From an uncultured Saprospiraceae bacterium (GTDB taxonomy: Bacteria > Bacteroidota > Bacteroidia > Chitinophagales > Saprospiraceae), in assembly GCA_938015595.1 (NCBI GenBank), contig CALLPI010000001.1:1-64000 (forward strand): DNA of 64,000 bases, written 5' to 3'. How positions within the stretch are numbered: the stretch's first letter is position 1; every line of letters starts with the position of its first letter. Shown here one piece after another: positions 1 to 64,000 of this stretch. The translations under genes were made by a program, and so were the position numbers. The notes below the pieces were generated by a model. That model was not told where the DNA came from. It did no database searches and was given only the letters and a program-made list of their open reading frames with translations.

Positions 1-2
1 AT

Positions 3-1280
3 GGCCTGCGCAGGCGTAACATCCCGGTGTTTCGTCCTGAGCGTACCACGGCCACGGCCGATCATAACGTACCGACAAAGGATCAGCACCTGCCCATACG
101 CGAAGCTTTGTCCCGGCATCAGGTGGAAATGTTGCGGAAAAACTGCCGTGAATTTGGCATTGAGTTGTACGACCTGGGACATCCCTATCAGGGTATCGTG
201 CACATTATCGGGCCGGAACTTGGACTTACCCTGCCGGGTATGACCATCGTATGTGGCGACAGCCACACCTCAACTCACGGTGCTTTCGGCACCATAGCTT
301 TTGGTATCGGCACCAGCGAAGTAGAACAGGTTTTGGCAACCCAGTGCATCCTTCAATACCGCCCTAAAACCATGCGGATCGAAATAAACGGTCAGCTGGG
401 TAAAGGTGTGGTGGCCAAAGACATCATCCTGTATATCATATCAAAAATTTCAGCAAGCGGTGCTACTGGCTATTTCGTTGAATATGCAGGAACAGCCATT
501 GAAAGTCTTTCCATGGAAGCCCGCATGACCATCTGCAATATGAGCATTGAAATGGGTGCAAGGGGTGGCCTGATTGCACCGGATGAGATAACCTTCAATT
601 ATCTCACAGGAAGAAAGTTTGTACCAGCAGGTGAGTGGTTACAAAAACTCATTGCCCGGTGGAAAGAACTCAAAACCGATGAAGGCGCGCATTACGATAA
701 AGTATTGTGCTTTGATGCGGCCGACATCGCCCCGATGATTACCTACGGTACCAATCCCGGCATGGGCATGCGCATCACCGATCGCATCCCTTCGGCTGAT
801 GAGCTGAAGGAACTGAGCGAGAAACAGTCCTTTTCCAAATCCTTGCAATACATGGGACTTGAGCCCGGTGCCTCCTTGTTGGGTAAAAAAGTGGATTACG
901 TGTTTATCGGCAGTTGTACCAACGCGCGCATTGAAGATTTGCGCATGGTGGCCCGTGTTGTGAAAGGGAAAAAGAAAGCACCCGATGTGGAGGTTTGGGT
1001 GGTGCCAGGCTCTAAGCAAGTTGAAAAACAGGCACGCGAAGAGGGCCTTGATAAAATTTTTGCTGAAGCCGGCTTTGAACTGCGTGGCCCGGGTTGCTCG
1101 GCATGCCTGGGCATGAATGAAGACAAAATACCGGCAGGCAAATACTGTATCAGCACATCCAACAGAAATTTTGAAGGACGACAGGGGCCGGGTGCCAGAA
1201 CCTTCTTGGCCAGTCCGCTGAGTGCGGCAGCAGCGGCCATTACTGGTCGCATTACAGATGTGCGGGAATTACTGGACTAA
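3..1280 (+). CDS. leuC: 3-isopropylmalate dehydratase large subunit (5' truncated by window edge)
   Basis: Large subunit of isopropylmalate isomerase, the aconitase-family [4Fe-4S] enzyme that converts 2- to 3-isopropylmalate in leucine synthesis. The open frame continues to the left edge: the residues before the first GTG (position 27) already read like LeuC, so the true start and about 50 residues lie outside. Visible landmarks are [12 protein letters not shown] near the start, the cluster-ligand region FIGSCTN and the GCSACLGMN pair near the C-terminus. It is followed 12 bases later by leuD, its obligate partner. Arg codons mix CGT and CGC, unlike the genes after 8.4 kb. Confidence 0.96.
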
Positions 1281-1292
1281 CTGAGCGCAGTC

Positions 1293-1892
1293 ATGAAAGA
1301 AAAATTTACCAAACTGGTTTCAACAGCAGTTCCGTTGCCGGTCGAAAACATCGATACTGATCAGATTATTCCCGCGCGTTTTCTCAAAGCCACTACGCGT
1401 GATGGATTTGGAGAAAATCTTTTCCGCGACTGGCGCTACGATGAAGCCGGGAAACCAAAACCGGATTTTGTACTGAATAACCCTCTGTTCAGCGGTAAAA
1501 TATTGGTGGCCGGTAAAAACTTCGGTTGCGGCAGCAGCCGCGAACATGCTGCATGGGCCCTGTACGATTATGGTTTCCGTGCTGTCATTTCCAGTTTCTT
1601 TGCCGACATTTTCAAAAACAATGCATTAAATAATGCCCTGCTTCCCGTGCAGGTATCCGACGGCTTTCTGCAAAAGATATTTCAAACAATTGAAAACAAG
1701 CCTGAGTCTCTTTTTACCATCGATTTGGAACAGCAGGCCATTATTTTGCCCGATGGCAGCTCATCGGCATTTGATATCAATCCCTACAAAAAAATATGCC
1801 TGATGAATGGCTACGATGACATTGATTATCTGCTCAGCCTGAAAGATGAAATTGCGGCATTTGAAGCATATACATCAAAATATCTGTTATGA
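1293..1892 (+). CDS. leuD: 3-isopropylmalate dehydratase small subunit
   Basis: Swivel-domain partner of LeuC; together they isomerise isopropylmalate. The 199 residues are the normal family length. Seen: the N-terminal [12 protein letters not shown] segment and the [13 protein letters not shown] loop characteristic of LeuD and aconitase small domains. The start ATG at 1293 lies just after leuC, and the stop overlaps the leuB start (ATGA at 1889-1892), indicating translational coupling in a leuCDBA operon. Confidence 0.97.
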
Positions 1893-2980
1893 AAAAGCGA
1901 ATTGCAGTATTGCCGGGCGATGGTATAGGCCGTGAAGTAACGGCCGAGAGTGTAAAGGTGCTGGAGTGCATTGCATCTGCGTACGGCCATGAATTTGTTT
2001 TTGAAGAAGCGCAGATAGGGCATGAGGCTATAGAGGCCACAGGCAACCCTCTGCCTGACACTACTTTGGATTTGTTGCACCGTTCCGATGCCATTCTGTT
2101 CGGAGCCGTTGGCCATCCGAAATATGACAACGATCCGACACTTAAAGTGCGTCCTGAACAGGGATTGCTTCGCATGCGCAAAGAACTGGGACTGTACGCG
2201 AATATCCGACCCGTAAAGTTATTCGATGCACTGCTTCATGCTTCCGCCATCAAACCGGAAATACTGAAAGGAGCCGATATACTTTTTTTCCGTGAGCTTA
2301 CCGGTGATGTGTATTTCGGAGAAAAGGGAAGAAAAGACAATAACAGCACAGCCTATGATCTGATGATTTATTCACAGCAAGAAGTGGAGCGGATTGCGCA
2401 CATGGCTTTCAGGGCAGCACGCACCCGAAAGGGAAAAGTTACTTCGGTAGATAAGGCCAACGTGCTGGAAAGCTCACGACTGTGGCGTGAAGTGGTGCAG
2501 CGGGTAGGGCATGATTACCCGGATGTTGAGCTGGAACACCTGTTTGTGGATGCGGCAGCCATGAAACTCATACAAAGTCCGCGCAACTTCGATGTGGTGC
2601 TTACCGGCAATTTGTTTGGCGACATTCTTACCGATGAGGCTTCCCAGATAGCGGGTTCCATGGGCATGCTGGCTTCGGCTTCGGTGGGTGACAGAAAAGG
2701 ATTGTATGAACCTATACACGGCAGCGCTCACGACATTACCGGCAAAGGAGTGGCTAATCCCCTTGCCTCAATTTTATCCACTGCGCTCATGCTGGATATA
2801 TCATTTGGTCTGAAAGATGAAGCTGACACCGTGGTACGAGCAGTTGAAATGACCCTGGAAGAAGGTTATCGCACAGCCGACATAGCCGACAGGCATACAC
2901 CGGCAGAGAAAATATTGGGCACTGCACAGATGGGCAGTAAGGTGGTAGCAAGTATTACCAAAGTGGCAACCGAAGTGTAA
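1889..2980 (+). CDS. leuB: 3-isopropylmalate dehydrogenase
   Basis: NAD-dependent oxidative decarboxylation of 3-isopropylmalate to 4-methyl-2-oxopentanoate, in the cytoplasm. The 363 residues match the usual length. Seen: N-terminal [11 protein letters not shown], the substrate-binding arginine region ([21 protein letters not shown]), [12 protein letters not shown], and the metal-binding aspartates in [13 protein letters not shown]. The start overlaps the leuD stop by ATGA; leuA follows after 26 bases. Intact and ordinary. Confidence 0.97.
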
Positions 2981-3006
2981 AACCCGAAAAAACAACAACA
3001 CGAAAT

Positions 3007-4167
3007 ATGAGTCATAAAATCCACATCTTCGACACCACCCTTCGCGATGGCGAACAGGTACCGGGCTGCCAGCTGAGCACCGAAGAAAAAATCACCATTG
3101 CACGTGAACTGGAGTTACTGGGTGTTGACATCATTGAGGCCGGCTTTCCCATTTCAAGTCCGGGCGATTTTCTGTCGGTCATCGGCATTTCACGTGCCGT
3201 GAAGGAACCAGTAGTATGCGGACTTACACGTGCCCGCCAGGAAGATATTGACGTGGCAGCTGAGGCCTTGCGTTATGCCAAAAGAGGACGCATACATACG
3301 GGCATCGGTTCAAGTGATGTGCATATTAAACACAAGTTTCGCAGCACGCGTGAACAAGTGCTGGAGCAGGGCGTGTGGGCCGTAAAGTATGCCAAATCCA
3401 AAGGTTTTGAAGTGGAATTCTATGCCGAAGATGCAGGTCGTGCCGATCTGGCCTTTCTGGCACAGATGATTGAAGCCGTGATCCGGGCAGGTGCCGATGT
3501 GGTAAACATTCCCGACACCACCGGTTATTGTCTGCCGCATTTGTATGGCAAGCGCATACAATACCTGTTTGAAAATGTATCCAACATTCATAAGGCTACA
3601 GTATCTGTTCATTGTCACAATGATTTGGGGCTGGCTACGGCTAATACCATAGCCGGCTTAATCAACGGGGCACGTCAGGCTGAAGTTACCATTAATGGCA
3701 TAGGCGAAAGGGCTGGCAATACTTCGCTTGAAGAGGTGGTGATGATACTGAAAAAACATCAGGACCTGGACATGTACACCCATATTAAAACCGAGCGTCT
3801 TCATGGCATCAGCAAGCTGGTAAGCAAAATGATGCGTATGCCTGTGCAGCCCAATAAGGCCATTGTAGGTGCCAATGCATTTGCACACTCATCAGGCATA
3901 CATCAGGATGGATTTTTAAAGCATGCCGAAAACTACGAAATCATTAACCCGGCCGAAGTAGGAGTGCCCGGCTCTTCCATTGTATTGACGGCTCGCAGCG
4001 GGAGAGCCGCTCTGAAACACCGCCTGGAGCAATTGGGCTATAAAATCCCGGGAACTGAACTGGATGCTGTTTATGAAAATTTTCTCATTATGGCTGATGA
4101 GAAAAAGGAAATAACCGATAGCGATCTTGAAGCACTGGCAGCCAATATTCCTGTGCTGATGCGTTAA
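3007..4167 (+). CDS. leuA: 2-isopropylmalate synthase, short form without regulatory domain
   Basis: Condenses acetyl-CoA with 2-oxoisovalerate, the committed step of leucine synthesis. The DRE-TIM-metallolyase barrel is complete: [12 protein letters not shown] at the N-terminus, [11 protein letters not shown], the metal-binding HCHNDLGLA, and [12 protein letters not shown]. The protein stops after the helical linker (386 residues; full-length LeuA is about 500), so the C-terminal LeuA dimer/regulatory domain that senses leucine is absent. Short forms of this type are familiar in Bacteroidota. A homocitrate- or citramalate-synthase activity cannot be excluded from sequence, but the leuCDB neighbours argue for LeuA. 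Confidence 0.92.
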
Positions 4168-4196
4168 AGATTACCAATATGTAGTCCGGGTATTTT

Positions 4197-4571
4197 TTAT
4201 TGACCGGGCATATTTCTTTCAATGATTTGTTTTACGTCTTCCCGGCTTATCGGATTGCCGGAATACAGCATTTCAGAAATGTTGCGCACAAGCGTGTCCA
4301 GTTCATTAGCCGATGTAAACAATGCTTCTACCAGCTGTTTATCTCTTACAGGTAAATCTTCCAGTTGAATTAGTTGCAGTAAGCCTAATACACGGGCCAG
4401 CGGTGCGCGGAGCAAATGCGAATTAATAAAGGCGTATTCCGTAAGCTGACGGTTTTGCTTCTCCAGTTCTGCCGTGCGCTGCTTTACAGCTTCCTCCAGC
4501 CCCTCATTTGTTTGGACAAGTTGCTGGTTAATCAGCGATAACTGTTGATTCAGTGAAGCAATCTCCCGGTT
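4197..4571 (-). pseudogene. C-terminal half of the GAF/kinase gene, out of frame
   Basis: Downstream half of the gene that begins at 5176. It encodes a coiled-coil linker followed by a histidine-kinase dimerisation-like helix pair (NSHLLRAPLARVLGLLQLI, with the phospho-acceptor-type His then RAP), ending with IIERNMPGQ. The frame is continuous with the GAF half only if one base is added in the homopolymer at 4570-4575. With that base, 4197-5176 becomes one 326-residue protein. No HATPase ATP-binding domain follows, so even the repaired protein would be a kinase-like sensor without a catalytic domain. Confidence 0.75.
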
Positions 4572-5176
4572 TTTTCCGACAACTCACGATTCTGGCTTCT
4601 GATTTCTTTTAAGAGTTGCAGAATGCGGTTGTTCTGATGAACAATGGCCAGCAAATCGGCCAGCGATTGTACGAAAAGAGCATCTTCCGGCTGCCAGATA
4701 CGATAATTGTATTGATGCTCAAAGCAAATTACACCCGTCACATGATTATTAACCAATATCGGGCAATCCATCATGGATTGAATGTGCAATGGTTTTAGGT
4801 ACGAATCGGCAAACTCACAGGTGTCGGAATGTGTATGGGCGTTGTCTGCCTGAATGAAAGGCTTCTGATGGATAGCTTTGAAGTAATTCGGGTAATCGTG
4901 TGCCTTTATTTCCAGTATTTCATCCGATGCTCCATCCTGTTCATACAGGAATCTGCGTAACAGTGCCTGCCCGCCCTTATCCAAAGTCCAGATGCTTACG
5001 CGGCTTATTTCGAGTGTTTCGGAAGCCGTCTTACAAATCAGTTCGTAAATTTTCTGCACATCCGACTGAAAAAGCAACGGATTTCGATGTAACCTGATAA
5101 GCGTTTCGAGAAAGTATGCAAGGCGGTTACCCTGTGGCGGGTACTTATCCGGATGATTGGCAGGTTCACAGTTCAT
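4550..5176 (-). CDS. GAF-domain sensor protein, N-terminal half (frameshifted)
   Basis: A GAF sensor domain fills roughly residues 30-190 (ETLIRLHRNPLLFQSD, SRVSIWTLD, SMMDCPILVNNHVTGVICFEH). As read, the frame ends soon after at SEKTGRLLH. The sequence beyond makes sense only after a +1 correction in the six-T run at 4570-4575 (A6 on the coding strand), which restores a coiled coil and a kinase-dimerisation helix. I chose the ATG at 5176 (MNCEPANHP); a longer frame opens at 5251 but its extra residues look non-coding and overlap a palindrome at 5238-5251. It is divergent from the nos genes and could be a local regulator, but nothing proves this. Confidence 0.7.
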   Translation of the reverse strand: MNCEPANHPDKYPPQGNRLAYFLETLIRLHRNPLLFQSDVQKIYELICKTASETLEISRVSIWTLDKGGQALLRRFLYEQDGASDEILEIKAHDYPNYFKAIHQKPFIQADNAHTHSDTCEFADSYLKPLHIQSMMDCPILVNNHVTGVICFEHQYNYRIWQPEDALFVQSLADLLAIVHQNNRILQLLKEIRSQNRELSEKTGRLLH

Positions 5177-5237
5177 AGTCAGGCAATATTGGTATTCTCG
5201 GTAAAATAATTTCACGAACACAAGAGGTCTTCCTGAT

Positions 5238-5251
5238 GTGACTTTAATCAC
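5238..5251. promoter_or_regulatory. candidate Crp/Fnr-family operator upstream of the nos genes
   Basis: GTGAC-TTTA-ATCAC: nine of ten arm positions are palindromic (GTGA-N6-TCAC core). It lies in the divergent space between the GAF gene and the cytochrome c gene at 5336. The form matches the half-site logic of Crp/Fnr/Dnr proteins (for example TTGAC-N4-GTCAA for Dnr/Nnr). A near-twin sits at 13111-13124. The binding protein is inferred, not seen. Confidence 0.45.
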
Positions 5252-5335
5252 CTTCCTCGCTGACGCTCCTCATGTTTCACTACATCTTTCACCGATACCT
5301 TGAAGCGCAATTTAGCCAATGAACCATAAGCTTTT

Positions 5336-5812
5336 ATGAAAAATTTGATAATGACCACACTGGCTGCCATGTTTTTGCTGCTGGTGTACTGCACCCCCGA
5401 AAAACCAAAATTTGAGGGCAACGAATCTAAAAATACTTCCTCAAAAAGCCCTGTCGAGGAAGTGGTTGATCCATCAAAAGGGATTGGTCCTGTTAAACAT
5501 GTTACACTTTCCAGTCCGCTGGATCAGGAACGCGTAAAACGCGGTAAAGACATTTATGAAATGAAATGCGAGGCTTGTCACCGGTTGGATGATCAGCGGA
5601 TAGTGGGGCCGGGATGGAAGGATATTACCAAAAGACGCAAGCCGGAGTGGATCATGAACATGATTACCAATGTGGATGTAATGCTGGATCAGGATCCGGA
5701 GGCCCAGAAACTGCTGGAGTTATGTTTAACACGTATGCCCAACCAGAATGTTTCCATAGGCGATGCACGTGATATTCTGGAGTTTATGCGACAGAATGAT
5801 GGCGAAAAGTAA
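5336..5812 (+). CDS. lipoprotein monohaem cytochrome c of the nos cluster
   Basis: 158-residue exported protein with a lipoprotein-type signal peptide (cysteine about residue 20, LLLVYC), a low-complexity linker, and one c-type haem site CEACH at about residues 80-84. Possible axial methionines lie downstream, including the late TRMPNQN. Being membrane-anchored in the periplasm and immediately upstream of nosZ, it is a plausible electron donor to N2O reductase; clade II clusters commonly carry such cytochromes. The fasciclin gene follows after 19 bases, so it probably heads the operon. The donor role is inferred from context. Confidence 0.87.
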   Translation: MKNLIMTTLAAMFLLLVYCTPEKPKFEGNESKNTSSKSPVEEVVDPSKGIGPVKHVTLSSPLDQERVKRGKDIYEMKCEACHRLDDQRIVGPGWKDITKRRKPEWIMNMITNVDVMLDQDPEAQKLLELCLTRMPNQNVSIGDARDILEFMRQNDGEK

Positions 5813-5831
5813 CCTATAAACCCATCTCTAT

Positions 5832-6380
5832 ATGAAATGCCTGTTTATTCTTCCCGTAGCCATGCTGCTGGCCTGTACGCAGCAATCCCCCGAAAGCGCC
5901 TCTGCCGATATGCCCCAGCACAGGGGCGGTCAGTCGGCTGTTGTGGATAATACCTCCCGACCTGATGTGGTGCGAATTGCATCCAACTCCAATGTGCACA
6001 AGACACTTGTGGCAGCACTAAAGGCGGCTGAATATGTAGATGCTTTATCGAATGCAGGTCCATTCACTGTGTTTGCACCTACAGACGAAGCATTTGACAA
6101 ACTTCCGGCCGGAACATTGGACAACCTGCTGAAGCCTGAAAATAAAGGGGCCCTCCGCAACATACTGGAGTACCATGTGTACGTGGGCAATATCCGCGAA
6201 AGTCAGATTACGGATGGTATGACACTCAACCAGGTTAATCTTCAAAATATCACACTCAACAAAACGGCTGACGGAAAAATAACCATTAATGGTTCTGCCA
6301 GTGTGATTGGCACGGTTGAAGCATCTAACGGAACGGTATATGTGATTGATGCCGTACTGTTGCCTCCGGATAAAAAATAA
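5832..6380 (+). CDS. fasciclin-domain lipoprotein
   Basis: 182 residues: lipoprotein signal (LLACTQQ, Cys about 15), a short polar linker, then one FAS1 domain with the two conserved blocks (GPFTVFAPTDEAFDKL and a C-terminal NGTVYVIDAVLLPP). FAS1 domains mediate adhesion or protein contacts. It sits between the cytochrome c and nosZ genes; such proteins recur beside clade II nosZ in Bacteroidota, but no biochemical role in N2O reduction is established to my knowledge. Spacing of 19 and 29 bases suggests co-transcription. Confidence 0.88.
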   Translation: MKCLFILPVAMLLACTQQSPESASADMPQHRGGQSAVVDNTSRPDVVRIASNSNVHKTLVAALKAAEYVDALSNAGPFTVFAPTDEAFDKLPAGTLDNLLKPENKGALRNILEYHVYVGNIRESQITDGMTLNQVNLQNITLNKTADGKITINGSASVIGTVEASNGTVYVIDAVLLPPDKK

Positions 6381-6409
6381 TTTGTAAACAATACCTAATC
6401 AATAATTAT

Positions 6410-8377
6410 ATGAAAAAGCAAATCTTCCATTTCGTTCTGACGGCTGTTGGGGCGTTGTTCATAGCGGGCTGTAAGCCACAGGGTCCTGCAGGCGTAACAA
6501 CCGGTGGTGCAGCTTCCAAAGTGTATGTTGCACCCGGACAATATGACGAGTTCTACAACTTTGTTTCAGGGGGTTTTAACGGTCAGATGGCGGTATATGG
6601 CCTGCCTTCAGGCCGGTTGTTCCGGAATATTCCCGTCTTTTCTGTTCATCCTGAAAATGGTTATGGTTACAGCGAAGAGACAAAACCCATGTTAAATACT
6701 TCGCATGGTTTTGTGCCCTGGGATGATCTTCACCACCCCGCTCTCTCCACTACAAACGGTGAACATGACGGACGTTGGGCTTTTGGCAACGCCAACAATA
6801 CACCCCGTGTAGCACGTATTGACCTGTCCACTTTCCGCACTGTTGAAATAATTGAATTACCCAACAGTGGAGGTAATCACTCTTCGCCTTTCATTACTGA
6901 AAATACAGAGTATGTGGTGGCGGGCACCCGATTCAGTGTGCCGGTTGGCGATAACCGTGATGTACCCATTAGCTCCTATAAAGAGAATTTTAAAGGCACC
7001 ATTAGCTTCATAAAAGTTGACCCGCAAACCGGCAGGATGAGTATTGCCTTCCAGCTGCGTACACCGGGCTTTAATTATGATCTTAGCCGCGCAGGCAAAG
7101 GTCCGTCTCACGGATGGTTCTTCTTCTCCTGCTACAACACCGAGCAGGCCTATACATTACTCGAAGTCAATGCCTCGCGCAATGACAAGGATTTTATTAT
7201 GGCCGTTAACTGGAAAAAAGCAGAGGAATACCTGGCTGCCGGCAAAGGCAAAACCGAAAAGGCACGCTATGCACATAATATATATGATGAAAAAACACAC
7301 ATGGCTACCAGCACCATCCTGGAAGACGTAACCGTACTGGATGTTACTGAGCTGTCGGGCATCGTGTACTTCCTGCCTTGCCCCAAATCGCCCCATGGCT
7401 GTGATGTGGACCCTACTGGTGAATATATTGTAGGAAGCGGCAAGCTCGCTGCTGTAATGCCGGTATTCTCCTTCAGTAAAATGCAACAGGCTATTGCCAA
7501 TAAAGATTTTGAAGGCGACTTCCAGGGTATTCCGATAATTAAATATGAATCAGCTCTGCATGGTGAAGTACAGAAGCCCGGACTCGGACCGCTGCATACG
7601 GAGTTCGATGCCAATGGCAATGCTTATACCTCCTTCTTTGTGTCATCAGAAATTGTGAAATGGAATGTAAAAACACTCCAGGTTCTCGACCGGGTACCAA
7701 CCTATTACTCAATTGGTCACCTGTGTGTTCCGGGAGGCCCCACCAAAAAACCGCACGGTAAATATGTAATTGCGTATAACAAGATTACCAAAGATCGCTA
7801 CCTGCCAACCGGTCCTGAACTTTGTCAAAGTGCCCAGCTGTATTCAATTGAAGGGGATAAGATGCAACTGCTGCTCGACTTTCCCACAATTGGCGAGCCA
7901 CACTATGCCGAGGCCATTCCCGCCAGTATGCTGAAGGATAAATCGGTTAAAATTTATCCGATAGAAGAAAATCAACATCCTTATGCCGCCAAGGGTGAAA
8001 AAATGGCCCGTGTTGAGCGTAAAGGTAATGATGTGCATGTGTACATGACGGCCATCCGCTCACACCTCACACCGGATAACATTGAGGGTATCCGAGTAGG
8101 GGATAACGTGTATTTCCATGTAACCAACCTCGAACAGGACTGGGATGTGCCGCATGGCTTTGCCGTTAAAGGAGCCACCAATGCTGAAATACTGATTATG
8201 CCCGGAGAAACACAAACCCTGTTATGGAAGCCGCTGAAACCGGGCATTTATCCCTTCTACTGCACAGACTTCTGCTCGGCATTGCACCAGGAAATGCAAG
8301 GCTATGTGCGGGTATCACCAGCAGGTAGCAATGTACCGCTCAAGTGGAGCCTCGGTGACGAACAGGTAGTACAGTAG
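6410..8377 (+). CDS. nosZ: nitrous-oxide reductase, clade II (Sec/lipoprotein type)
   Basis: Periplasmic copper enzyme reducing N2O to N2. The 655 residues start with a Sec signal ending in a lipobox (FIAGC) rather than a twin-arginine signal, which marks clade II. The beta-propeller carries the expected histidine motifs for the CuZ site (DDLHHPA, GEHDGRW, SPHGCDVDP, GPLHTEF, IGHLCVPGG, KKPHGKY). The C-terminal cupredoxin domain has the complete CuA ligand set CTDFCSALHQEM. It is followed by the four-helix protein and nosL. Arg codons are mixed CGT/CGC, resembling the leu genes rather than the downstream nos genes. Confidence 0.97.
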   Translation: MKKQIFHFVLTAVGALFIAGCKPQGPAGVTTGGAASKVYVAPGQYDEFYNFVSGGFNGQMAVYGLPSGRLFRNIPVFSVHPENGYGYSEETKPMLNTSHGFVPWDDLHHPALSTTNGEHDGRWAFGNANNTPRVARIDLSTFRTVEIIELPNSGGNHSSPFITENTEYVVAGTRFSVPVGDNRDVPISSYKENFKGTISFIKVDPQTGRMSIAFQLRTPGFNYDLSRAGKGPSHGWFFFSCYNTEQAYTLLEVNASRNDKDFIMAVNWKKAEEYLAAGKGKTEKARYAHNIYDEKTHMATSTILEDVTVLDVTELSGIVYFLPCPKSPHGCDVDPTGEYIVGSGKLAAVMPVFSFSKMQQAIANKDFEGDFQGIPIIKYESALHGEVQKPGLGPLHTEFDANGNAYTSFFVSSEIVKWNVKTLQVLDRVPTYYSIGHLCVPGGPTKKPHGKYVIAYNKITKDRYLPTGPELCQSAQLYSIEGDKMQLLLDFPTIGEPHYAEAIPASMLKDKSVKIYPIEENQHPYAAKGEKMARVERKGNDVHVYMTAIRSHLTPDNIEGIRVGDNVYFHVTNLEQDWDVPHGFAVKGATNAEILIMPGETQTLLWKPLKPGIYPFYCTDFCSALHQEMQGYVRVSPAGSNVPLKWSLGDEQVVQ

Positions 8378-8448
8378 CAGGATAATGATAGGTTGGGGGC
8401 TTTCGGCGCAGAGGAGGTCCCCCTTCTTCACCCTCTAAATATCGAACC

Positions 8449-9081
8449 ATGAAATCACTGCCTCGCATACTGATGGCATTGGCGGCGCTTTGCCTGCTGG
8501 CGTTGTTTGTCTTTCCTATGTGGAAGATTGTGCTGTATGCACCGCAATACCCCGACGGGGTGGAAATGCACATCTGGATCAACAAGATTGGTGGTACCAG
8601 CCCTGGCACCTTGCAGAATGTGAACATCCTGAACCACTATGTGGGCATGAAGATGATTGAGCCAGACTCCATTCCCGAACTGCAATACTTCCAATACGTC
8701 ATCATGGCCATGATTGCCCTAGGCCTGGCAGCCGCCTGGATGAACCGGAGTTGGGGGTTTCTAAGCTGGACTATCTTGCTGCTGGTACTTTGTGTACTGG
8801 GCATTTATGACTTCTACCTGTGGGAATACGACTACGGCCACAACCTGAGCGATACAGCCCCGATAAAGATACCCGGCGCGTCCTTTCAGCCGCCTTTGAT
8901 CGGCCGCAAAGACATACTGAACTTCGTGGCCGTATCGCTGCCGCACATCGCCGGCTATTTCGTGGGGTTATCTCTGCTGCTGGGCGCCGGCGCCTGGTGG
9001 TTCACTCGCAAAAGTTCCAAACATGAGAAAGTGGTTATTCGCAGCGGCAATGGTCTGGCTGCTCGCAGCATGCTCGCCTAA
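8449..9081 (+). CDS. four-helix membrane protein following nosZ, putative NosB-type
   Basis: 210-residue polytopic protein with four predicted membrane segments (about residues 7-27, 84-102, 106-124 and 168-190) and a periplasm-sized loop after the first segment (WKIVLYAPQYPDG, then NHYVGMKMIEP). A membrane protein directly behind nosZ is characteristic of clade II clusters, where it is called NosB; I assign this by position and topology only. Its last 59 bases overlap the start of nosL in another frame, unusually long for a functional overlap. CGC-rich arginine use begins here, in contrast to nosZ just upstream. Confidence 0.75.
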   Translation: MKSLPRILMALAALCLLALFVFPMWKIVLYAPQYPDGVEMHIWINKIGGTSPGTLQNVNILNHYVGMKMIEPDSIPELQYFQYVIMAMIALGLAAAWMNRSWGFLSWTILLLVLCVLGIYDFYLWEYDYGHNLSDTAPIKIPGASFQPPLIGRKDILNFVAVSLPHIAGYFVGLSLLLGAGAWWFTRKSSKHEKVVIRSGNGLAARSMLA

Positions 9082-9454
9082 GCCGAAGCCCATCCAGTAC
9101 GGCGTGGATCTGTGCGCCTTTTGTCATATGTCTATCGTGGACAGGCAACATGCGGCAGAACTGGTCAATACCAAAGGCAAGGCTTTCAAATTTGACGCCA
9201 TTGAATGTATGATACAGTACGCCAACTTGCACGACAGCAAAGATTTTGCGCTGTACCTGGTCAACGACTATCTGGCGCCGGGCCAACTCATAGACGCAAC
9301 CGCCAGCACTTATCTCATCAGCCCAAACATACCTAGCCCGATGGGCGCCTTCCTTTCTGCTTTTGACCGTAGAGAAAACGCCGAAGATATTCAGGCAGAG
9401 CAGGGAGGGGAGGTGTTTGATTGGGAGGGGATCAGGGAGAGGATGAGGAGGTGA
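9023..9454 (+). CDS. nosL: NosL copper-chaperone lipoprotein
   Basis: 143 residues: signal peptide with lipobox (WLLAACSPK) and the NosL copper-binding region DLCAFCHMSIVD, where two cysteines and a methionine are placed to hold Cu(I), followed by the conserved FDAIECMIQY. NosL delivers copper to apo-NosZ, working with the NosDFY ABC system encoded next. The ATG at 9023 overlaps the preceding gene by 59 bases; it is preferred because it gives a complete lipoprotein signal. The stop lies at the edge of an 8-bp tandem repeat (9453-9476). Confidence 0.93.
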   Translation: MRKWLFAAAMVWLLAACSPKPKPIQYGVDLCAFCHMSIVDRQHAAELVNTKGKAFKFDAIECMIQYANLHDSKDFALYLVNDYLAPGQLIDATASTYLISPNIPSPMGAFLSAFDRRENAEDIQAEQGGEVFDWEGIRERMRR

Positions 9455-9476
9455 CTTTGAGACTTTGAGACTTTGT
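9453..9476 (+). repeat. three tandem copies of GACTTTGA
   Basis: Two exact copies and a third differing in the last base, starting inside the nosL stop region and ending 27 bases before nosD. This is short enough for slippage, and no function is evident. Confidence 0.7.
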
Positions 9477-9503
9477 GAGGGGAAGGTGGGATAACTTGAA
9501 AAA

Positions 9504-10751
9504 ATGCAAACAATGTATCAAAAACTGATGTGGGGCATAGCTCTTGGCCTGGCATGGTGGGGGCGCGTGCAGGCGGCGACGCTGGAGGTGTGCGCGCAGT
9601 GCCCGTGGCAGTCGGTGCGGCAGGCGGTAGAAGCAGCTGCTCCAGGCGATGTGGTGCGCGTGCGTCCGGGGGGGTATAAAGAGCACAGCATACAGATAAA
9701 CAAGAAGTTGGTGTTGCAAGGCACGGGGTTTCCTGTGCTGGAGGGCAACGACCTGGAAGAGATACTGATCATCACCGCCGATAGCGTACGCGTGGAGGGA
9801 TTTGAACTGCGCCGCGCCGGCAAAAGCCAACTCAAAGACCAGGCTGCTATTCGCGTGCGCAAGGCGCGGTATTTCGTCATTCAGCAAAACAGAATTGTAG
9901 ATGCTTACTTCGGCATTTACCTGGAGCACTCCAGCCACGGCTTGGTTGAAGGCAACGTCTTGTTGGGAACGGCCACTCATGAGGCCTCTGCCGGCAACGC
10001 CATTCACGGCTGGTATGGCCGGCACTTGGAAATCAGCAGCAATTACATCAAGGGGCATCGGGATGGCGTCTATCTGGAGTTTGTGGACAGTAGCCTGGTG
10101 GTGAACAACATCAGCGAGTACAACGTGCGCTATGGGTTGCACTATATGTTTTCCAACGACGACCAATACGTGTGTAACGTGTTCAGAAGCAACGGCGCAG
10201 GCGTGGCCGTCATGTTTTCCAAGCGCATCCAGATGCGTGAAAACCGTTTTGAACGCAATTGGGGAACCACAGCTTATGGGCTGTTGCTCAAAGAAATATA
10301 TGACGCCGACATCCAGGACAATCATTTTCTGTACAACACCGTAGGCATATTCCTGGAAGGAGCCACGCGCATCAGCTACCAGCGCAACGAGTTTCAATAC
10401 AATGGCTGGGCCGTACAAATGACCGGCGGCTGTCTGGACAATCACTTTACCCGGAACAACTTCCTGGCCAATACGCTGGACCTAGTAGTCAACAGCAGAG
10501 TCAACAACAATACTTTCAACGGCAACTACTGGAGTGAGTACACTGGTTACGACCTCAACCGCGACGGTACTGGCGACGTGCCGCACCGGCCAGTCAAACT
10601 CTTTTCCTACATACTGGCCCAATCGCCGGAGTCTATTGTACTGCTGCGCAGTTTTTTCATTGACCTGCTGAATTTTTCCGAAAAAGTCAGCCCGGCGCTG
10701 ACCCCGCAAGACGTAGCCGATTATTCACCCTCAATGTCCAAAATCTCATGA
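9504..10751 (+). CDS. nosD: NosD periplasmic copper-maturation protein
   Basis: 415 residues: signal peptide (cut near VQAAT), then a right-handed parallel beta-helix built from repeated CASH-type turns (EGNDLEEILIITADSVRVEG, SSHGLVEGNVL, NNISEYNVRYG, YTGYDLNRDGTGD). NosD binds the NosFY transporter and takes part in sulfur and copper delivery for the CuZ site of NosZ. The start chosen is ATG 9504; ATG 9513 would also keep the signal. The stop overlaps the nosF start (ATGA at 10748), a sign of coupling. Confidence 0.93.
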   Translation: MQTMYQKLMWGIALGLAWWGRVQAATLEVCAQCPWQSVRQAVEAAAPGDVVRVRPGGYKEHSIQINKKLVLQGTGFPVLEGNDLEEILIITADSVRVEGFELRRAGKSQLKDQAAIRVRKARYFVIQQNRIVDAYFGIYLEHSSHGLVEGNVLLGTATHEASAGNAIHGWYGRHLEISSNYIKGHRDGVYLEFVDSSLVVNNISEYNVRYGLHYMFSNDDQYVCNVFRSNGAGVAVMFSKRIQMRENRFERNWGTTAYGLLLKEIYDADIQDNHFLYNTVGIFLEGATRISYQRNEFQYNGWAVQMTGGCLDNHFTRNNFLANTLDLVVNSRVNNNTFNGNYWSEYTGYDLNRDGTGDVPHRPVKLFSYILAQSPESIVLLRSFFIDLLNFSEKVSPALTPQDVADYSPSMSKIS

Positions 10752-11512
10752 TTGCCATACGCCAATTGTCCAAATCCTTCGGCAGCCTGGAAGTGCTCAA
10801 AGGCATTGACCTGATTTTTGACAAGCCAGGCTGCGTGACGGCCGTGCTTGGCCCCAACGGATCGGGCAAGACCACGCTTATCAAAGCCTTGCTAGGGCTG
10901 GTCATTCCAGACGGGGGCATCATCGAGGTGGACAGGCAGAACGTGCGCGGGCAATGGGATTATCGCGCTCGCATAAGTTACCTGCCGCAAGCCGCTCGAT
11001 TTCCTGAAAACCTGACTGTGCGCGAGCTGATAGACTTTGTTAAAAACATCCGTCGAGGGCAACAGTCCCAGGAGGAGCGCTTTATCCGCTTGTTTGACCT
11101 CGAGCCTCACCTGGACAAACGCCTGGGCAACCTCTCTGGCGGCACCCGCCAGAAAGTAAACATCGCCCTAGCGCTGATGTACGACTGCCCGCTGTGGATA
11201 CTGGACGAACCCACCAACGGTCTCGACCCACTGGCTATGGTGCACTTCCGGGAGTTGGTGCAGGAAGCTCGCGCACAAGGCAAGATTGTGCTTATAACAA
11301 CCCACATTATGAGCTTGGTGGAGGAAATTGCTAACGAAGTGGTATTCTTGCTCGAAGGCAAAATACATTTTCAAGGTACAATACAGGCGCTGAAAACGCA
11401 GCACAACCAACAAAGCGTAGAGCGCGCTATAGCCAGCATCCTGAGTGGTGGGGCGAGTTTTAGTGCCAATGGGCACTCTGCGCAGGTACAACAATTGGCT
11501 TTGAGTATGTAA
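10748..11512 (+). CDS. nosF: NosF ABC-transporter ATPase
   Basis: 254-residue cytoplasmic ATPase that powers the NosDFY maturation complex. Seen in order: Walker A GPNGSGKTT (about 35-43), Q-loop region near LPQAARFPENLT, signature LSGG (129-132), Walker B LWILDEPTNGLDP (149-161) and a switch histidine in TTHIM. Downstream after 37 bases is its permease partner nosY. By hand count its arginines are almost all CGC (about 11 CGC to 1 CGT), in contrast with leuA and nosZ. Confidence 0.95.
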   Translation: MIAIRQLSKSFGSLEVLKGIDLIFDKPGCVTAVLGPNGSGKTTLIKALLGLVIPDGGIIEVDRQNVRGQWDYRARISYLPQAARFPENLTVRELIDFVKNIRRGQQSQEERFIRLFDLEPHLDKRLGNLSGGTRQKVNIALALMYDCPLWILDEPTNGLDPLAMVHFRELVQEARAQGKIVLITTHIMSLVEEIANEVVFLLEGKIHFQGTIQALKTQHNQQSVERAIASILSGGASFSANGHSAQVQQLALSM

Positions 11513-11549
11513 ACGCGATTTGCTCACTCTGTAAACACTGCTTTTTGCA

Positions 11550-12332
11550 ATGTTTAAGATATTCCAATATACCCTGTTTGACTTGCTGCGCAGCCGCTGG
11601 ACACTCGGATATCTGGGGTTTTACCTGGCGCTGACCAGCGCGCTGGCCTTTCTGAGCGGCGATACGTCGAAGGTCGTCATCAGCCTGATGAACGTGGTTT
11701 TGATTCTTTGCCCACTGGTAGCCAGCATGTTGGGAGCAATGTACTATTACAACTCGCGCGAGTTTATCGAGTTGTTGCTGGCTCAGCCCCTGCGCCGCAC
11801 GCACATCTTTTGGGGGCAATATTTTGGGGTAGCCCTGTCGCTGTCGTTGAGCGTGCTGCTGGGCGTAGGCATTCCTTTGGCGGCTTATGGCATCTGGGCC
11901 TCGGGTGAAATCTGGAATTTTTTCGTCCTGCTGTTGGATGGCGTGCTGCTGTCGTTTATTTTTTCGGGGCTGGCATTCTGGATAGCCCTTCGACATGAAA
12001 ACCGCATCAAGGGATTTGGCTTGGCTATTCTGGCCTGGCTGTTTTTCGCGGTCATCTACGATGGGCTGGTACTGCTACTGCTCATGGAGTTTCGGGACTA
12101 TCCGCTGGAAGCCGCTTCGATATGCCTGGCCTTGTGCAACCCCATTGACTTATCACGGATTCTGATCCTGCTCAAGCTGGATATTTCCGCGCTGATGGGC
12201 TATACCGGGGCGGTGTTTCGGCAGTTTTTGGGTTCGCACTGGGGCATGGCGTTGTCGTTGGGCGCATTGCTGCTGTGGCTGACGACACCAGCGCTGATGG
12301 TACGTCGGATAGCGCAGCGTAAGGATTTTTGA
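11550..12332 (+). CDS. nosY: NosY membrane permease
   Basis: 260 residues with six probable transmembrane helices (the first about 15-35, then pairs through the centre, the last about 232-250). This ABC-2-like fold is the membrane half of the NosDFY complex. The assignment rests on position directly behind nosF and on the pattern of helices with the FIELLLAQPLRRTHIFWGQY stretch typical of NosY. It is followed by the iron-centre repair gene after 53 bases. Confidence 0.92.
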   Translation: MFKIFQYTLFDLLRSRWTLGYLGFYLALTSALAFLSGDTSKVVISLMNVVLILCPLVASMLGAMYYYNSREFIELLLAQPLRRTHIFWGQYFGVALSLSLSVLLGVGIPLAAYGIWASGEIWNFFVLLLDGVLLSFIFSGLAFWIALRHENRIKGFGLAILAWLFFAVIYDGLVLLLLMEFRDYPLEAASICLALCNPIDLSRILILLKLDISALMGYTGAVFRQFLGSHWGMALSLGALLLWLTTPALMVRRIAQRKDF

Positions 12333-12385
12333 GGTGAGTTCATTTACGGGTACTATTCATTTTTTCAACTCAAAACCTGATAGAT

Positions 12386-13099
12386 ATGCACACTCCAACA
12401 ATTGGTCAGATGGTAGCGCAGGATTACCGCGTCGCCGGAGTTTTTAGGCGCTATGGCATTGATTTTTGCTGCAGAGGCGGGCGAACGCTGGCCGATGTGT
12501 GCGCGGAAAAAGGGCTTGACCTGGCCGATGTTGAACAGGCCTTGTCGGAACTCCAGAAAGAACCGGCACCGCGCCAGTTGAATGCCCAGGATTGGAAGGC
12601 AGATTTCCTGGCAGACTACATCGAACAGCGGCATCATACCTATGTGCGCAAGATGCTGCCCGAAATCAGCGCCTATGCAGAGAAAGTAGCCAAAGTACAC
12701 GGCAAGCACCACCCGGAAACGCTGGAGATATGGAAATACTGGCAAGCCCTGGCCGCCGAACTGGCCTCGCATCTGCTCAAGGAAGAGCGTATGCTGTTTC
12801 CATACATCCGGCAACTGGCCAACGCGTCTGCCTCCGAAGCCCCCGCCCCGCCTTTTGGCACGGTACAAAACCCTGTGCGCATGATGGAAATGGAGCATGA
12901 GAACGCCGGCGAAATGATGCGCACCATTCGCACATTGAGCCACGACTTCTCCCCGCCACAAGACGCCTGCATGACTTATCGGGTGCTGTACCAGTTGCTG
13001 GAAGCATTTGAGGCCGACCTGCACGAACACGTGCACCTGGAAAACAACATCCTCTTTGGGAAGGCCATAGCGCTAGAAGATAGTATAGAACGGGTCTGA
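12386..13099 (+). CDS. ric: iron-sulfur cluster repair di-iron protein (RIC/ScdA/YtfE)
   Basis: 237 residues: an N-terminal DUF542 domain with the double-cysteine motif (YGIDFCCRGGRTL) followed by a hemerythrin-like four-helix bundle rich in His/Glu (QRHHTYVRKMLPE, SHLLKEERMLFPY, MMEMEHENAGE, HEHVHLENNILF), the di-iron ligands. RIC proteins repair Fe-S centres damaged by nitric oxide and oxidants, which suits a denitrifier. It follows nosY by 53 bases. A degenerate palindrome (GTGAGTTCATTTAC, 12334-12347) lies upstream. Confidence 0.92.
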   Translation: MHTPTIGQMVAQDYRVAGVFRRYGIDFCCRGGRTLADVCAEKGLDLADVEQALSELQKEPAPRQLNAQDWKADFLADYIEQRHHTYVRKMLPEISAYAEKVAKVHGKHHPETLEIWKYWQALAAELASHLLKEERMLFPYIRQLANASASEAPAPPFGTVQNPVRMMEMEHENAGEMMRTIRTLSHDFSPPQDACMTYRVLYQLLEAFEADLHEHVHLENNILFGKAIALEDSIERV

Positions 13100-13110
13100 A
13101 TAGCGAAGCC

Positions 13111-13150
13111 GTGACAAAGGTCACTGAATCACACACAGGCGATAATTTTG
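13111..13150 (+). promoter_or_regulatory. Fnr/Dnr-like palindrome plus Bacteroidota -7 box
   Basis: A perfect palindrome GTGAC-AAAG-GTCAC (13111-13124) is followed by TAATTTTG (13143-13150), which fits the TAnnTTTG -7 box. A start site about 6 bases after the box would place the palindrome centre near -40, the usual class II position for Crp/Fnr activators. It would drive the small cysteine protein (13178) and the TonB receptor (13675). Regulator identity is inferred. Confidence 0.5.
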
Positions 13151-13177
13151 ATTTATTGCTGAAAACGTTCGTCAACC

Positions 13178-13630
13178 ATGCTAAGGCAAGCCTTCTCCGC
13201 GCTAATGATACTCACCGTGTGCGCCCATACTGGCGGAGAGGCTCTGCTGTACGGCTGGTACTGGCTGAGCAACCGATCTTTTGAACGAGTCTTTTGCATC
13301 AACCGCGAGACCCCCGAACGGCAATGCCACGGCCAATGTATGCTGAGCCAACTGGCCAAGCAGGAGCATGACCCCGCGCAGCAGGCGCCCAATCCGGTCA
13401 GCGAAGAAGAGCGCCTGCGCAACATTTACCTAGAGCCAGAGCAGCTTGCCTGGGTATTATTCCTGCCAGTAGTTGCGCTTGCCCGACAGCCCTTTCGATA
13501 CCAGCCGCTTCTGAGCCAGCCCCTGGCTCGGGATATTTTTCACCCGCCCATTGGGCCGGCCACCTCGCCCAGGCTTGGCATGCAAGCCTGTTTTGCTGTT
13601 TTTTCTTGTATTTTCACTGCCTTCGCATGA
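13178..13630 (+). CDS. small membrane protein with CxGxC motif, partner of TonB receptor
   Basis: 150-residue protein of no assigned family. An N-terminal hydrophobic segment (about 5-30) is followed by FCINRETPERQCHGQCMLSQ, a cysteine motif resembling the NKDKPELxCNGKC pattern I recognise in short Bacteroidota proteins encoded beside metal-related TonB receptors. A second hydrophobic stretch (about 88-100) and the IFHPPIGP segment near the end are also shared with such proteins. The cysteines, His and Met suggest copper binding. It lies 45 bases before the receptor gene and shares the promoter at 13111-13150. Function unknown. Confidence 0.7.
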   Translation: MLRQAFSALMILTVCAHTGGEALLYGWYWLSNRSFERVFCINRETPERQCHGQCMLSQLAKQEHDPAQQAPNPVSEEERLRNIYLEPEQLAWVLFLPVVALARQPFRYQPLLSQPLARDIFHPPIGPATSPRLGMQACFAVFSCIFTAFA

Positions 13631-13674
13631 TGTGGTCGCTCTGAGCGCATCTGAAGGTCAAAATCAATACTGCC

Positions 13675-15951
13675 ATGAAAAAGTTGTGGTTCGCCATAGC
13701 TGCCGCGCTGCTTGCATGGGGAGCGCAGGCGCAGACTTCCCTTTTCGTCAAAGGCCAGGTTCTGGACGCCGCCAAGCGCCAGGGCGTGCCTTTTGCGCTG
13801 GTGCAGATCAACCAGCACCATACCTACGCCGATGAAAAAGGCTATTTTGAAATACAGGTCAAACCCGCCGAGGTCTTTCATGTACAGGCCAGCCAACTGG
13901 GTTTTGAAGCAAGTAGCGAGGAAAAAACCGCCGATCAACTGCAGCAACTCGTGATTTCCCTTGCGCCCAGAACGCTGCCGCTGGAAGAGATCACCGTCAG
14001 CAGCCAGCCCATGCACTGCCACCCGCAGTCGGACATCATCTGCGACCGCGCCAAGCAAGCCACTCAATCGCGCGATATAGGCGACTTGTTCAAGGACATT
14101 CCCGGTTTTGCCGTGGTGAAAAAAGGCGGTTTTGCCATGGACCCTGTTTTTCGTTCCTTCAAATATGAGCAACTCAACATCATTTTTGACGGCGGCATTC
14201 AAACCACCCATGCCTGCCCGGCGCGCATGGACCCCGCCACTACGCACGTCAACCCCGACCTGGTACAAAAAGTAGAGTTGATCAAAGGCCCGTTCAGCGT
14301 GCGCTACGGCGCGGCTATGGGGGCTACCGTCAACATTGTAACCGAAACGTGGAACCCTGCCGAAAACGGATTCGGCGGCTATGTGTCCGGCGGGCTTGAA
14401 ACCAATGGGCGCTCCAAGCTCACCCAATTCCAACTCCAGCACAACAGCCGTCTCGACCTGATGCTCAGCGGCGCCTGGAAGGATTTTGGCAGCTATACCA
14501 GCGGCGACGGCACACTCATCCCCTCCTCGTTCAAGGCTTATGATTACAGCCTGAAAGCCGGCTACGACCTGGCGGAAAACCAGCGCATTCAAATAAACTG
14601 GCGCCAAAACCTCAGCCGCGACGTGCTGCACGCCGGCCTGGCCATGGATACCGACAGCGACGACGGCTACATGCTTTCGCTGGACTATAACTGGCGCAAC
14701 ATCAGCCCGCTGCTGTACAGCATCACCGCCAAGGCCTACGGCAACCACGTGGACCACGTCATGTCCAACAGCCGGCGCCCCAACGCCGTTATGGCCAACA
14801 TGGTGTCCAGCGTGCTGGCCGATAGCCACGGCGGGCGCCTGGAGGCCGCCCTGACCCCCGGCAAGAAAAACCTCGTGTACGCCGGCCTGGACTATCGCTA
14901 CCTCTGGCGCGACGGCACGCGCCAGCGCACCATAAAGCGCAACATGATGACCGGCGAACCCCTGCCGCAACCCATGTACTTTGAAGATGCCATCTGGCAA
15001 AACTCCCACATTCACGACGCCGGAGCATTCGTGGAGGCACGCCGCTTCCTCACTCCGCGCACTACGGTCATGGTCGGCTTGCGCGCCGACAGAGTGTATG
15101 TGCGCACACAAGACCCCGCCCCCGACTTCAAACTGCTCTACGGCGACCTCCGCATCGCTCCCGAATGGAACATGAGCACTACAGCCTCCTTGCTTTACGC
15201 CACGCCGACCCAGTGGCAACTTCAGTGGGCGTTGGGGCGCGGCGTGCGCACTGCCAACATGATTGAGCGCTTCATCAACCACTTCACTATCGGCATTGAC
15301 CCTTACGAGTACGTGGGCAACCCTCATCTGAAGCCGGAAGCCAACCACCAGGCGGAGTTTTCTGTGAGCAAGAAAGCCTACCGCTACCAATTCAGCGCAA
15401 ATGTGTTCTATTCTTATTTGACCCACTTCATCACAGCCGCCGTAGACTCTACCCTGCGGCGCAAGTACATGGGCGCCCCGCCATTTGCGCGCCGCTTTGT
15501 CAACATTGACAAAGCTACGCAAGCAGGTGTGGAACTCTCCGCACAGGCTACGCTGGCGGAGGGGCTGAACCTTTATGGCCACCTGGCCTACACGCGCGCC
15601 CAAAACCTGAGCTGGAACGAGCCGCTGCCCGAGATACCGCCCCTGGAAGCCGTACTGGGCGCGCGCTATGAACGCAACCGCTGGTGGGCCGACGTACGCG
15701 GCCGTTTTGTAGATAATCAAAGCCGCATATCCGAAGTGTTTGGAGAAACTGCTACATCGGGCTTCAGCACACTTGACGCGCGCGCAGGTGTAGAGCCATT
15801 CAAAGGGCTAGCGCTGGGAGTGGCCGTGCTGAACATTCTGAACCGCCAGTACCGCGAGCACCTCAACCGGGCTTACCGAAACATGCCCACACAAGGCATT
15901 GTATTTGAGCCTGGCCGCAATGTGACATTGTTTGCGAAGTACAAATTCTGA
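13675..15951 (+). CDS. TonB-dependent outer-membrane receptor, probable copper importer (OprC/NosA-like)
   Basis: 758 residues: signal peptide (WGAQAQ), a carboxypeptidase-regulatory-like beta domain (about 25-105), a plug domain and a 22-strand barrel ending in a C-terminal Phe. The plug holds a thiol/thioether-rich stretch (HACPARMDPATTHVNP) just before VELIKGPFSVRYGAA. RMDP in this position recalls the copper receptors OprC and NosA, the latter needed for N2O reductase in pseudomonads. The MHCHPQSDIIC segment adds possible ligands. Genomic context (nos cluster, Cys-motif partner) supports copper. Siderophore transport is the alternative. A strong terminator follows. Confidence 0.85.
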   Translation: MKKLWFAIAAALLAWGAQAQTSLFVKGQVLDAAKRQGVPFALVQINQHHTYADEKGYFEIQVKPAEVFHVQASQLGFEASSEEKTADQLQQLVISLAPRTLPLEEITVSSQPMHCHPQSDIICDRAKQATQSRDIGDLFKDIPGFAVVKKGGFAMDPVFRSFKYEQLNIIFDGGIQTTHACPARMDPATTHVNPDLVQKVELIKGPFSVRYGAAMGATVNIVTETWNPAENGFGGYVSGGLETNGRSKLTQFQLQHNSRLDLMLSGAWKDFGSYTSGDGTLIPSSFKAYDYSLKAGYDLAENQRIQINWRQNLSRDVLHAGLAMDTDSDDGYMLSLDYNWRNISPLLYSITAKAYGNHVDHVMSNSRRPNAVMANMVSSVLADSHGGRLEAALTPGKKNLVYAGLDYRYLWRDGTRQRTIKRNMMTGEPLPQPMYFEDAIWQNSHIHDAGAFVEARRFLTPRTTVMVGLRADRVYVRTQDPAPDFKLLYGDLRIAPEWNMSTTASLLYATPTQWQLQWALGRGVRTANMIERFINHFTIGIDPYEYVGNPHLKPEANHQAEFSVSKKAYRYQFSANVFYSYLTHFITAAVDSTLRRKYMGAPPFARRFVNIDKATQAGVELSAQATLAEGLNLYGHLAYTRAQNLSWNEPLPEIPPLEAVLGARYERNRWWADVRGRFVDNQSRISEVFGETATSGFSTLDARAGVEPFKGLALGVAVLNILNRQYREHLNRAYRNMPTQGIVFEPGRNVTLFAKYKF

Positions 15952-15968
15952 GATTTGTACCCCTTGCT

Positions 15969-16003
15969 GAGGGCAGGCCATTGCGCCTGCCCTTGTTTTT
16001 TGT
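15969..16003 (+). terminator. rho-independent terminator after the TonB receptor
   Basis: GGGCAGG (15971-15977) pairs with CCTGCCC (15986-15992), flanked by an A-T and a G-T pair and followed by a T-rich tract. It lies between the convergent receptor and korB genes and closes the nos island. Confidence 0.85.
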
Positions 16004-16015
16004 TGCACCTTTTGC

Positions 16016-17068
16016 TCAACGGTAGCTGGCGTTGATCTCCTCCAGCGCAGCCTGCCCGGGACAAAGCGCCTCTTCGCGCAAGCTATTGAGCGGCTGTGGT
16101 ACGGTGTGAATGAGGTCGTGCAGGTCGCGGGTGTTCATGTCCAGGTAGAGCATGCCGGTGGGAATTGTGCCCTCGACCTTGGCATTTTGCAGCATGTCAA
16201 TGACGGAGCGGCGGTCGGTGGGGTCCCAGCCGGGCGCCAACTTGTAGAGGTGCAGTAGCGAGCCGTCGTGCAGGGGGGCCAGCACAGATTTACCCTCCTT
16301 GTAGTGGATGTGGATGGCCTCTTTTTCGGGCACGAAGTCCAGTTCGGAGGTGGCCTCCTGGTGGGCGCGCACGTAGTCGTAAGACTTGGTAGAACCTTTG
16401 TTGTTGTTGAAGGTGACGCAGGGCGAAATCACATCCAGAAACGCAAAGCCCGGGTGCGCCATGGCAGCTTTGATGAGCGGCACGAGTTGGTGTTTGTCGC
16501 CAGAAAAACTGCGTGCTACGAAGGTGGCTCCTAACTCAATGGACAGACTACACAAATCAATACTCCTGAACTGGTTGGTATGGCCTTCCTTGCTGATGGA
16601 GCCAGCATCGGCGGTGGCTGAGTCCTGGCCTTTGGTGAGGCCGTAGCAGCCGTTGTTCATTACGATATACACCATGTTGAGGTTGCGGCGTACCGCATGC
16701 ACAAACTGCCCCATCCCGATGGAGGCAGTGTCGCCGTCGCCGGAAATACCCAGGTAAATGAGGTCGCGATTGGCTAAGTAGGCGCCAGTAGTCACCGAGG
16801 GCATGCGGCCATGCACGGAGTTGAAGCCGTGCGAGTTGCGCAGAAAGTAAGCCGGCGTTTTGCTGGAGCAGCCAATACCGGAGATTTTGGCCAGCTTGTG
16901 CGGCTCTAAGTCTATCTCGAAGCAAGCCTGCACAATGGCCGCCGTGATAGAGTCGTGGCCGCAGCCGGCACAGAGGGTAGATATGGCGCCTTCGTAGTCA
17001 GCCTTGGTGTAGCCCACTCGGTTTTTCGGTAGTGCGGGGTGGCGAAATTGCGGTTTTATGAAGGACAT
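16016..17068 (-). CDS. korB: 2-oxoacid:ferredoxin oxidoreductase, beta subunit
   Basis: 350-residue thiamine-diphosphate subunit. Seen: CAGCGHDS near residue 35 (cluster/TPP region), the TPP-Mg motif GDGDTASIGMGQF followed by NNGCYGLTKGQ, and a conserved C-terminal extension typical of the KorB branch. With KorA it oxidatively decarboxylates 2-oxoglutarate (or another 2-oxoacid) and reduces ferredoxin. It is downstream of korA with a 201-base gap that holds no gene. Confidence 0.93.
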   Translation of the reverse strand: MSFIKPQFRHPALPKNRVGYTKADYEGAISTLCAGCGHDSITAAIVQACFEIDLEPHKLAKISGIGCSSKTPAYFLRNSHGFNSVHGRMPSVTTGAYLANRDLIYLGISGDGDTASIGMGQFVHAVRRNLNMVYIVMNNGCYGLTKGQDSATADAGSISKEGHTNQFRSIDLCSLSIELGATFVARSFSGDKHQLVPLIKAAMAHPGFAFLDVISPCVTFNNNKGSTKSYDYVRAHQEATSELDFVPEKEAIHIHYKEGKSVLAPLHDGSLLHLYKLAPGWDPTDRRSVIDMLQNAKVEGTIPTGMLYLDMNTRDLHDLIHTVPQPLNSLREEALCPGQAALEEINASYR

Positions 17069-17269
17069 GCGATGTGTTTTTGATAGATGATTTTTGTATT
17101 AGTGGCAAGCTGCAAGCAATGGTTTGCTAAGATTAAAGTTACTCGTTTATTGGAGCGATGATGCGCTGTAAGAACGCCGCTGGGTCTTTGTTCCAAGTTT
17201 TCACGACTTGCTGCGCAGCGTGGAGGGAGCACTATCCCAACGGGGGAATATTCCACATCCCTCCTCTCT
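17069..17269. other. korA-korB spacer, no gene seen
   Basis: A 201-base gap inside an otherwise tight minus-strand set. It contains a GGAATATTCC palindrome near 17248 and no convincing TAnnTTTG box, terminator or small reading frame. Whether korB has its own promoter here is open. Confidence 0.4.
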
Positions 17270-19102
17270 CTACCCTGTGCTCTCTACCATTTGCTTAACT
17301 GTTATCTTCTCCAGTATTTGCTTGACAATTGCATCTGCGGTGATGGGCATGCCATCGTATTGCAGCACGGGGATCAACTTCTTCGGGTGCACTTCCAGTT
17401 CGTTGATTAAGAGAGTGCGGAACTGCTTGTCGCGGTTTTGTTCTACGACAAAGACGTACTCGTGCGCTTCAATAAAGTCAGCCACGCTGTCCTGAAAAGG
17501 AAATGCCCGAATGCGCAGCGCGTCGAAGCCTAGGTCATATTCTTTCTCCAGAATATCGAGCGCTTCGATGGCGGCATAGTGCGAGGTGCCAAAGAATATG
17601 AGCCCCAGGGTGTGGGTGTGGCCGTTGGAGTGCAGCTCCGGCGCAGGTACGAGGGTTTTGGCAGTTGCCCATTTTTTGGCCAGGCGCTCTACCGAGCGGG
17701 CGTAAGTAGCGGCGTCTTCGGTATAGCGGGCGTATTCGTCGCGCGAGGTGCCGCGGGTAGTAAAAGCCCCTTTGGTAGGGTGTGTGCCTGGGATGGTACG
17801 GTAGCAGATGCCGTCGTCATCCACGTCGAGGTAGCGGCCAAATTTTTGCACCTTGTCCAGTTCTGCAGCGCTGAGCACTTTGCCGCGGTCGTAGCAACGC
17901 TTGTCATCCCAGCGCAGGGGTGCGGTCATGTGGAAGTTCATGCCCAGGTCGAGGTCGGTCATGACGATGATGGGCGTTTGCAAGCGGTCGGCCAGGTCAA
18001 GGGCTTGGGCTGACATCTCAAAGCACTCTGCAGGCGTAGAGGGGAAGAGCAGTACGTGCTTGGTATCGCCGTGCGAGGCGTAGGCGGAGGAGAGGATGTC
18101 GGCCTGCTGGGTGCGGGTGGGCATACCTGTAGAAGGGCCGCCGCGTTGTACATTGATGATGGTAGCTGGGATTTCAGCATAGTAGGCCAGCCCCAGGAAT
18201 TCTGTCATGAGCGACACACCCGGCCCACTGGTGGCGGTGAAGGCGCGGGCACCGTTCCAGGTAGCGCCTATGACCATGCCGATAGCTGCCAGTTCATCTT
18301 CGGCCTGTACGATGGCAAAGCGGTTTTTGCCGGTTTCGGGGTCAATGCGGTAGTGCTTGCAATAGGTTTCAAAGGCTTTGGCTACAGAGGTAGAGGGCGT
18401 GATCGGATACCAGGCTGCTACTGTGGCGCCACCATAGAGCATGCCCAGTGCACAGGCGGTGTTGCCATCTATCATGATGCTATCGCCCACTTTATCGCGT
18501 CGAGCAACACGCAAGGGCAACGGGCAAGAGTAGTGCGCCAGCACGTAATGCCTGCCCAGATCCAATGCCTGGAAGTTGGGTTCGATGAGTTTTTCGTGCT
18601 TGCGAAACTGCTGGCGAATAATGCCATGTACTACATCCAGCTCAATTTGCAGCAACTCTACGAGGGCACCGATATAGACCATGTTTTTAAAAAGCTGCTG
18701 TTGGCGCGGCTCACTAAAGTGCTCCATGCACAGTTGCATCATGGGGATGCCAATGAAATGGATGTCTTCGCGGCGAAACTCCTGGTGCAGTGGCTTGGTA
18801 CTGTCGTATATGAGGTAGCCACCGGTACGCACCGAGGCGACGTCCTGTTTGAAGCTCTCCGGATTGACGGCCACCATGATATCCACGCCTTCGCGGCGGC
18901 CTAAGTAGCCGCGCTCGTTGATGCGCACCTCAAACCAGGTAGGCAGCCCCTGGATGTTGGAGGGGAAAATGTTCTTGGGCGACACCGGAATGCCCATGCG
19001 GAAAATAGCCTTGGAGAACATGTCGTTGGCACTGGCCGAACCGGTACCGTTGACGTTGGCAAAACGAACGACAAAGTCGTTCACCAAAGGTGAAATGTTC
19101 AT
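17270..19102 (-). CDS. korA: 2-oxoacid:ferredoxin oxidoreductase, fused gamma-alpha subunit
   Basis: 610 residues: an N-terminal gamma domain (about 1-190, beginning with FANVNGTGSASANDMF) fused to the alpha/pyrimidine-binding part (ACALGMLYGGATVAAWYPITPSTSVA, then VQAEDELAAIGMVIGA). This gamma-alpha order is the KorA-type fusion. It pairs with KorB. Its start overlaps the stop of the upstream flavoprotein gene by four bases (ATGA on the minus strand), so the two are translationally coupled. Confidence 0.93.
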   Translation of the reverse strand: MNISPLVNDFVVRFANVNGTGSASANDMFSKAIFRMGIPVSPKNIFPSNIQGLPTWFEVRINERGYLGRREGVDIMVAVNPESFKQDVASVRTGGYLIYDSTKPLHQEFRREDIHFIGIPMMQLCMEHFSEPRQQQLFKNMVYIGALVELLQIELDVVHGIIRQQFRKHEKLIEPNFQALDLGRHYVLAHYSCPLPLRVARRDKVGDSIMIDGNTACALGMLYGGATVAAWYPITPSTSVAKAFETYCKHYRIDPETGKNRFAIVQAEDELAAIGMVIGATWNGARAFTATSGPGVSLMTEFLGLAYYAEIPATIINVQRGGPSTGMPTRTQQADILSSAYASHGDTKHVLLFPSTPAECFEMSAQALDLADRLQTPIIVMTDLDLGMNFHMTAPLRWDDKRCYDRGKVLSAAELDKVQKFGRYLDVDDDGICYRTIPGTHPTKGAFTTRGTSRDEYARYTEDAATYARSVERLAKKWATAKTLVPAPELHSNGHTHTLGLIFFGTSHYAAIEALDILEKEYDLGFDALRIRAFPFQDSVADFIEAHEYVFVVEQNRDKQFRTLLINELEVHPKKLIPVLQYDGMPITADAIVKQILEKITVKQMVESTG

Positions 19103-20886
19103 AAGATTTTAACGGCTTTCGTTACATTGTACAAATACTTTTGCATATCCCAGGCCGCTGTGGGGCAGCGCTCGGCGCACAGGCCGCAGTGCAAGCATAC
19201 GTCTTCGTCCTTGACCATGACACGACCGGTGGGTAGCGTATCCGACACGTACAAGTCTTGCGATTTGTTTAATGCCGGAGCGCTTAGCCGCATTCGAAGG
19301 TCGTCTTCGTCGCCATTGATAGTGAAGGTAATGCAGGAAGTAGGACATACATCTACGCAGGCGTCGCATTCAATGCAGCGCGAGTGGTAAAAGACGGTTT
19401 GCACGTCGCAGTTGAGGCATCGCTGAGCTTCCTTGAAGGCGGTATCGGTATCAAAGCCGAGTTCTACCTCCACTTTTCGGTTGCTTAGGGCCAGTTTTTT
19501 TTCCTCGTGTGGCACCGCATAGCGGTCGTCGCTCACTACGGCATTGTCGTAAATCCACTCGTGGATGCCCATTTTCTGGCGTACTAAGTTAGTAGTGGGC
19601 GCGGGGCGGTCGGTCAGGAGGTCTTTGCCCTGGCAGAACAGGTGTATGGAGATAGCCGCCTGGTGGCCGTGCGCTACGGCAGTGATGATATTTTCGGGGC
19701 CAAAGGCGGCATCTCCGCCAAAGAATACCTTGGGCATCGTGCTCTGGAAGGAGATGCGGTCCACCACGGGCAAGTCCCATTTGCCAAAAGCAATACCCAG
19801 ATCGCGCTCAATCCATGGAAAGGCATTGTCTTGCCCTACAGCAATGATGACGTCGTCGGCTTCCATAAACACATCGGGCTCGCCGGTAGGCACGAGGGTG
19901 CGGCGGCCTTTGTCGTCGTATTCGGCGCGTACCTTTTCAAAAATGACGCCCCTGAGCTTGCCGTTTTCCACCACAAATTCCTTGGGTGGCATGTTGTTGT
20001 AGATGGGAATATCTTCGCGCTGGGCGTCGGCAATTTCCCAAGGCGAGGCTTTCATGGTACTAAAAGGGCTGCGCACCACCACCGTCACTTGCTCGCCGCC
20101 CAGACGGCGAGCTGTGCGGCAGCAGTCCATAGCTGTGTTGCCACCGCCCAGCACAATTACTTTTTTGCCAATGGAGTGTACGTGCTCGAAAGCTACATTG
20201 GCCAGAAACTCAATGCCGATGTGGATATTCCTGGCGCCCTCTTTGCGGCCGGGCAGATTGAGGTCGCGGCCTTTAGGTGCACCAGTGCCTACAAATATAG
20301 CGTCGTAGTCTTTATTGAGTATTTCTCGCATACTGCTCACGTAGTGGTTGAAATGCGTATGAATACCCATACTCAGTATGTAGCCAGTTTCCTCGTCGAG
20401 CACGGATTCGGGCAAGCGGAAGGCCGGAATCTGGGTGCGCATCATGCCGCCGGCCTTGTGCCATTCGTCGTATAGGTGTATCTCATAGCCCAATGGGGCC
20501 AGGTCGCGAGCCACAGTGAGTGAGGCCGGCCCGCCGCCGATGAGAGCTATTTTTTTGCCATTGCCCTGGGCGGGGGCAGTAGGCATATACTGCTTGACGG
20601 GGCCCTTATTGTCGGCAGCTACACGCTTGAGCCGGCAAATGGCTACGGGTTCTTCGCCCTGCTCGATGCGGCCCCGGCGGCAGGCGGGTTCACAGGGGCG
20701 GTCGCAGGTGCGGCCTAAGATGCCGGGAAACACATTAGATTCCCAGTTGATCAGGTAGGCCTCTGTGTATTTACCGTTGGCAATCAGGCGGATGTACTCT
20801 GGTACGGGCGTATGTGCCGGGCAGGCATACTGGCAGTCCACTACTTTGTGGAAATACTCAGGGTTCTGGATATTGGTAGGCTTCAC
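19099..20886 (-). CDS. GltD-like FAD/NAD(P)-binding oxidoreductase with C-terminal 2x[4Fe-4S]
   Basis: 595 residues resembling the glutamate-synthase small subunit. N-terminal Cys clusters (DCQYACPAHTPVPEY, RTCDRPCEPACRRG), an FAD dinucleotide fold (ALIGGGPASLTVARDL), a second nucleotide fold (VIVLGGGNTAMDCCRTARR), and two C-terminal ferredoxin motifs (CIECDACVDVCPTSC and CLHCGLCAERCPTA). Coupled to korA by a 4-base overlap, it probably shuttles electrons between KorAB ferredoxin and NAD(P)H. No large GltB subunit is nearby, so glutamate synthase itself is unlikely. The upstream 220 bases hold tRNA-His and a terminator. Confidence 0.9.
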   Translation of the reverse strand: MKPTNIQNPEYFHKVVDCQYACPAHTPVPEYIRLIANGKYTEAYLINWESNVFPGILGRTCDRPCEPACRRGRIEQGEEPVAICRLKRVAADNKGPVKQYMPTAPAQGNGKKIALIGGGPASLTVARDLAPLGYEIHLYDEWHKAGGMMRTQIPAFRLPESVLDEETGYILSMGIHTHFNHYVSSMREILNKDYDAIFVGTGAPKGRDLNLPGRKEGARNIHIGIEFLANVAFEHVHSIGKKVIVLGGGNTAMDCCRTARRLGGEQVTVVVRSPFSTMKASPWEIADAQREDIPIYNNMPPKEFVVENGKLRGVIFEKVRAEYDDKGRRTLVPTGEPDVFMEADDVIIAVGQDNAFPWIERDLGIAFGKWDLPVVDRISFQSTMPKVFFGGDAAFGPENIITAVAHGHQAAISIHLFCQGKDLLTDRPAPTTNLVRQKMGIHEWIYDNAVVSDDRYAVPHEEKKLALSNRKVEVELGFDTDTAFKEAQRCLNCDVQTVFYHSRCIECDACVDVCPTSCITFTINGDEDDLRMRLSAPALNKSQDLYVSDTLPTGRVMVKDEDVCLHCGLCAERCPTAAWDMQKYLYNVTKAVKIL

Positions 20887-21048
20887 AGCTGAAAGAAAAT
20901 TTGTCCTGAAATCTGCATTGCATCATCGGATGTAAACTTAGCAACAGATTTTTAAAGACAAAATACTGTGGATAAAAAAAATTGCAGTATGAGGCAGAAA
21001 TAAAGATAAGCAAAGCACATGTAGGGTAGCCTGTGGGCGCCTTCAAAG

Positions 21049-21084
21049 AAAAAAGCCCTGCCAGAGATGTGGCAGGGCTTTTTT
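21049..21084 (-). terminator. bidirectional-looking terminator downstream of tRNA-His
   Basis: AAGCCCTGCC and GGCAGGGCTT pair around an 8-base loop, with A-run and T-run flanks, so it can act on both strands. By position it ends the minus-strand tRNA-His transcript before the flavoprotein gene. Confidence 0.85.
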
Positions 21085-21109
21085 GGGCGTTGGGACGTTT
21101 GCTGTCTGG

Positions 21110-21184
<75 letters not shown>

Positions 21185-21212
21185 ATGGGTTAGTTACTTA
21201 CTTTAAGCGGCG

Positions 21213-21244
21213 CAAAATTAAAAAAGTTCCTGAAAATTACACAA
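21213..21244 (-). promoter_or_regulatory. Bacteroidota-type promoter for tRNA-His
   Basis: On the minus strand TTG (21244-21242) is followed after 21 bases by TAATTTTG (21220-21213), a match to TTG-Nx-TAnnTTTG, about 29 bases before the tRNA. The same stretch forms inverted arms CGCAAAATT / AATTTTGCG (21211-21219, 21243-21251). Confidence 0.6.
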
Positions 21245-21275
21245 TTTTGCGAAGTCTTTTTTTGCTGCTACTGTT

Positions 21276-21773
21276 ATGACCAGTTTTCGCATCCGCCCCC
21301 GATTTCGTCTGCAAGTGGCTATGCCACCTGAAACCGTGCGCTCGCGCTTCGAGCACGCCTGCACGGCACCGGGTGCTGCCTGCGAAGCAGCCTTCTTGCC
21401 TCAGCACATTATTCTTCGACTGCCAGAGGCGGAGCAGCATTTCTGGTCGCCGCGGCTGGAGTTGGCGCTGGAAGCCGTTGAAGAGGGTACGCTCATCCGG
21501 GGCTTGTACGGCCCCAGCCCACAGGTGTGGACGATGTTTACCATTGCCTATGGTGCCATTGGTACCTTGGCGCTGTTTATCACTGTCATAGGCGCCTCGC
21601 AGCTGATGCTCGGCTTGCCAGGGCACATCATGTGGGTATTGCCAGTGCTGGGCGGAGCAGCGCTTTTCCTGTACCTGGCTGGGCAAACCGGCCAAAAACT
21701 AGGTGCCAGCCAAACTTTTACGCTGCACCACTTTTTTGAGCAAACCCTGGGAGTCAAGACTCCGGTGCATTAG
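21276..21773 (+). CDS. conserved-looking hypothetical protein with two membrane helices
   Basis: 165 residues of no family I recognise. A soluble N-terminal half (about 1-85) is followed by two hydrophobic segments (about 87-108 and 115-132) joined by a short loop, then a polar tail ending HHFFEQTLGVKTPVH. The start ATG at 21276 is the first in frame. It is unlinked to its neighbours: tRNA-His diverges upstream and ruvC converges downstream. Codon use is like the surrounding genes, supporting it as real. Confidence 0.65.
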   Translation: MTSFRIRPRFRLQVAMPPETVRSRFEHACTAPGAACEAAFLPQHIILRLPEAEQHFWSPRLELALEAVEEGTLIRGLYGPSPQVWTMFTIAYGAIGTLALFITVIGASQLMLGLPGHIMWVLPVLGGAALFLYLAGQTGQKLGASQTFTLHHFFEQTLGVKTPVH

Positions 21774-21835
21774 TCGTCATATTTGGGATGCTCTCCTCTT
21801 GGCGAGCAACCGAGCCAATCTGTGTCAATTAAGGC

Positions 21836-22453
21836 CTACGTCCCTTTTATGCGCTCAGGATTGTTGGAGATGAAGCCCTGCCAGCCTTTGTGGGTGCTTT
21901 TGTTGCCGGGTAGCCGATTGCGCGAGGTATAGTAATGGCATACAGCGGCAGCTAGTGCATCGGAGGCATCCAGTAGATGGTCTTGCAGATTTACTTTCAG
22001 CGTAGTAGTGAGCATGGCCGCCACCTGCTTTTTGGTGGCATTGCCGTTGCCAGTCACGGCTTGCTTGATTTTTTTGGGCGAATACTCGGCGATATTCAGC
22101 CCCTGGGCAATAGCTGCGGCTATGGCCACACCCTGTGACCTCCCCAGCTTGAGCATAGACTGGACATTCTTACCAAAAAAAGGCGCCTCTATGGCCATCT
22201 CACTCGGGTGGTATTCTTGTATGATTTTTTGTATTTGCTTGAGAGTGCGCTCCAGGCGATACTCGTGGGCTTCATCACTATGGAAGCGGATTACCCCCAG
22301 GTGAAGTACATGTAACTGCTTGTCGCTCACCTCCACTAGGGCGAAACCCAGTACAGTGGTGCCGGGATCCACACCTAAGATCCGCCAGTTGATGTCGGGA
22401 TGCGAGGTCAAATTAGTAGTATTATTGTGGCGTAAATATGCATACGCTTGCAA
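21836..22453 (-). CDS. ruvC: crossover junction endodeoxyribonuclease RuvC
   Basis: Holliday-junction resolvase. Catalytic acidic residues are visible: the first Asp in RILGVDPGTT, Glu in MAIEAPFF, and the C-terminal pair in LLDASDALAAAVCH. The core is the usual size, but the frame has no ATG: it opens with TTG at 22453, giving about 27 residues ahead of the normal RILGVDPG start. An internal TTG at 22411 (LTSHPDINW) is a shorter option. The 22453 start would overlap the divergent neighbour's TTG at 22448. Confidence 0.93.
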   Translation of the reverse strand: MQAYAYLRHNNTTNLTSHPDINWRILGVDPGTTVLGFALVEVSDKQLHVLHLGVIRFHSDEAHEYRLERTLKQIQKIIQEYHPSEMAIEAPFFGKNVQSMLKLGRSQGVAIAAAIAQGLNIAEYSPKKIKQAVTGNGNATKKQVAAMLTTTLKVNLQDHLLDASDALAAAVCHYYTSRNRLPGNKSTHKGWQGFISNNPERIKGT

Positions 22454-23458
22454 AATAACACAAAAAACGGGGCAAAATCGCGATATGGGTGGCGCACCGG
22501 CTATTTTTTGCTCAAAGGCGCCTTAGTAGCAGTGCCATTGTGGATGCTGGCAGGGCATATGAGCGCTGCTTGGCCAGCGCTGGAGGCGGGCACATGGTCA
22601 GGTACTGAGCAGAAGGTATGGATGTATTTATGGCTGGCGGCAGCGGCACTGCTCGCACCGCTCAACTGGGGGCTGGAGGCGCTCAAGTGGCGTTTGTTGT
22701 TGCAGGTATTTCAGCCGGTATCACTTCGCAAAGTCATGGCGGCAGTCATGGCGGGTGTGGCATTTTCTATCATCACACCCGGCAGAGTGGGAGAATACGG
22801 GGGTAGAATGTGGATGCTAGGGCGAAAAGCCATGTGGGGTGCTGCTGTTTCTACTCTACTGGGTAGTGCCTGCCAATGGGCAGTATTGCTGTTTGCAGGT
22901 GGATGGGGCATGGCGGCTTGGGGGCTTCGGTGTAGGGTAGCTACCCCCGAGGTGTGGTATGGCGCTTTGGCTCTGGCCTGGGCAGCAACTGGGCTAATCG
23001 CCTTGGTTTTGTTCAATGTGCGTGGGGCATTAGGAGGTATTTCGTTTTTGCCTCAGGCAAGATGGCGTTTCCGGCTGCTGCGCAGGCTAGTGGCTTTGCG
23101 ACAGTATCAGCCGGCTGTCATCGTGCGCGCGCTGGGGCTGGCAGCCCTGCGCTACGGAGTGTATGCCGCCCAATACTACCTGCTGTTACGTTGCTTCGGC
23201 CTGCAGGCACCTGTGTATTGGGTCTTTGCTGGTATTGCTGCCATTTTTTTGATGCAAACTGGCCTGCCACTATCGCCTTTGGCAGGTTTGCCAGCCAGAG
23301 GAGAACTGGCTCGGCTGGTATGGGCTCACCTGGGCATGAGCAGCCTGGGTGCACTGGCTGCCGCCTATGTTTTATTCATACTAAATTTGGGTTTGCCGGC
23401 GTTAATCGGTGCGACTGTAACAATCCTGAGTAACCAGAATAATCCATCTCAAACATGA
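22448..23458 (+). CDS. lysylphosphatidylglycerol synthase TM-region/flippase-like membrane protein
   Basis: About 336 residues, mostly hydrophobic, with roughly eight membrane helices. NWGLEALKWRLLLQ and VMAGVAFSIITPGRVGEYGGR are hallmarks of the UPF0104 / LPG-synthase-type membrane family, related to lipid flippases such as AglD; no soluble transferase domain follows. The substrate is unknown. The start is uncertain: TTG 22448 is the furthest upstream and the next ATG would remove 32 residues. Its stop overlaps the next start (ATGA at 23455). Confidence 0.8.
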   Translation: MQNNTKNGAKSRYGWRTGYFLLKGALVAVPLWMLAGHMSAAWPALEAGTWSGTEQKVWMYLWLAAAALLAPLNWGLEALKWRLLLQVFQPVSLRKVMAAVMAGVAFSIITPGRVGEYGGRMWMLGRKAMWGAAVSTLLGSACQWAVLLFAGGWGMAAWGLRCRVATPEVWYGALALAWAATGLIALVLFNVRGALGGISFLPQARWRFRLLRRLVALRQYQPAVIVRALGLAALRYGVYAAQYYLLLRCFGLQAPVYWVFAGIAAIFLMQTGLPLSPLAGLPARGELARLVWAHLGMSSLGALAAAYVLFILNLGLPALIGATVTILSNQNNPSQT

Positions 23459-24360
23459 GAAAACTTTGGAAAATAGCTCTGGCTATGCCTACCCTGCTGG
23501 CGCTGCTGGCCTTCGACTTTGCCACAGAACGCCAGGCTGATGCCTTGCCGGAGCACCGGGCGCAAGTCTCTGAAGCCAGCCTGCAATGCGATGCCCGCAC
23601 GCCAGTGTTCAAGCCCGGTGAAGAGCTGACATACAAAGTGTATTACAACTGGAACTTTGTATGGATTTCGGCTGGAGAGGTTACCTTCCGCGTGCGCGAG
23701 GTCAACGGCGAGTATCATCTCTCGGCGCATGGCAGTACTTATAAATCGTATGACTGGTTCTTCAGGGTGCGTGACAAATACGACGCCTACGTGGACAAAA
23801 AAAGCCTCCTGCCTCGCGTATCCATCCGCGACGTATCCGAAGGCAAATACCGCGTCTATGACGAAGTGACCTTTGACCGCAATCTGGGCAAAGTCACCTC
23901 GCTGCGCGGCAAAACTAAGGAAACTGCCACCCTCACCGAATACAAGGTCAACCCCTGCGCACATGATGTGCTCTCCATCGTATATTATGCTCGTACGCTT
24001 GACTATAAGAATATGCGCGCTGGGCAGGATTTTCCTGTCAATATCTTTATTGACAAAGAAGAATGGAACCTCAGGGTGCAGTACCTGGGCAAAGAGGACA
24101 ACAAGAAGATACGCCACCAGGGGCGCTTTCGCACTATCAAGTTCAGTCCGCAAGTTATTGAAGGGTTTGTGTTCAAAAAAGACGACCGCATGACCATCTG
24201 GGCCACCGACGATGACAACCGAATGCCTCTGATGATCGAAACGCCTATCTCGGTGGGTTCTGTCAAGGTCATTCTCAAAGAATATAAAGGTCTGCGCTAT
24301 CCGATGACCGCCAAAGTAGCCGACGACGATGGTGTGGATGAGGACGGTATCAAAGACTAA
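23455..24360 (+). CDS. DUF3108-domain exported protein
   Basis: 301 residues: N-terminal signal segment (LALLAFDFATERQ) and a DUF3108-type domain through most of the rest (FKPGEELTYKVYYNWNFVWISAGEVTFRV is the recognisable opening; the end is acidic, DDDGVDEDG). The family is periplasmic and of unknown function in Gram-negatives. Translationally coupled to the preceding membrane protein by a four-base overlap, so the two may act together at the envelope. The secreted 586-residue protein follows. Confidence 0.85.
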   Translation: MRKLWKIALAMPTLLALLAFDFATERQADALPEHRAQVSEASLQCDARTPVFKPGEELTYKVYYNWNFVWISAGEVTFRVREVNGEYHLSAHGSTYKSYDWFFRVRDKYDAYVDKKSLLPRVSIRDVSEGKYRVYDEVTFDRNLGKVTSLRGKTKETATLTEYKVNPCAHDVLSIVYYARTLDYKNMRAGQDFPVNIFIDKEEWNLRVQYLGKEDNKKIRHQGRFRTIKFSPQVIEGFVFKKDDRMTIWATDDDNRMPLMIETPISVGSVKVILKEYKGLRYPMTAKVADDDGVDEDGIKD

Positions 24361-24398
24361 CGACAAATCATTCAACACCCTTGTCCTTGCTTTTTTCG

Positions 24399-26156
24399 AT
24401 GAAAACACTGCACAAACTGCTAGGCGTTATCCTAATATGGGCTTTGGGGGCGTGGAGCATAGCCGCTCAGAGTATAGACAGAGCCGCTGAAAAACTAGAA
24501 AAAACGCGCGCCGAAAACTGGCCGCCTCAGCGCGTACATGGCCGCAGTACGTTGGGGTATGCATTGCAGCAAGTGTTCAAACGCCACGCTGAATTTTGCG
24601 GATTCAAAGTCCAGGATAATGGGCGCGATTTTGTACCACCCGATGCCTCCCGGTTTCTAGGCCGCCGCACCTTGCGCACTCCTGTAGAAACCGCCGACAT
24701 CTCCGGCGGAGGGTTGCTTTATTATGTTTTTCATGAGCAAGAACGCTACATACCTTTTGCCTCCATACGTTTTACTCCTTCCAAGGTGCTCCGCCTGCCT
24801 GGCACTCCGCAGCCTTTTGCCATTCATCCTGACGAAAACTTCGACTCCTTCATCCTAACCAAAACTTGCAGTGGCTATCTCAAAGCCTCACTGGATGCTG
24901 GCATTGAGCCACCTTATGCTGCATTCAAAGCAGCCTTGGACACTGACAGCCGGCGCGAGTCCTCTGTTATGGCTATTTCGGGGTCTTTTGTGTCTCCGTT
25001 GCGCATTGCCCTGGATGCCAACGATCGGCGCACTGCCGAGGCCATGATGAAACTCTGGCAGTTCTACCGCGAAAACCCCGGCTACATTGGCAAGGCCTAC
25101 TACCTGCGTGAGTTCCAGGGCGTAATGATACGGCATGTGTCCACAGCGGAGGAGAACGCCCGCATCGAGTCTGAAGGTGCTTTCAACCTCGGCGGGCCAC
25201 TACCGGCGCGCCTCAAAGCCGCATTTGGTATAGGTGCTGGCAAGTCCAGCGTATTTTCTGGCACAGATTGGCAAACCATTCTATTTGCCGACTTTGACGC
25301 CGCCTACACCCGTGATCGAATCTTTGCCCCGCTACCTACACCGGCAGAGATTCGTCGGTACTTCGAGCAATTGCGCCCGCTGGCTTACCTCTCCGGCAGT
25401 AGCCCAATATTGGTGGAAGGTGTTCGTTTTCAGCATGTAGTGGAGCTGCCTGGCGTGCCGGAGGAGATGTCAGTGGCGTTTTGGGAGCTGGAAGCAGTGA
25501 GCCCAGGTTGTTTTGACGATACACCGGTGTTTGACACTGGATATTTCACGAAGGGTGAAAACTACGGCTGCCGATTTTCACTTTCCGGCCGGCCTGCACG
25601 CGTGCATTTCAATCCCTACAACAGCAATCGTGCCGGCGTGGCCAAAGTGAGCTACGTCATTCGTAGCCGCCAACCCATAGGCTCAGAGTACATCCGCATA
25701 CGGGTAGAAGCCGAGACGCCCACCAGCATACACCCGCTGGCGCGCATGGCGCGCGGGGAGTTCAATATCAGCAGGAAAGACAACCGCCACTTTGCACTGC
25801 AATGGACTTTTGAAGTGGAAATTGAAGACGCCGATAACCCTGTGGATTTTAGCGTGGCACCTTCTATAGATAAGATTACACTGCGCAATGCTGATGGCGA
25901 AGTACCAGTGTACCTGGCCAATTTGCAAGCCGACCCTGGCCGCAGGCGCTTTTTCATTACCCTAGAAACCCAAGAAACCTGGCCACTGGATCGCATAGAC
26001 GACGGGCAATCTCAATCCTACAATCTTTCTTTGGATATTCACCTCAAGAGCCTCCGGGCCGACACCTTTGCTGCAAGGCCTGTACAGGGCATCGTTCATC
26101 TGCCAGGGATTCGCCCGCCGGCACCTCCTGCGGCTGAAGGAGATGGTAGAAATTGA
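24399..26156 (+). CDS. large secreted protein of unknown function
   Basis: 585 residues from the ATG at 24399, which gives a clean signal peptide (LLGVILIWALGAWSIAAQS); a TTG at 24381 would add six residues. No domain recognised. The middle is mixed alpha/beta with a helical part (RTAEAMMKLWQFYREN), and the C-terminal third is beta-rich, perhaps immunoglobulin-like (VSYVIRSRQPIGSEYIRIRVEAE is cut across strands). It ends in a Pro/Ala tail (GIRPPAPPAAEGDG). It follows the DUF3108 gene by 38 bases and is closed by the terminator at 26233-26279, so it probably shares that operon. Confidence 0.75.
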   Translation: MKTLHKLLGVILIWALGAWSIAAQSIDRAAEKLEKTRAENWPPQRVHGRSTLGYALQQVFKRHAEFCGFKVQDNGRDFVPPDASRFLGRRTLRTPVETADISGGGLLYYVFHEQERYIPFASIRFTPSKVLRLPGTPQPFAIHPDENFDSFILTKTCSGYLKASLDAGIEPPYAAFKAALDTDSRRESSVMAISGSFVSPLRIALDANDRRTAEAMMKLWQFYRENPGYIGKAYYLREFQGVMIRHVSTAEENARIESEGAFNLGGPLPARLKAAFGIGAGKSSVFSGTDWQTILFADFDAAYTRDRIFAPLPTPAEIRRYFEQLRPLAYLSGSSPILVEGVRFQHVVELPGVPEEMSVAFWELEAVSPGCFDDTPVFDTGYFTKGENYGCRFSLSGRPARVHFNPYNSNRAGVAKVSYVIRSRQPIGSEYIRIRVEAETPTSIHPLARMARGEFNISRKDNRHFALQWTFEVEIEDADNPVDFSVAPSIDKITLRNADGEVPVYLANLQADPGRRRFFITLETQETWPLDRIDDGQSQSYNLSLDIHLKSLRADTFAARPVQGIVHLPGIRPPAPPAAEGDGRN

Positions 26157-26232
26157 AATTTAAGCCAAAAGTATTGGCGCTTTGCCAGAGTTCAGTATCT
26201 TCACAATTTAATAATGCACTATATGTATTCAT

Positions 26233-26279
26233 TGCGTGCTTTGCCGGCCACAAACGACCGGCAAAGCCGCAATTTTTTT
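26233..26279 (+). terminator. rho-independent terminator
   Basis: GCTTTGCCGG (26238-26247) and CCGGCAAAGC (26258-26267) form a perfect 10-bp stem, extended by TTGC/GCAA, followed by a run of seven T. It ends the plus-strand operon and faces the convergent rhodopsin gene. Confidence 0.9.
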
Positions 26280-26332
26280 ACAAGCGACTTTCTTATTTTA
26301 CTAAACTTCTGCGCCTGTTTTTTTATTTCGGA

Positions 26333-27070
26333 TTAACCCTTGGTGCTCGTAGTGGCCAAGTTGAAAATTACCAGGCCAAAACCAATCTTGTTAACGGCGT
26401 CGCCAATGTTGTAAATGACGTCCATTGCTTCGATTTTCAGTACATTGCGCAGCAAGCCGTCTGTTTCGATTGCCATATAGCCGATGGGATAGATAGCCCA
26501 ACCTACCAACACGAACCACGCCAGCGTCTTGAATGCGCGCTGCAGGGCAGGCTCGTTGGACTTTTCGGCTAGCTTCTTGGCAGACCCCATCCAGATTTCA
26601 TACAGGACACCTACGTAGCCAATGGTGGAGATAGCCCCCCAGATGGCGCTGTTGCTGCGGTAGAGTGTTTCGCCCAGGTAACCAGCAACGAGCATCCACA
26701 GCGAATAGATAATGAGACGCCACATCAGCCCGACGTTAGCGCCGAAGGCGCGCAGGATGAGGTAAAACTCCACGCACATGAGCGGAACCGTCAGAATCCA
26801 GTCAATGTAACGGAACTCCGTTGGCGAAGAGCCATTCTCCGCCCAAAAACTGCGCATGTAAAAGTAGTGGACAGCAGCGATACCGGTGATCAAGCCCGAT
26901 ACCAGCATCGAATCTTTCCACTTGCCTTCTACCCGCGTCATTTGTACAAAGAAGAACACCGTGGCGGCCAGCATGGCCATGGAGCCAATGAAAAAGGTAA
27001 AGCCTACGTAATCACCAGGCTTGAGGGTAGCCAAGAAGATCGGCTCAATTAGGTTTGATAATGCACTCAT
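26333..27070 (-). CDS. proteorhodopsin-type light-driven proton pump
   Basis: 245 residues, seven helices. Helix C reads RYIDWILTVPLMCVEF: D90, T94 and E101 form the DTE proton-pump motif, and M98 at the tuning position predicts green absorption. H68 matches the proteorhodopsin histidine that pairs with the counter-ion. K228 in helix G (DAVNK) binds retinal. G145 in helix E (IWGAIST) aligns with bacteriorhodopsin W138 and xanthorhodopsin G156, so a carotenoid antenna could dock. No retinal-forming dioxygenase gene is in the window. It is transcribed alone; a terminator separates it from ppdK upstream. Confidence 0.97.
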   Translation of the reverse strand: MSALSNLIEPIFLATLKPGDYVGFTFFIGSMAMLAATVFFFVQMTRVEGKWKDSMLVSGLITGIAAVHYFYMRSFWAENGSSPTEFRYIDWILTVPLMCVEFYLILRAFGANVGLMWRLIIYSLWMLVAGYLGETLYRSNSAIWGAISTIGYVGVLYEIWMGSAKKLAEKSNEPALQRAFKTLAWFVLVGWAIYPIGYMAIETDGLLRNVLKIEAMDVIYNIGDAVNKIGFGLVIFNLATTSTKG

Positions 27071-27113
27071 AAGAACGTTAATTTTTGTTAAAAATTAGTT
27101 AAAATTGCAGGTT

Positions 27114-27128
27114 AAACAGCAACTGTTT
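27114..27128. promoter_or_regulatory. inverted repeat in the rhodopsin leader
   Basis: AAACAG-CAA-CTGTTT, perfect 6-bp arms, 44-58 bases before the rhodopsin start in an AT-rich leader. It could be an operator. No TAnnTTTG box is clear nearby. Confidence 0.35.
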
Positions 27129-27199
27129 CAATTGGTTTTTAAAGTTGAAAAATTTTTGTAAAACACCTGTCTTTTAGCGCCCGAAAGTTGTTTTTAAAA

Positions 27200-27249
27200 A
27201 ATAAAAAGTGTTTTTCCGAGGCTTTTGCCTCAAAAAAACACTTTTTATT
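27200..27249 (-). terminator. terminator of ppdK
   Basis: AATAAAAAGTGTTTTT pairs with AAAAAAACACTTTTTATT, capped by a GAGGC-TTTT-GCCTC hairpin. It lies 20 bases beyond the ppdK stop and is nearly symmetric, so may work both ways. Confidence 0.8.
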
Positions 27250-27268
27250 CGGCTGGATTAACGCCTTT

Positions 27269-30010
27269 TTAGCCCGCTACTAATGCTTTGCGCAATGCCG
27301 CTTGTGCTGCCGCCAGTCGAGCAATGGGTATGCGAAATGGCGAGCAGCTTACATAGTCTAACCCCACCTTGAAGAAAAACTCGATGGAGGCGGGGTCGCC
27401 GCCATGCTCGCCACATACACCCAGGTGCAAGTTGGGTTTCACCTGGCGCCCCTTTTCTACGGCTGCTTTCACTAGCAGGCCCACGCCCTTCTGATCAATA
27501 GACTTAAAGGGGTCGGACTCCAGCAAGCCCTGCTTGACGTATAGCGGCAAGAACCTACCAGCGTCATCACGCGAGAAGCCCATCGTGAGTTGGGTGAGGT
27601 CGTTGGTGCCGAAGGAAAAGAACTCTGCGCTTTGAGCGATGCTATCGGCCACCATGGCAGCTCGAGGCGTTTCAATCATGGTGCCTACCAAATAGTCCAC
27701 GCGGTCGCCTCGTTCAGCAAAGACTTGCTCGGCCACTCGGCGAATGACAGCCTCCTGCTTGCGAAACTCCCGCAGCGAAATGATGAGCGGTATCATAATT
27801 TCGGGCTTCACAACTACGCCTTTGGCCTTTGCGTTGAGTGCAGCTTCGAAGATGGCTCTGGCCTGCATTTCTGTGATCTCCGGATAGGTGATGCCCAGGC
27901 GGCAACCGCGATGCCCCATCATGGGGTTGAACTCCTGAAGTTCTTCTACACGGCGTTGAATGGTTTCGAGCGGCAAGCCCATATCCTGGGCCATTTCGCG
28001 CTGGTTGGCCTCTTCGTGTGGTACAAACTCGTGCAGAGGCGGATCCAGCAGTCGGATGGTGACGGGCAGGCCGTCCATAGCTTCAAATAAGCCTTCAAAG
28101 TCGCTGCGCTGCATAGGCAGCAGTTTATCCAAGGCTTTTCGGCGGCCGGCTTCGTCTTCGGCCAAGATCATTTCGCGCATGGCAATGATGCGATTGCCTT
28201 CAAAAAACATGTGCTCAGTGCGGCAAAGACCTATACCTTGAGCACCTAGTTTCCGAGCTATGATGGCATCCTGGGGCGTATCGGCGTTGGTGCGTACTTC
28301 CATCTGGCGGTATTCGTCGGCCATGCGCATGAGTTCGGCAAAGTCGCCGGTAAGTTCGGCCTCGCGAGTGAGAATTTTGCCTTCATACACCTCTCCGGTG
28401 GAGCCGTTGAGTGAGATCCACTCGCCTTCGCGGTACGCCCTTCCCTCTACGGTGAAGGTGCGCGTGTGGTAATCTACGTGAATGGCGCTGGCGCCCGATA
28501 CGCAGCATTTGCCCATGCCGCGCGCTACCACGGCCGCGTGGGAGGTCATGCCGCCACGAGCGGTAAGGATGCCCTTGGCAGTGTGCATGCCGCGCAGGTC
28601 TTCCGGCGAAGTTTCGGTGCGTACCAGAATGACCGCCTTGCCTTGTTTTGTCCAAGCTTCTGCTTCGTCAGCGAAAAAGACGATCTGGCCGGTAGCTGCT
28701 CCGGGCGAGGCTGGCAAGCCCCGTGCAATGACCTTAGCTTCGCGCATGGCTTGAGGCTCAAACACAGGGTGCAGCAGGTCATCGAGTCGGAGGGGGTCTA
28801 CGCGCAGTAGGGCGGTGCGCTCGTCAATCATGCCTTGGCGCAGCATGTCCATGGCAATTTTGACGGCGGCAGTGCCAGTGCGTTTGCCGTTGCGTGTCTG
28901 GAGCATCCACAACTTGCCTTCCTGAATGGTGAACTCGAGGTCTTGCATGTCGCGGTAGTGATTTTCCAGTAGGGTTTTAGCTTGGTACAGTTGGGCGTAG
29001 GTATCCGGCATAATTTCCTCAAGCGAAGGATAGCGGCTGCGGCGCTCGTTTTCAGAAACGCCGGCCAGTGCAGCCCAGCGACGCGAGCCTTCGAGCGTGA
29101 TCTGCTGCGGGGTGCGAGTGCCGGCCACTACGTCTTCGCCCTGGGCGTTGACCAAAAACTCACCGTTGAAAATATCTTCGCCTGTGGCGGCGTCGCGGGT
29201 GAAGGCTACACCGGTGGCGCTGTGGTCGCCCATATTGCCAAACACCATAGCCTGTACGTTCACTGCTGTGCCCCAGCTTTCGGGAATGCCATTGATGGCA
29301 CGGTACACCTGTGCGCGCTCGTTGTTCCAGCTTTCAAATACCGCCAAGATAGCCCCCCACAGTTGATCCCAGGGGTCAGCGGGAAAGTCTTGTTGCAGCC
29401 GCTCACGGATGAGTGCTCTGAAACGGCGCACGAGCTCCTGGAGGTCTTCGGTGGTCAATTCTGTATCCAGATGCACGCCTTTCTCGTCTTTGAGTTGCTG
29501 GATGACAACCTCAAACGGATCTTCATCTTCCTTGCGAGCGGGTTTCAAGCCCATAACGACGTCGCCATACATTTGGATGAAGCGGCGATAGGAGTCCCAG
29601 GCAAAGCGCGGATTGCCCGACCTGGCGGCCAGCCTCTGCACGGAGGTGTCGTTCAAGCCCAAATTGAGAATGGTATCCATCATACCGGGCATGGATGCTC
29701 TGGCGCCGGAGCGCACGGAGAGCAGCAGCGGATCGTCGGGGTCGTTAAACCGCTTGCCAAAGTGGTACTCAATGAAAGCCACGCCACCCCTAACCTCCTC
29801 CTCAATCAGATCTTTGAGCCAGTCTTTGCCGCGCTCGTTGTAAAGAGCACAGGCTTCTGTACTGATGGTAAAGCCAGGCGGTACAGGAATGCCCAACAAA
29901 CACATCTCAGCCAGGTTGGCGCCTTTGCCACCCAATAGGTTCTTCATGCTGGCATTGCCGTCGGCCATACCTTCGCTAAATACGTACACATACTTTTGAG
30001 AAGTACTCAT
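27269..30010 (-). CDS. ppdK: pyruvate, phosphate dikinase
   Basis: 913 residues, full length. Interconverts pyruvate, ATP and phosphate with phosphoenolpyruvate, AMP and pyrophosphate. Seen: the ATP-grasp start (LLGGKGANLAEM), SVRSGARASMPGMMDTILNLG, the phospho-histidine motif GGMTSHAAV (His about 491), and the PEP-binding barrel ending in GVCGEHGGDPASI and SCSPFRIPIARLAAAQA. Monocistronic: a terminator lies downstream and a divergent CHAT gene upstream. It can work in glycolysis with pyrophosphate saving or in gluconeogenesis. Confidence 0.98.
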   Translation of the reverse strand: MSTSQKYVYVFSEGMADGNASMKNLLGGKGANLAEMCLLGIPVPPGFTISTEACALYNERGKDWLKDLIEEEVRGGVAFIEYHFGKRFNDPDDPLLLSVRSGARASMPGMMDTILNLGLNDTSVQRLAARSGNPRFAWDSYRRFIQMYGDVVMGLKPARKEDEDPFEVVIQQLKDEKGVHLDTELTTEDLQELVRRFRALIRERLQQDFPADPWDQLWGAILAVFESWNNERAQVYRAINGIPESWGTAVNVQAMVFGNMGDHSATGVAFTRDAATGEDIFNGEFLVNAQGEDVVAGTRTPQQITLEGSRRWAALAGVSENERRSRYPSLEEIMPDTYAQLYQAKTLLENHYRDMQDLEFTIQEGKLWMLQTRNGKRTGTAAVKIAMDMLRQGMIDERTALLRVDPLRLDDLLHPVFEPQAMREAKVIARGLPASPGAATGQIVFFADEAEAWTKQGKAVILVRTETSPEDLRGMHTAKGILTARGGMTSHAAVVARGMGKCCVSGASAIHVDYHTRTFTVEGRAYREGEWISLNGSTGEVYEGKILTREAELTGDFAELMRMADEYRQMEVRTNADTPQDAIIARKLGAQGIGLCRTEHMFFEGNRIIAMREMILAEDEAGRRKALDKLLPMQRSDFEGLFEAMDGLPVTIRLLDPPLHEFVPHEEANQREMAQDMGLPLETIQRRVEELQEFNPMMGHRGCRLGITYPEITEMQARAIFEAALNAKAKGVVVKPEIMIPLIISLREFRKQEAVIRRVAEQVFAERGDRVDYLVGTMIETPRAAMVADSIAQSAEFFSFGTNDLTQLTMGFSRDDAGRFLPLYVKQGLLESDPFKSIDQKGVGLLVKAAVEKGRQVKPNLHLGVCGEHGGDPASIEFFFKVGLDYVSCSPFRIPIARLAAAQAALRKALVAG

Positions 30011-30257
30011 AAGGGTTGATTTTCAAGTGAAAAGCCTTGTTGTATTGCAGGTAAAAAATAAGGAGTTTATGGCCTGAAGAGGAATGATTTAAGGCAGAGC
30101 AAGGGGTGATAGTTGTCAGTTTTATGGCTGGGAAGACTTTAAGACTGGGAGATTGGATGTATCCTATGCTGAAAAAAATCTCTTTTGATCTCTCTCCGAC
30201 AATACGCCTTCCTGTATCTTTAGGGGCTTGGGTGTTGAAAGGAAAAAAAATATAAGT

Positions 30258-32936
30258 ATGTTGCTTCGTTTTCGCCTGCTGGTATATGGGGTTCTAGTCG
30301 GGCTGTCTGGTGCCGGAGCTATGACTCTCGATTCGTTGGTAGCCATGCGCCACCGCGACTTGGCGCTGTTTTTCTTTGCCCAGAATTGCCTCGACAGCGC
30401 CGCGCAGCATCAAGCCAAGGCTTTGCACTACTTTAGGCAGCACGACCAACTACACGCTTGGCTGGATGCGCAAATCGCTGCTAGCAATCTATTATACCAA
30501 CACGGCTATACTAGCCTGGCACTACTCAAGCTCTCCCAGTCAGTAGGCGACAGCATCTGGAGAAAGCCCCAAGATTCTACCGAGTGGGACGCCTTGGGGC
30601 GTTGCTACTTAGCTCTGGCCGATGTGCAAAGTACTATGCTTCTGCGCGAAGCCCAAACGCTGATGGATTACGAAATGGCACGCGACATCCTTGTGAACCG
30701 CCTCCAGCGCTGCGATGCCTGGATAGCCTTGCACCTGTGGCGCCCGCTGGCGGCAGTGTACACCCGAAAAGGCAATTTTCCCGAAGCCAAGGCTGCACTC
30801 GATACCGCCTGTCAACTTGCCATGCAGGAGCGCAACGCTCACGTAGCCTCTGTTGCCCTGCGAGATTTGGCCAGGCTTCAAATGCAGCGTGGCTCACCTG
30901 CCGATGCCATAGAAACCTTGCGCAAGGCGCTGCTATTGCCCAGGCAATTCCCAGCCGAGCTAGCCGCTATCCACGCTGGTTTCCAGCAGGCCTGGGTCAT
31001 GCGCAACAACCCCGGCAGCGCCCTCATACATGGCCGGCTGGCTGCCCAGTTCTTTCGCACTTGCGGCGATTCTTGTAAAGCAGAGTTAGCCTACGTCCTG
31101 GCCGGCAATGCCATGCAACTATTAGAAAGGCGTAATTTCCGTGAAGCCCGCCAACTTTTGGAGGAAGCCCACCAGCTGTTGCGCGCCCAGTCCGCTGGCG
31201 ATTACCCGCCCCAGCTTGCCAGTATTTACGAAAACTTTGGTCAGCTTTATCTGGCCTGGAGCGAACCCGAAGAAGCCCTACGCTGGTATCAGCAGGCGCT
31301 CATGGCTGAAATGCCGGCTTTCCGCGAAAAAGACTACCGCCTACATCCCCCTGTGGCTCTGGTGCCAGGTACGCGCATTGCTGCCGATGCCCTGGCTGGT
31401 AAGGCAGAGGCTTTCTACATGCTTTATCAACGCAATCGTCGTGCGGAATTTCTGGAACTTGCCCTAGCCAGCTATGAGCGCAGTTTTTACGTCGAAACTT
31501 TGTTGCATCGGTTTTTCCCTAAAGATTTTTCTATTGCACTGCCGGAGCTCAGGCTGCGCCAGCGGCTACAACAAGCCCTGAATATTGCCCTAACCCCTGA
31601 TCCGATGTCACCGCTTTTTTCTGACTTTCAGTCTCGAGCATTTGCCTTGGCCGACGAACACAAGAAAATGCGCCTGTTGGAAGCCTGCGTGCACCATGGC
31701 GTGCTCAACCCTCTTCGCCTACCTTCTCTACTGCCCGACAGCAGCGGCTTCCGCATTGCCGAGTTGCAAGCGCTGATTCCTGATAAAGACCGCACATACA
31801 TCTCTTACAGCCTGGGCGCCGATAAGATCTTTGCTTTCATCATCACCAGAACCAGCACTCGCATTAGCTCTATACCACTGGATTTTCCTCTGGATGATTG
31901 GGCAACCCAATTGCGCAGGAGCCTGGAGTGGTATGGCCGGCCTGGTGCCGACTACCCTGCCTTAAACGCAGCGTATGCCCGCCTGGCCGTGCAGTTGTAC
32001 CTACGCCTGATAGCCCCGCTGGAATATACTGCTGCTATGGAGCCTCGGCTAACTATCATACCCGATGGCGTATTGTATGGCGTGCCTTTTGAGGCTTTAC
32101 TGACCGCCTCGCCTGCTGCCAGTGCTCCTGCTGACACCTGGCCATATTTGCTGCATCGCTACCGTATCAGTTACGGGTTGTCACTGGGGTTGCAAGTTGA
32201 TTTAATGAGGCAATCTCGCAGGGTGTACACCGGCTTGTTGGGGGTGGCACCACACTGGGACAACAGCACTGAACAAACAGAGGTATCGCTTTTTCGTACA
32301 GAGCAATGGCAACAAATGGAGCGCATTATCGGTGGCAAATGGTTGCTGCGCCAACAGGCAACCCCCACTAACTTCAAGTTGAAAGCTCCAAGGTTTGGTG
32401 TGTTGTATCTCGCCACCACAGCTCAAGCTAATCCCGTGGGTGGGCCGCCTTCCTTCCTGGCTTTGTCAGATGGGCAAGGGGGTATGGACTCCCTGAAGTG
32501 CAGCGACCTCTTTGCTATGAAACTCAAAGCAGATATAACTGTGCTGGAGCGCTGTACCTTTGCAAGCCTCGAAACAGCTATTCTGCTGCCGCTCAGCTTT
32601 TTCTATGCTGGCAGTGGCGCTGTGTTGCTGCCCTTTTGGCCAGAGCGCACCGATTCGTCAAGCACTATGCCTATGTATTTTCTTGAGAATGTAAAGGCTG
32701 GCCAAGGCAAACGCGATGCCCTTTGGAAAGCCAAAAAGCGCATGATACAAGCCAATGCTGACGTTGCTCACCCTGCCAACTGGGCGGCTTGGACACTCTG
32801 GGGCGACATGGGCGCGCGCGAGAAGAACCTTATGCCGGTGTCTGCCATTGTTTGGTGGTTGGCACTGGCACTGACATTAGCAGTTTTGGGCGGGCTGCTT
32901 TACCAAAGATTCATAAAGCCCGTGCCACAGTCCTGA
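30258..32936 (+). CDS. TPR protein with degenerate CHAT domain and C-terminal membrane helix
   Basis: 892 residues from ATG 30258 (a TTG at 30228 would add ten). A hydrophobic N-terminus (about 1-24) is followed by a long TPR-like helical region (about 40-430), then a CHAT caspase-like domain (about 490-830: YGVPFEALLT; VLYLATTAQ; VLERCTFAS) and a C-terminal helix (about 866-884). The CHAT catalytic His of the usual HLATHG motif is replaced here by Thr (YLATTA), while the Cys of the LSACETG motif is kept. Likely a scaffold or inactive protease. A box TATCTTTA (30214) may be its -7 element. Confidence 0.82.
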   Translation: MLLRFRLLVYGVLVGLSGAGAMTLDSLVAMRHRDLALFFFAQNCLDSAAQHQAKALHYFRQHDQLHAWLDAQIAASNLLYQHGYTSLALLKLSQSVGDSIWRKPQDSTEWDALGRCYLALADVQSTMLLREAQTLMDYEMARDILVNRLQRCDAWIALHLWRPLAAVYTRKGNFPEAKAALDTACQLAMQERNAHVASVALRDLARLQMQRGSPADAIETLRKALLLPRQFPAELAAIHAGFQQAWVMRNNPGSALIHGRLAAQFFRTCGDSCKAELAYVLAGNAMQLLERRNFREARQLLEEAHQLLRAQSAGDYPPQLASIYENFGQLYLAWSEPEEALRWYQQALMAEMPAFREKDYRLHPPVALVPGTRIAADALAGKAEAFYMLYQRNRRAEFLELALASYERSFYVETLLHRFFPKDFSIALPELRLRQRLQQALNIALTPDPMSPLFSDFQSRAFALADEHKKMRLLEACVHHGVLNPLRLPSLLPDSSGFRIAELQALIPDKDRTYISYSLGADKIFAFIITRTSTRISSIPLDFPLDDWATQLRRSLEWYGRPGADYPALNAAYARLAVQLYLRLIAPLEYTAAMEPRLTIIPDGVLYGVPFEALLTASPAASAPADTWPYLLHRYRISYGLSLGLQVDLMRQSRRVYTGLLGVAPHWDNSTEQTEVSLFRTEQWQQMERIIGGKWLLRQQATPTNFKLKAPRFGVLYLATTAQANPVGGPPSFLALSDGQGGMDSLKCSDLFAMKLKADITVLERCTFASLETAILLPLSFFYAGSGAVLLPFWPERTDSSSTMPMYFLENVKAGQGKRDALWKAKKRMIQANADVAHPANWAAWTLWGDMGAREKNLMPVSAIVWWLALALTLAVLGGLLYQRFIKPVPQS

Positions 32937-32958
32937 ACCATTTTTTCCCGCTACATTA

Positions 32959-34035
32959 CTAATAATCTACACCTTGCGGTTTTAGCCCCCCGATGATGGC
33001 TAGGTCAATGGCACGTCTGAGCCTTGCCTCAGCCTCTGCATTCCACCCAGTAACATTTTCGCCTATGCGGTTAAAGCGGTTGATGACAATGGTAGTTGGC
33101 AAGGCATATAACTCCATGGCGTTCATGTAAAAATCAGCATCCGTAATGATGCGAAAGCAATACTGGGCAAAGTCGTGCATCTGGCCAAGTACATCCATCT
33201 CGGTTTCGCGGAACATCATGATAAAAAGTACGTCAGGGTGCTCGGCGTATTGCCTGGCCAAGCGATCGAACCACTGTGGTTCAGTGTGGGAAAACATGGA
33301 GTTCAACGCACTGAAGTGCAGAACTACTACTTTGCCCTGGCAAAACTTGGGGGTTATCCAGGTGCGGTCGAGGCTGCGCGCCCGGAGTTTGGGCGGCTTA
33401 CGCCCTATGGTCATAGCCCATTGGCGTGTAGCCGGAGTTTTTAGATCAGGTATGGCGCCCAGCGAAATGGCCATGGCCTCCTTGATTTTGCGCTTTTCCA
33501 AAGAAAAAATCCCGGGGGGTACTTCTCCAAAAGTAAATTTGTAAGCCTCATAAGTGAGCTTTACTCCGGCGAGGCGCTTGGTGTAGCGCAACGCAAAACC
33601 TGGCACTGCGGCAATTTGACAGAACTGAACTCCAAATGCATCAGTGTAGAATATGGGGAAAGTGTCTTGCTCTGCAACGGCAGCAGCCAACTTACAGGGC
33701 AATCCTGCTACGTAAAACTCAAGAGAATCCACTAAGAGCACATAGCTTATAGGTGTAAAAAGGTACCTGAAAGCGTCGTTGCCTGTTTCGGGCACGTGAT
33801 AGTACACCCCTTTGGAGGGTACATAGAGTTGGTAGCCCCTGTGGGCATAAGGCTCAGGCCAGATGCCGCGCAACACTACATCTTTTCCATTGGTGTACAT
33901 GATCACCTTGCGGGGCAAGTTGAGACGTACTTCATCGCTTATGAGCGTATCTTCAAGAATAACCCTGTACTCTATTGTAATCTGCGCGTGCAAGGCTGCG
34001 CATAGGGGTAGCAATAAAAGAAACAGGAGGCGCAT
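32959..34035 (-). CDS. periplasmic thioredoxin-fold protein lacking the CXXC pair
   Basis: 358 residues: signal peptide (LLPLCAALHAQ), an N-terminal beta-rich region (about 20-190, opening ITIEYRVILEDT, like GLPGLI/DUF4412-type Bacteroidota proteins), and a TlpA/AhpC-like thioredoxin fold (about 225-345). In the fold, GKVVVLHFSALNSMFSH replaces the usual NFWATWCGPC, so the redox cysteines are gone, though the cis-proline loop (YALPTTIVI) remains. It lies 11 bases behind the SDR gene and is probably co-transcribed. A binding rather than redox role is likely. Confidence 0.78.
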   Translation of the reverse strand: MRLLFLLLLPLCAALHAQITIEYRVILEDTLISDEVRLNLPRKVIMYTNGKDVVLRGIWPEPYAHRGYQLYVPSKGVYYHVPETGNDAFRYLFTPISYVLLVDSLEFYVAGLPCKLAAAVAEQDTFPIFYTDAFGVQFCQIAAVPGFALRYTKRLAGVKLTYEAYKFTFGEVPPGIFSLEKRKIKEAMAISLGAIPDLKTPATRQWAMTIGRKPPKLRARSLDRTWITPKFCQGKVVVLHFSALNSMFSHTEPQWFDRLARQYAEHPDVLFIMMFRETEMDVLGQMHDFAQYCFRIITDADFYMNAMELYALPTTIVINRFNRIGENVTGWNAEAEARLRRAIDLAIIGGLKPQGVDY

Positions 34036-34046
34036 TAGTCCCGGTT

Positions 34047-34871
34047 TTAGTCAGGTAAATATACGGGTTTGGCATAACTTTCTAAAATGCGCTCCATCCA
34101 GGCAGCAGGTAAGATTTTCTTTAGCCATACCGACAATACCTGCCCCTTGGGGCCTATGGCATAGCGGCTGCGCAAGTGCTTCCGGCGCAGCAATGGCTCC
34201 ATGCGCCGAGCGGCTTCTTCAGCGCTGAGGCCGTGCGCCACATGATGGTCTATGGCAGCATATACAGCCTCAAAAGTGTGAGCATAGGCGGTGTCATCCG
34301 GGCGGGTGTCTTTGAGGCGATGGTCGTTGATGGCGGTGGCCATGTCGCCGGCTAGTACGGTGGTAGATTGTATGCCAAAGGGTCTGGTTTCGAGGCGGAG
34401 GCTGTCGCTCAGTATCGCCAGTGCAGCCTTAGTAGCACTATATGCCCCGCGAAACGGCAGCCCAAACTCCCCACCAATGGAGCCTATATTTATGATGCGT
34501 CCTTCGCCCTGCCGTCGCATGATGGGCAGCACAGCCTGGCATACCCGAATGACGCCGAATACATTGGTGTCGAATACCTGTTTCACATTCGTCATTTGCA
34601 GATACTCCAGCGGGCCGGCCAGCCCAATGCCGGCGTTGTTCACCAATACGTCAATGCGCGCCTCCCGTTCCATCAGCGCTTCGACGGCGGCTTCCACGCT
34701 AGCGGCGTCAGTCACATCCATCACCAGGGTAGGGTAGGGGGTAGCAGGGTGTGGCCGGCGGCTGGCTCCATACACGCGGTAGCCTTCTTTGTATAAATAT
34801 TCGGCCAGCGCTTTGCCCAGCCCAGAGGAGGTGCCAGTGATGAGTACTACAGTTGGCATGGTTGGAATCAT
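34047..34871 (-). CDS. short-chain dehydrogenase/reductase
   Basis: 274 residues, classical SDR: cofactor motif TGTSSGLG near the start, NNAG at about 86-89, catalytic Ser (NIGSIGG) and the YSATK tyrosine-lysine pair. ATG 34871 and ATG 34859 (MPTVVLITG) are both possible; the second is more usual for the fold. The substrate is not predictable. It is divergent from etfB, and the space between holds an AGCGAA-AA-TTCGCT inverted repeat (34887-34900). Confidence 0.9.
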   Translation of the reverse strand: MIPTMPTVVLITGTSSGLGKALAEYLYKEGYRVYGASRRPHPATPYPTLVMDVTDAASVEAAVEALMEREARIDVLVNNAGIGLAGPLEYLQMTNVKQVFDTNVFGVIRVCQAVLPIMRRQGEGRIINIGSIGGEFGLPFRGAYSATKAALAILSDSLRLETRPFGIQSTTVLAGDMATAINDHRLKDTRPDDTAYAHTFEAVYAAIDHHVAHGLSAEEAARRMEPLLRRKHLRSRYAIGPKGQVLSVWLKKILPAAWMERILESYAKPVYLPD

Positions 34872-34928
34872 TCTAAATAAAAAATCAGCGAAAATTCGCT
34901 AAAACCCTTTCGGGCAAACGCGAATTTA

Positions 34929-34936
34929 TATCTTTG
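34929..34936 (+). promoter_or_regulatory. -7 box of an etfBA promoter
   Basis: TATCTTTG matches TAnnTTTG, 82 bases before etfB. No clear TTG lies at the expected upstream distance. Confidence 0.45.
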
Positions 34937-35017
34937 CGTCACGATTTTCCAAAAAGCCATGCCATTTTAGTCAGAAATTATGCTCTTGCCTTTAGGCAAA
35001 GCCGAAATCCAACCAGT

Positions 35018-35758
35018 ATGAAGCTTTTAGTGTGCATTAGCAAAGTACCTGATACCAACGCCAAAATAGCCTTTACCAACAATCAGACCGAATATGACAC
35101 GGCTGGCGTGCAGTACATTATGAATCCCTATGACGAATGGTACGCCTTGGTGCGCGCCCTGGAGTTGAAAGAAGCCCTGGGCGGCTCTGTCACCCTTGTA
35201 CACGTAGGCACCGCCGACAGCGAAACCATCATCCGCAAAGGGCTGGCCATTGGCGCCGACGATGCCGTGCGTATTGATGCTGACCCTAAAAGCGCCCTCT
35301 TTGTAGCCCAGCAAATAGCTGAACTGGCGCGCAATGAACACTACGACATCATCTTTTTGGGTAAGGAAACCATTGACTACAATGGCGCGGAAATTGGTGC
35401 CATGGTGGCCGAGTACTTGGACTTGCCTTACATCTCGTACGCCAATCACCTGGAAGTGAACGGCACAGTGGCTTCCGTGACCCGCGAAATCGAAGGTGGC
35501 GCCGAGGAGGTAGAAGTCAACCTGCCCTTTGTAGTCAGTGCAGCTAAAGGTATGGCTGAGCAGCGCATTCCCAACATGCGCGGTATCATGATGGCCAAAA
35601 CCAAGCCGCTCAAAGTATTGCCGCCTGTGCCGATAGAAGACAAGGCTGTGGTAGTAATGTATCAAACCCCGCCGGCCAAGTCCTCGGTCAAGCTCGTGGC
35701 CCCAGAGAACATGGATGAACTCGTGCGCTTGCTCCACGAAGAAGCCAAAGTGATTTAA
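35018..35758 (+). CDS. etfB: electron-transfer flavoprotein beta subunit
   Basis: 246 residues from ATG 35018 (MKLLVCISKVPDT); the frame is open 84 bases further upstream but those residues are not ETF-like. The AMP-binding beta-subunit fold is evident: MNPYDEWYALVRALELKE, then KETIDYNGAEIGAMVAEYLDLP. With EtfA it passes electrons from acyl-CoA dehydrogenases to the quinone pool. Followed by a 15-A run and etfA. Confidence 0.95.
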   Translation: MKLLVCISKVPDTNAKIAFTNNQTEYDTAGVQYIMNPYDEWYALVRALELKEALGGSVTLVHVGTADSETIIRKGLAIGADDAVRIDADPKSALFVAQQIAELARNEHYDIIFLGKETIDYNGAEIGAMVAEYLDLPYISYANHLEVNGTVASVTREIEGGAEEVEVNLPFVVSAAKGMAEQRIPNMRGIMMAKTKPLKVLPPVPIEDKAVVVMYQTPPAKSSVKLVAPENMDELVRLLHEEAKVI

Positions 35759-35778
35759 AACTCCCCTTTACAACCTGC

Positions 35779-35793
35779 AAAAAAAAAAAAAAA
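35779..35793 (+). repeat. homopolymer of 15 A between etfB and etfA
   Basis: An uninterrupted run of 15 A ends 8 bases before the etfA start, by far the longest homopolymer noticed here. It lies in the ribosome-binding zone and could allow slippage or length variation. Confidence 0.85.
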
Positions 35794-35801
35794 TCGCCAC
35801 C

Positions 35802-36764
35802 ATGGTACTCGTTTTTGCCGAACACCAAAAAGGAAAATTCAAGAAGACTGCCCTCGAAGCCGTCACCTTTGGATACAAAACCGCCCAAATGCTAGGCATA
35901 GAGTGCGCTGCCTTAGTTCTGGGCGCTACCGACTACGCTACTGACCTAGGCCAATACGGTGCAGCCAAGGTGTGGCAAGTATCCCATCCTGCACTCGACA
36001 ATTTTGACAGCCAGGTATATGCTGCCGTCATTGCCGACGCTGCCCGCCAACTGGGCGCTTCGGTGGTTGTGCTTTCGGCTACGGCCAATGGCAAGTCGCT
36101 CTTGGGCCGTCTGGCGGTGCGCCTGGACGCTGCCTCTGTGGCAGGCGTCAACGCTTTGCCCAGAGTTGACGGCGGCGCCTTCCGCATACAACGCCCCGTG
36201 TTTTCGGGCAAGGCTATTGCCGAGTACGAACTCCGCTCTGAAGTGAAAGTTATCTCACTCACTGGCAACGCCATAGCCCCCGAAGTCAATGGCCAATCTG
36301 CCCCCGTACAGCCATTGGAGGTAGCGGTGCCAACGCCGCGTGTGCGCGTTAAGGCCGTCAAGCGCATAGAAGGCATCGTGCCCTTGCCCGAAGCTGAACT
36401 GGTAGTATCTGCTGGCCGCGGCATGAAAGGCCCCGAAAACTGGGGTATAGTAGAAGAACTGGCCGAAGCCCTGGGGGCCACCACAGCTTGCTCGCGCCCC
36501 GTAGCTGACGCTCACTGGCGCCCTCACCACGAGCACGTAGGCCAAACGGGCATTGCTATTCGCCCTAACCTCTACATTGCCATAGGCATTTCAGGTGCTA
36601 TTCAGCACTTGGCTGGCGTGAACAACTCAAAAGTTATTGTCGTCATTAATAAAGATCCCGAAGCACCCTTCTTCAAAGTAGCAGACTACGGCGTGGTAGG
36701 CGATGCTTTCGACGTCGTGCCCCGCCTTACAGAGGCCGTGCGCAATTTCAAGGCATCGCATTAG
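35802..36764 (+). CDS. etfA: electron-transfer flavoprotein alpha subunit
   Basis: 320 residues. The C-terminal FAD-binding domain is clear: VSAGRGMKGPENWGIVEELA, GATTACSRPVAD, HVGQTGIAIRPNLYIAIGIS GAIQHLAG (split across a loop), and INKDPEAPFFKVADYGVVGD. It forms the heterodimer with EtfB. The ATG at 35802 is preceded by the A15 tract. The next 270 bases hold no gene but carry a long hairpin and a promoter-like box for the arginine decarboxylase. Confidence 0.95.
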   Translation: MVLVFAEHQKGKFKKTALEAVTFGYKTAQMLGIECAALVLGATDYATDLGQYGAAKVWQVSHPALDNFDSQVYAAVIADAARQLGASVVVLSATANGKSLLGRLAVRLDAASVAGVNALPRVDGGAFRIQRPVFSGKAIAEYELRSEVKVISLTGNAIAPEVNGQSAPVQPLEVAVPTPRVRVKAVKRIEGIVPLPEAELVVSAGRGMKGPENWGIVEELAEALGATTACSRPVADAHWRPHHEHVGQTGIAIRPNLYIAIGISGAIQHLAGVNNSKVIVVINKDPEAPFFKVADYGVVGDAFDVVPRLTEAVRNFKASH

Positions 36765-36880
36765 AGCACAAGGCTGTGTGTGCGCCGGGTTCTTGCGGGG
36801 CGAGCGCAGCGCATTGCAAAGGGGCTGGCTCACCACCCAGGCTTTTGCAAAGCAAGCATAAAGAAAACCTCGAAAACAAG

Positions 36881-36922
36881 CTCTGCGTGGTTTGCTCCCT
36901 GTGCGCAAATCCACGTGCAGAG
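36881..36922. other. long imperfect hairpin upstream of arginine decarboxylase
   Basis: CTCTGC-GTGG-TTTGC pairs with GCAAA-(T)-CCAC-(GT)-GCAGAG around a 9-base loop. There is no T tract, so it is not an obvious terminator. It lies about 60 bases before the putative -7 box. Confidence 0.45.
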
Positions 36923-36983
36923 TGCCTCGGCGCGTTCCTTGCATATCCCACGATTTTTCCTCCGTTAATTACAGCTATTGTAC

Positions 36984-36991
36984 TACTTTTG
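36984..36991 (+). promoter_or_regulatory. -7 box upstream of speA
   Basis: TACTTTTG fits TAnnTTTG and lies 45 bases before the GTG start chosen for the decarboxylase. The upstream element is not clear. Confidence 0.4.
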
Positions 36992-37035
36992 CCGCCGCTG
37001 GGCAATCAGGTTTTCACACTCAATCCTTTCGAGCG

Positions 37036-38433
37036 GTGACTAACAGGTATTTCGATCTCATAGACCAAACCTTCTACTTCCCCACAGAGGGCTTCGACCT
37101 GGAAGACGGGTATCTTACCTTCAACGGCGTACCATTGATTCACCTGATCAGGAAGTATGGCACGCCTTTGAAACTGACCTACATTCCCAAAATCGGCCTC
37201 CAGATCAAAAAAGCACGCAACCTCTTTACCCGCGCCATGAAAGCCCTGGGCTATGGCGGTGACTACTACTATTGCTACTGCACGAAGAGCAGCCACTTCA
37301 GCTATGTGCTCAACGAAGTGCTCCGGCATGATGTGCATCTGGAAACTTCCTCTGCCTTTGATATTGACCTCATTCGACGCCTGTACGACAAAGAACGCAT
37401 TGATAAACAAACTATCGTGGTGTGTAATGGTTTCAAACCAGAACACTACATGGCTCGCATTACCGGGCTGATCAATGATGGCTTTGCCAACGTCATCCCC
37501 ATTATTGACAATGCGCATGAGGTGGACTACTACGAGCAGCACACACAGGGTGCTTGCAGCGTAGGCATCCGCGTAGCTACGGAAGAAGAGCCCAACTTTG
37601 AGTTTTACACCTCCAGGTTGGGCATCCGGCACGCAGAAGTGATGAAGTTCTTCCGTGAGCGCCTCGAAAACAACCCTAAGTTCAAGCTGCGCATGCTCCA
37701 CTTCTTTGTGGATACCGGCATCCGCGATACTCTCTACTACTGGGGCGAACTCAAAAAAGCCATTCGCCTCTATTGCGAACTCAAGCACTTGTGTAAAGAT
37801 CTCCATGCCATCAACATCGGCGGCGGCATGCCCATTCGCAACTCCCTGGGCTTTGAATTTGATTACAAGTACATGATTAAAGAGATTGTACGCCTCATCT
37901 CCGAAGAATGCGAGGAAGCCGGCGTGCCCGAGCCGGATATTTTTACTGAGTTTGGTAAATATACCGTAGGCGAAAGCGGTGCCGTCATTTTTTCGGTGTT
38001 GGCCCAAAAACAACAAAATGACGCCGAAGTATGGTACATGATTGACAACTCCCTCATGACCACCTTACCCGATGCCTGGGGTATTGGCGAGCGCTTCATT
38101 CTCCTACCCATTAACAAATGGGACAACGACTACCGCAGAGTCAATATCGGCGGCTTGAGTTGCGACAACTCCGACTACTACAACTCCGAAGTGCATCAAA
38201 GCCAAGTCTATCTGCCCACTTTTCAACCAGGAGAAACCGAACCGCTCTACTTGGGCTTCTTCCACACCGGCGCCTACCAGGATTCCATTAGCGGATATGG
38301 GGGTATCAAGCACTGCCTCATTCCATCGCCCAAGCATGTCCTTTTATACCGTGATAATCAGGGCAATCTTGTGGACGAACTATACCAGCCGGAGCAAAGC
38401 GCCGAGGAAATGCTTAAGATTTTAGGCTACTGA
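37036..38433 (+). CDS. speA: biosynthetic arginine decarboxylase (PLP, fold III)
   Basis: 465 residues from a GTG at 37036 (MTNRYFDLIDQTFYFP); the upstream open frame from 36892 is not protein-like. PLP-dependent alanine-racemase-fold decarboxylase making agmatine for polyamines. The lysine lies in YYCYCTKSSHF; the glycine-rich phosphate site is INIGGGMPI; the C-terminal domain includes SCDNSDYY. This short form (family SpeA in enterobacteria is over 600) is the Bacteroidota type. A diaminopimelate- or carboxynorspermidine-decarboxylase role is the alternative, but the N-terminal pattern favours arginine decarboxylase. Confidence 0.85.
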   Translation: MTNRYFDLIDQTFYFPTEGFDLEDGYLTFNGVPLIHLIRKYGTPLKLTYIPKIGLQIKKARNLFTRAMKALGYGGDYYYCYCTKSSHFSYVLNEVLRHDVHLETSSAFDIDLIRRLYDKERIDKQTIVVCNGFKPEHYMARITGLINDGFANVIPIIDNAHEVDYYEQHTQGACSVGIRVATEEEPNFEFYTSRLGIRHAEVMKFFRERLENNPKFKLRMLHFFVDTGIRDTLYYWGELKKAIRLYCELKHLCKDLHAINIGGGMPIRNSLGFEFDYKYMIKEIVRLISEECEEAGVPEPDIFTEFGKYTVGESGAVIFSVLAQKQQNDAEVWYMIDNSLMTTLPDAWGIGERFILLPINKWDNDYRRVNIGGLSCDNSDYYNSEVHQSQVYLPTFQPGETEPLYLGFFHTGAYQDSISGYGGIKHCLIPSPKHVLLYRDNQGNLVDELYQPEQSAEEMLKILGY

Positions 38434-38605
38434 CCAATGAAACTGCGGGTGGCAAACCATACGTGGACCAAGGGCACTTGTTTGTTTGTAACTGTTGTTA
38501 AAAAATCACTTTTTACAAAATAGGCTGAAGTGTACGTGCGTTTGTGCCAGTGTCTGTCTGGCATCTCGCGTGCTAGAGATTTCAGAGCTTGCTACAATTT
38601 TAACA

Positions 38606-38635
38606 TTTGCGATTGTGGTAAAGCCCGTATCTTTG
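38606..38635 (+). promoter_or_regulatory. Bacteroidota promoter for gldK
   Basis: TTTG (38606-38609) and TATCTTTG (38628-38635) separated by 18 bases, 53 bases before the gldK ATG. A near-perfect match to the phylum consensus. Confidence 0.75.
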
Positions 38636-38687
38636 GGCGCACTTTCTCAAAAACGCTTACTTAAAGAAGGAAAACTTGGGTGTTAAC

Positions 38688-39953
38688 ATGAAAAAACTGT
38701 TTAAGCTCTCATTTCTGCTATTGCTATTGGCAGCAGCAGCGTGCGGCAGGCGTGAGTCTGGCCAATTGCTCGGCGTGAAAGACCGCCCCACATGGAAAGG
38801 CATCAATCCTTATGGAATGGTGTACATCCCCTCTGGTACGCTCCATATCGGTCCTAGCGACCAAGACGTGAGCAACACCTTCATCCAGCGCCAACGCTCC
38901 GTCTCTATCCAGGGATTTTACATGGATGACACGGAAATCACTAACAACGAGTATCGCCAATTCGTCTACTGGGTGCGCGACTCGCTGGCTCACTCCTATC
39001 TGGACCACTACATTGATGATGAAGTCACTGGTGAGCAACGCATTGACTGGGACTACGAAATTGACTGGTCAGACGAAGCCCTGCTCGACCTCTTCTATCA
39101 AGGCGACGACCGCTTCGCCGGAAAGCTGGAATATGACGTGGACAAGTTCTGGTTCGAATACGAGTGGTATGACTGGCAAGCCGCAGCTCACGACGATCGC
39201 CGTGGCCACAACCTCAGCAACCGTGGTAAGCCGCGCAACTCATATATTATACGCAAGAAAGTCAAAATCTACCCCGATACCCTGGTGTGGATTCGCGACT
39301 TCTCCTACTCCTACAACGAGCCTATGACCCGCAACTACTTCCACCACCCCGCATTCGATGACTATCCGGTGGTAGGCGTAGACTGGCACATGGCCAATGC
39401 CTTCTCTTATTGGCGCACCAAGCTCTGGAACGCCTACGAAACTCGCAAGACTAATGTAAACAGCGAAGATTTCCGCTTGCCTACTGAGCATGAATGGGAG
39501 TGGGCGGCTCGTGGTGGCCACGACCTGGCGCCGTATCCTTGGGGCGGCTATTACGTACGCAATGCCAAAGGCTGTTTGTTGGCCAACTTCAAGCCGGGGC
39601 GCGGCAATTATCCCGAAGACGGCGGCCTTTACACCGTGAAAGCCGACGCTTACTTCCCCAATGATTACGGCTTGTACAATATGGCCGGCAATGTGGCCGA
39701 ATGGACCAGCTCTGCATTTGAAAATAACGCCTACTCGTTCATCCACGACCTCAATCCAGACATTCGCTACGACGCCAAAGACGACGACCCCGAAGCCTAC
39801 AAGCGCAAAGTGGTGCGCGGTGGCTCCTGGAAAGACGTCATGTTCTTCCTCCAGAACGGTACGCGCTCCTATGAATATCAAGACACCACTAAGTGCTACA
39901 TCGGATTCCGTTGTGTGCTCACCTACCTGGGCCGTTCCATCAATGACTTCTGA
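38688..39953 (+). CDS. gldK: GldK lipoprotein, type IX secretion outer-membrane ring component
   Basis: 421 residues from ATG 38688 (a TTG at 38676 would add four). Lipoprotein signal with lipobox (LLAAAACGRRE), then a formylglycine-generating-enzyme-like (SUMF1) fold: GMVYIPSGTLHIG, FYMDDTEITNNEYRQFVYW, FRLPTEHEWEWAARGG, YGLYNMAGNVAEWTSSA, VVRGGSWKD. GldK forms the periplasmic ring with GldN, needed for gliding and protein export. It has its own promoter and, unusually, its own terminator before gldL. Confidence 0.95.
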   Translation: MKKLFKLSFLLLLLAAAACGRRESGQLLGVKDRPTWKGINPYGMVYIPSGTLHIGPSDQDVSNTFIQRQRSVSIQGFYMDDTEITNNEYRQFVYWVRDSLAHSYLDHYIDDEVTGEQRIDWDYEIDWSDEALLDLFYQGDDRFAGKLEYDVDKFWFEYEWYDWQAAAHDDRRGHNLSNRGKPRNSYIIRKKVKIYPDTLVWIRDFSYSYNEPMTRNYFHHPAFDDYPVVGVDWHMANAFSYWRTKLWNAYETRKTNVNSEDFRLPTEHEWEWAARGGHDLAPYPWGGYYVRNAKGCLLANFKPGRGNYPEDGGLYTVKADAYFPNDYGLYNMAGNVAEWTSSAFENNAYSFIHDLNPDIRYDAKDDDPEAYKRKVVRGGSWKDVMFFLQNGTRSYEYQDTTKCYIGFRCVLTYLGRSINDF

Positions 39954-39978
39954 TTCCTTCTTTTTGCCCCCCTTTGTT

Positions 39979-40026
39979 CAGAATATGGGTGCTGTTGCGT
40001 GCAGCATCCATATTCTGCATTTTTTT
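39979..40026 (+). terminator. strong terminator between gldK and gldL
   Basis: A 16-bp stem (39979-39994 with 40002-40017, one G-T pair) around a 7-base loop, followed directly by CA and seven T. A textbook rho-independent terminator within what is usually one operon. Confidence 0.88.
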
Positions 40027-40040
40027 CTAGCGCGAGCTGT

Positions 40041-40048
40041 TACTTTTG
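40041..40048 (+). promoter_or_regulatory. -7 box for gldLMN
   Basis: TACTTTTG, a TAnnTTTG match 63 bases before gldL and 15 bases after the terminator T tract, which would occupy the -33 region. Confidence 0.5.
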
Positions 40049-40110
40049 CGAAAAGCCGCATTATAGAACCGTAACTTCTTTTTCTTAACAACCTTAAACA
40101 AGCTGTAACA

Positions 40111-40725
40111 ATGAGTTTCGTAAAAACCAAAGGGTTTAAGTATTTCAAAAACCTCATTATCGGCATAGGCGCCTCTGCTGTACTTTTCGGCGCGTTGGCC
40201 AAAATTCTGAGCTGGGAAGGCGCCGACTTTTGGCTGATGGTTGGCATGCTTACGGAAGCAGGCATCTTCCTATTCCTGGGTCTTATCGGACCGGAACCCG
40301 ACTACTACTGGCACAAGTTGTACCCTGGCCTCGACGACTACAACTCCAATATCACGCCACTGGTCGCCGGCCCACAGCAATCCCAGGCCAAAACTGTAGC
40401 GCCCCTCAACGGTGAAGTAGTAGAGCGCCAATTGGGCGGCATGTTGATGGAACTCCAGACTATGTCCAAGAGCCTGGGCTCGCTCAAAGCCCTCCAGGAA
40501 GTGGACTTCTCCGGCACCAAAGACCAGATCAAGGCTATGAGCAACTTCTACGCCAAACTCAACGAAGCCATGGCCGACCTGAGCGACACGGTAGAAGATA
40601 CCAAGAAGTACAAAGACCAACTTGCCGAACTGAACAAAAACATCAGCGGCTTGAATATGGCCTATAGCAGCCTCAACAACGTTTATGGCAATGTCATTTC
40701 GGCTATGGCCAGCGTACGCGGTTGA
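40111..40725 (+). CDS. gldL: GldL inner-membrane motor protein
   Basis: 204 residues with two transmembrane helices (about 14-33 and 39-59) and a cytoplasmic helical tail containing coiled coil (MADLSDTVEDTKKYKDQLAEL). A glutamate sits at residue 49 inside helix 2 (GMLTEAGIF), the position of the membrane Glu important for GldL motor function. With GldM it forms the proton-driven rotor of type IX secretion. Followed by gldM after 52 bases. Confidence 0.95.
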   Translation: MSFVKTKGFKYFKNLIIGIGASAVLFGALAKILSWEGADFWLMVGMLTEAGIFLFLGLIGPEPDYYWHKLYPGLDDYNSNITPLVAGPQQSQAKTVAPLNGEVVERQLGGMLMELQTMSKSLGSLKALQEVDFSGTKDQIKAMSNFYAKLNEAMADLSDTVEDTKKYKDQLAELNKNISGLNMAYSSLNNVYGNVISAMASVRG

Positions 40726-40777
40726 TTCAAATGCCAGGATAGCACCTGTATTGTTAAACTGAAAAAACACTCACAAT

Positions 40778-42406
40778 ATGTCTATTCCAAAGGAGCCGCG
40801 GCAGTTGATGATCAACATCATGTACCTGGTACTCACAGCCATGTTGGCACTCAACGTCTCGGCAGAGGTGATGAACGCATTCTTTACACTAGATGATGGC
40901 AACAAAGCCAGTATCAATACGGTATCCAGCCAGTTGGACAATACCGTGAAAAACGTGAACGAACTGCTCAGAGAGCCCTCTAAAGCCAAGTTCAAGCCCA
41001 TTGAGCCGGCCATTCAAGAAGTACAATCCATCTCGGCAAAATTCAATGCCTATGTGGATCAACTCCGCGACAGAATCGTGGATGAGGCTGGCCACAAAGA
41101 TGGCAAACTCGACGACCAAGACTACAAGCTCTCTTACGGCAAACGCGTGCCCAAAGGCATGAAGAACAAAGACGTGACTACCCGCATCTTCGTCATGGAA
41201 GGCGAAGGCGAAAAGCTCAAGCAAAACATTCTGGACACTCGCCAGCAACTGATTGACGTTTACACCAAGCTGGTGCGCGAACATGGCCAGACCTTCGGTC
41301 TTAAACCAGAGGAAATTAACTCTCGCATTGAGAGCATTGCCAACAACATGCCCTTCAAGATTGATGACGAAACCTGGAAGAAAACCAAAGATAAGAAAAG
41401 TTGGTCAGATTTTAAATTCCGCCAAATGCCTGTGGCGGCAGTGCTACCGCTATTGTCTCAGATGCAGGCCGACCTCAAAAGCTCTGAAGCTGCCATGATC
41501 AACAGCATGGCCGAAATGACTGGCGGTCGCGTGGTGGAATTCAACAAGTTCTTCCCCGTGGTACAAGCAGAAAAGAGCTACGTCATTGCTGGTGAGCCTT
41601 TCAACGCTGAAATTTCTATCGGCAGCTACTCATCTTCGCTAGACCCGAAAGACATTGTACTCAGCGTCAATGGCTCCACCTTGCGCGTAGGCGAAGACGG
41701 AAAAGCCAAATACAGTGTGATCACTAGCAGTACCGGCCCGCAAACACTGAATATGGCCGTAGTAGTGACCAACCCACTCACCGGTGAAAAATTAGAGGGC
41801 AAGGGTACCTATATTTATGAGGTAGGGCGTCGTTCGGTAGCCGTTTCTGCCGACAAAATGAACGTATTTTACATCGGCGTGGACAACCCTGTGTCTATCT
41901 CAGCTGCTGGTGTGCCCACCAGCGAGCTGCGCGTGTCAGCCAGTGGCGCCGGCATCAAACTCACGCCTACTGGCAACGCCAAGTACAATGTAAGGGTAGA
42001 AACGCCTGGAGAAGCCACTATCACAGTGAGTGGTGGCGGCTTGAAGGCCTCCCCCTTTGTGTTCCGCGTTAAGAAAATCCCTGACCCAGTGGCCAAGTTG
42101 AGCGGTAAGACTGGAGGCGAGATCGGTTCCGGCGAGTTCAAAGCCCAGGGTGGTCTGGCAGCTATTCTTGAAAACTTCGACTTTGACGCTCGCTGCGAAA
42201 TTCAAGGCTTCGAGCTAGTATATGCTCCTGCTCGCCAGGATGTAGTACCTTCCACTAACTCAGGCGGGCGTTTCAATGAGAAATCGCAGCGCCTAGTACA
42301 ACAAGCCAAGCCTGGAGATCGCTACTTCTTCGAAAACGTAAAAGCACGCTGCCCAGGTGACCAGGCAGGCCGTACTATCAATAGTCTAGTGTTCAAGATC
42401 AAGTAA
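40778..42406 (+). CDS. gldM: GldM periplasmic motor shaft protein
   Basis: 542 residues: a single N-terminal membrane helix (MINIMYLVLTAMLALNVSAEV, inside GldL's bundle), a helical D1 domain (to about 220), then beta-rich D2-D4 domains (VVQAEKSYVIAGEPFNAEISI onward). GldM spans the periplasm to contact the GldK/GldN ring. Complete in length and order. Gap to gldN is 140 bases with a stable hairpin. Confidence 0.95.
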   Translation: MSIPKEPRQLMINIMYLVLTAMLALNVSAEVMNAFFTLDDGNKASINTVSSQLDNTVKNVNELLREPSKAKFKPIEPAIQEVQSISAKFNAYVDQLRDRIVDEAGHKDGKLDDQDYKLSYGKRVPKGMKNKDVTTRIFVMEGEGEKLKQNILDTRQQLIDVYTKLVREHGQTFGLKPEEINSRIESIANNMPFKIDDETWKKTKDKKSWSDFKFRQMPVAAVLPLLSQMQADLKSSEAAMINSMAEMTGGRVVEFNKFFPVVQAEKSYVIAGEPFNAEISIGSYSSSLDPKDIVLSVNGSTLRVGEDGKAKYSVITSSTGPQTLNMAVVVTNPLTGEKLEGKGTYIYEVGRRSVAVSADKMNVFYIGVDNPVSISAAGVPTSELRVSASGAGIKLTPTGNAKYNVRVETPGEATITVSGGGLKASPFVFRVKKIPDPVAKLSGKTGGEIGSGEFKAQGGLAAILENFDFDARCEIQGFELVYAPARQDVVPSTNSGGRFNEKSQRLVQQAKPGDRYFFENVKARCPGDQAGRTINSLVFKIK

Positions 42407-42473
42407 TTTTTGTTTTGTTAAATTTGAAATAGTTGGCTGGTCTGAGCCGTTGATATATTGCACTTTCAAATTT

Positions 42474-42524
42474 TTTGTCCGGGCGGAGTAGGAGGCACTT
42501 TGGCAACAGCTTCGCCCGGGCAAA
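42474..42524 (+). other. hairpin in the gldM-gldN spacer
   Basis: A 15-bp stem (42474-42488 with 42510-42524, two G-T pairs) with a 21-base loop that contains AGGAGG (42490-42495). No T tract follows, so it is more like an mRNA-processing or stability element than a terminator. Confidence 0.55.
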
Positions 42525-42546
42525 TTCATAAAAACTGGAAACAACT

Positions 42547-43398
42547 ATGAAAATTGCTCTTTCTGCCTTTTTCGGTTTGTTGCTGTGGTCTGTAGCATCA
42601 CCTCTCATGGCTCAAACCATGAATGAAGCAGGGCGTACCGACGGCTCTGCGCCCATTGACGATGTTGTCGAAAAGCGTACCATTCGCGAAAAGCGCGTGC
42701 TGCCCTACGACAACTTGCGCGAAGCAGATATCTTCTGGGAGAAAACTATCTGGCGCGTCATTGACGTGCGCGAAAAGATGAACCTCCCTTTCGTCTATCC
42801 CGAGCGCCCGTTCTTCACCATTCTGCTCGAAGCCGCTCGATCCGGCGAGATCACGGTATATAGCCAAGAAACGGACAAGTTCGACCGCCCCATGGCGCCC
42901 GAAGAAGTGGCTTCCATTGGCGCCAGTATCGATACTGTGCTTGTAATGGACCCCGAAACCTACGAAGAAGTAGTGCAAGTAGTGCGCAACGAAATCAACT
43001 TTGAGGACGTGAAGCGCTTCCGCATCAAGGAAAAGTGGTTTTTCGACCGCGAAACCTCTACTCTCCAAGTGCGCATCCTGGGTATTGCTCCGCTCTACGA
43101 CGAACGCGACGCCTCCACCGGCGAGTTCAAGTACGAGCGCAACCTCTTCTGGGTGTACTACCCGCATGCCCGTGAAGTGTTGGCTAGGGAGCGCGTGTTC
43201 AATACCGGCAATGATGCCTCCCAAATGACCTGGGAAGACCTGTTGGAAATGCGCTTCTTCTCCAGTTATATCTTTAAGGAATCCAACGTGTTTGACCGCC
43301 GCTTAGCAGAATACCTCAGCGGAGTGGACTTGCTCATGGAAGGCGAAAGAATCAAAAACGAGATTTTTAACTTCGAGCACGACTTGTGGTCGTACTGA
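42547..43398 (+). CDS. gldN: GldN, type IX secretion periplasmic ring component
   Basis: 283 residues with signal peptide (WSVASPLMAQT). Family landmarks: DIFWEKTIWRVIDVREKMNLPF near residues 60-80, FRIKEKWFFDRETSTLQVRILGIAP, and the C-terminal FFSSYIFKESNVFDRRL. It forms the periplasmic ring with GldK. It ends the gldLMN transcript: a strong terminator begins 24 bases downstream. Confidence 0.95.
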   Translation: MKIALSAFFGLLLWSVASPLMAQTMNEAGRTDGSAPIDDVVEKRTIREKRVLPYDNLREADIFWEKTIWRVIDVREKMNLPFVYPERPFFTILLEAARSGEITVYSQETDKFDRPMAPEEVASIGASIDTVLVMDPETYEEVVQVVRNEINFEDVKRFRIKEKWFFDRETSTLQVRILGIAPLYDERDASTGEFKYERNLFWVYYPHAREVLARERVFNTGNDASQMTWEDLLEMRFFSSYIFKESNVFDRRLAEYLSGVDLLMEGERIKNEIFNFEHDLWSY

Positions 43399-43421
43399 TC
43401 TCTGCGGCGAGCCTGCTGCGC

Positions 43422-43467
43422 AAAAAGCCGTCCGGAAAGCATCTGTCGCCTCCGGATGGCTTTTTTT
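43422..43467 (+). terminator. terminator after gldN
   Basis: AAAGCCGTCCGGA pairs with TCCGGATGGCTTT (one G-T) around a 14-base loop, followed by seven T ending at 43467. The next promoter box starts two bases later. Confidence 0.9.
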
Positions 43468-43468
43468 A

Positions 43469-43476
43469 TACCTTTG
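43469..43476 (+). promoter_or_regulatory. -7 box fused to the gldN terminator
   Basis: TACCTTTG fits TAnnTTTG and starts immediately after the terminator T tract, 31 bases upstream of the beta-barrel gene start (43500). Confidence 0.6.
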
Positions 43477-43499
43477 TCACATCATTTTCGCAGAATAAA

Positions 43500-44252
43500 A
43501 TGAGAGGTATTGCCAGCATAATTTGCCTGAGCTTGTTGGCTTGGAGCAGCCAGGCTCAGGATGACGCCCGCAACGCAGGCCACGCGGTGGCTTTCCATAT
43601 ATCCTATGCTTTTCAAATGCCCTTTGCCGACCTCTCCGAGCGCTACGGCCCCAATAGCAATGTAGGCCTTGGTCTGGAGTTCGTCGCCGACAAGTCTAAC
43701 CTCATCCTCGGCTTAAATACGGGCTATCTCTTTGGCGATCAAGTAAAAACTGATGTATTGGCCGGGCTTCGCACCACAGAAGGATTTATCGTAGGTAATG
43801 ACAGAGGCATAGCCGACATTGCGCTCAAGCAGCGGGGGTTTTATGTAGGTGCGCTGGTTGGCAAACTCTGGCCGCTGGGAGGCAAAGAGCCGCGTGCCGG
43901 GCTGCGAACAACGCTCGGCGCTGGGCTTTTGCAGCACAAAATCCGCATACAGGATGACCCGCAGCGGGCAGTGGCGGCGCTATCTGCCGAATACAAGAGG
44001 GGCTACGATCGCCTCAGCAACGGCTTGGCTTTCCAGAGCTTCGTTGGCTACCAGATGCTCTCCAAAGACAAGCGCATCAATTTTTACATAGGGGCCGAGG
44101 TCTGCTACGGCACGGTGCAGAACCGCCGCAATTTTAACTTTGACACTCGAAGCCAGGATACGCGCCGCTATCGCGATGGTCTCATCGGCTTGCGTGCGGG
44201 GTGGTTGCTGCCCGTGTACGTAGGCAAGGCTGCCCGGGAAATCTTCTATTGA
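43500..44252 (+). CDS. outer-membrane beta-barrel protein following the gld genes
   Basis: 250 residues from ATG 43500; an open frame reaches 43386 but covers the gldN stop, terminator and promoter. Signal peptide (LLAWSSQAQDD), then alternating strands typical of an eight-stranded OM barrel (VGLGLEFVADKSNLILGLNTGYLFG; FYVGALVGKLWPLG; INFYIGAEVCYG). A type IX secretion-associated role, as for PorT-like barrels, is possible from its location but not shown. It abuts waaA (3 bases), so the two are likely co-transcribed. Confidence 0.8.
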   Translation: MRGIASIICLSLLAWSSQAQDDARNAGHAVAFHISYAFQMPFADLSERYGPNSNVGLGLEFVADKSNLILGLNTGYLFGDQVKTDVLAGLRTTEGFIVGNDRGIADIALKQRGFYVGALVGKLWPLGGKEPRAGLRTTLGAGLLQHKIRIQDDPQRAVAALSAEYKRGYDRLSNGLAFQSFVGYQMLSKDKRINFYIGAEVCYGTVQNRRNFNFDTRSQDTRRYRDGLIGLRAGWLLPVYVGKAAREIFY

Positions 44253-44255
44253 GCC

Positions 44256-45557
44256 ATGAGAGTACCCCGCATCTATGATTGGGGCATTGCAGTTTACCAG
44301 GCTGCTATACGCGCAGCTGCTTGGTTTTTGCCTAAAGCTAGGCTTTGGGTGCAAGGCCGGCAAGACTGGGAAACCGGACTTCAGCAAGCCCTGGCTAAGG
44401 CAAACCCCGTTGGGCAGCCCCGCATCTGGGTACATTGCGCTTCGTTGGGGGAGTTTGAGCAGGGTCGGCCCGTCGTAGAGGCCTTGCGCCAGCAGTATCC
44501 CGATGCTTTTATTTTGCTGAGTTTTTTTTCGCCTTCCGGATATGTCATTCGCAAAGACTACGCCGTGGCTAATTACGTGTGCTATTTGCCTGCCGATACG
44601 CCTCGCTCTGCTGCCCGGTTTGTAGAATTGGTAGCACCACAACTGGCTATTTTTGTAAAATATGAATTTTGGTTGCGCACTTTACAGGCGCTGTATCAGC
44701 ATGGGGTTCCCGTATTGCTCATTTCAGCTATTTTTCGGCCGGGGCAGATTTTTTTCAGCAGGTATGGCGCACCTTGGCGGGAGGCCCTTCGCAGCTATCG
44801 CTACATTTTTGTGCAAGAAGCAGCTTCAGCGCAGTTGCTCCAATCTATTGGTATAATGCATTGTGCCATTGCCGGCGATACTCGCGTGGACAGAGTGCTG
44901 GCGCTGGCCGCTGAGGAGCGTCGCTTCCCCCTGGTGGAAACTTTCGTACAGGGCGCGCAAATATGTATAGCCGGCAGCACCTGGCCAGCAGATGAAGCGC
45001 TTATTGCTCGGGTGTGGCGCAAGTTGCAAGGGCAAGGGTGGAAGCTGATCATTGCGCCGCATCAGATTTCAGAGCCAGGTATTCGTTATTTGATGGAGCA
45101 ACTGACCGGTTGTGTGCTGCGGTATTCTCAGGCCAGTGAGACTACTGCAGCTAAGAGCCAAGTGCTAATCATTGACAATGTGGGAATGCTTTCTGCTTTA
45201 TATCGCTACGGCGATATTGCCTACATCGGTGGAGGGTTTGGCGCCGGCATACACAATACGCTAGAACCCATGGCTTATTGCTTGCCAATGGTATTTGGCC
45301 CTCGCTATCGGAAGTTTGCTGAAGCTGTGGCTATGGTGCAGGCCGGAGCGGCCATTTCGGTAAAGGATGCAGCAACATTGGAAACGGCATTTGCCACATT
45401 GATCCACCCGATGCGTCGGCAGCAGGCTGCACAGGCCGCCAGGGCATACCTGGCGTGGCAACAGGGTGCGAGTACCCGAATATTGCAGTACATCAAAGAA
45501 GAAATTTTCAGAGCATCAGATGGAGACACAACGCGCGTGGAAGTGGAGCGATTTTGA
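44256..45557 (+). CDS. waaA: 3-deoxy-D-manno-octulosonic-acid (Kdo) transferase
   Basis: 433 residues. Transfers Kdo from CMP-Kdo to lipid A precursor at the inner membrane. Seen: N-terminal membrane-proximal helix, WVHCASLGEFEQGRP (catalytic Glu region), CIAGSTWPADE, IIAPHQISEPG, and the donor-binding GGGFGAGIHNTLEPMAYCLPMVFGP loops. It is followed by the heptose-phosphate kinase, whose ATG lies 38 bases inside its 3' end; both belong to inner-core LPS synthesis. Confidence 0.94.
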   Translation: MRVPRIYDWGIAVYQAAIRAAAWFLPKARLWVQGRQDWETGLQQALAKANPVGQPRIWVHCASLGEFEQGRPVVEALRQQYPDAFILLSFFSPSGYVIRKDYAVANYVCYLPADTPRSAARFVELVAPQLAIFVKYEFWLRTLQALYQHGVPVLLISAIFRPGQIFFSRYGAPWREALRSYRYIFVQEAASAQLLQSIGIMHCAIAGDTRVDRVLALAAEERRFPLVETFVQGAQICIAGSTWPADEALIARVWRKLQGQGWKLIIAPHQISEPGIRYLMEQLTGCVLRYSQASETTAAKSQVLIIDNVGMLSALYRYGDIAYIGGGFGAGIHNTLEPMAYCLPMVFGPRYRKFAEAVAMVQAGAAISVKDAATLETAFATLIHPMRRQQAAQAARAYLAWQQGASTRILQYIKEEIFRASDGDTTRVEVERF

Positions 45558-46506
45558 GCGCCTGACCGCACTGATCATCGGAGACGTAATGCTGGATCGC
45601 TATCTATATGGTACGGTAGAGCGCATATCACCAGAGGCGCCAGTGCCAGTAGTGCAATTTACGGGCAGGGAAAACCGCCTGGGCGGAGCAGCCAATGTGG
45701 CACTTAATATCAAAGCCATGGGTGCTACACCGCTACTGTGCAGCGTCATTGGCGCTGATGCGGCCGGGGAGGAGTTCTTGGAATTGATGCGCCAGCATGA
45801 GTTGCCAACAGAAGGAATTTTGCAATGTCCCGACCGTCCTACTACCGCCAAGACGCGCGTGATGGCCGGTGCACAGCATTTGTTGAGAATAGATGAAGAA
45901 ATCACGCATGATCTTGCACCTGACGACGAGCAGCAGTTGTTGGATACTGCCTTCCAGTTGTTAGAGCGTCTTGCCGTTCAAGTTATTATTTTCCAGGACT
46001 ACAATAAGGGGGTACTGACCCGGCAAGTGATAGAGCGCTTATTAGCAGAGGCCAGCCGGCGCCAAATACCCACTGCAGTGGACCCCAAAGATCGCAACTT
46101 CTGGGCTTTCAAAGGTGTAAGCCTGTTTAAGCCCAATCTCAAGGAAATACGCCGGCAGTACCCAGGGGTGATTCAGCCTGCCGACCTCGCCTCGCTGCAA
46201 GCTGCCGCTGCGTTTATTCGGGCGCGCCTGGGTAATCATATCTCGCTCATTACACTCTCCGATAAGGGTATATTTGTAGAAGCAGGCGACGGCGGCTGTC
46301 TCATTCCTACCCAACCGCGTATCATTGCCGATGTGTCTGGGGCGGGCGATACAGTCATCAGCGTGGCTTCTTTAGCCTTGGCGCTGGGTATTGCTCCTCG
46401 TGAAATGGCCTTATTAGCCAACCTCGCTGGCGGGCAGGTATGCGAAAAGCCGGGTGTAGCTCCTCTGGATAGAAGGCTACTGGCGCATGAATATGACAAA
46501 TCGTGA
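45520..46506 (+). CDS. D-glycero-beta-D-manno-heptose-7-phosphate kinase (kinase domain only)
   Basis: 328 residues from ATG 45520 (METQRAWKWSDFERL). PfkB-family sugar kinase: GDVMLDRYLYG, GGAANVALNIKAMGA, the DPKDRNFWAF region, and the catalytic DVSGAGDTVISV. It matches the kinase half of HldE; the nucleotidyltransferase domain found in enterobacterial HldE is absent, so a separate HldC-type enzyme would be needed. The start overlaps waaA by 38 bases. It supplies heptose for LPS core. Confidence 0.9.
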   Translation: METQRAWKWSDFERLTALIIGDVMLDRYLYGTVERISPEAPVPVVQFTGRENRLGGAANVALNIKAMGATPLLCSVIGADAAGEEFLELMRQHELPTEGILQCPDRPTTAKTRVMAGAQHLLRIDEEITHDLAPDDEQQLLDTAFQLLERLAVQVIIFQDYNKGVLTRQVIERLLAEASRRQIPTAVDPKDRNFWAFKGVSLFKPNLKEIRRQYPGVIQPADLASLQAAAAFIRARLGNHISLITLSDKGIFVEAGDGGCLIPTQPRIIADVSGAGDTVISVASLALALGIAPREMALLANLAGGQVCEKPGVAPLDRRLLAHEYDKS

Positions 46507-46597
46507 ACCAGCACAAACTCAGACAGACTGCACTTCGAACTGCCATAAATTGGCAATTGGCGTTTTTTGTCAATAGCAATTTTTTTTGGCATTTTTT

Positions 46598-46627
46598 TTG
46601 GAGTTTTCAAAGTGCTTTATACCTTTG
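46598..46627 (+). promoter_or_regulatory. Bacteroidota promoter for the NlpC/P60 gene
   Basis: TTG (46598-46600), a 19-base spacer and TACCTTTG (46620-46627), the cleanest consensus match in the window, 36 bases before the ATG at 46663. Confidence 0.8.
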
Positions 46628-46662
46628 CCATTATTGAATTGAATTTTTAATTGGTCGCGCTC

Positions 46663-47394
46663 ATGGATGAAATACACAGTCAAGGCTGCAGTGCCTTGTT
46701 TATCCTAGTTTTTGTAGTGCTTGTAAATTCTATAGCACTGGCTTCTTCAGAAGTCTCCCCCAGCAGCTCCGACTCCACCGCCTACATGGCGTCCGCTCCA
46801 GTTGCAGCAATGCAAGCTGCTGAAACAGAGCTCCGACAGCATATAGTGGGGTATGCCAAGAATTACCTGGGCCGCAAATACCACTATGGTGGTCGTACGC
46901 CCGAAACAAACTTTGATTGCTCTGGCTTCACGCACCATGTCATGGGTGTATTTGGCATTCATCTTTCGCCTTCTTCGGTGCAACAGTCGCTCCAGGGCGA
47001 TCCTATCCAACTAAAGGAAGTACAGACCGGCGACTTGATCTTCTTCCGGCGCAGCCCCCGCAGCCGCATCTCACACGTGGCTATGGTGGTGTCAAATGAT
47101 GAAGAAGGGCTTTTCATTATTCATAGCACTCTTCGGGGTATCGTAATTGACAACCTGATGAAGTCCTCGTACTGGAGGCCTAAGATTCACTCGGCGCGCC
47201 GGATTATTAATGCCGAGTACAAGGAAACCCTGACGGCTATACTGGCAGTAACAGCATGCGATACCCCTGATGAAGCTCAGCAACGAGAAGAAGAGGACGA
47301 GCGAGCGATAGCCCAGCAATTATACTGCCTGGATGAGCATCTGTTCTGTACCGAACCACTGCCAACCCTTCCACTGCGAGAGCTCAAGTTTTAA
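46663..47394 (+). CDS. NlpC/P60-family peptidase, exported
   Basis: 243 residues from ATG 46663 (a TTG lies at 46651). N-terminal hydrophobic export segment (FILVFVVLVNSIALAS), then an NlpC/P60 domain: YAKNYLGRKYHYGGRTPETNFDCSGF with the catalytic Cys, and ISHVAMVV holding the catalytic His. Likely a cell-wall gamma-D-glutamyl-diaminopimelate endopeptidase. A Glu-rich C-terminal tail (QQREEEDERA) follows. Monocistronic, from the promoter at 46598. Confidence 0.9.
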   Translation: MDEIHSQGCSALFILVFVVLVNSIALASSEVSPSSSDSTAYMASAPVAAMQAAETELRQHIVGYAKNYLGRKYHYGGRTPETNFDCSGFTHHVMGVFGIHLSPSSVQQSLQGDPIQLKEVQTGDLIFFRRSPRSRISHVAMVVSNDEEGLFIIHSTLRGIVIDNLMKSSYWRPKIHSARRIINAEYKETLTAILAVTACDTPDEAQQREEEDERAIAQQLYCLDEHLFCTEPLPTLPLRELKF

Positions 47395-47425
47395 AATCTT
47401 TTCTAAAAAGATTTCCGAGCTTAAA

Positions 47426-47457
47426 TTTGGCGGGTTCGGCCAAGCATGCTACCTTTG
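47426..47457 (+). promoter_or_regulatory. Bacteroidota promoter for rplS
   Basis: TTTG (47426-47429), 20-base spacer, TACCTTTG (47450-47457), 41 bases before the start codon. Confidence 0.75.
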
Positions 47458-47497
47458 CGCCACTTTGCGAAAAAGGTTACCAAAAAATTGAAAAGCA

Positions 47498-47857
47498 ATG
47501 GACGCCATCAAGTTCGTACACGAGCAAATGCAGTCGGAGCGCAACTTTCCCGAGTTCTTTCCCGGCGATAATATAGTGGTCAACTACAAGATCATTGAAG
47601 GTGACAAGGAGCGCATCCAGGCCTTCCGCGGCGATGTGATTCAAATCAAAGGCCAGGGCGCTACGCGCACGTTCACAGTGCGCAAGATGTCCAATGGAGT
47701 AGGTGTGGAGCGCATTTTCCCTTTTGCTGCTCCAACCATAGTGGATATACAGGTACTTAAGCGCGGCAAAGTGCGTCGCGCGCGCCTGTTCTACCTGCGC
47801 GATCTGGTGGGCAAAAAGGCTCGCATCAAGGAAAAGAAAGTGATGAGCGGCAAGTAA
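47498..47857 (+). CDS. rplS: 50S ribosomal protein L19
   Basis: 119 residues, the normal size. Recognised by FPEFFPGDNIVVNYKIIEG, QAFRGDVIQIKGQG, GVGVERIFPF and the basic RRARLFYLRDLVGKKARIKE. It lies at the 30S-50S interface. It stands alone here (not with rpsP/trmD), with its own promoter and a terminator downstream. Confidence 0.97.
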   Translation: MDAIKFVHEQMQSERNFPEFFPGDNIVVNYKIIEGDKERIQAFRGDVIQIKGQGATRTFTVRKMSNGVGVERIFPFAAPTIVDIQVLKRGKVRRARLFYLRDLVGKKARIKEKKVMSGK

Positions 47858-47926
47858 GTACAAAAGTGCTAGGGAGGAGCGTCAAGAGCTATCCCTCTGC
47901 TTTGCCGATTCGTTTAGGTTTTCATC

Positions 47927-47963
47927 GAAAAGTCATTTCAGAAGTACCCTGAAATGACTTTTC
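47927..47963 (+). terminator. terminator after rplS
   Basis: Perfect 15-bp inverted repeat (47927-47941 and 47949-47963) with a 7-base loop, ending in TTTTC. Its A and T flanks allow action on either strand. Confidence 0.8.
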
Positions 47964-47966
47964 CCG

Positions 47967-47995
47967 TTTGTGGCGTCTCATTTTAGCTATCTTTG
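47967..47995 (+). promoter_or_regulatory. Bacteroidota promoter for the TPR membrane protein
   Basis: TTTG (47967-47970), 17-base spacer, TATCTTTG (47988-47995). The start codon at 48016 is 20 bases on, so the leader is very short. Confidence 0.65.
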
Positions 47996-48015
47996 CAGCC
48001 AATAAAAAATAAAAG

Positions 48016-48633
48016 ATGTTTCAGATCAACATATACTTGCGTTTTGCGCTTATGGCGCTAACTCTGGCAGCAGGCATAGTGCCCTCTTTTATCAAAGGCC
48101 TGGGGTTCTGGTGGGGATTTCCTTTCCTATTGGTTTTCATCATCCTGACGTTGGGGTACTTCTTACTAGGTACAGTAGGCTCCTCAGCTGTGCTTGTTCA
48201 ACAGGGCAATTTGGACGAGGCTGAAAGGCGGCTGAGCCTTACGCGATGGCCTAAGTGGCTGTACGTTACCAACAGAGCTTATTACTATATGCTAAAGGGT
48301 ACGCTCGCCATGCATCGCAAAGATATGGAGGCTAGCGAAACCTATTTGCGCATGGCGCAAGCACTCAACTTGCCTACCGATAATGAAAAAGCCATGCTGG
48401 AACTGCAATTGGCCAATATTGCCGCCTCTAAAGGCAAGTGGAACCAAGCCCAGATTCACTATCGAAAACTCAAGGAGTTGAAAGTAACAGAAACCCTCAT
48501 CAAAGATCAGATCAAACAATTTGAGAAAGCGCTCGAAAATCGGGGTCAGGTCAAGGCTGCACTGCGTATGGGCGCTCAGGGTATAGGCATGATGAACCCC
48601 AGCAGCAAGCGCCGACGCCCCAAGATGAGGTAG
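48016..48633 (+). CDS. TPR-containing membrane protein
   Basis: 205 residues: two membrane helices close together (about 7-25 and 30-52), then a helical repeat region with TPR-like periodicity (QGNLDEAERRLSL, YLRMAQALNLP, ASKGKWNQAQIHYRKLKEL), and a basic tail (SSKRRRPKMR). No enzymatic motif. Similar small proteins are common in Bacteroidota without known function. It has its own promoter, and the 170 bases to the convergent SCO gene are empty. Confidence 0.75.
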   Translation: MFQINIYLRFALMALTLAAGIVPSFIKGLGFWWGFPFLLVFIILTLGYFLLGTVGSSAVLVQQGNLDEAERRLSLTRWPKWLYVTNRAYYYMLKGTLAMHRKDMEASETYLRMAQALNLPTDNEKAMLELQLANIAASKGKWNQAQIHYRKLKELKVTETLIKDQIKQFEKALENRGQVKAALRMGAQGIGMMNPSSKRRRPKMR

Positions 48634-48805
48634 CCATAGGAGGGCGTTTGTCGCGCTGGCCTACGCAAAAAATGTAAAACGCCGCGAAGCGATTGCATGG
48701 TGCTCAATAACTGAGTGGTGGAGAAACAAAAGTTGTTCTTACGTCCGGCTTTTATTAAAGGAATCGAAGGGGCCGCAAAGGCTACGCGTATTTGCCGCCG
48801 CTTGC

Positions 48806-49426
48806 TTAATACTCTGCACGCAAGAGCAAATCAATATCGCGCATAAACTGGTTGACAGACTTGGGGTCAGTGCCATCGCAAAAGGCGCGCACGTGGCGTT
48901 GGGCATCTACCAGGATGAGTTTGCCGCTATGGTCGAAGCCGCCGGGGGCAGAGGGGTCTTCCACCACTATGCTGAAATAGTCATCTGCCATGGAGTAGAT
49001 GGCATCTTTATCTCCTGTGACAAAATGCCATTTGGGCGCACTGACACCCAGCCCCTGGGCATATGTGCGCAAGCGGCCCACCGTGTCACGGCGCACATCA
49101 ATGCTGTGTGAGAGGAACGCAATGCGATCATCTTTCTCATAGCGTTCGTACAGGCGCAGCATTTGACGCTTGACTTTGGGGCAGATGGTAGGGCAAGAAA
49201 TGAAAAAGAAGTCGGCCACATAAACCTTTCCGGCAAAGTCGGCATTGGTTATTGTTTGACTATCCTGATTGATGAAGGCGAAGTCGGGTATGGTGTGATA
49301 CAGCGTATCCCCGTTTACCACGTCTGCTTCGCCCAGTATGGGTAATGTTTGGGGTTGATACTGGCAGCCGGATGTGAATGCCCAGACCATGAGCGCCAAG
49401 ATGCTCCAGCAGACAATGCAGCGCAT
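48806..49426 (-). CDS. SCO1/SenC-family copper-binding lipoprotein
   Basis: 206 residues from ATG 49426; a TTG at 49435, right after the upstream stop, would add three. Lipoprotein signal (VWAFTSGCQYQ) and thioredoxin-like SCO fold with the copper site CPTICP and the distal histidine in GGFDHSGKL. It donates Cu(I) to the CuA site of cytochrome oxidase, and might equally serve NosZ, which is encoded 40 kb away. Co-transcribed with the lipoprotein gene upstream. Confidence 0.92.
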   Translation of the reverse strand: MRCIVCWSILALMVWAFTSGCQYQPQTLPILGEADVVNGDTLYHTIPDFAFINQDSQTITNADFAGKVYVADFFFISCPTICPKVKRQMLRLYERYEKDDRIAFLSHSIDVRRDTVGRLRTYAQGLGVSAPKWHFVTGDKDAIYSMADDYFSIVVEDPSAPGGFDHSGKLILVDAQRHVRAFCDGTDPKSVNQFMRDIDLLLRAEY

Positions 49427-49435
49427 GACGACCAA

Positions 49436-49900
49436 TTACTTTGAGTTAATAGAATCCTTGGCAGGGGCGGGCAATTGTTTTAGTAACTCTTGGCCGTTGG
49501 CTATACTGCTGAGCATCAATTCTTTGACTTTGACTATTTCCGTTGTCTGTTCTTCAAGGAAGCGCATGATCTCCTCGTGTTTCATTTGCTTGCGCAATTG
49601 AGGCAGCGGCTTCTCGGAAATACCGTCCATCCAGTCCCACATGGCATTATCAGCGGCGGCCAGGTCGTCTAGGGCCTTTTCGGCGGCGCCGCTCCATTCA
49701 GGGTCGAGCGTAGTGTCGGCCTGGGCAGCCTGAATGGCCTTGCCTACGGCATTGATTTCCGACATTCGCGGCATAATCTCATCGTGAATGGCCATCATTT
49801 TGTCCCAGGCCTGTTGCTGGTCAGTTTCCTGCTGGCTGTTGCGGCAGGAACTAAGCGCGAGCGTGCTGGCAAGTGCAAGGAAATATATCCAGATACGCAT
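49436..49900 (-). CDS. helical lipoprotein upstream of SCO
   Basis: 154 residues from ATG 49900 (MRIWIYF); a longer frame to 49951 adds non-signal residues. Lipobox LALSSCRNS, then an almost wholly helical acidic domain with repeated Met/Trp (KMMAIHDEIMPRMSEI, DNAMWDWMDGI, LRKQMKHEEIMRFLEEQ). Met- and His-rich helices beside a copper chaperone suggest metal binding, which is inference. Nine bases separate it from the SCO start. No family recognised. Confidence 0.75.
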   Translation of the reverse strand: MRIWIYFLALASTLALSSCRNSQQETDQQQAWDKMMAIHDEIMPRMSEINAVGKAIQAAQADTTLDPEWSGAAEKALDDLAAADNAMWDWMDGISEKPLPQLRKQMKHEEIMRFLEEQTTEIVKVKELMLSSIANGQELLKQLPAPAKDSINSK

Positions 49901-50132
49901 GATCGTATGAAATTTATTGTCAAGGCAAAGAAAGAACAGTGAACCGTCCAAAAAGTTTCACATATAAGCAGGCGATACGACAAAATATTTAGCACCATTT
50001 TTATGCTAAAACTTCGCTGTATGCCGGGCCACTTTTTTCTCATTCGAGTGGATTTTGCCCTTGACATTTTACCCAAAAAGTACTACCTTGTGCCTGCTAA
50101 ATGATAGTGAGAACCATCCTTACTGGAAGCGC

Positions 50133-51035
50133 ATGAATGTGGATGTTTTTTTGAAATACCTGGAATGGGAGAAGCGCTGCTCACCACACACACTGTTGGC
50201 CTATCAAACCGACCTCAAGCAATTGAGTGCTTTTTTAGCCGATACCTATGAGATACATCAACCACAAGACATCGCTACTGCGCACTTGCGCGCCTGGATG
50301 GTGAGTTTGCTGGCTGCCAACTGCACCCCGCGCAGCATACATCGCAAAATATCGGCCGTCAGCTCGTGGTTTCGTTTTCTTCAGCAGCGTGCAGAAGTGG
50401 CTCAAAACCCCTGTTCACACCTGCTTCTGCCCAAAGTTGGCAAGCGCCTGCCAGCCACAGTGGAAGCGCCGCTCTTGGATGCGCTCTTATCTCATGCCGA
50501 ATTTGGCGATGACTTTGCCGCCCAACGCGACAAAACCCTGCTCGAACTTTTGTACCAAACTGGCTTGCGTCGCTCCGAACTCATTCAGCTGCGCCTTCAG
50601 GATGTGGATACTGACCAGCGTATCATTCGCGTGATGTTTGGCAAAGGAAACAAAGAACGCCTTGTGCCTTTCGGCCCGTTGCTTGAGCGGCAGTTGCGCG
50701 TTTACCTGGCTGTGCGGCAGCAGACTTTTCCTCAAGCTGTTTCTGACAGGCTTTTGCTTACCGACAAGGGCGAACCTTTGTACGATAAATATGTATATAA
50801 TAAGGTGCGCCACTACCTGTCGTGGATTACTGCTCAGGAGCAGCGCAGCCCACACGTGTTGCGGCATTCCTTTGCCACGCACTTGTCTGACCGCGGCGCC
50901 GACCTCAATGCCATCAAAAGTTTGCTGGGGCACAGTAGCCTGGGCGCTACTCAAATATACGTACACAACTCCGTTGAGCGCCTTCGCCAGGTGTACCAGC
51001 AAGCACACCCTAAAGCCCGAAAAGAGAAATTGTAA
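50133..51035 (+). CDS. xerC: tyrosine recombinase XerC/XerD-type
   Basis: 300 residues from ATG 50133 (MNVDVFLKYLEWEKR); the frame opens at 50055 but the extra stretch is not Xer-like. N-terminal SAM-like domain (SPHTLLAYQTDLKQL), C-terminal catalytic domain with Arg (TGLRRSE), the HVLRH box, GHSSLGATQIY and the nucleophile Tyr in QIYVHNSVERL. The length fits chromosome-dimer resolvases; XerC versus XerD is not separable by eye. No phage genes are near. Confidence 0.92.
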   Translation: MNVDVFLKYLEWEKRCSPHTLLAYQTDLKQLSAFLADTYEIHQPQDIATAHLRAWMVSLLAANCTPRSIHRKISAVSSWFRFLQQRAEVAQNPCSHLLLPKVGKRLPATVEAPLLDALLSHAEFGDDFAAQRDKTLLELLYQTGLRRSELIQLRLQDVDTDQRIIRVMFGKGNKERLVPFGPLLERQLRVYLAVRQQTFPQAVSDRLLLTDKGEPLYDKYVYNKVRHYLSWITAQEQRSPHVLRHSFATHLSDRGADLNAIKSLLGHSSLGATQIYVHNSVERLRQVYQQAHPKARKEKL

Positions 51036-51065
51036 TGTATTGTTTCATCGTTAAACTGAGGTAAC

Positions 51066-51359
51066 ATGAGAGTGTACACTGAAGCGGTAGCCTTTAAGGC
51101 AGATCAGAAGCTGATTGACTACATTGAGCGCAAAATGGTCAAAATGAATCAATTTTTTGACCGCATCATTGATGCGCACGTGGTGCTGAAGCTAGAAAAC
51201 GCCGGCCAGGTACGGGACAAAATAGCAGAAGTTCGCCTGAATGTACCCGGAGGTACGCTCGTGGCCAAAGAAACGCGAAAGACCTTCGAGGCGTCTGTGT
51301 CCTCGGCAGTAGAGGCCCTGCGCCGGCAGTTGATACGATATAAGGAGAGATCCAACTAA
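51066..51359 (+). CDS. hpf: short ribosome hibernation-promoting factor
   Basis: 97 residues, the short HPF/YfiA type without the C-terminal dimerisation domain. beta-alpha-beta-beta-beta-alpha fold seen in EAVAFKADQKLIDYIERKM and EVRLNVPGGTLVAKETRKTFEASVSSAVEALRRQL. It blocks the decoding centre of stationary-phase ribosomes. It follows xerC by 30 bases and is probably co-transcribed. A hairpin lies just downstream. Confidence 0.92.
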   Translation: MRVYTEAVAFKADQKLIDYIERKMVKMNQFFDRIIDAHVVLKLENAGQVRDKIAEVRLNVPGGTLVAKETRKTFEASVSSAVEALRRQLIRYKERSN

Positions 51360-51383
51360 AGGCATTCTGCCCAATTGCCAGTA

Positions 51384-51413
51384 CAAGCCACTCCTGGTTT
51401 CAGGGGTGGCTTG
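51384..51413 (+). terminator. hairpin downstream of hpf
   Basis: CAAGCCACTCCTG pairs with CAGGGGTGGCTTG (one G-T) around TTTC-type loop. A strong stem but a weak T tract. A second, A/T-rich stem (CTCCAAAAA / TTTTTGGAG, 51450-51480) follows; one of the two probably ends transcription. Confidence 0.6.
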
Positions 51414-51473
51414 CTATTTCAAGAAGGCAGAGCATCAGTTTTGCAAAAACTCCAAAAAAAAATGTTTTTTCTT

Positions 51474-51506
51474 TTTGGAGAATTTAGAGTAATAGTCGTA
51501 TCTTTG
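51474..51506 (+). promoter_or_regulatory. Bacteroidota promoter for the tRNA-tuf operon
   Basis: TTTG (51474-51477), 21-base spacer, TATCTTTG (51499-51506). About 170 bases of leader precede the first tRNA; this leader contains no gene. Confidence 0.65.
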
Positions 51507-51679
51507 CATTCGCTTTTCGGGAAAAGTCGCGAAAAGTACAAAATAAAACTGGTTTTCAGGGTTTTACACAGTTGATAATCAGCATTTTTGACATTGTTTC
51601 GCTCAAAAACTCCGGCCACTTGCGCTCGTTCGACGCTTTGCCGGGCTTTAGCTGCCCCGGAAAAATCCGGTTTGCACAA

Positions 51680-51755
51680 GCCAGTGTAGCTCAGTTGGTA
51701 GAGCAGCTGATTTGTAATCAGCTGGTCGGGGGTTCGAGTCCCTCCACTGGCTCCA
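51680..51755 (+). tRNA. tRNA-Thr (TGT)
   Basis: 76 nucleotides with encoded CCA. Acceptor GCCAGTG/CACTGGC, anticodon loop TTTGTAA (TGT), T-loop TTCGAGT. First of four tRNAs before tuf. Confidence 0.97.
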
Positions 51756-51897
51756 TTAAGCCCGATGATATTGTGCATTTTTTTAGGGAGGGGTATTAGA
51801 ACGAAACAAAGTGTTGTTGAAAGGTTCTATGCTGAGCAACGCCAAGTTTTGTGCATGATTTGTGGATGTTGTGCACAAAACTTTGCGAGTCTAATAT

Positions 51898-51981
51898 GGG
51901 GGTGCGCCGAAGTTGGAGAGACGGGGCAGACTGTAAATCTGTTGGCTCACGCCTGAATAGGTTCGAATCCTATCACCCCCA
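51898..51981 (+). tRNA. tRNA-Tyr (GTA)
   Basis: 84 nucleotides, class II with a long variable arm. Acceptor GGGGGTG/CACCCCC, anticodon GTA within ACTGTAAAT, T-loop TTCGAAT. The CCA is not encoded. A 142-base spacer separates it from tRNA-Thr. Confidence 0.95.
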
Positions 51982-51994
51982 CTATACCAACCAT

Positions 51995-52070
51995 GCGGAC
52001 GTAGCTCAGTTGGTAGAGCATCAGCCTTCCAAGCTGAGGGTCGCGGGTTCGAATCTCGTCGTCCGCTCCA
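51995..52070 (+). tRNA. tRNA-Gly (TCC)
   Basis: 76 nucleotides with CCA. Acceptor GCGGACG/CGTCCGC, anticodon loop CTTCCAA (TCC), T-loop TTCGAAT. Thirteen bases after tRNA-Tyr. Confidence 0.97.
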
Positions 52071-52127
52071 AGCAAGAAGTGCCCGGAAAGCCGGGAAACT
52101 CAGTACAAATAAAAGCGTATTTTCAAC

Positions 52128-52202
<75 letters not shown>

Positions 52203-52254
52203 TTTTCGAATTTTCAATCTTTAATCAACAACCATATCCTAAATCTAACTACCA

Positions 52255-53451
52255 ATGGCTAAGGAGCAATTTGTAAGAACCAAGCCGCACGTAAACGTAG
52301 GTACGATCGGTCACGTAGACCACGGCAAAACCACGCTTACAGCTGCTATCACCTACGTTCTCTCCAAGCAGGGCCTCGCTGAGAAGAAGGACTATGATTC
52401 CATCGATGCTGCTCCTGAAGAGAAGGAAAGAGGTATCACTATCAATACGGCTCACGTGGAATATCAGACGGCTAATCGTCACTATGCCCACGTGGACTGC
52501 CCCGGTCACGCCGACTACGTGAAGAACATGGTTACGGGTGCTGCCCAAATGGATGGCGCCATCCTGGTGGTAGCTGCCACCGACGGCCCCATGCCTCAAA
52601 CCCGCGAGCACATCCTGCTGGCTCGCCAGGTAGGTGTACCCAAAATTGTGGTGTTCATGAATAAAGTGGACCTCGTAGATGATCCCGAAATGCTCGAACT
52701 GGTGGAAATGGAAGTTCGCGAACTTCTCGACCAATACGGCTTCGACGGCGACAAAGCCAGTGTCATCAAAGGTTCTGCACTCAAAGCTCTCGAAGGTAAT
52801 CCCGAAGGTGAAAAAGCCATCCTCGAGCTTATGGAAGCCGTGGATAACGACATCCCGCAGCCCGAGCGCCTCATTGACCGCCCCTTCCTAATGCCGGTAG
52901 AAGATGTGTTCTCCATTACTGGTCGGGGTACGGTGGCCACCGGTCGCATTGAGCGCGGTGTTATCAAAACAGGCGATGCTGTGGAAATCGTAGGTATGAT
53001 GAAAGATGGCGAAAAGCCGCTGACATCTACTGTAACAGGGGTGGAAATGTTCCGCAAGATCCTCGATCGCGGCGAAGCTGGCGACAACGCAGGCCTACTC
53101 CTGCGCGGTATTGAGAAAGAATCCATCCGCCGTGGCATGGTGATCTGCGCCCCCGGTTCGGTGAAGCCGCACAAGAAATTTAAATGCGAAGTCTATGTGC
53201 TGAGCAAAGACGAAGGCGGCCGCCACACCCCGTTCTTCAACGGCTATCGCCCGCAGTTCTACTTCCGCACTACTGACGTTACTGGCGACTGCAAGCTGCC
53301 TGAAGGCGTAGAAATGGTAATGCCAGGCGACAATGTAACTATGGAAGTACACCTGCTCAACTCCATTGCTATGGAGAAAGGTCTCCGCTTCGCTATCCGC
53401 GAAGGTGGCCGCACTGTGGGTGCTGGTCAGGTTACTGAAATCATCGAGTAA
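52255..53451 (+). CDS. tuf: elongation factor Tu
   Basis: 398 residues. GTPase that brings aminoacyl-tRNA to the ribosome. G1 GHVDHGKTT, switch regions ([27 protein letters not shown]), NKVD and the two beta-barrel domains are all present. It lies directly after four tRNA genes and before tRNA-Trp, the same neighbourhood as tufB in enterobacteria. A long hairpin separates it from tRNA-Trp. Confidence 0.99.
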
Positions 53452-53493
53452 GCCGCACAAGGCTCGCTCGCCAAGCAATACGATTACATCGGC

Positions 53494-53532
53494 AAAGATT
53501 AGGCGCTACACTTCCAGAAGCGCTTAATCTTT
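53494..53532 (+). other. hairpin between tuf and tRNA-Trp
   Basis: A 14-bp stem (53494-53507 with 53519-53532, one G-T pair), extended by CGGC/GCCG with a one-base bulge. It is followed by no real T tract, so a processing site or partial terminator is likely. Confidence 0.6.
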
Positions 53533-53566
53533 CGCCGTGGGGCCGAATATCGTTTTGTTACTATAT

Positions 53567-53639
53567 ACGGGCATAGCTCAGTTGGTAGAGCGACGGTCTC
53601 CAAAACCGTAGGCCGAGGGTTCGAGTCCTTCTGCCCGTG
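53567..53639 (+). tRNA. tRNA-Trp (CCA)
   Basis: 73 nucleotides without encoded CCA tail. Acceptor ACGGGCA/TGCCCGT, anticodon loop CTCCAAA (CCA), T-loop TTCGAGT. It lies 17 bases before secE, as in many bacteria. Confidence 0.97.
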
Positions 53640-53656
53640 CAAATGAAAAGTCCAAA

Positions 53657-53851
53657 ATGGAAAAGATCAAACTTTATTTGCGGGAGAGTTATGAAGAATT
53701 GGTACACAAAGTGACGTGGCCTACCTGGAACAGTCTCATGGGCAATACCAGCGCTGTACTTATTGCTTCGGCTATCCTCACGTTGTTGATATTCCTTATG
53801 GATGGTGGCTCTAATGCGCTGACCAAATTGATCTACGGATTAAACAATTGA
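53657..53851 (+). CDS. secE: preprotein translocase subunit SecE
   Basis: 64 residues, the short single-helix form. Amphipathic N-terminal helix with ESYEELVHKVTWPTWN, the conserved K-V-x-W-P segment, then one membrane helix (about 33-52). It stabilises SecY. Followed by nusG after 24 bases. Confidence 0.95.
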   Translation: MEKIKLYLRESYEELVHKVTWPTWNSLMGNTSAVLIASAILTLLIFLMDGGSNALTKLIYGLNN

Positions 53852-53875
53852 CCTAAAGTATATTCCATTAGAGCA

Positions 53876-54424
53876 ATGTCGGAAGAAAAAAAGTGGTACT
53901 CCCTGCGCGTCATCAGTGGCAAAGAGCGCAAAATCAAAGAGCGCATCGAGTTGGAAATTCAGCGCGAGGGTTGGTCTGATTTTATTACACAAGTCATTGT
54001 ACCTACTGAAAAGGTCTACAAGATAAGGGGTGGTAAGAAAGTAGTCTCTGAACGCAACATTCTTCCTGGCTACCTGCTGCTAGAGGCAGAACCCAGCAAG
54101 CTCACGCCTGAAGTTGTACAGGCTATCGCCAATGTGCCGAATGTGATTCACTTTCTAGGTAAGAACACACCTATACCCATGAAAGATTCAGAAGCCAATC
54201 GGATGTTAGGCAAAGTGGACGAATCGCAAGGGGCTGCTGAGTCGCTTATCGAACCATTTATTGTTGGCGAAACTATTAAGATCATTGATGGACCGTTCAG
54301 CGAATTCATAGGTGATATTCAAGAGGTTAATGAAGAGAAGAAAAAGCTCAAGGTCATCGTCAAAATTTTTGGGCGAGGCACTGAAGTAGAACTCAATTTC
54401 ATGCAGGTCGAAAAACAAGTGTAG
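53876..54424 (+). CDS. nusG: transcription termination/antitermination factor NusG
   Basis: 182 residues: NGN domain ([20 protein letters not shown] through [11 protein letters not shown]) and a C-terminal KOW domain ([30 protein letters not shown]). It binds RNA polymerase and links it to Rho or the ribosome. Sits in the classic secE-nusG-rplK order. Confidence 0.96.
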
Positions 54425-54531
54425 TTGACAATAGGGTTTGCATGTCGGTCATTCCTGTTCTGACGCCAAGATGCGCAGGAACGCTTCCCGGGAAAAAACT
54501 GGCACACAAACGCGCTCAAAACCATTCGAAC

Positions 54532-54978
54532 ATGGCAAAGGAAATCGAAACCTATATAAAACTTCAGGTTAAAGGCGGCCAAGCCAATCCAGCACCGCCC
54601 ATTGGCCCTGCTTTGGGCGCCAAGGGAGTAAATATCATGGAGTTCTGCAAGCGCTTCAATGCTGTAACGCAGGACAAAATGGGCAAGATCGTTCCCGTCG
54701 TCATCACGGTTTTCAAAGATAAGTCCTTCGAGTTTGTACTGAAGACTGCCCCTGCAGCAGTGCAGCTGATGGAGGCCGCTAATGTCGAGGGTGGCTCAAA
54801 AGAACCCAACCGCAACAAGGTTGGCTCAGTTACTTGGGACCAAATCAGAGCTATAGCTCAGAATAAAATGCCCGACTTAAACTGCTTCACGTTGGAGTCT
54901 GCCATGAGAATGGTAGCTGGTACAGCGCGCAGTATGGGGCTACGCGTGGAAGGTGTGTCGCCCTGGGGTGATGAATAG
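54532..54978 (+). CDS. rplK: 50S ribosomal protein L11
   Basis: 148 residues from ATG 54532 ([20 protein letters not shown]); the frame is open from 54442 but the added part is not L11. Recognised by [24 protein letters not shown] and the RNA-binding end ([19 protein letters not shown]). Part of the GTPase-associated centre. Confidence 0.97.
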
Positions 54979-55048
54979 AACTAATTTTTTCACTTGAAGG
55001 GAGTTTCGCCATAAGTGGTGAAACGCTTGTACCTCTAAATTCTGTACA

Positions 55049-55741
55049 ATGGCAAAAGTTCCAAAAAAGCGAAAAGCGGTAGAGGGTAAGGTTGACCGCA
55101 CTAAGCTCTACACCATTTCGGAGGCTATGTCTCTGGTCAAGGAAGTGAATACTGCCAAGTTTGATGCTTCCGTAGACATTCACGTGCGTCTGGGCGTAGA
55201 CCCTCGCAAGCCGGATCAAAGCATCCGTGGTTCGGTAGCCATGCCCCATGGCATAGGCAAGGTAAAGCGTGTAGCAGTATTTTGTACGCCTGATAAAGAA
55301 GAAGAGGCCAAAGCTGCCGGCGCCGACTATGTGGGGCTTGATGAACTCATCTCAAAGGTACAAGAGGGCTGGACAGATGTGGATGTCGTAATTGCTATGC
55401 CCCAAGTTATGGCTCAGGTAGGTCGTATTGGCCGTATACTCGGCCCGCGCGGTCTGATGCCCAACCCGAAAACGGGCACTGTTACCCAGGACGTAGCTGC
55501 TGCTGTGGCCGATGTGAAGGGGGGTAAAATTTCCTTCCGTGTGGACAAGCACGGCATTGTACACGCTTCCATTGGTCGTGTATCGTTTGCGCCTGAAAAG
55601 CTGACCGATAACGCTAATGAGTTGTTGAGCGCGCTGCAACGCCTCAAGCCGTCTTCGGCCAAGGGTACATACATAAAATCGGTGAGTGTAGCTAGCACGA
55701 TGAGCCCAGGAATCAAAGTGGACACTAAAACCATTCGTTAA
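55049..55741 (+). CDS. rplA: 50S ribosomal protein L1
   Basis: 230 residues. Seen: [46 protein letters not shown] and the C-terminal [19 protein letters not shown]1 forms the mobile stalk beside the E site and often represses its own operon. A 70-base gap separates it from rplK; rplJ follows after 21 bases, too short for the structured L10 leader known in other phyla. Confidence 0.97.
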
Positions 55742-55762
55742 GCCTTCAAATCAGAAAAAGAC

Positions 55763-56296
55763 ATGACGAAGAGCGAAAAAACGGCTGCCATCGAGGCACT
55801 CAGGAAAAAACTGGAAAGCGCTACCAGTTTCTACCTGACGGACTCCTCCACCATGACGGTAGCCCAGGTCAATAAATTGCGCAGATTGTGTTTTGACAAT
55901 GGCGTAGAGATGCATGTGGTAAAAAATACCCTGGCTCGCAAGGCTATGGATACATTTCCTACTGAGCGCAATTACGCTTCCATCTATGAGGTATTGCATG
56001 GTCCTACAACCATCATGTTCGCCGAATCGGCCAAGACGCCGGCTAAGCTGATAAAAGAGTTCCGCAAGGATTCCGAGCGCCCTATTCTCAAAGCTGCTTA
56101 CGTGGACGCTAGCGTGTTCATAGGCGACGACCAAATCGAGGCACTGCTCAAGCTCAAGTCCAGGGAGGAGCTGCTAGGTGAAGTCATCATGCTCTTGCAA
56201 AGCCCGGCGCGCAATGTCATTAGTGCGCTCCAGTCGGGTGGGCAAACCATTGCTGGCTTGGTCAAAGCACTCGAAGAACGTGCTGCGGCGCAATAA
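55763..56296 (+). CDS. rplJ: 50S ribosomal protein L10
   Basis: 177 residues. Recognised by the N-terminal EALRKKLESATSFYLTD, VVKNTLARKAM and the C-terminal helix that binds L7/L12 dimers (QTIAGLVKALEERAAAQ). It anchors the L12 stalk. Followed by a 115-base spacer with a hairpin before rplL. Confidence 0.96.
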   Translation: MTKSEKTAAIEALRKKLESATSFYLTDSSTMTVAQVNKLRRLCFDNGVEMHVVKNTLARKAMDTFPTERNYASIYEVLHGPTTIMFAESAKTPAKLIKEFRKDSERPILKAAYVDASVFIGDDQIEALLKLKSREELLGEVIMLLQSPARNVISALQSGGQTIAGLVKALEERAAAQ

Positions 56297-56310
56297 AAAT
56301 GCATTCATTT

Positions 56311-56336
56311 GGCTGCTCGCCATTTGCTGAGCGGCC
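56311..56336 (+). other. hairpin between rplJ and rplL
   Basis: GGCTGCTC pairs with GAGCGGCC (one G-T) around a 10-base loop. No T tract follows. It may tune the relative amounts of L10 and L7/L12, which is inference. Confidence 0.4.
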
Positions 56337-56411
56337 CACAGGTAAGGCTTCCAAGTTCAAACGCACGGTAAAAGTAATTTTATCGTTTCACTTTCTCAAA
56401 ATTCAAGAAAA

Positions 56412-56801
56412 ATGGCAGATCTCAAAGCCCTCGCGGAAACGTTGGTCAATCTGACGGTGAAGCAAGTAAGCGAACTCGCGGAAATTCTCAAATCGGACTA
56501 TGGCATCGAGCCTGCTGCAGCCGCTGTGGCCGTAGCTGCTCCGGCTGTTGGCGGCGCTGCTGAAGGCGGTGCGGCTCCGGTTGAGGAAAAAACGGAATTT
56601 GATCTGGTACTCAACTCTGCCGGTGCTCAAAAGCTCCAGGTGATCAAGCTGGTGAAGGATAAACTGGGCCTTGGCCTCGGCGACGCTAAAGCACTGGTGG
56701 ACAGCGCTCCTGCTACTCTCAAGGCCGGTATGCCTAAGGCTGATGCTGAGGCGCTCAAGGCTGCGCTGGTAGAAATTGGCGCAGAAGTAGAGCTGAAGTA
56801 A
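56412..56801 (+). CDS. rplL: 50S ribosomal protein L7/L12
   Basis: 129 residues: N-terminal dimerisation helices ([20 protein letters not shown]), an Ala/Gly-rich hinge (about 35-60) and the C-terminal factor-binding domain ([35 protein letters not shown]-type helices). Stalk protein present in four or more copies per ribosome. Confidence 0.97.
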
Positions 56802-56859
56802 CCACGACATAGCCGGCTTTGCAGGCAATGCATAGGCTTGCCCGAAATCCGGCTTCACA

Positions 56860-56892
56860 AGGCTTAGCGAGTTGTACAGACTCGCTAAGCCT
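56860..56892 (+). other. perfect hairpin between rplL and rpoB
   Basis: A 13-bp stem without mismatches (56860-56872 with 56880-56892) and a 7-base loop, with no T tract. An attenuator and an RNase III cut occupy the same place in E. coli; a similar role here is inferred. Confidence 0.6.
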
Positions 56893-56987
56893 ATCGTCGT
56901 CTATCGGCATATACACGCTGGGTTTAACACAGGTTGAACTTTTTGCCTCTCGCAGGCATTCTTATACATCCGGGCATTAAACTTTTC

Positions 56988-59900
56988 ATGCAAATGGCAT
57001 CAAACGGCAAGGTTCTTACCGCCGAGGCAAAGCGTATCAGCTTCGGCAAAATCAAATTCCCCTCTCCTAACCCTGATTTGCTCGAAATACAACTCAAGTC
57101 GTTCCAGGAGTTCTTCCAATTAGAAACCACCCCTGAAAACCGGGGTAATGAAGGTCTATACAAGGTATTTCAGGAGAACTTCCCCATCACAGATGCCCGC
57201 AACATCTTTGTGCTGGAGTTTTTGGACTACTTCATTGATCCCCCTCGCTACTCTATAGAGGAGTGTATGCAGCGCGGCCTCACGTACAGCGTACCGCTCA
57301 AGGCTAAGCTCCGGCTCTCTTGTAACGATGAGGAACACATTGATTTTCAGACAATCGTGCAGGATGTATTCCTCGGCAATATTCCCTACATGACGCCCAA
57401 AGGCACTTTCGTAATCAACGGTGCAGAGCGCGTCATTGTATCGCAGTTGCATCGCTCGCCAGGGGTGTTCTTTGGCCAAACCTTCCACCCCAATGGCACG
57501 GCCATTTACTCGGCTCGCGTCATCCCCTTCAAAGGCGCCTGGATGGAATTTGCCACCGACATCAACACGGTGATGTACGCCTACATTGATCGCAAGAAGA
57601 AGTTCCCAGTCACTACCTTGCTGCGCGCCATTGGCTATGATACGGACAAAGCCATACTAGACATCTTTGGTCTGGCCGACGAAGTGCCGGTCACTCGCGA
57701 AAATCTCGAAAATGCCATTGGCCGCAAGCTGGCTGCCCGCGTACTGCGCAGTTGGACAGAGGACTTCGTGGATGAAGATACGGGTGAAGTAGTGACCATT
57801 GAGCGCAACGAGATCATCCTGGAGCGCGATGTAGTATTGGATGAAGAAAACATTGAGCGCATCCTGGAAGCCGAGAGCGATGTGGTCATCCTGCAAAAGG
57901 AAGACATAGACCAAGATTACTCCATTATATATAATACGTTGCAAAAAGACCCGACCAGCTCCGAAATCGAGGCGGTCACGTACATCTATCGTCAGTTGCG
58001 TGGCACTGACCCTCCTGACGAGGAGACGGCTCGCGGCATCATTGAAAAGCTCTTCTTCTCTGACAAGCGCTACAATCTGGGCGAAGTGGGGCGTTACAAG
58101 ATCAACCGCAAGCTCAACCTGGACATCAGCGTGGATACCTTGGTGCTCACCCGCGAGGACATCATCTCCATCGTGACTTACCTAGTGAGTTTAATGAACC
58201 AGCGGGCAGAGATTGATGATATTGACCACCTTAGTAATCGCCGAGTACGCAGTGTGGGAGAGCAACTTTACGCACAGTTTGGGGTAGGATTGGCACGTAT
58301 GGCGCGCACTATACGCGAGCGCATGAACGTGCGCGATAACGAAGTATTCACGCCTATAGAACTGATTAACGCCCGCACGCTGTCGTCGGTGATCAATTCA
58401 TTTTTTGGTACCAGTCAGTTGTCGCAGTTTTTGGATCAAACCAACCCGCTGTCAGAGATTACGCACAAACGGCGTATCTCTGCTTTGGGGCCTGGTGGTT
58501 TGAGCCGCGAGCGGGCAGGCTTTGAGGTGCGCGACGTACATTACTCGCACTACGGCCGCCTATGTACCATTGAGACGCCGGAAGGCCCGAATATTGGTTT
58601 GATCTCGACCTTGTGCGTGCATGCCAAGATCAACAAGATGGGCTTCCTGGAAACTCCCTATCGCTCGGTGACAAATGGCATAGTAGATGGCAGCAGGGTG
58701 AGCTATCTCTCTGCTGAAGCAGAAGACTACCTCAAGATTGCTCAGGCCAATGCACCACTGGACGATGAAGGGCGTTTCATTAAGGATAGGGTCAAGAGCC
58801 GCGAGCACGGCGACTTCCCAGTACTTACGCCTGATGAAGTAGAATATATGGATGTGGCGCCCAACCAGATTGTGGGCGTATCGGCATCTTTGATTCCGTT
58901 TTTGGAAAATGACGACGCCAACCGCGCCCTCATGGGGTCTAACATGCAACGCCAGGCTGTACCGCTCATTCGCCCTCACGCGCCTATTGTAGGTACTGGC
59001 CTGGAGGCTAAAGTGGCACTTGACTCCCGCATGTTGCTCAATGCTGAGGGCGAAGGCGTGGTGGAGTATGTGGATGCCAACGAGATCATTATCTCTTACG
59101 ATCGCAACGAAGACGAGCAGTTGGTATCCTTTGAAGATAATCGCAAGACCTACAAGCTCACCAAGTTTATGAGTACTAACCAGGGTACTTGTATCAACCT
59201 CAAGCCAATTGTGAAGCGCGGTGACCGCGTGTATCCTGGTATGGTGTTGTGCGAGGGCTATGCCACCGAAAATGGTGAACTGGCCCTGGGGCAAAACCTC
59301 AAAGTAGCCTTTATGCCCTGGAAGGGCTACAACTTTGAGGATGCCATAGTGCTTTCCGAACGTGTACTGCACGAAGACATCTTCACGTCCATACATATTG
59401 AGCATTACGAACTGGATGTGCGCGATACCAAGCTGGGCGAGGAAGAATTGACCAACGACATCCCGAACGTGAGTGAGGATGCCACCAAAGACCTCGACGA
59501 AAACGGCATTGTACGCATTGGTGCGTGGGTGCGCGAGGGCGATATCCTCATCGGCAAAATTACGCCCAAAGGAGAGTCAGACCCTACTCCAGAAGAGAAG
59601 TTGTTGCGTGCTATCTTCGGCGATAAGGCTGGCGACGTAAAAGACGCATCGCTCAAAACGCCGCCCTCTATCAGCGGGGTGGTCATTGACAAGCAACTCT
59701 TTGCCCGTGCTAAAAAGGATAACAAGCAGAAGGCGCAGGAAAAAGACCTGCTTGACAAACTCGAAGAGCAGCACAAGATAGCTCTCAACGAGTTGAAGAC
59801 TATACTCATAGACAAGCTGCAAGTGCTGGTCAAGGGCAAAACCAGCCAGGGGCTGCGCACCATTTACAACGAGCAATTGGTGCCTAAAGGCGTTAAGTTT

Positions 59901-60812
59901 ACCCTGGAGTTGTTGCGCGAACTGGAATATGGCGCCATTGACTACATGAACTGGACGGAGGATGCCCGCACCAACGAACTCATTGCGCGCTTGCTGCACA
60001 ATTACAGCATCAAGGTAAATGAGGAAGTGGGGCGCTACAAGCGAGAGAAGTTCAATATTAGTATTGGCGACGAGTTGCCTGCCGGCGTACTAAAACTGGC
60101 CAAAGTATATCTAGCCAAGAAGCGCAAATTGCAAGTAGGCGACAAACTCGCCGGCCGCCACGGCAACAAGGGCATTGTATCCCGTATTGTACGCATAGAG
60201 GACATGCCTTTCCTCGAAGACGGTACACCAGTGGACATTGTGCTCAACCCTCTGGGTGTGCCCTCACGTATGAACCTGGGGCAGATATTCGAAACTGTAC
60301 TGGGCTGGGCTGGGCTGAAGCTCGGCGTTAAGTTTGCTACGCCCATCTTTGACGGTGCTACCCGTGACGAGATTGAAGAGTACATTCAGAAAGCTGGACT
60401 GCCGAGCCTGGGGCAAACTTATCTCTATGACGGCGAAACTGGCGACCGCTTTCACCAGCAGGCTACGGTGGGCGTGATTTACATGCTCAAGCTTTCGCAT
60501 ATGGTGGACGATAAACTGCACGCCCGCTCCATTGGTCCGTACTCGCTCATTACCCAGCAGCCGCTGGGTGGCAAGGCGCAGTTTGGTGGCCAGCGCTTCG
60601 GCGAAATGGAAGTATGGGCACTGGAGGCCTTTGGCGCTTCCCACATCCTGCAGGAGTTGCTCACCATCAAGTCAGACGATATTGTGGGTCGCGCCAAGGC
60701 CTACGAAGCAATCGTGAAAGGCGACAACCTGCCCGAGCCTAATGTACCGGAGTCGTTCAACGTATTGGTGCACGAATTGCGTGGCCTGGCGTTGGATGTA
60801 AAGTTTGATTGA
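56988..60812 (+). CDS. rpoB: DNA-directed RNA polymerase beta subunit
   Basis: 1274 residues from ATG 56988 (ATG 56994 is equally possible; a TTG at 56934 adds unlikely residues). Complete beta subunit. The rifampicin pocket reads [21 protein letters not shown] then [14 protein letters not shown], so the usual resistance positions carry the sensitive residues. The catalytic-region landmarks [22 protein letters not shown] and [11 protein letters not shown] are present, with a lineage-specific charged coiled stretch ([20 protein letters not shown]). rpoC follows 37 bases later. Confidence 0.98.
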
Positions 60813-60849
60813 GCATTTTTGAGCACAACTTTTTTAATTCGCTTTCGAT

Positions 60850-64000
<3,151 letters not shown>

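Follow-up and report, generated by a model that had tools for sequence, protein, structure and literature searches.

Can the rhodopsin that an uncultured Saprospiraceae bacterium encodes at positions 26333-27070 dock a carotenoid made by its own host, and from where would it draw its retinal? From a glycine in helix E, an initial annotation of the window (the whole stretch of 64,000 nucleotides analyzed here) had predicted a green-absorbing proton pump able to bind a zeaxanthin-type antenna. To judge from its sequence, the protein is by type an ordinary Bacteroidota light-driven proton pump, with a pocket already known from its zeaxanthin-bound relative NM-R1. Less expected is the gene content, in which the genome appears to encode a fitting carotenoid pathway yet no known retinal-making enzymes.

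The rhodopsin and its clade

The proteorhodopsin (opsin) gene, ORF P0001 on the minus strand, runs from an ATG start through 245 codons with no internal stops, and a genome search detected it as the sole rhodopsin in 3.77 Mb. The protein matches Pfam Bac_rhodopsin (PF01036, E 8.9e-46), and its AlphaFold model has a mean pLDDT of 90.4 and a pTM of 0.87. Top PDB sequence matches are 9jov/9jou (E 1.9e-81), and the best match to the predicted fold is 9jou, zeaxanthin-bound NM-R1 (TM 0.89/0.95, rmsd 1.6 A, 58% identity). The Pfam match, K228 and the predicted fold together indicate that the microbial rhodopsin fold and the retinal lysine are both present. Alignment places the functional residues as follows:

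26867..26869, minus strand: H68 codon (XR H62, GPR H75)
26801..26803, minus strand: D90 codon
26789..26791, minus strand: T94 codon, DTE motif
26777..26779, minus strand: M98 codon, spectral tuning position (GPR L105)
26768..26770, minus strand: E101 codon
26387..26389, minus strand: K228 codon, retinal-binding lysine, invariant in 91 of 91

From family knowledge, we take D90 to be the Schiff-base counterion and proton acceptor and E101 to be the proton donor. D224 is also present in the homologue alignment, and M98 is common to NM-R1 and 90 of the 91 aligned rows. The numbering of D90, T94, M98, E101, G145 and K228 given in the initial annotation is correct by this alignment, as is its report of a DTE proton-pump motif together with M98, and we infer green-light outward proton pumping for this rhodopsin.

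In the rhodopsin tree, the window protein groups with Bacteroidota proteorhodopsins, apart from the xanthorhodopsins, and the nearest named genomes with this rhodopsin are Saprospiraceae (83% identity over the best segment at locus L061). Membership in the xanthorhodopsin family (the XR/GR/Kin4B8 clade) was rejected on 28-32% identity and separate tree placement. Sequence and tree make it a proteorhodopsin of the Bacteroidota clade, from a Saprospiraceae-like bacterium.

The predicted carotenoid pocket and the host's carotenoid genes

The positions that would line a carotenoid pocket were again placed by alignment, with helix-F assignments following PMC12308411 and its Table 2:

26636..26638, minus strand: G145 codon, fenestration glycine (XR G156, Kin4B8 G153, GR G178, NM-R1 G142)
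26624..26626, minus strand: T149 codon (XR T160, Kin4B8 T157)
26477..26479, minus strand: Y198 codon (XR Y207, Kin4B8 Y204), conserved in carotenoid-binding rhodopsins
26459..26467, minus strand: E202-T203-D204 codons, near the pocket bottom (Kin4B8 S208/Y209, KR1 T/D), register plus or minus one residue

For G145, the reference alignment took in NM-R1, GPR, XR, GR, Kin4B8, psXR and TR. The window's IWGAIST stands in register with LWGFLST of XR, MWGVLST of Kin4B8 and IWGTVST of GR, and W138 of BR (in WWAIST) falls at G145 in the same register with no gap. Against GPR, MAFFT adds two residues, and a proline then faces G145; phmmer also opens a two-residue gap. A gapless helix register (AFIIGCLAWVYMIYELW) puts GPR F152 opposite the glycine. 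The equivalence first drawn with XR G156, BR W138 and GPR F152 holds in register, for GPR only if read gapless where the programs gap. These two gaps are what speaks for a helix E out of register, with the glycine off the opening and the pocket closed or filled by a bulky residue, a reading that we regard as scarcely credible: from WG-xx-ST onward, helix E is gapless against NM-R1, XR, GR and Kin4B8, the predicted fold matches zeaxanthin-bound NM-R1 at 1.6 A, and the check for a bulky residue found G145 facing Gly in all four proteins.

The glycine, although correctly observed, is an ordinary property of the whole clade. All 91 aligned homologues, which span Saprospiraceae, Flavobacteriaceae, Flammeovirgaceae and others, have it without exception, as does every row of alignment A2; it is therefore a clade trait and not, as had been supposed, a peculiarity of the window protein. 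Within the subtree covered by PMC13043013 (2026), every Bacteroidota proteorhodopsin is likewise reported to have it, and that paper, too, takes it to point to an antenna. Nor does the glycine alone prove carotenoid binding, because an NTQ-type rhodopsin of the set, L012, bears it as well. That protein (1429-2241; from G017, a member of the same family without the proteorhodopsin) has N-T-Q in place of D-T-E, is likely an anion pump and keeps the WG fenestration motif.

Published criteria for carotenoid binding put the glycine first and the helix-F tyrosine (XR Y207, Kin4B8 Y204) second, with polar residues at Kin4B8 208/209 marking binders of 3-hydroxy carotenoids (PMC12308411). The window protein has Y198, adjoined by M199 as in KR1, which has Met at Kin4B8 205, and the polar E202-T203-D204 near the 3-hydroxy-carotenoid end of the pocket, their register against Kin4B8 208/209 being uncertain by one residue. 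Carotenoid binding is likely. NM-R1, a Nonlabens (Bacteroidota) rhodopsin solved by cryo-EM, shares the DTE motif, tuning Met, fenestration Gly, helix-F Tyr and an almost identical helix F; it differs in having Gly146 in place of T149 and a helix F-G turn one residue shorter (GTPG vs IETDG in the window protein). Gly occupies the T149 position in 34 Flavobacteriaceae homologues as well. KR1 of Dokdonia eikasta, a 3-hydroxy xanthophyll binder compared by its published key residues (PMC12308411), is likewise a Bacteroidota proteorhodopsin, with Tyr and Met at Kin4B8 204/205 and Thr-Asp near 208/209. Kin4B8 (28% identity) and Salinibacter xanthorhodopsin (32%) share the fenestration Gly, the conserved Tyr and the Thr of T157/T160, but fall in a separate clade of the tree.

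What does not follow from the glycine is an antenna role: of the claimed antenna pocket, the opening with its Gly, Tyr and polar residues (these last with their one-residue doubt) stands, and energy transfer to retinal does not come with it. It is possible, though less likely than not, that a docked carotenoid gives the retinal no energy and instead speeds the photocycle or stabilizes the protein. The closest solved homologue is NM-R1, and PMC13093654 cites a paper by Fujiwara et al. (2025) that appears to describe that protein and whose title names photocycle-accelerating pigments. Binding and transfer are moreover separable, because salinixanthin binds Kin4B8 without energy transfer (PMC13093654). 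On the other side, KR1, another flavobacterial proteorhodopsin (Y, M, T, D), binds 3-hydroxy carotenoids with energy transfer, as does Kin4B8 (PMC12308411), and T149 corresponds to the Thr of Kin4B8 and XR, whereas NM-R1 has Gly.

Could the host supply such a pigment? Homologues of CrtB, CrtI, CrtD and CruF lie in one cluster of its genome (L032), a CrtY-type cyclase is encoded at L054, and a CrtZ profile search gave a candidate at L183 9586-10098. This evidence consists of homologues and covers CrtB, CrtI, CrtD, CruF, CrtY and CrtZ. The six genes together predict a 3-hydroxylated carotenoid of the saproxanthin type, and from a set without a ketolase one would expect a monocyclic 3-hydroxylated product, saproxanthin for example. 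To judge by its genes, the host would make a fitting ring carotenoid. The proposed zeaxanthin-type pigment is right as to the genes for a 3-hydroxylated beta-ring, but the full set indicates monocyclic saproxanthin, not zeaxanthin. Five FA_hydroxylase matches in the host genome were rejected as CrtZ, the CrtZ motif being missing, and a CrtYcd-type lycopene cyclase found no match there. Elsewhere, L068 (1649-8203) holds a rhodopsin-crtI-crtB-crtD-(cruF-crtZ fusion)-crtYcd-like cluster with blh on the other strand, the fusion giving a single protein for both hydration and ring hydroxylation.

Retinal supply

The host assembly comprises 27 contigs at 100% estimated completeness, with the rhodopsin inside a contig of 302,764 bases. 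A profile search of it found no match to Blh (PF15461), a relative's Blh protein as query gave none at E up to 10, and no RPE65-type oxygenase was matched in it. As positive controls, the same search recovered Blh in 7 of 13 genomes, mostly beside the rhodopsin, and RPE65 in three. Known retinal-making enzymes, whether brp/blh or RPE65-type, are absent from the host assembly, a point that the initial annotation overlooked and a further difference from NM-R1. Because the genome has neither Blh nor an RPE65-type oxygenase, retinal is either scavenged from outside or formed by some other, not yet recognized enzyme; an opsin without it may be dark in the cell.

Among relatives, blh flanks the rhodopsin in 71 of 80 homologous loci from genome contigs. 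The other nine divide into four with Blh elsewhere in the genome, four in which a Blh search found none assembly-wide (L069, L071, L074, L108) and L122, which lies outside the whole-assembly count; the few relatives that lack blh are mostly Saprospiraceae, and for these MAG assemblies no completeness is stated. The Saprospiraceae rhodopsins in assemblies with no Blh match lie at L069 6001-6753, L071 6001-6750 and L074 6001-6747. L061 retains the usual order crtY-blh-rho; in L069 and G022, crtY adjoins rho and blh is missing. In G022 (L004 1441-3543), the rhodopsin directly neighbors the lycopene cyclase gene, and that genome encodes an RPE65-type oxygenase and no Blh. By parsimony, lack of blh requires at least four changes across the rhodopsin tree, although branches with good support by themselves force no more than one. 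A shared Blh substitute near the blh-less L069, L071 and L074 was rejected: these loci have nothing in common with the window beyond the rhodopsin itself and an ABC-type ATPase similarity of a general kind. For the window-L061 pair, dN/dS is 0.11 (NG86) or 0.18 (YN00), about three times that of other pairs, and a slight relaxation of selection on the window opsin is possible. The blh-less pair L071/L074, close relatives, gives 0.03-0.04, indicating strong purifying selection; by this measure, opsins in blh-less genomes remain constrained.

How, then, is the missing blh to be read? Bacteria without it that nonetheless have a working or scavenging rhodopsin have been reported (PMC7734400; PMC11322631), the former mentioning Bacteroidetes among them with no data given, so the present absence is a further case of a known puzzle. 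There is a substantial chance, though below even, that blh was lost and no retinal is made, leaving an opsin that is non-functional or facultative and active only with neighbors' retinal. Besides the lack of Blh and RPE65 in so complete a genome, Rhodoluna lacicola depends on added retinal (PMC7734400), and proteoopsin is stable without it (PMC11322631). Yet every retinal and pump residue is intact under purifying selection, the constraint on L071/L074 counts against plain decay (not against scavenging), and Aurantimicrobium minutum, which lacks blh, still contains retinal (PMC7734400). That organism also has a rhodopsin gene and lacks diox1 too; it differs in being an actinobacterium whose functional rhodopsin is xanthorhodopsin-like. 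A single gene can go missing among 27 contigs, but loss of Blh in an assembly gap is very unlikely given the estimated completeness, the long contig in which no blh adjoins the rhodopsin where most relatives have it, and its absence also from the assemblies of L069, L071, L074 and G022. We think it unlikely that some Saprospiraceae repeatedly lost blh and keep a working carotenoid-pocket proteorhodopsin for which a novel carotenoid-cleaving enzyme of their own makes retinal.

Proposed mechanism and gene neighborhood

Taken whole, we consider it probable that the window encodes a green proton pump with a side pocket that docks a host carotenoid and with an external or unrecognized retinal source. 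From the sequence, helix register, predicted fold, clade, carotenoid genes and absence of retinal genes, we infer pumping, color, carotenoid binding, energy transfer and retinal supply along these lines. With retinal on K228, D90 would take up the proton and E101 donate one, giving outward pumping in green light. G145, Y198 and the polar residues at the helix-F foot would open the protein on one side, giving the host carotenoid, predicted to be saproxanthin-type, a place where its 3-hydroxylated ring may dock beside the retinal ring. The docked carotenoid may transfer energy to retinal, as happens in KR1 and Kin4B8, and may, additionally or instead, change the photocycle, in line with the title of the paper on NM-R1 (via PMC13093654). 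Retinal would come from outside or from a host enzyme yet to be recognized.

At gene level, this locus offers a case of a bacterium that has a proteorhodopsin with a carotenoid pocket and can apparently produce a 3-hydroxylated ring carotenoid itself. Retinal supply is what most deserves follow-up, and the blh-less Bacteroidota set (the host genome, L069, L071 and L074) provides material for deciding between scavenging and a novel retinal synthase.

Two features flank the gene:

27203..27246, minus strand: terminator-like hairpin and T tail following the pyruvate phosphate dikinase gene upstream, by consensus match only
24381-26156, opposite strand to the rhodopsin: 591-aa protein with a signal-like start, adjoining the rhodopsin, no Pfam match

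The hairpin suggests separate transcription of the rhodopsin. An alternative retinal enzyme beside the rhodopsin was rejected, given these neighbors. Farther along the window, 30228-32936 encodes a 902-aa protein with TPR and CHAT domains.
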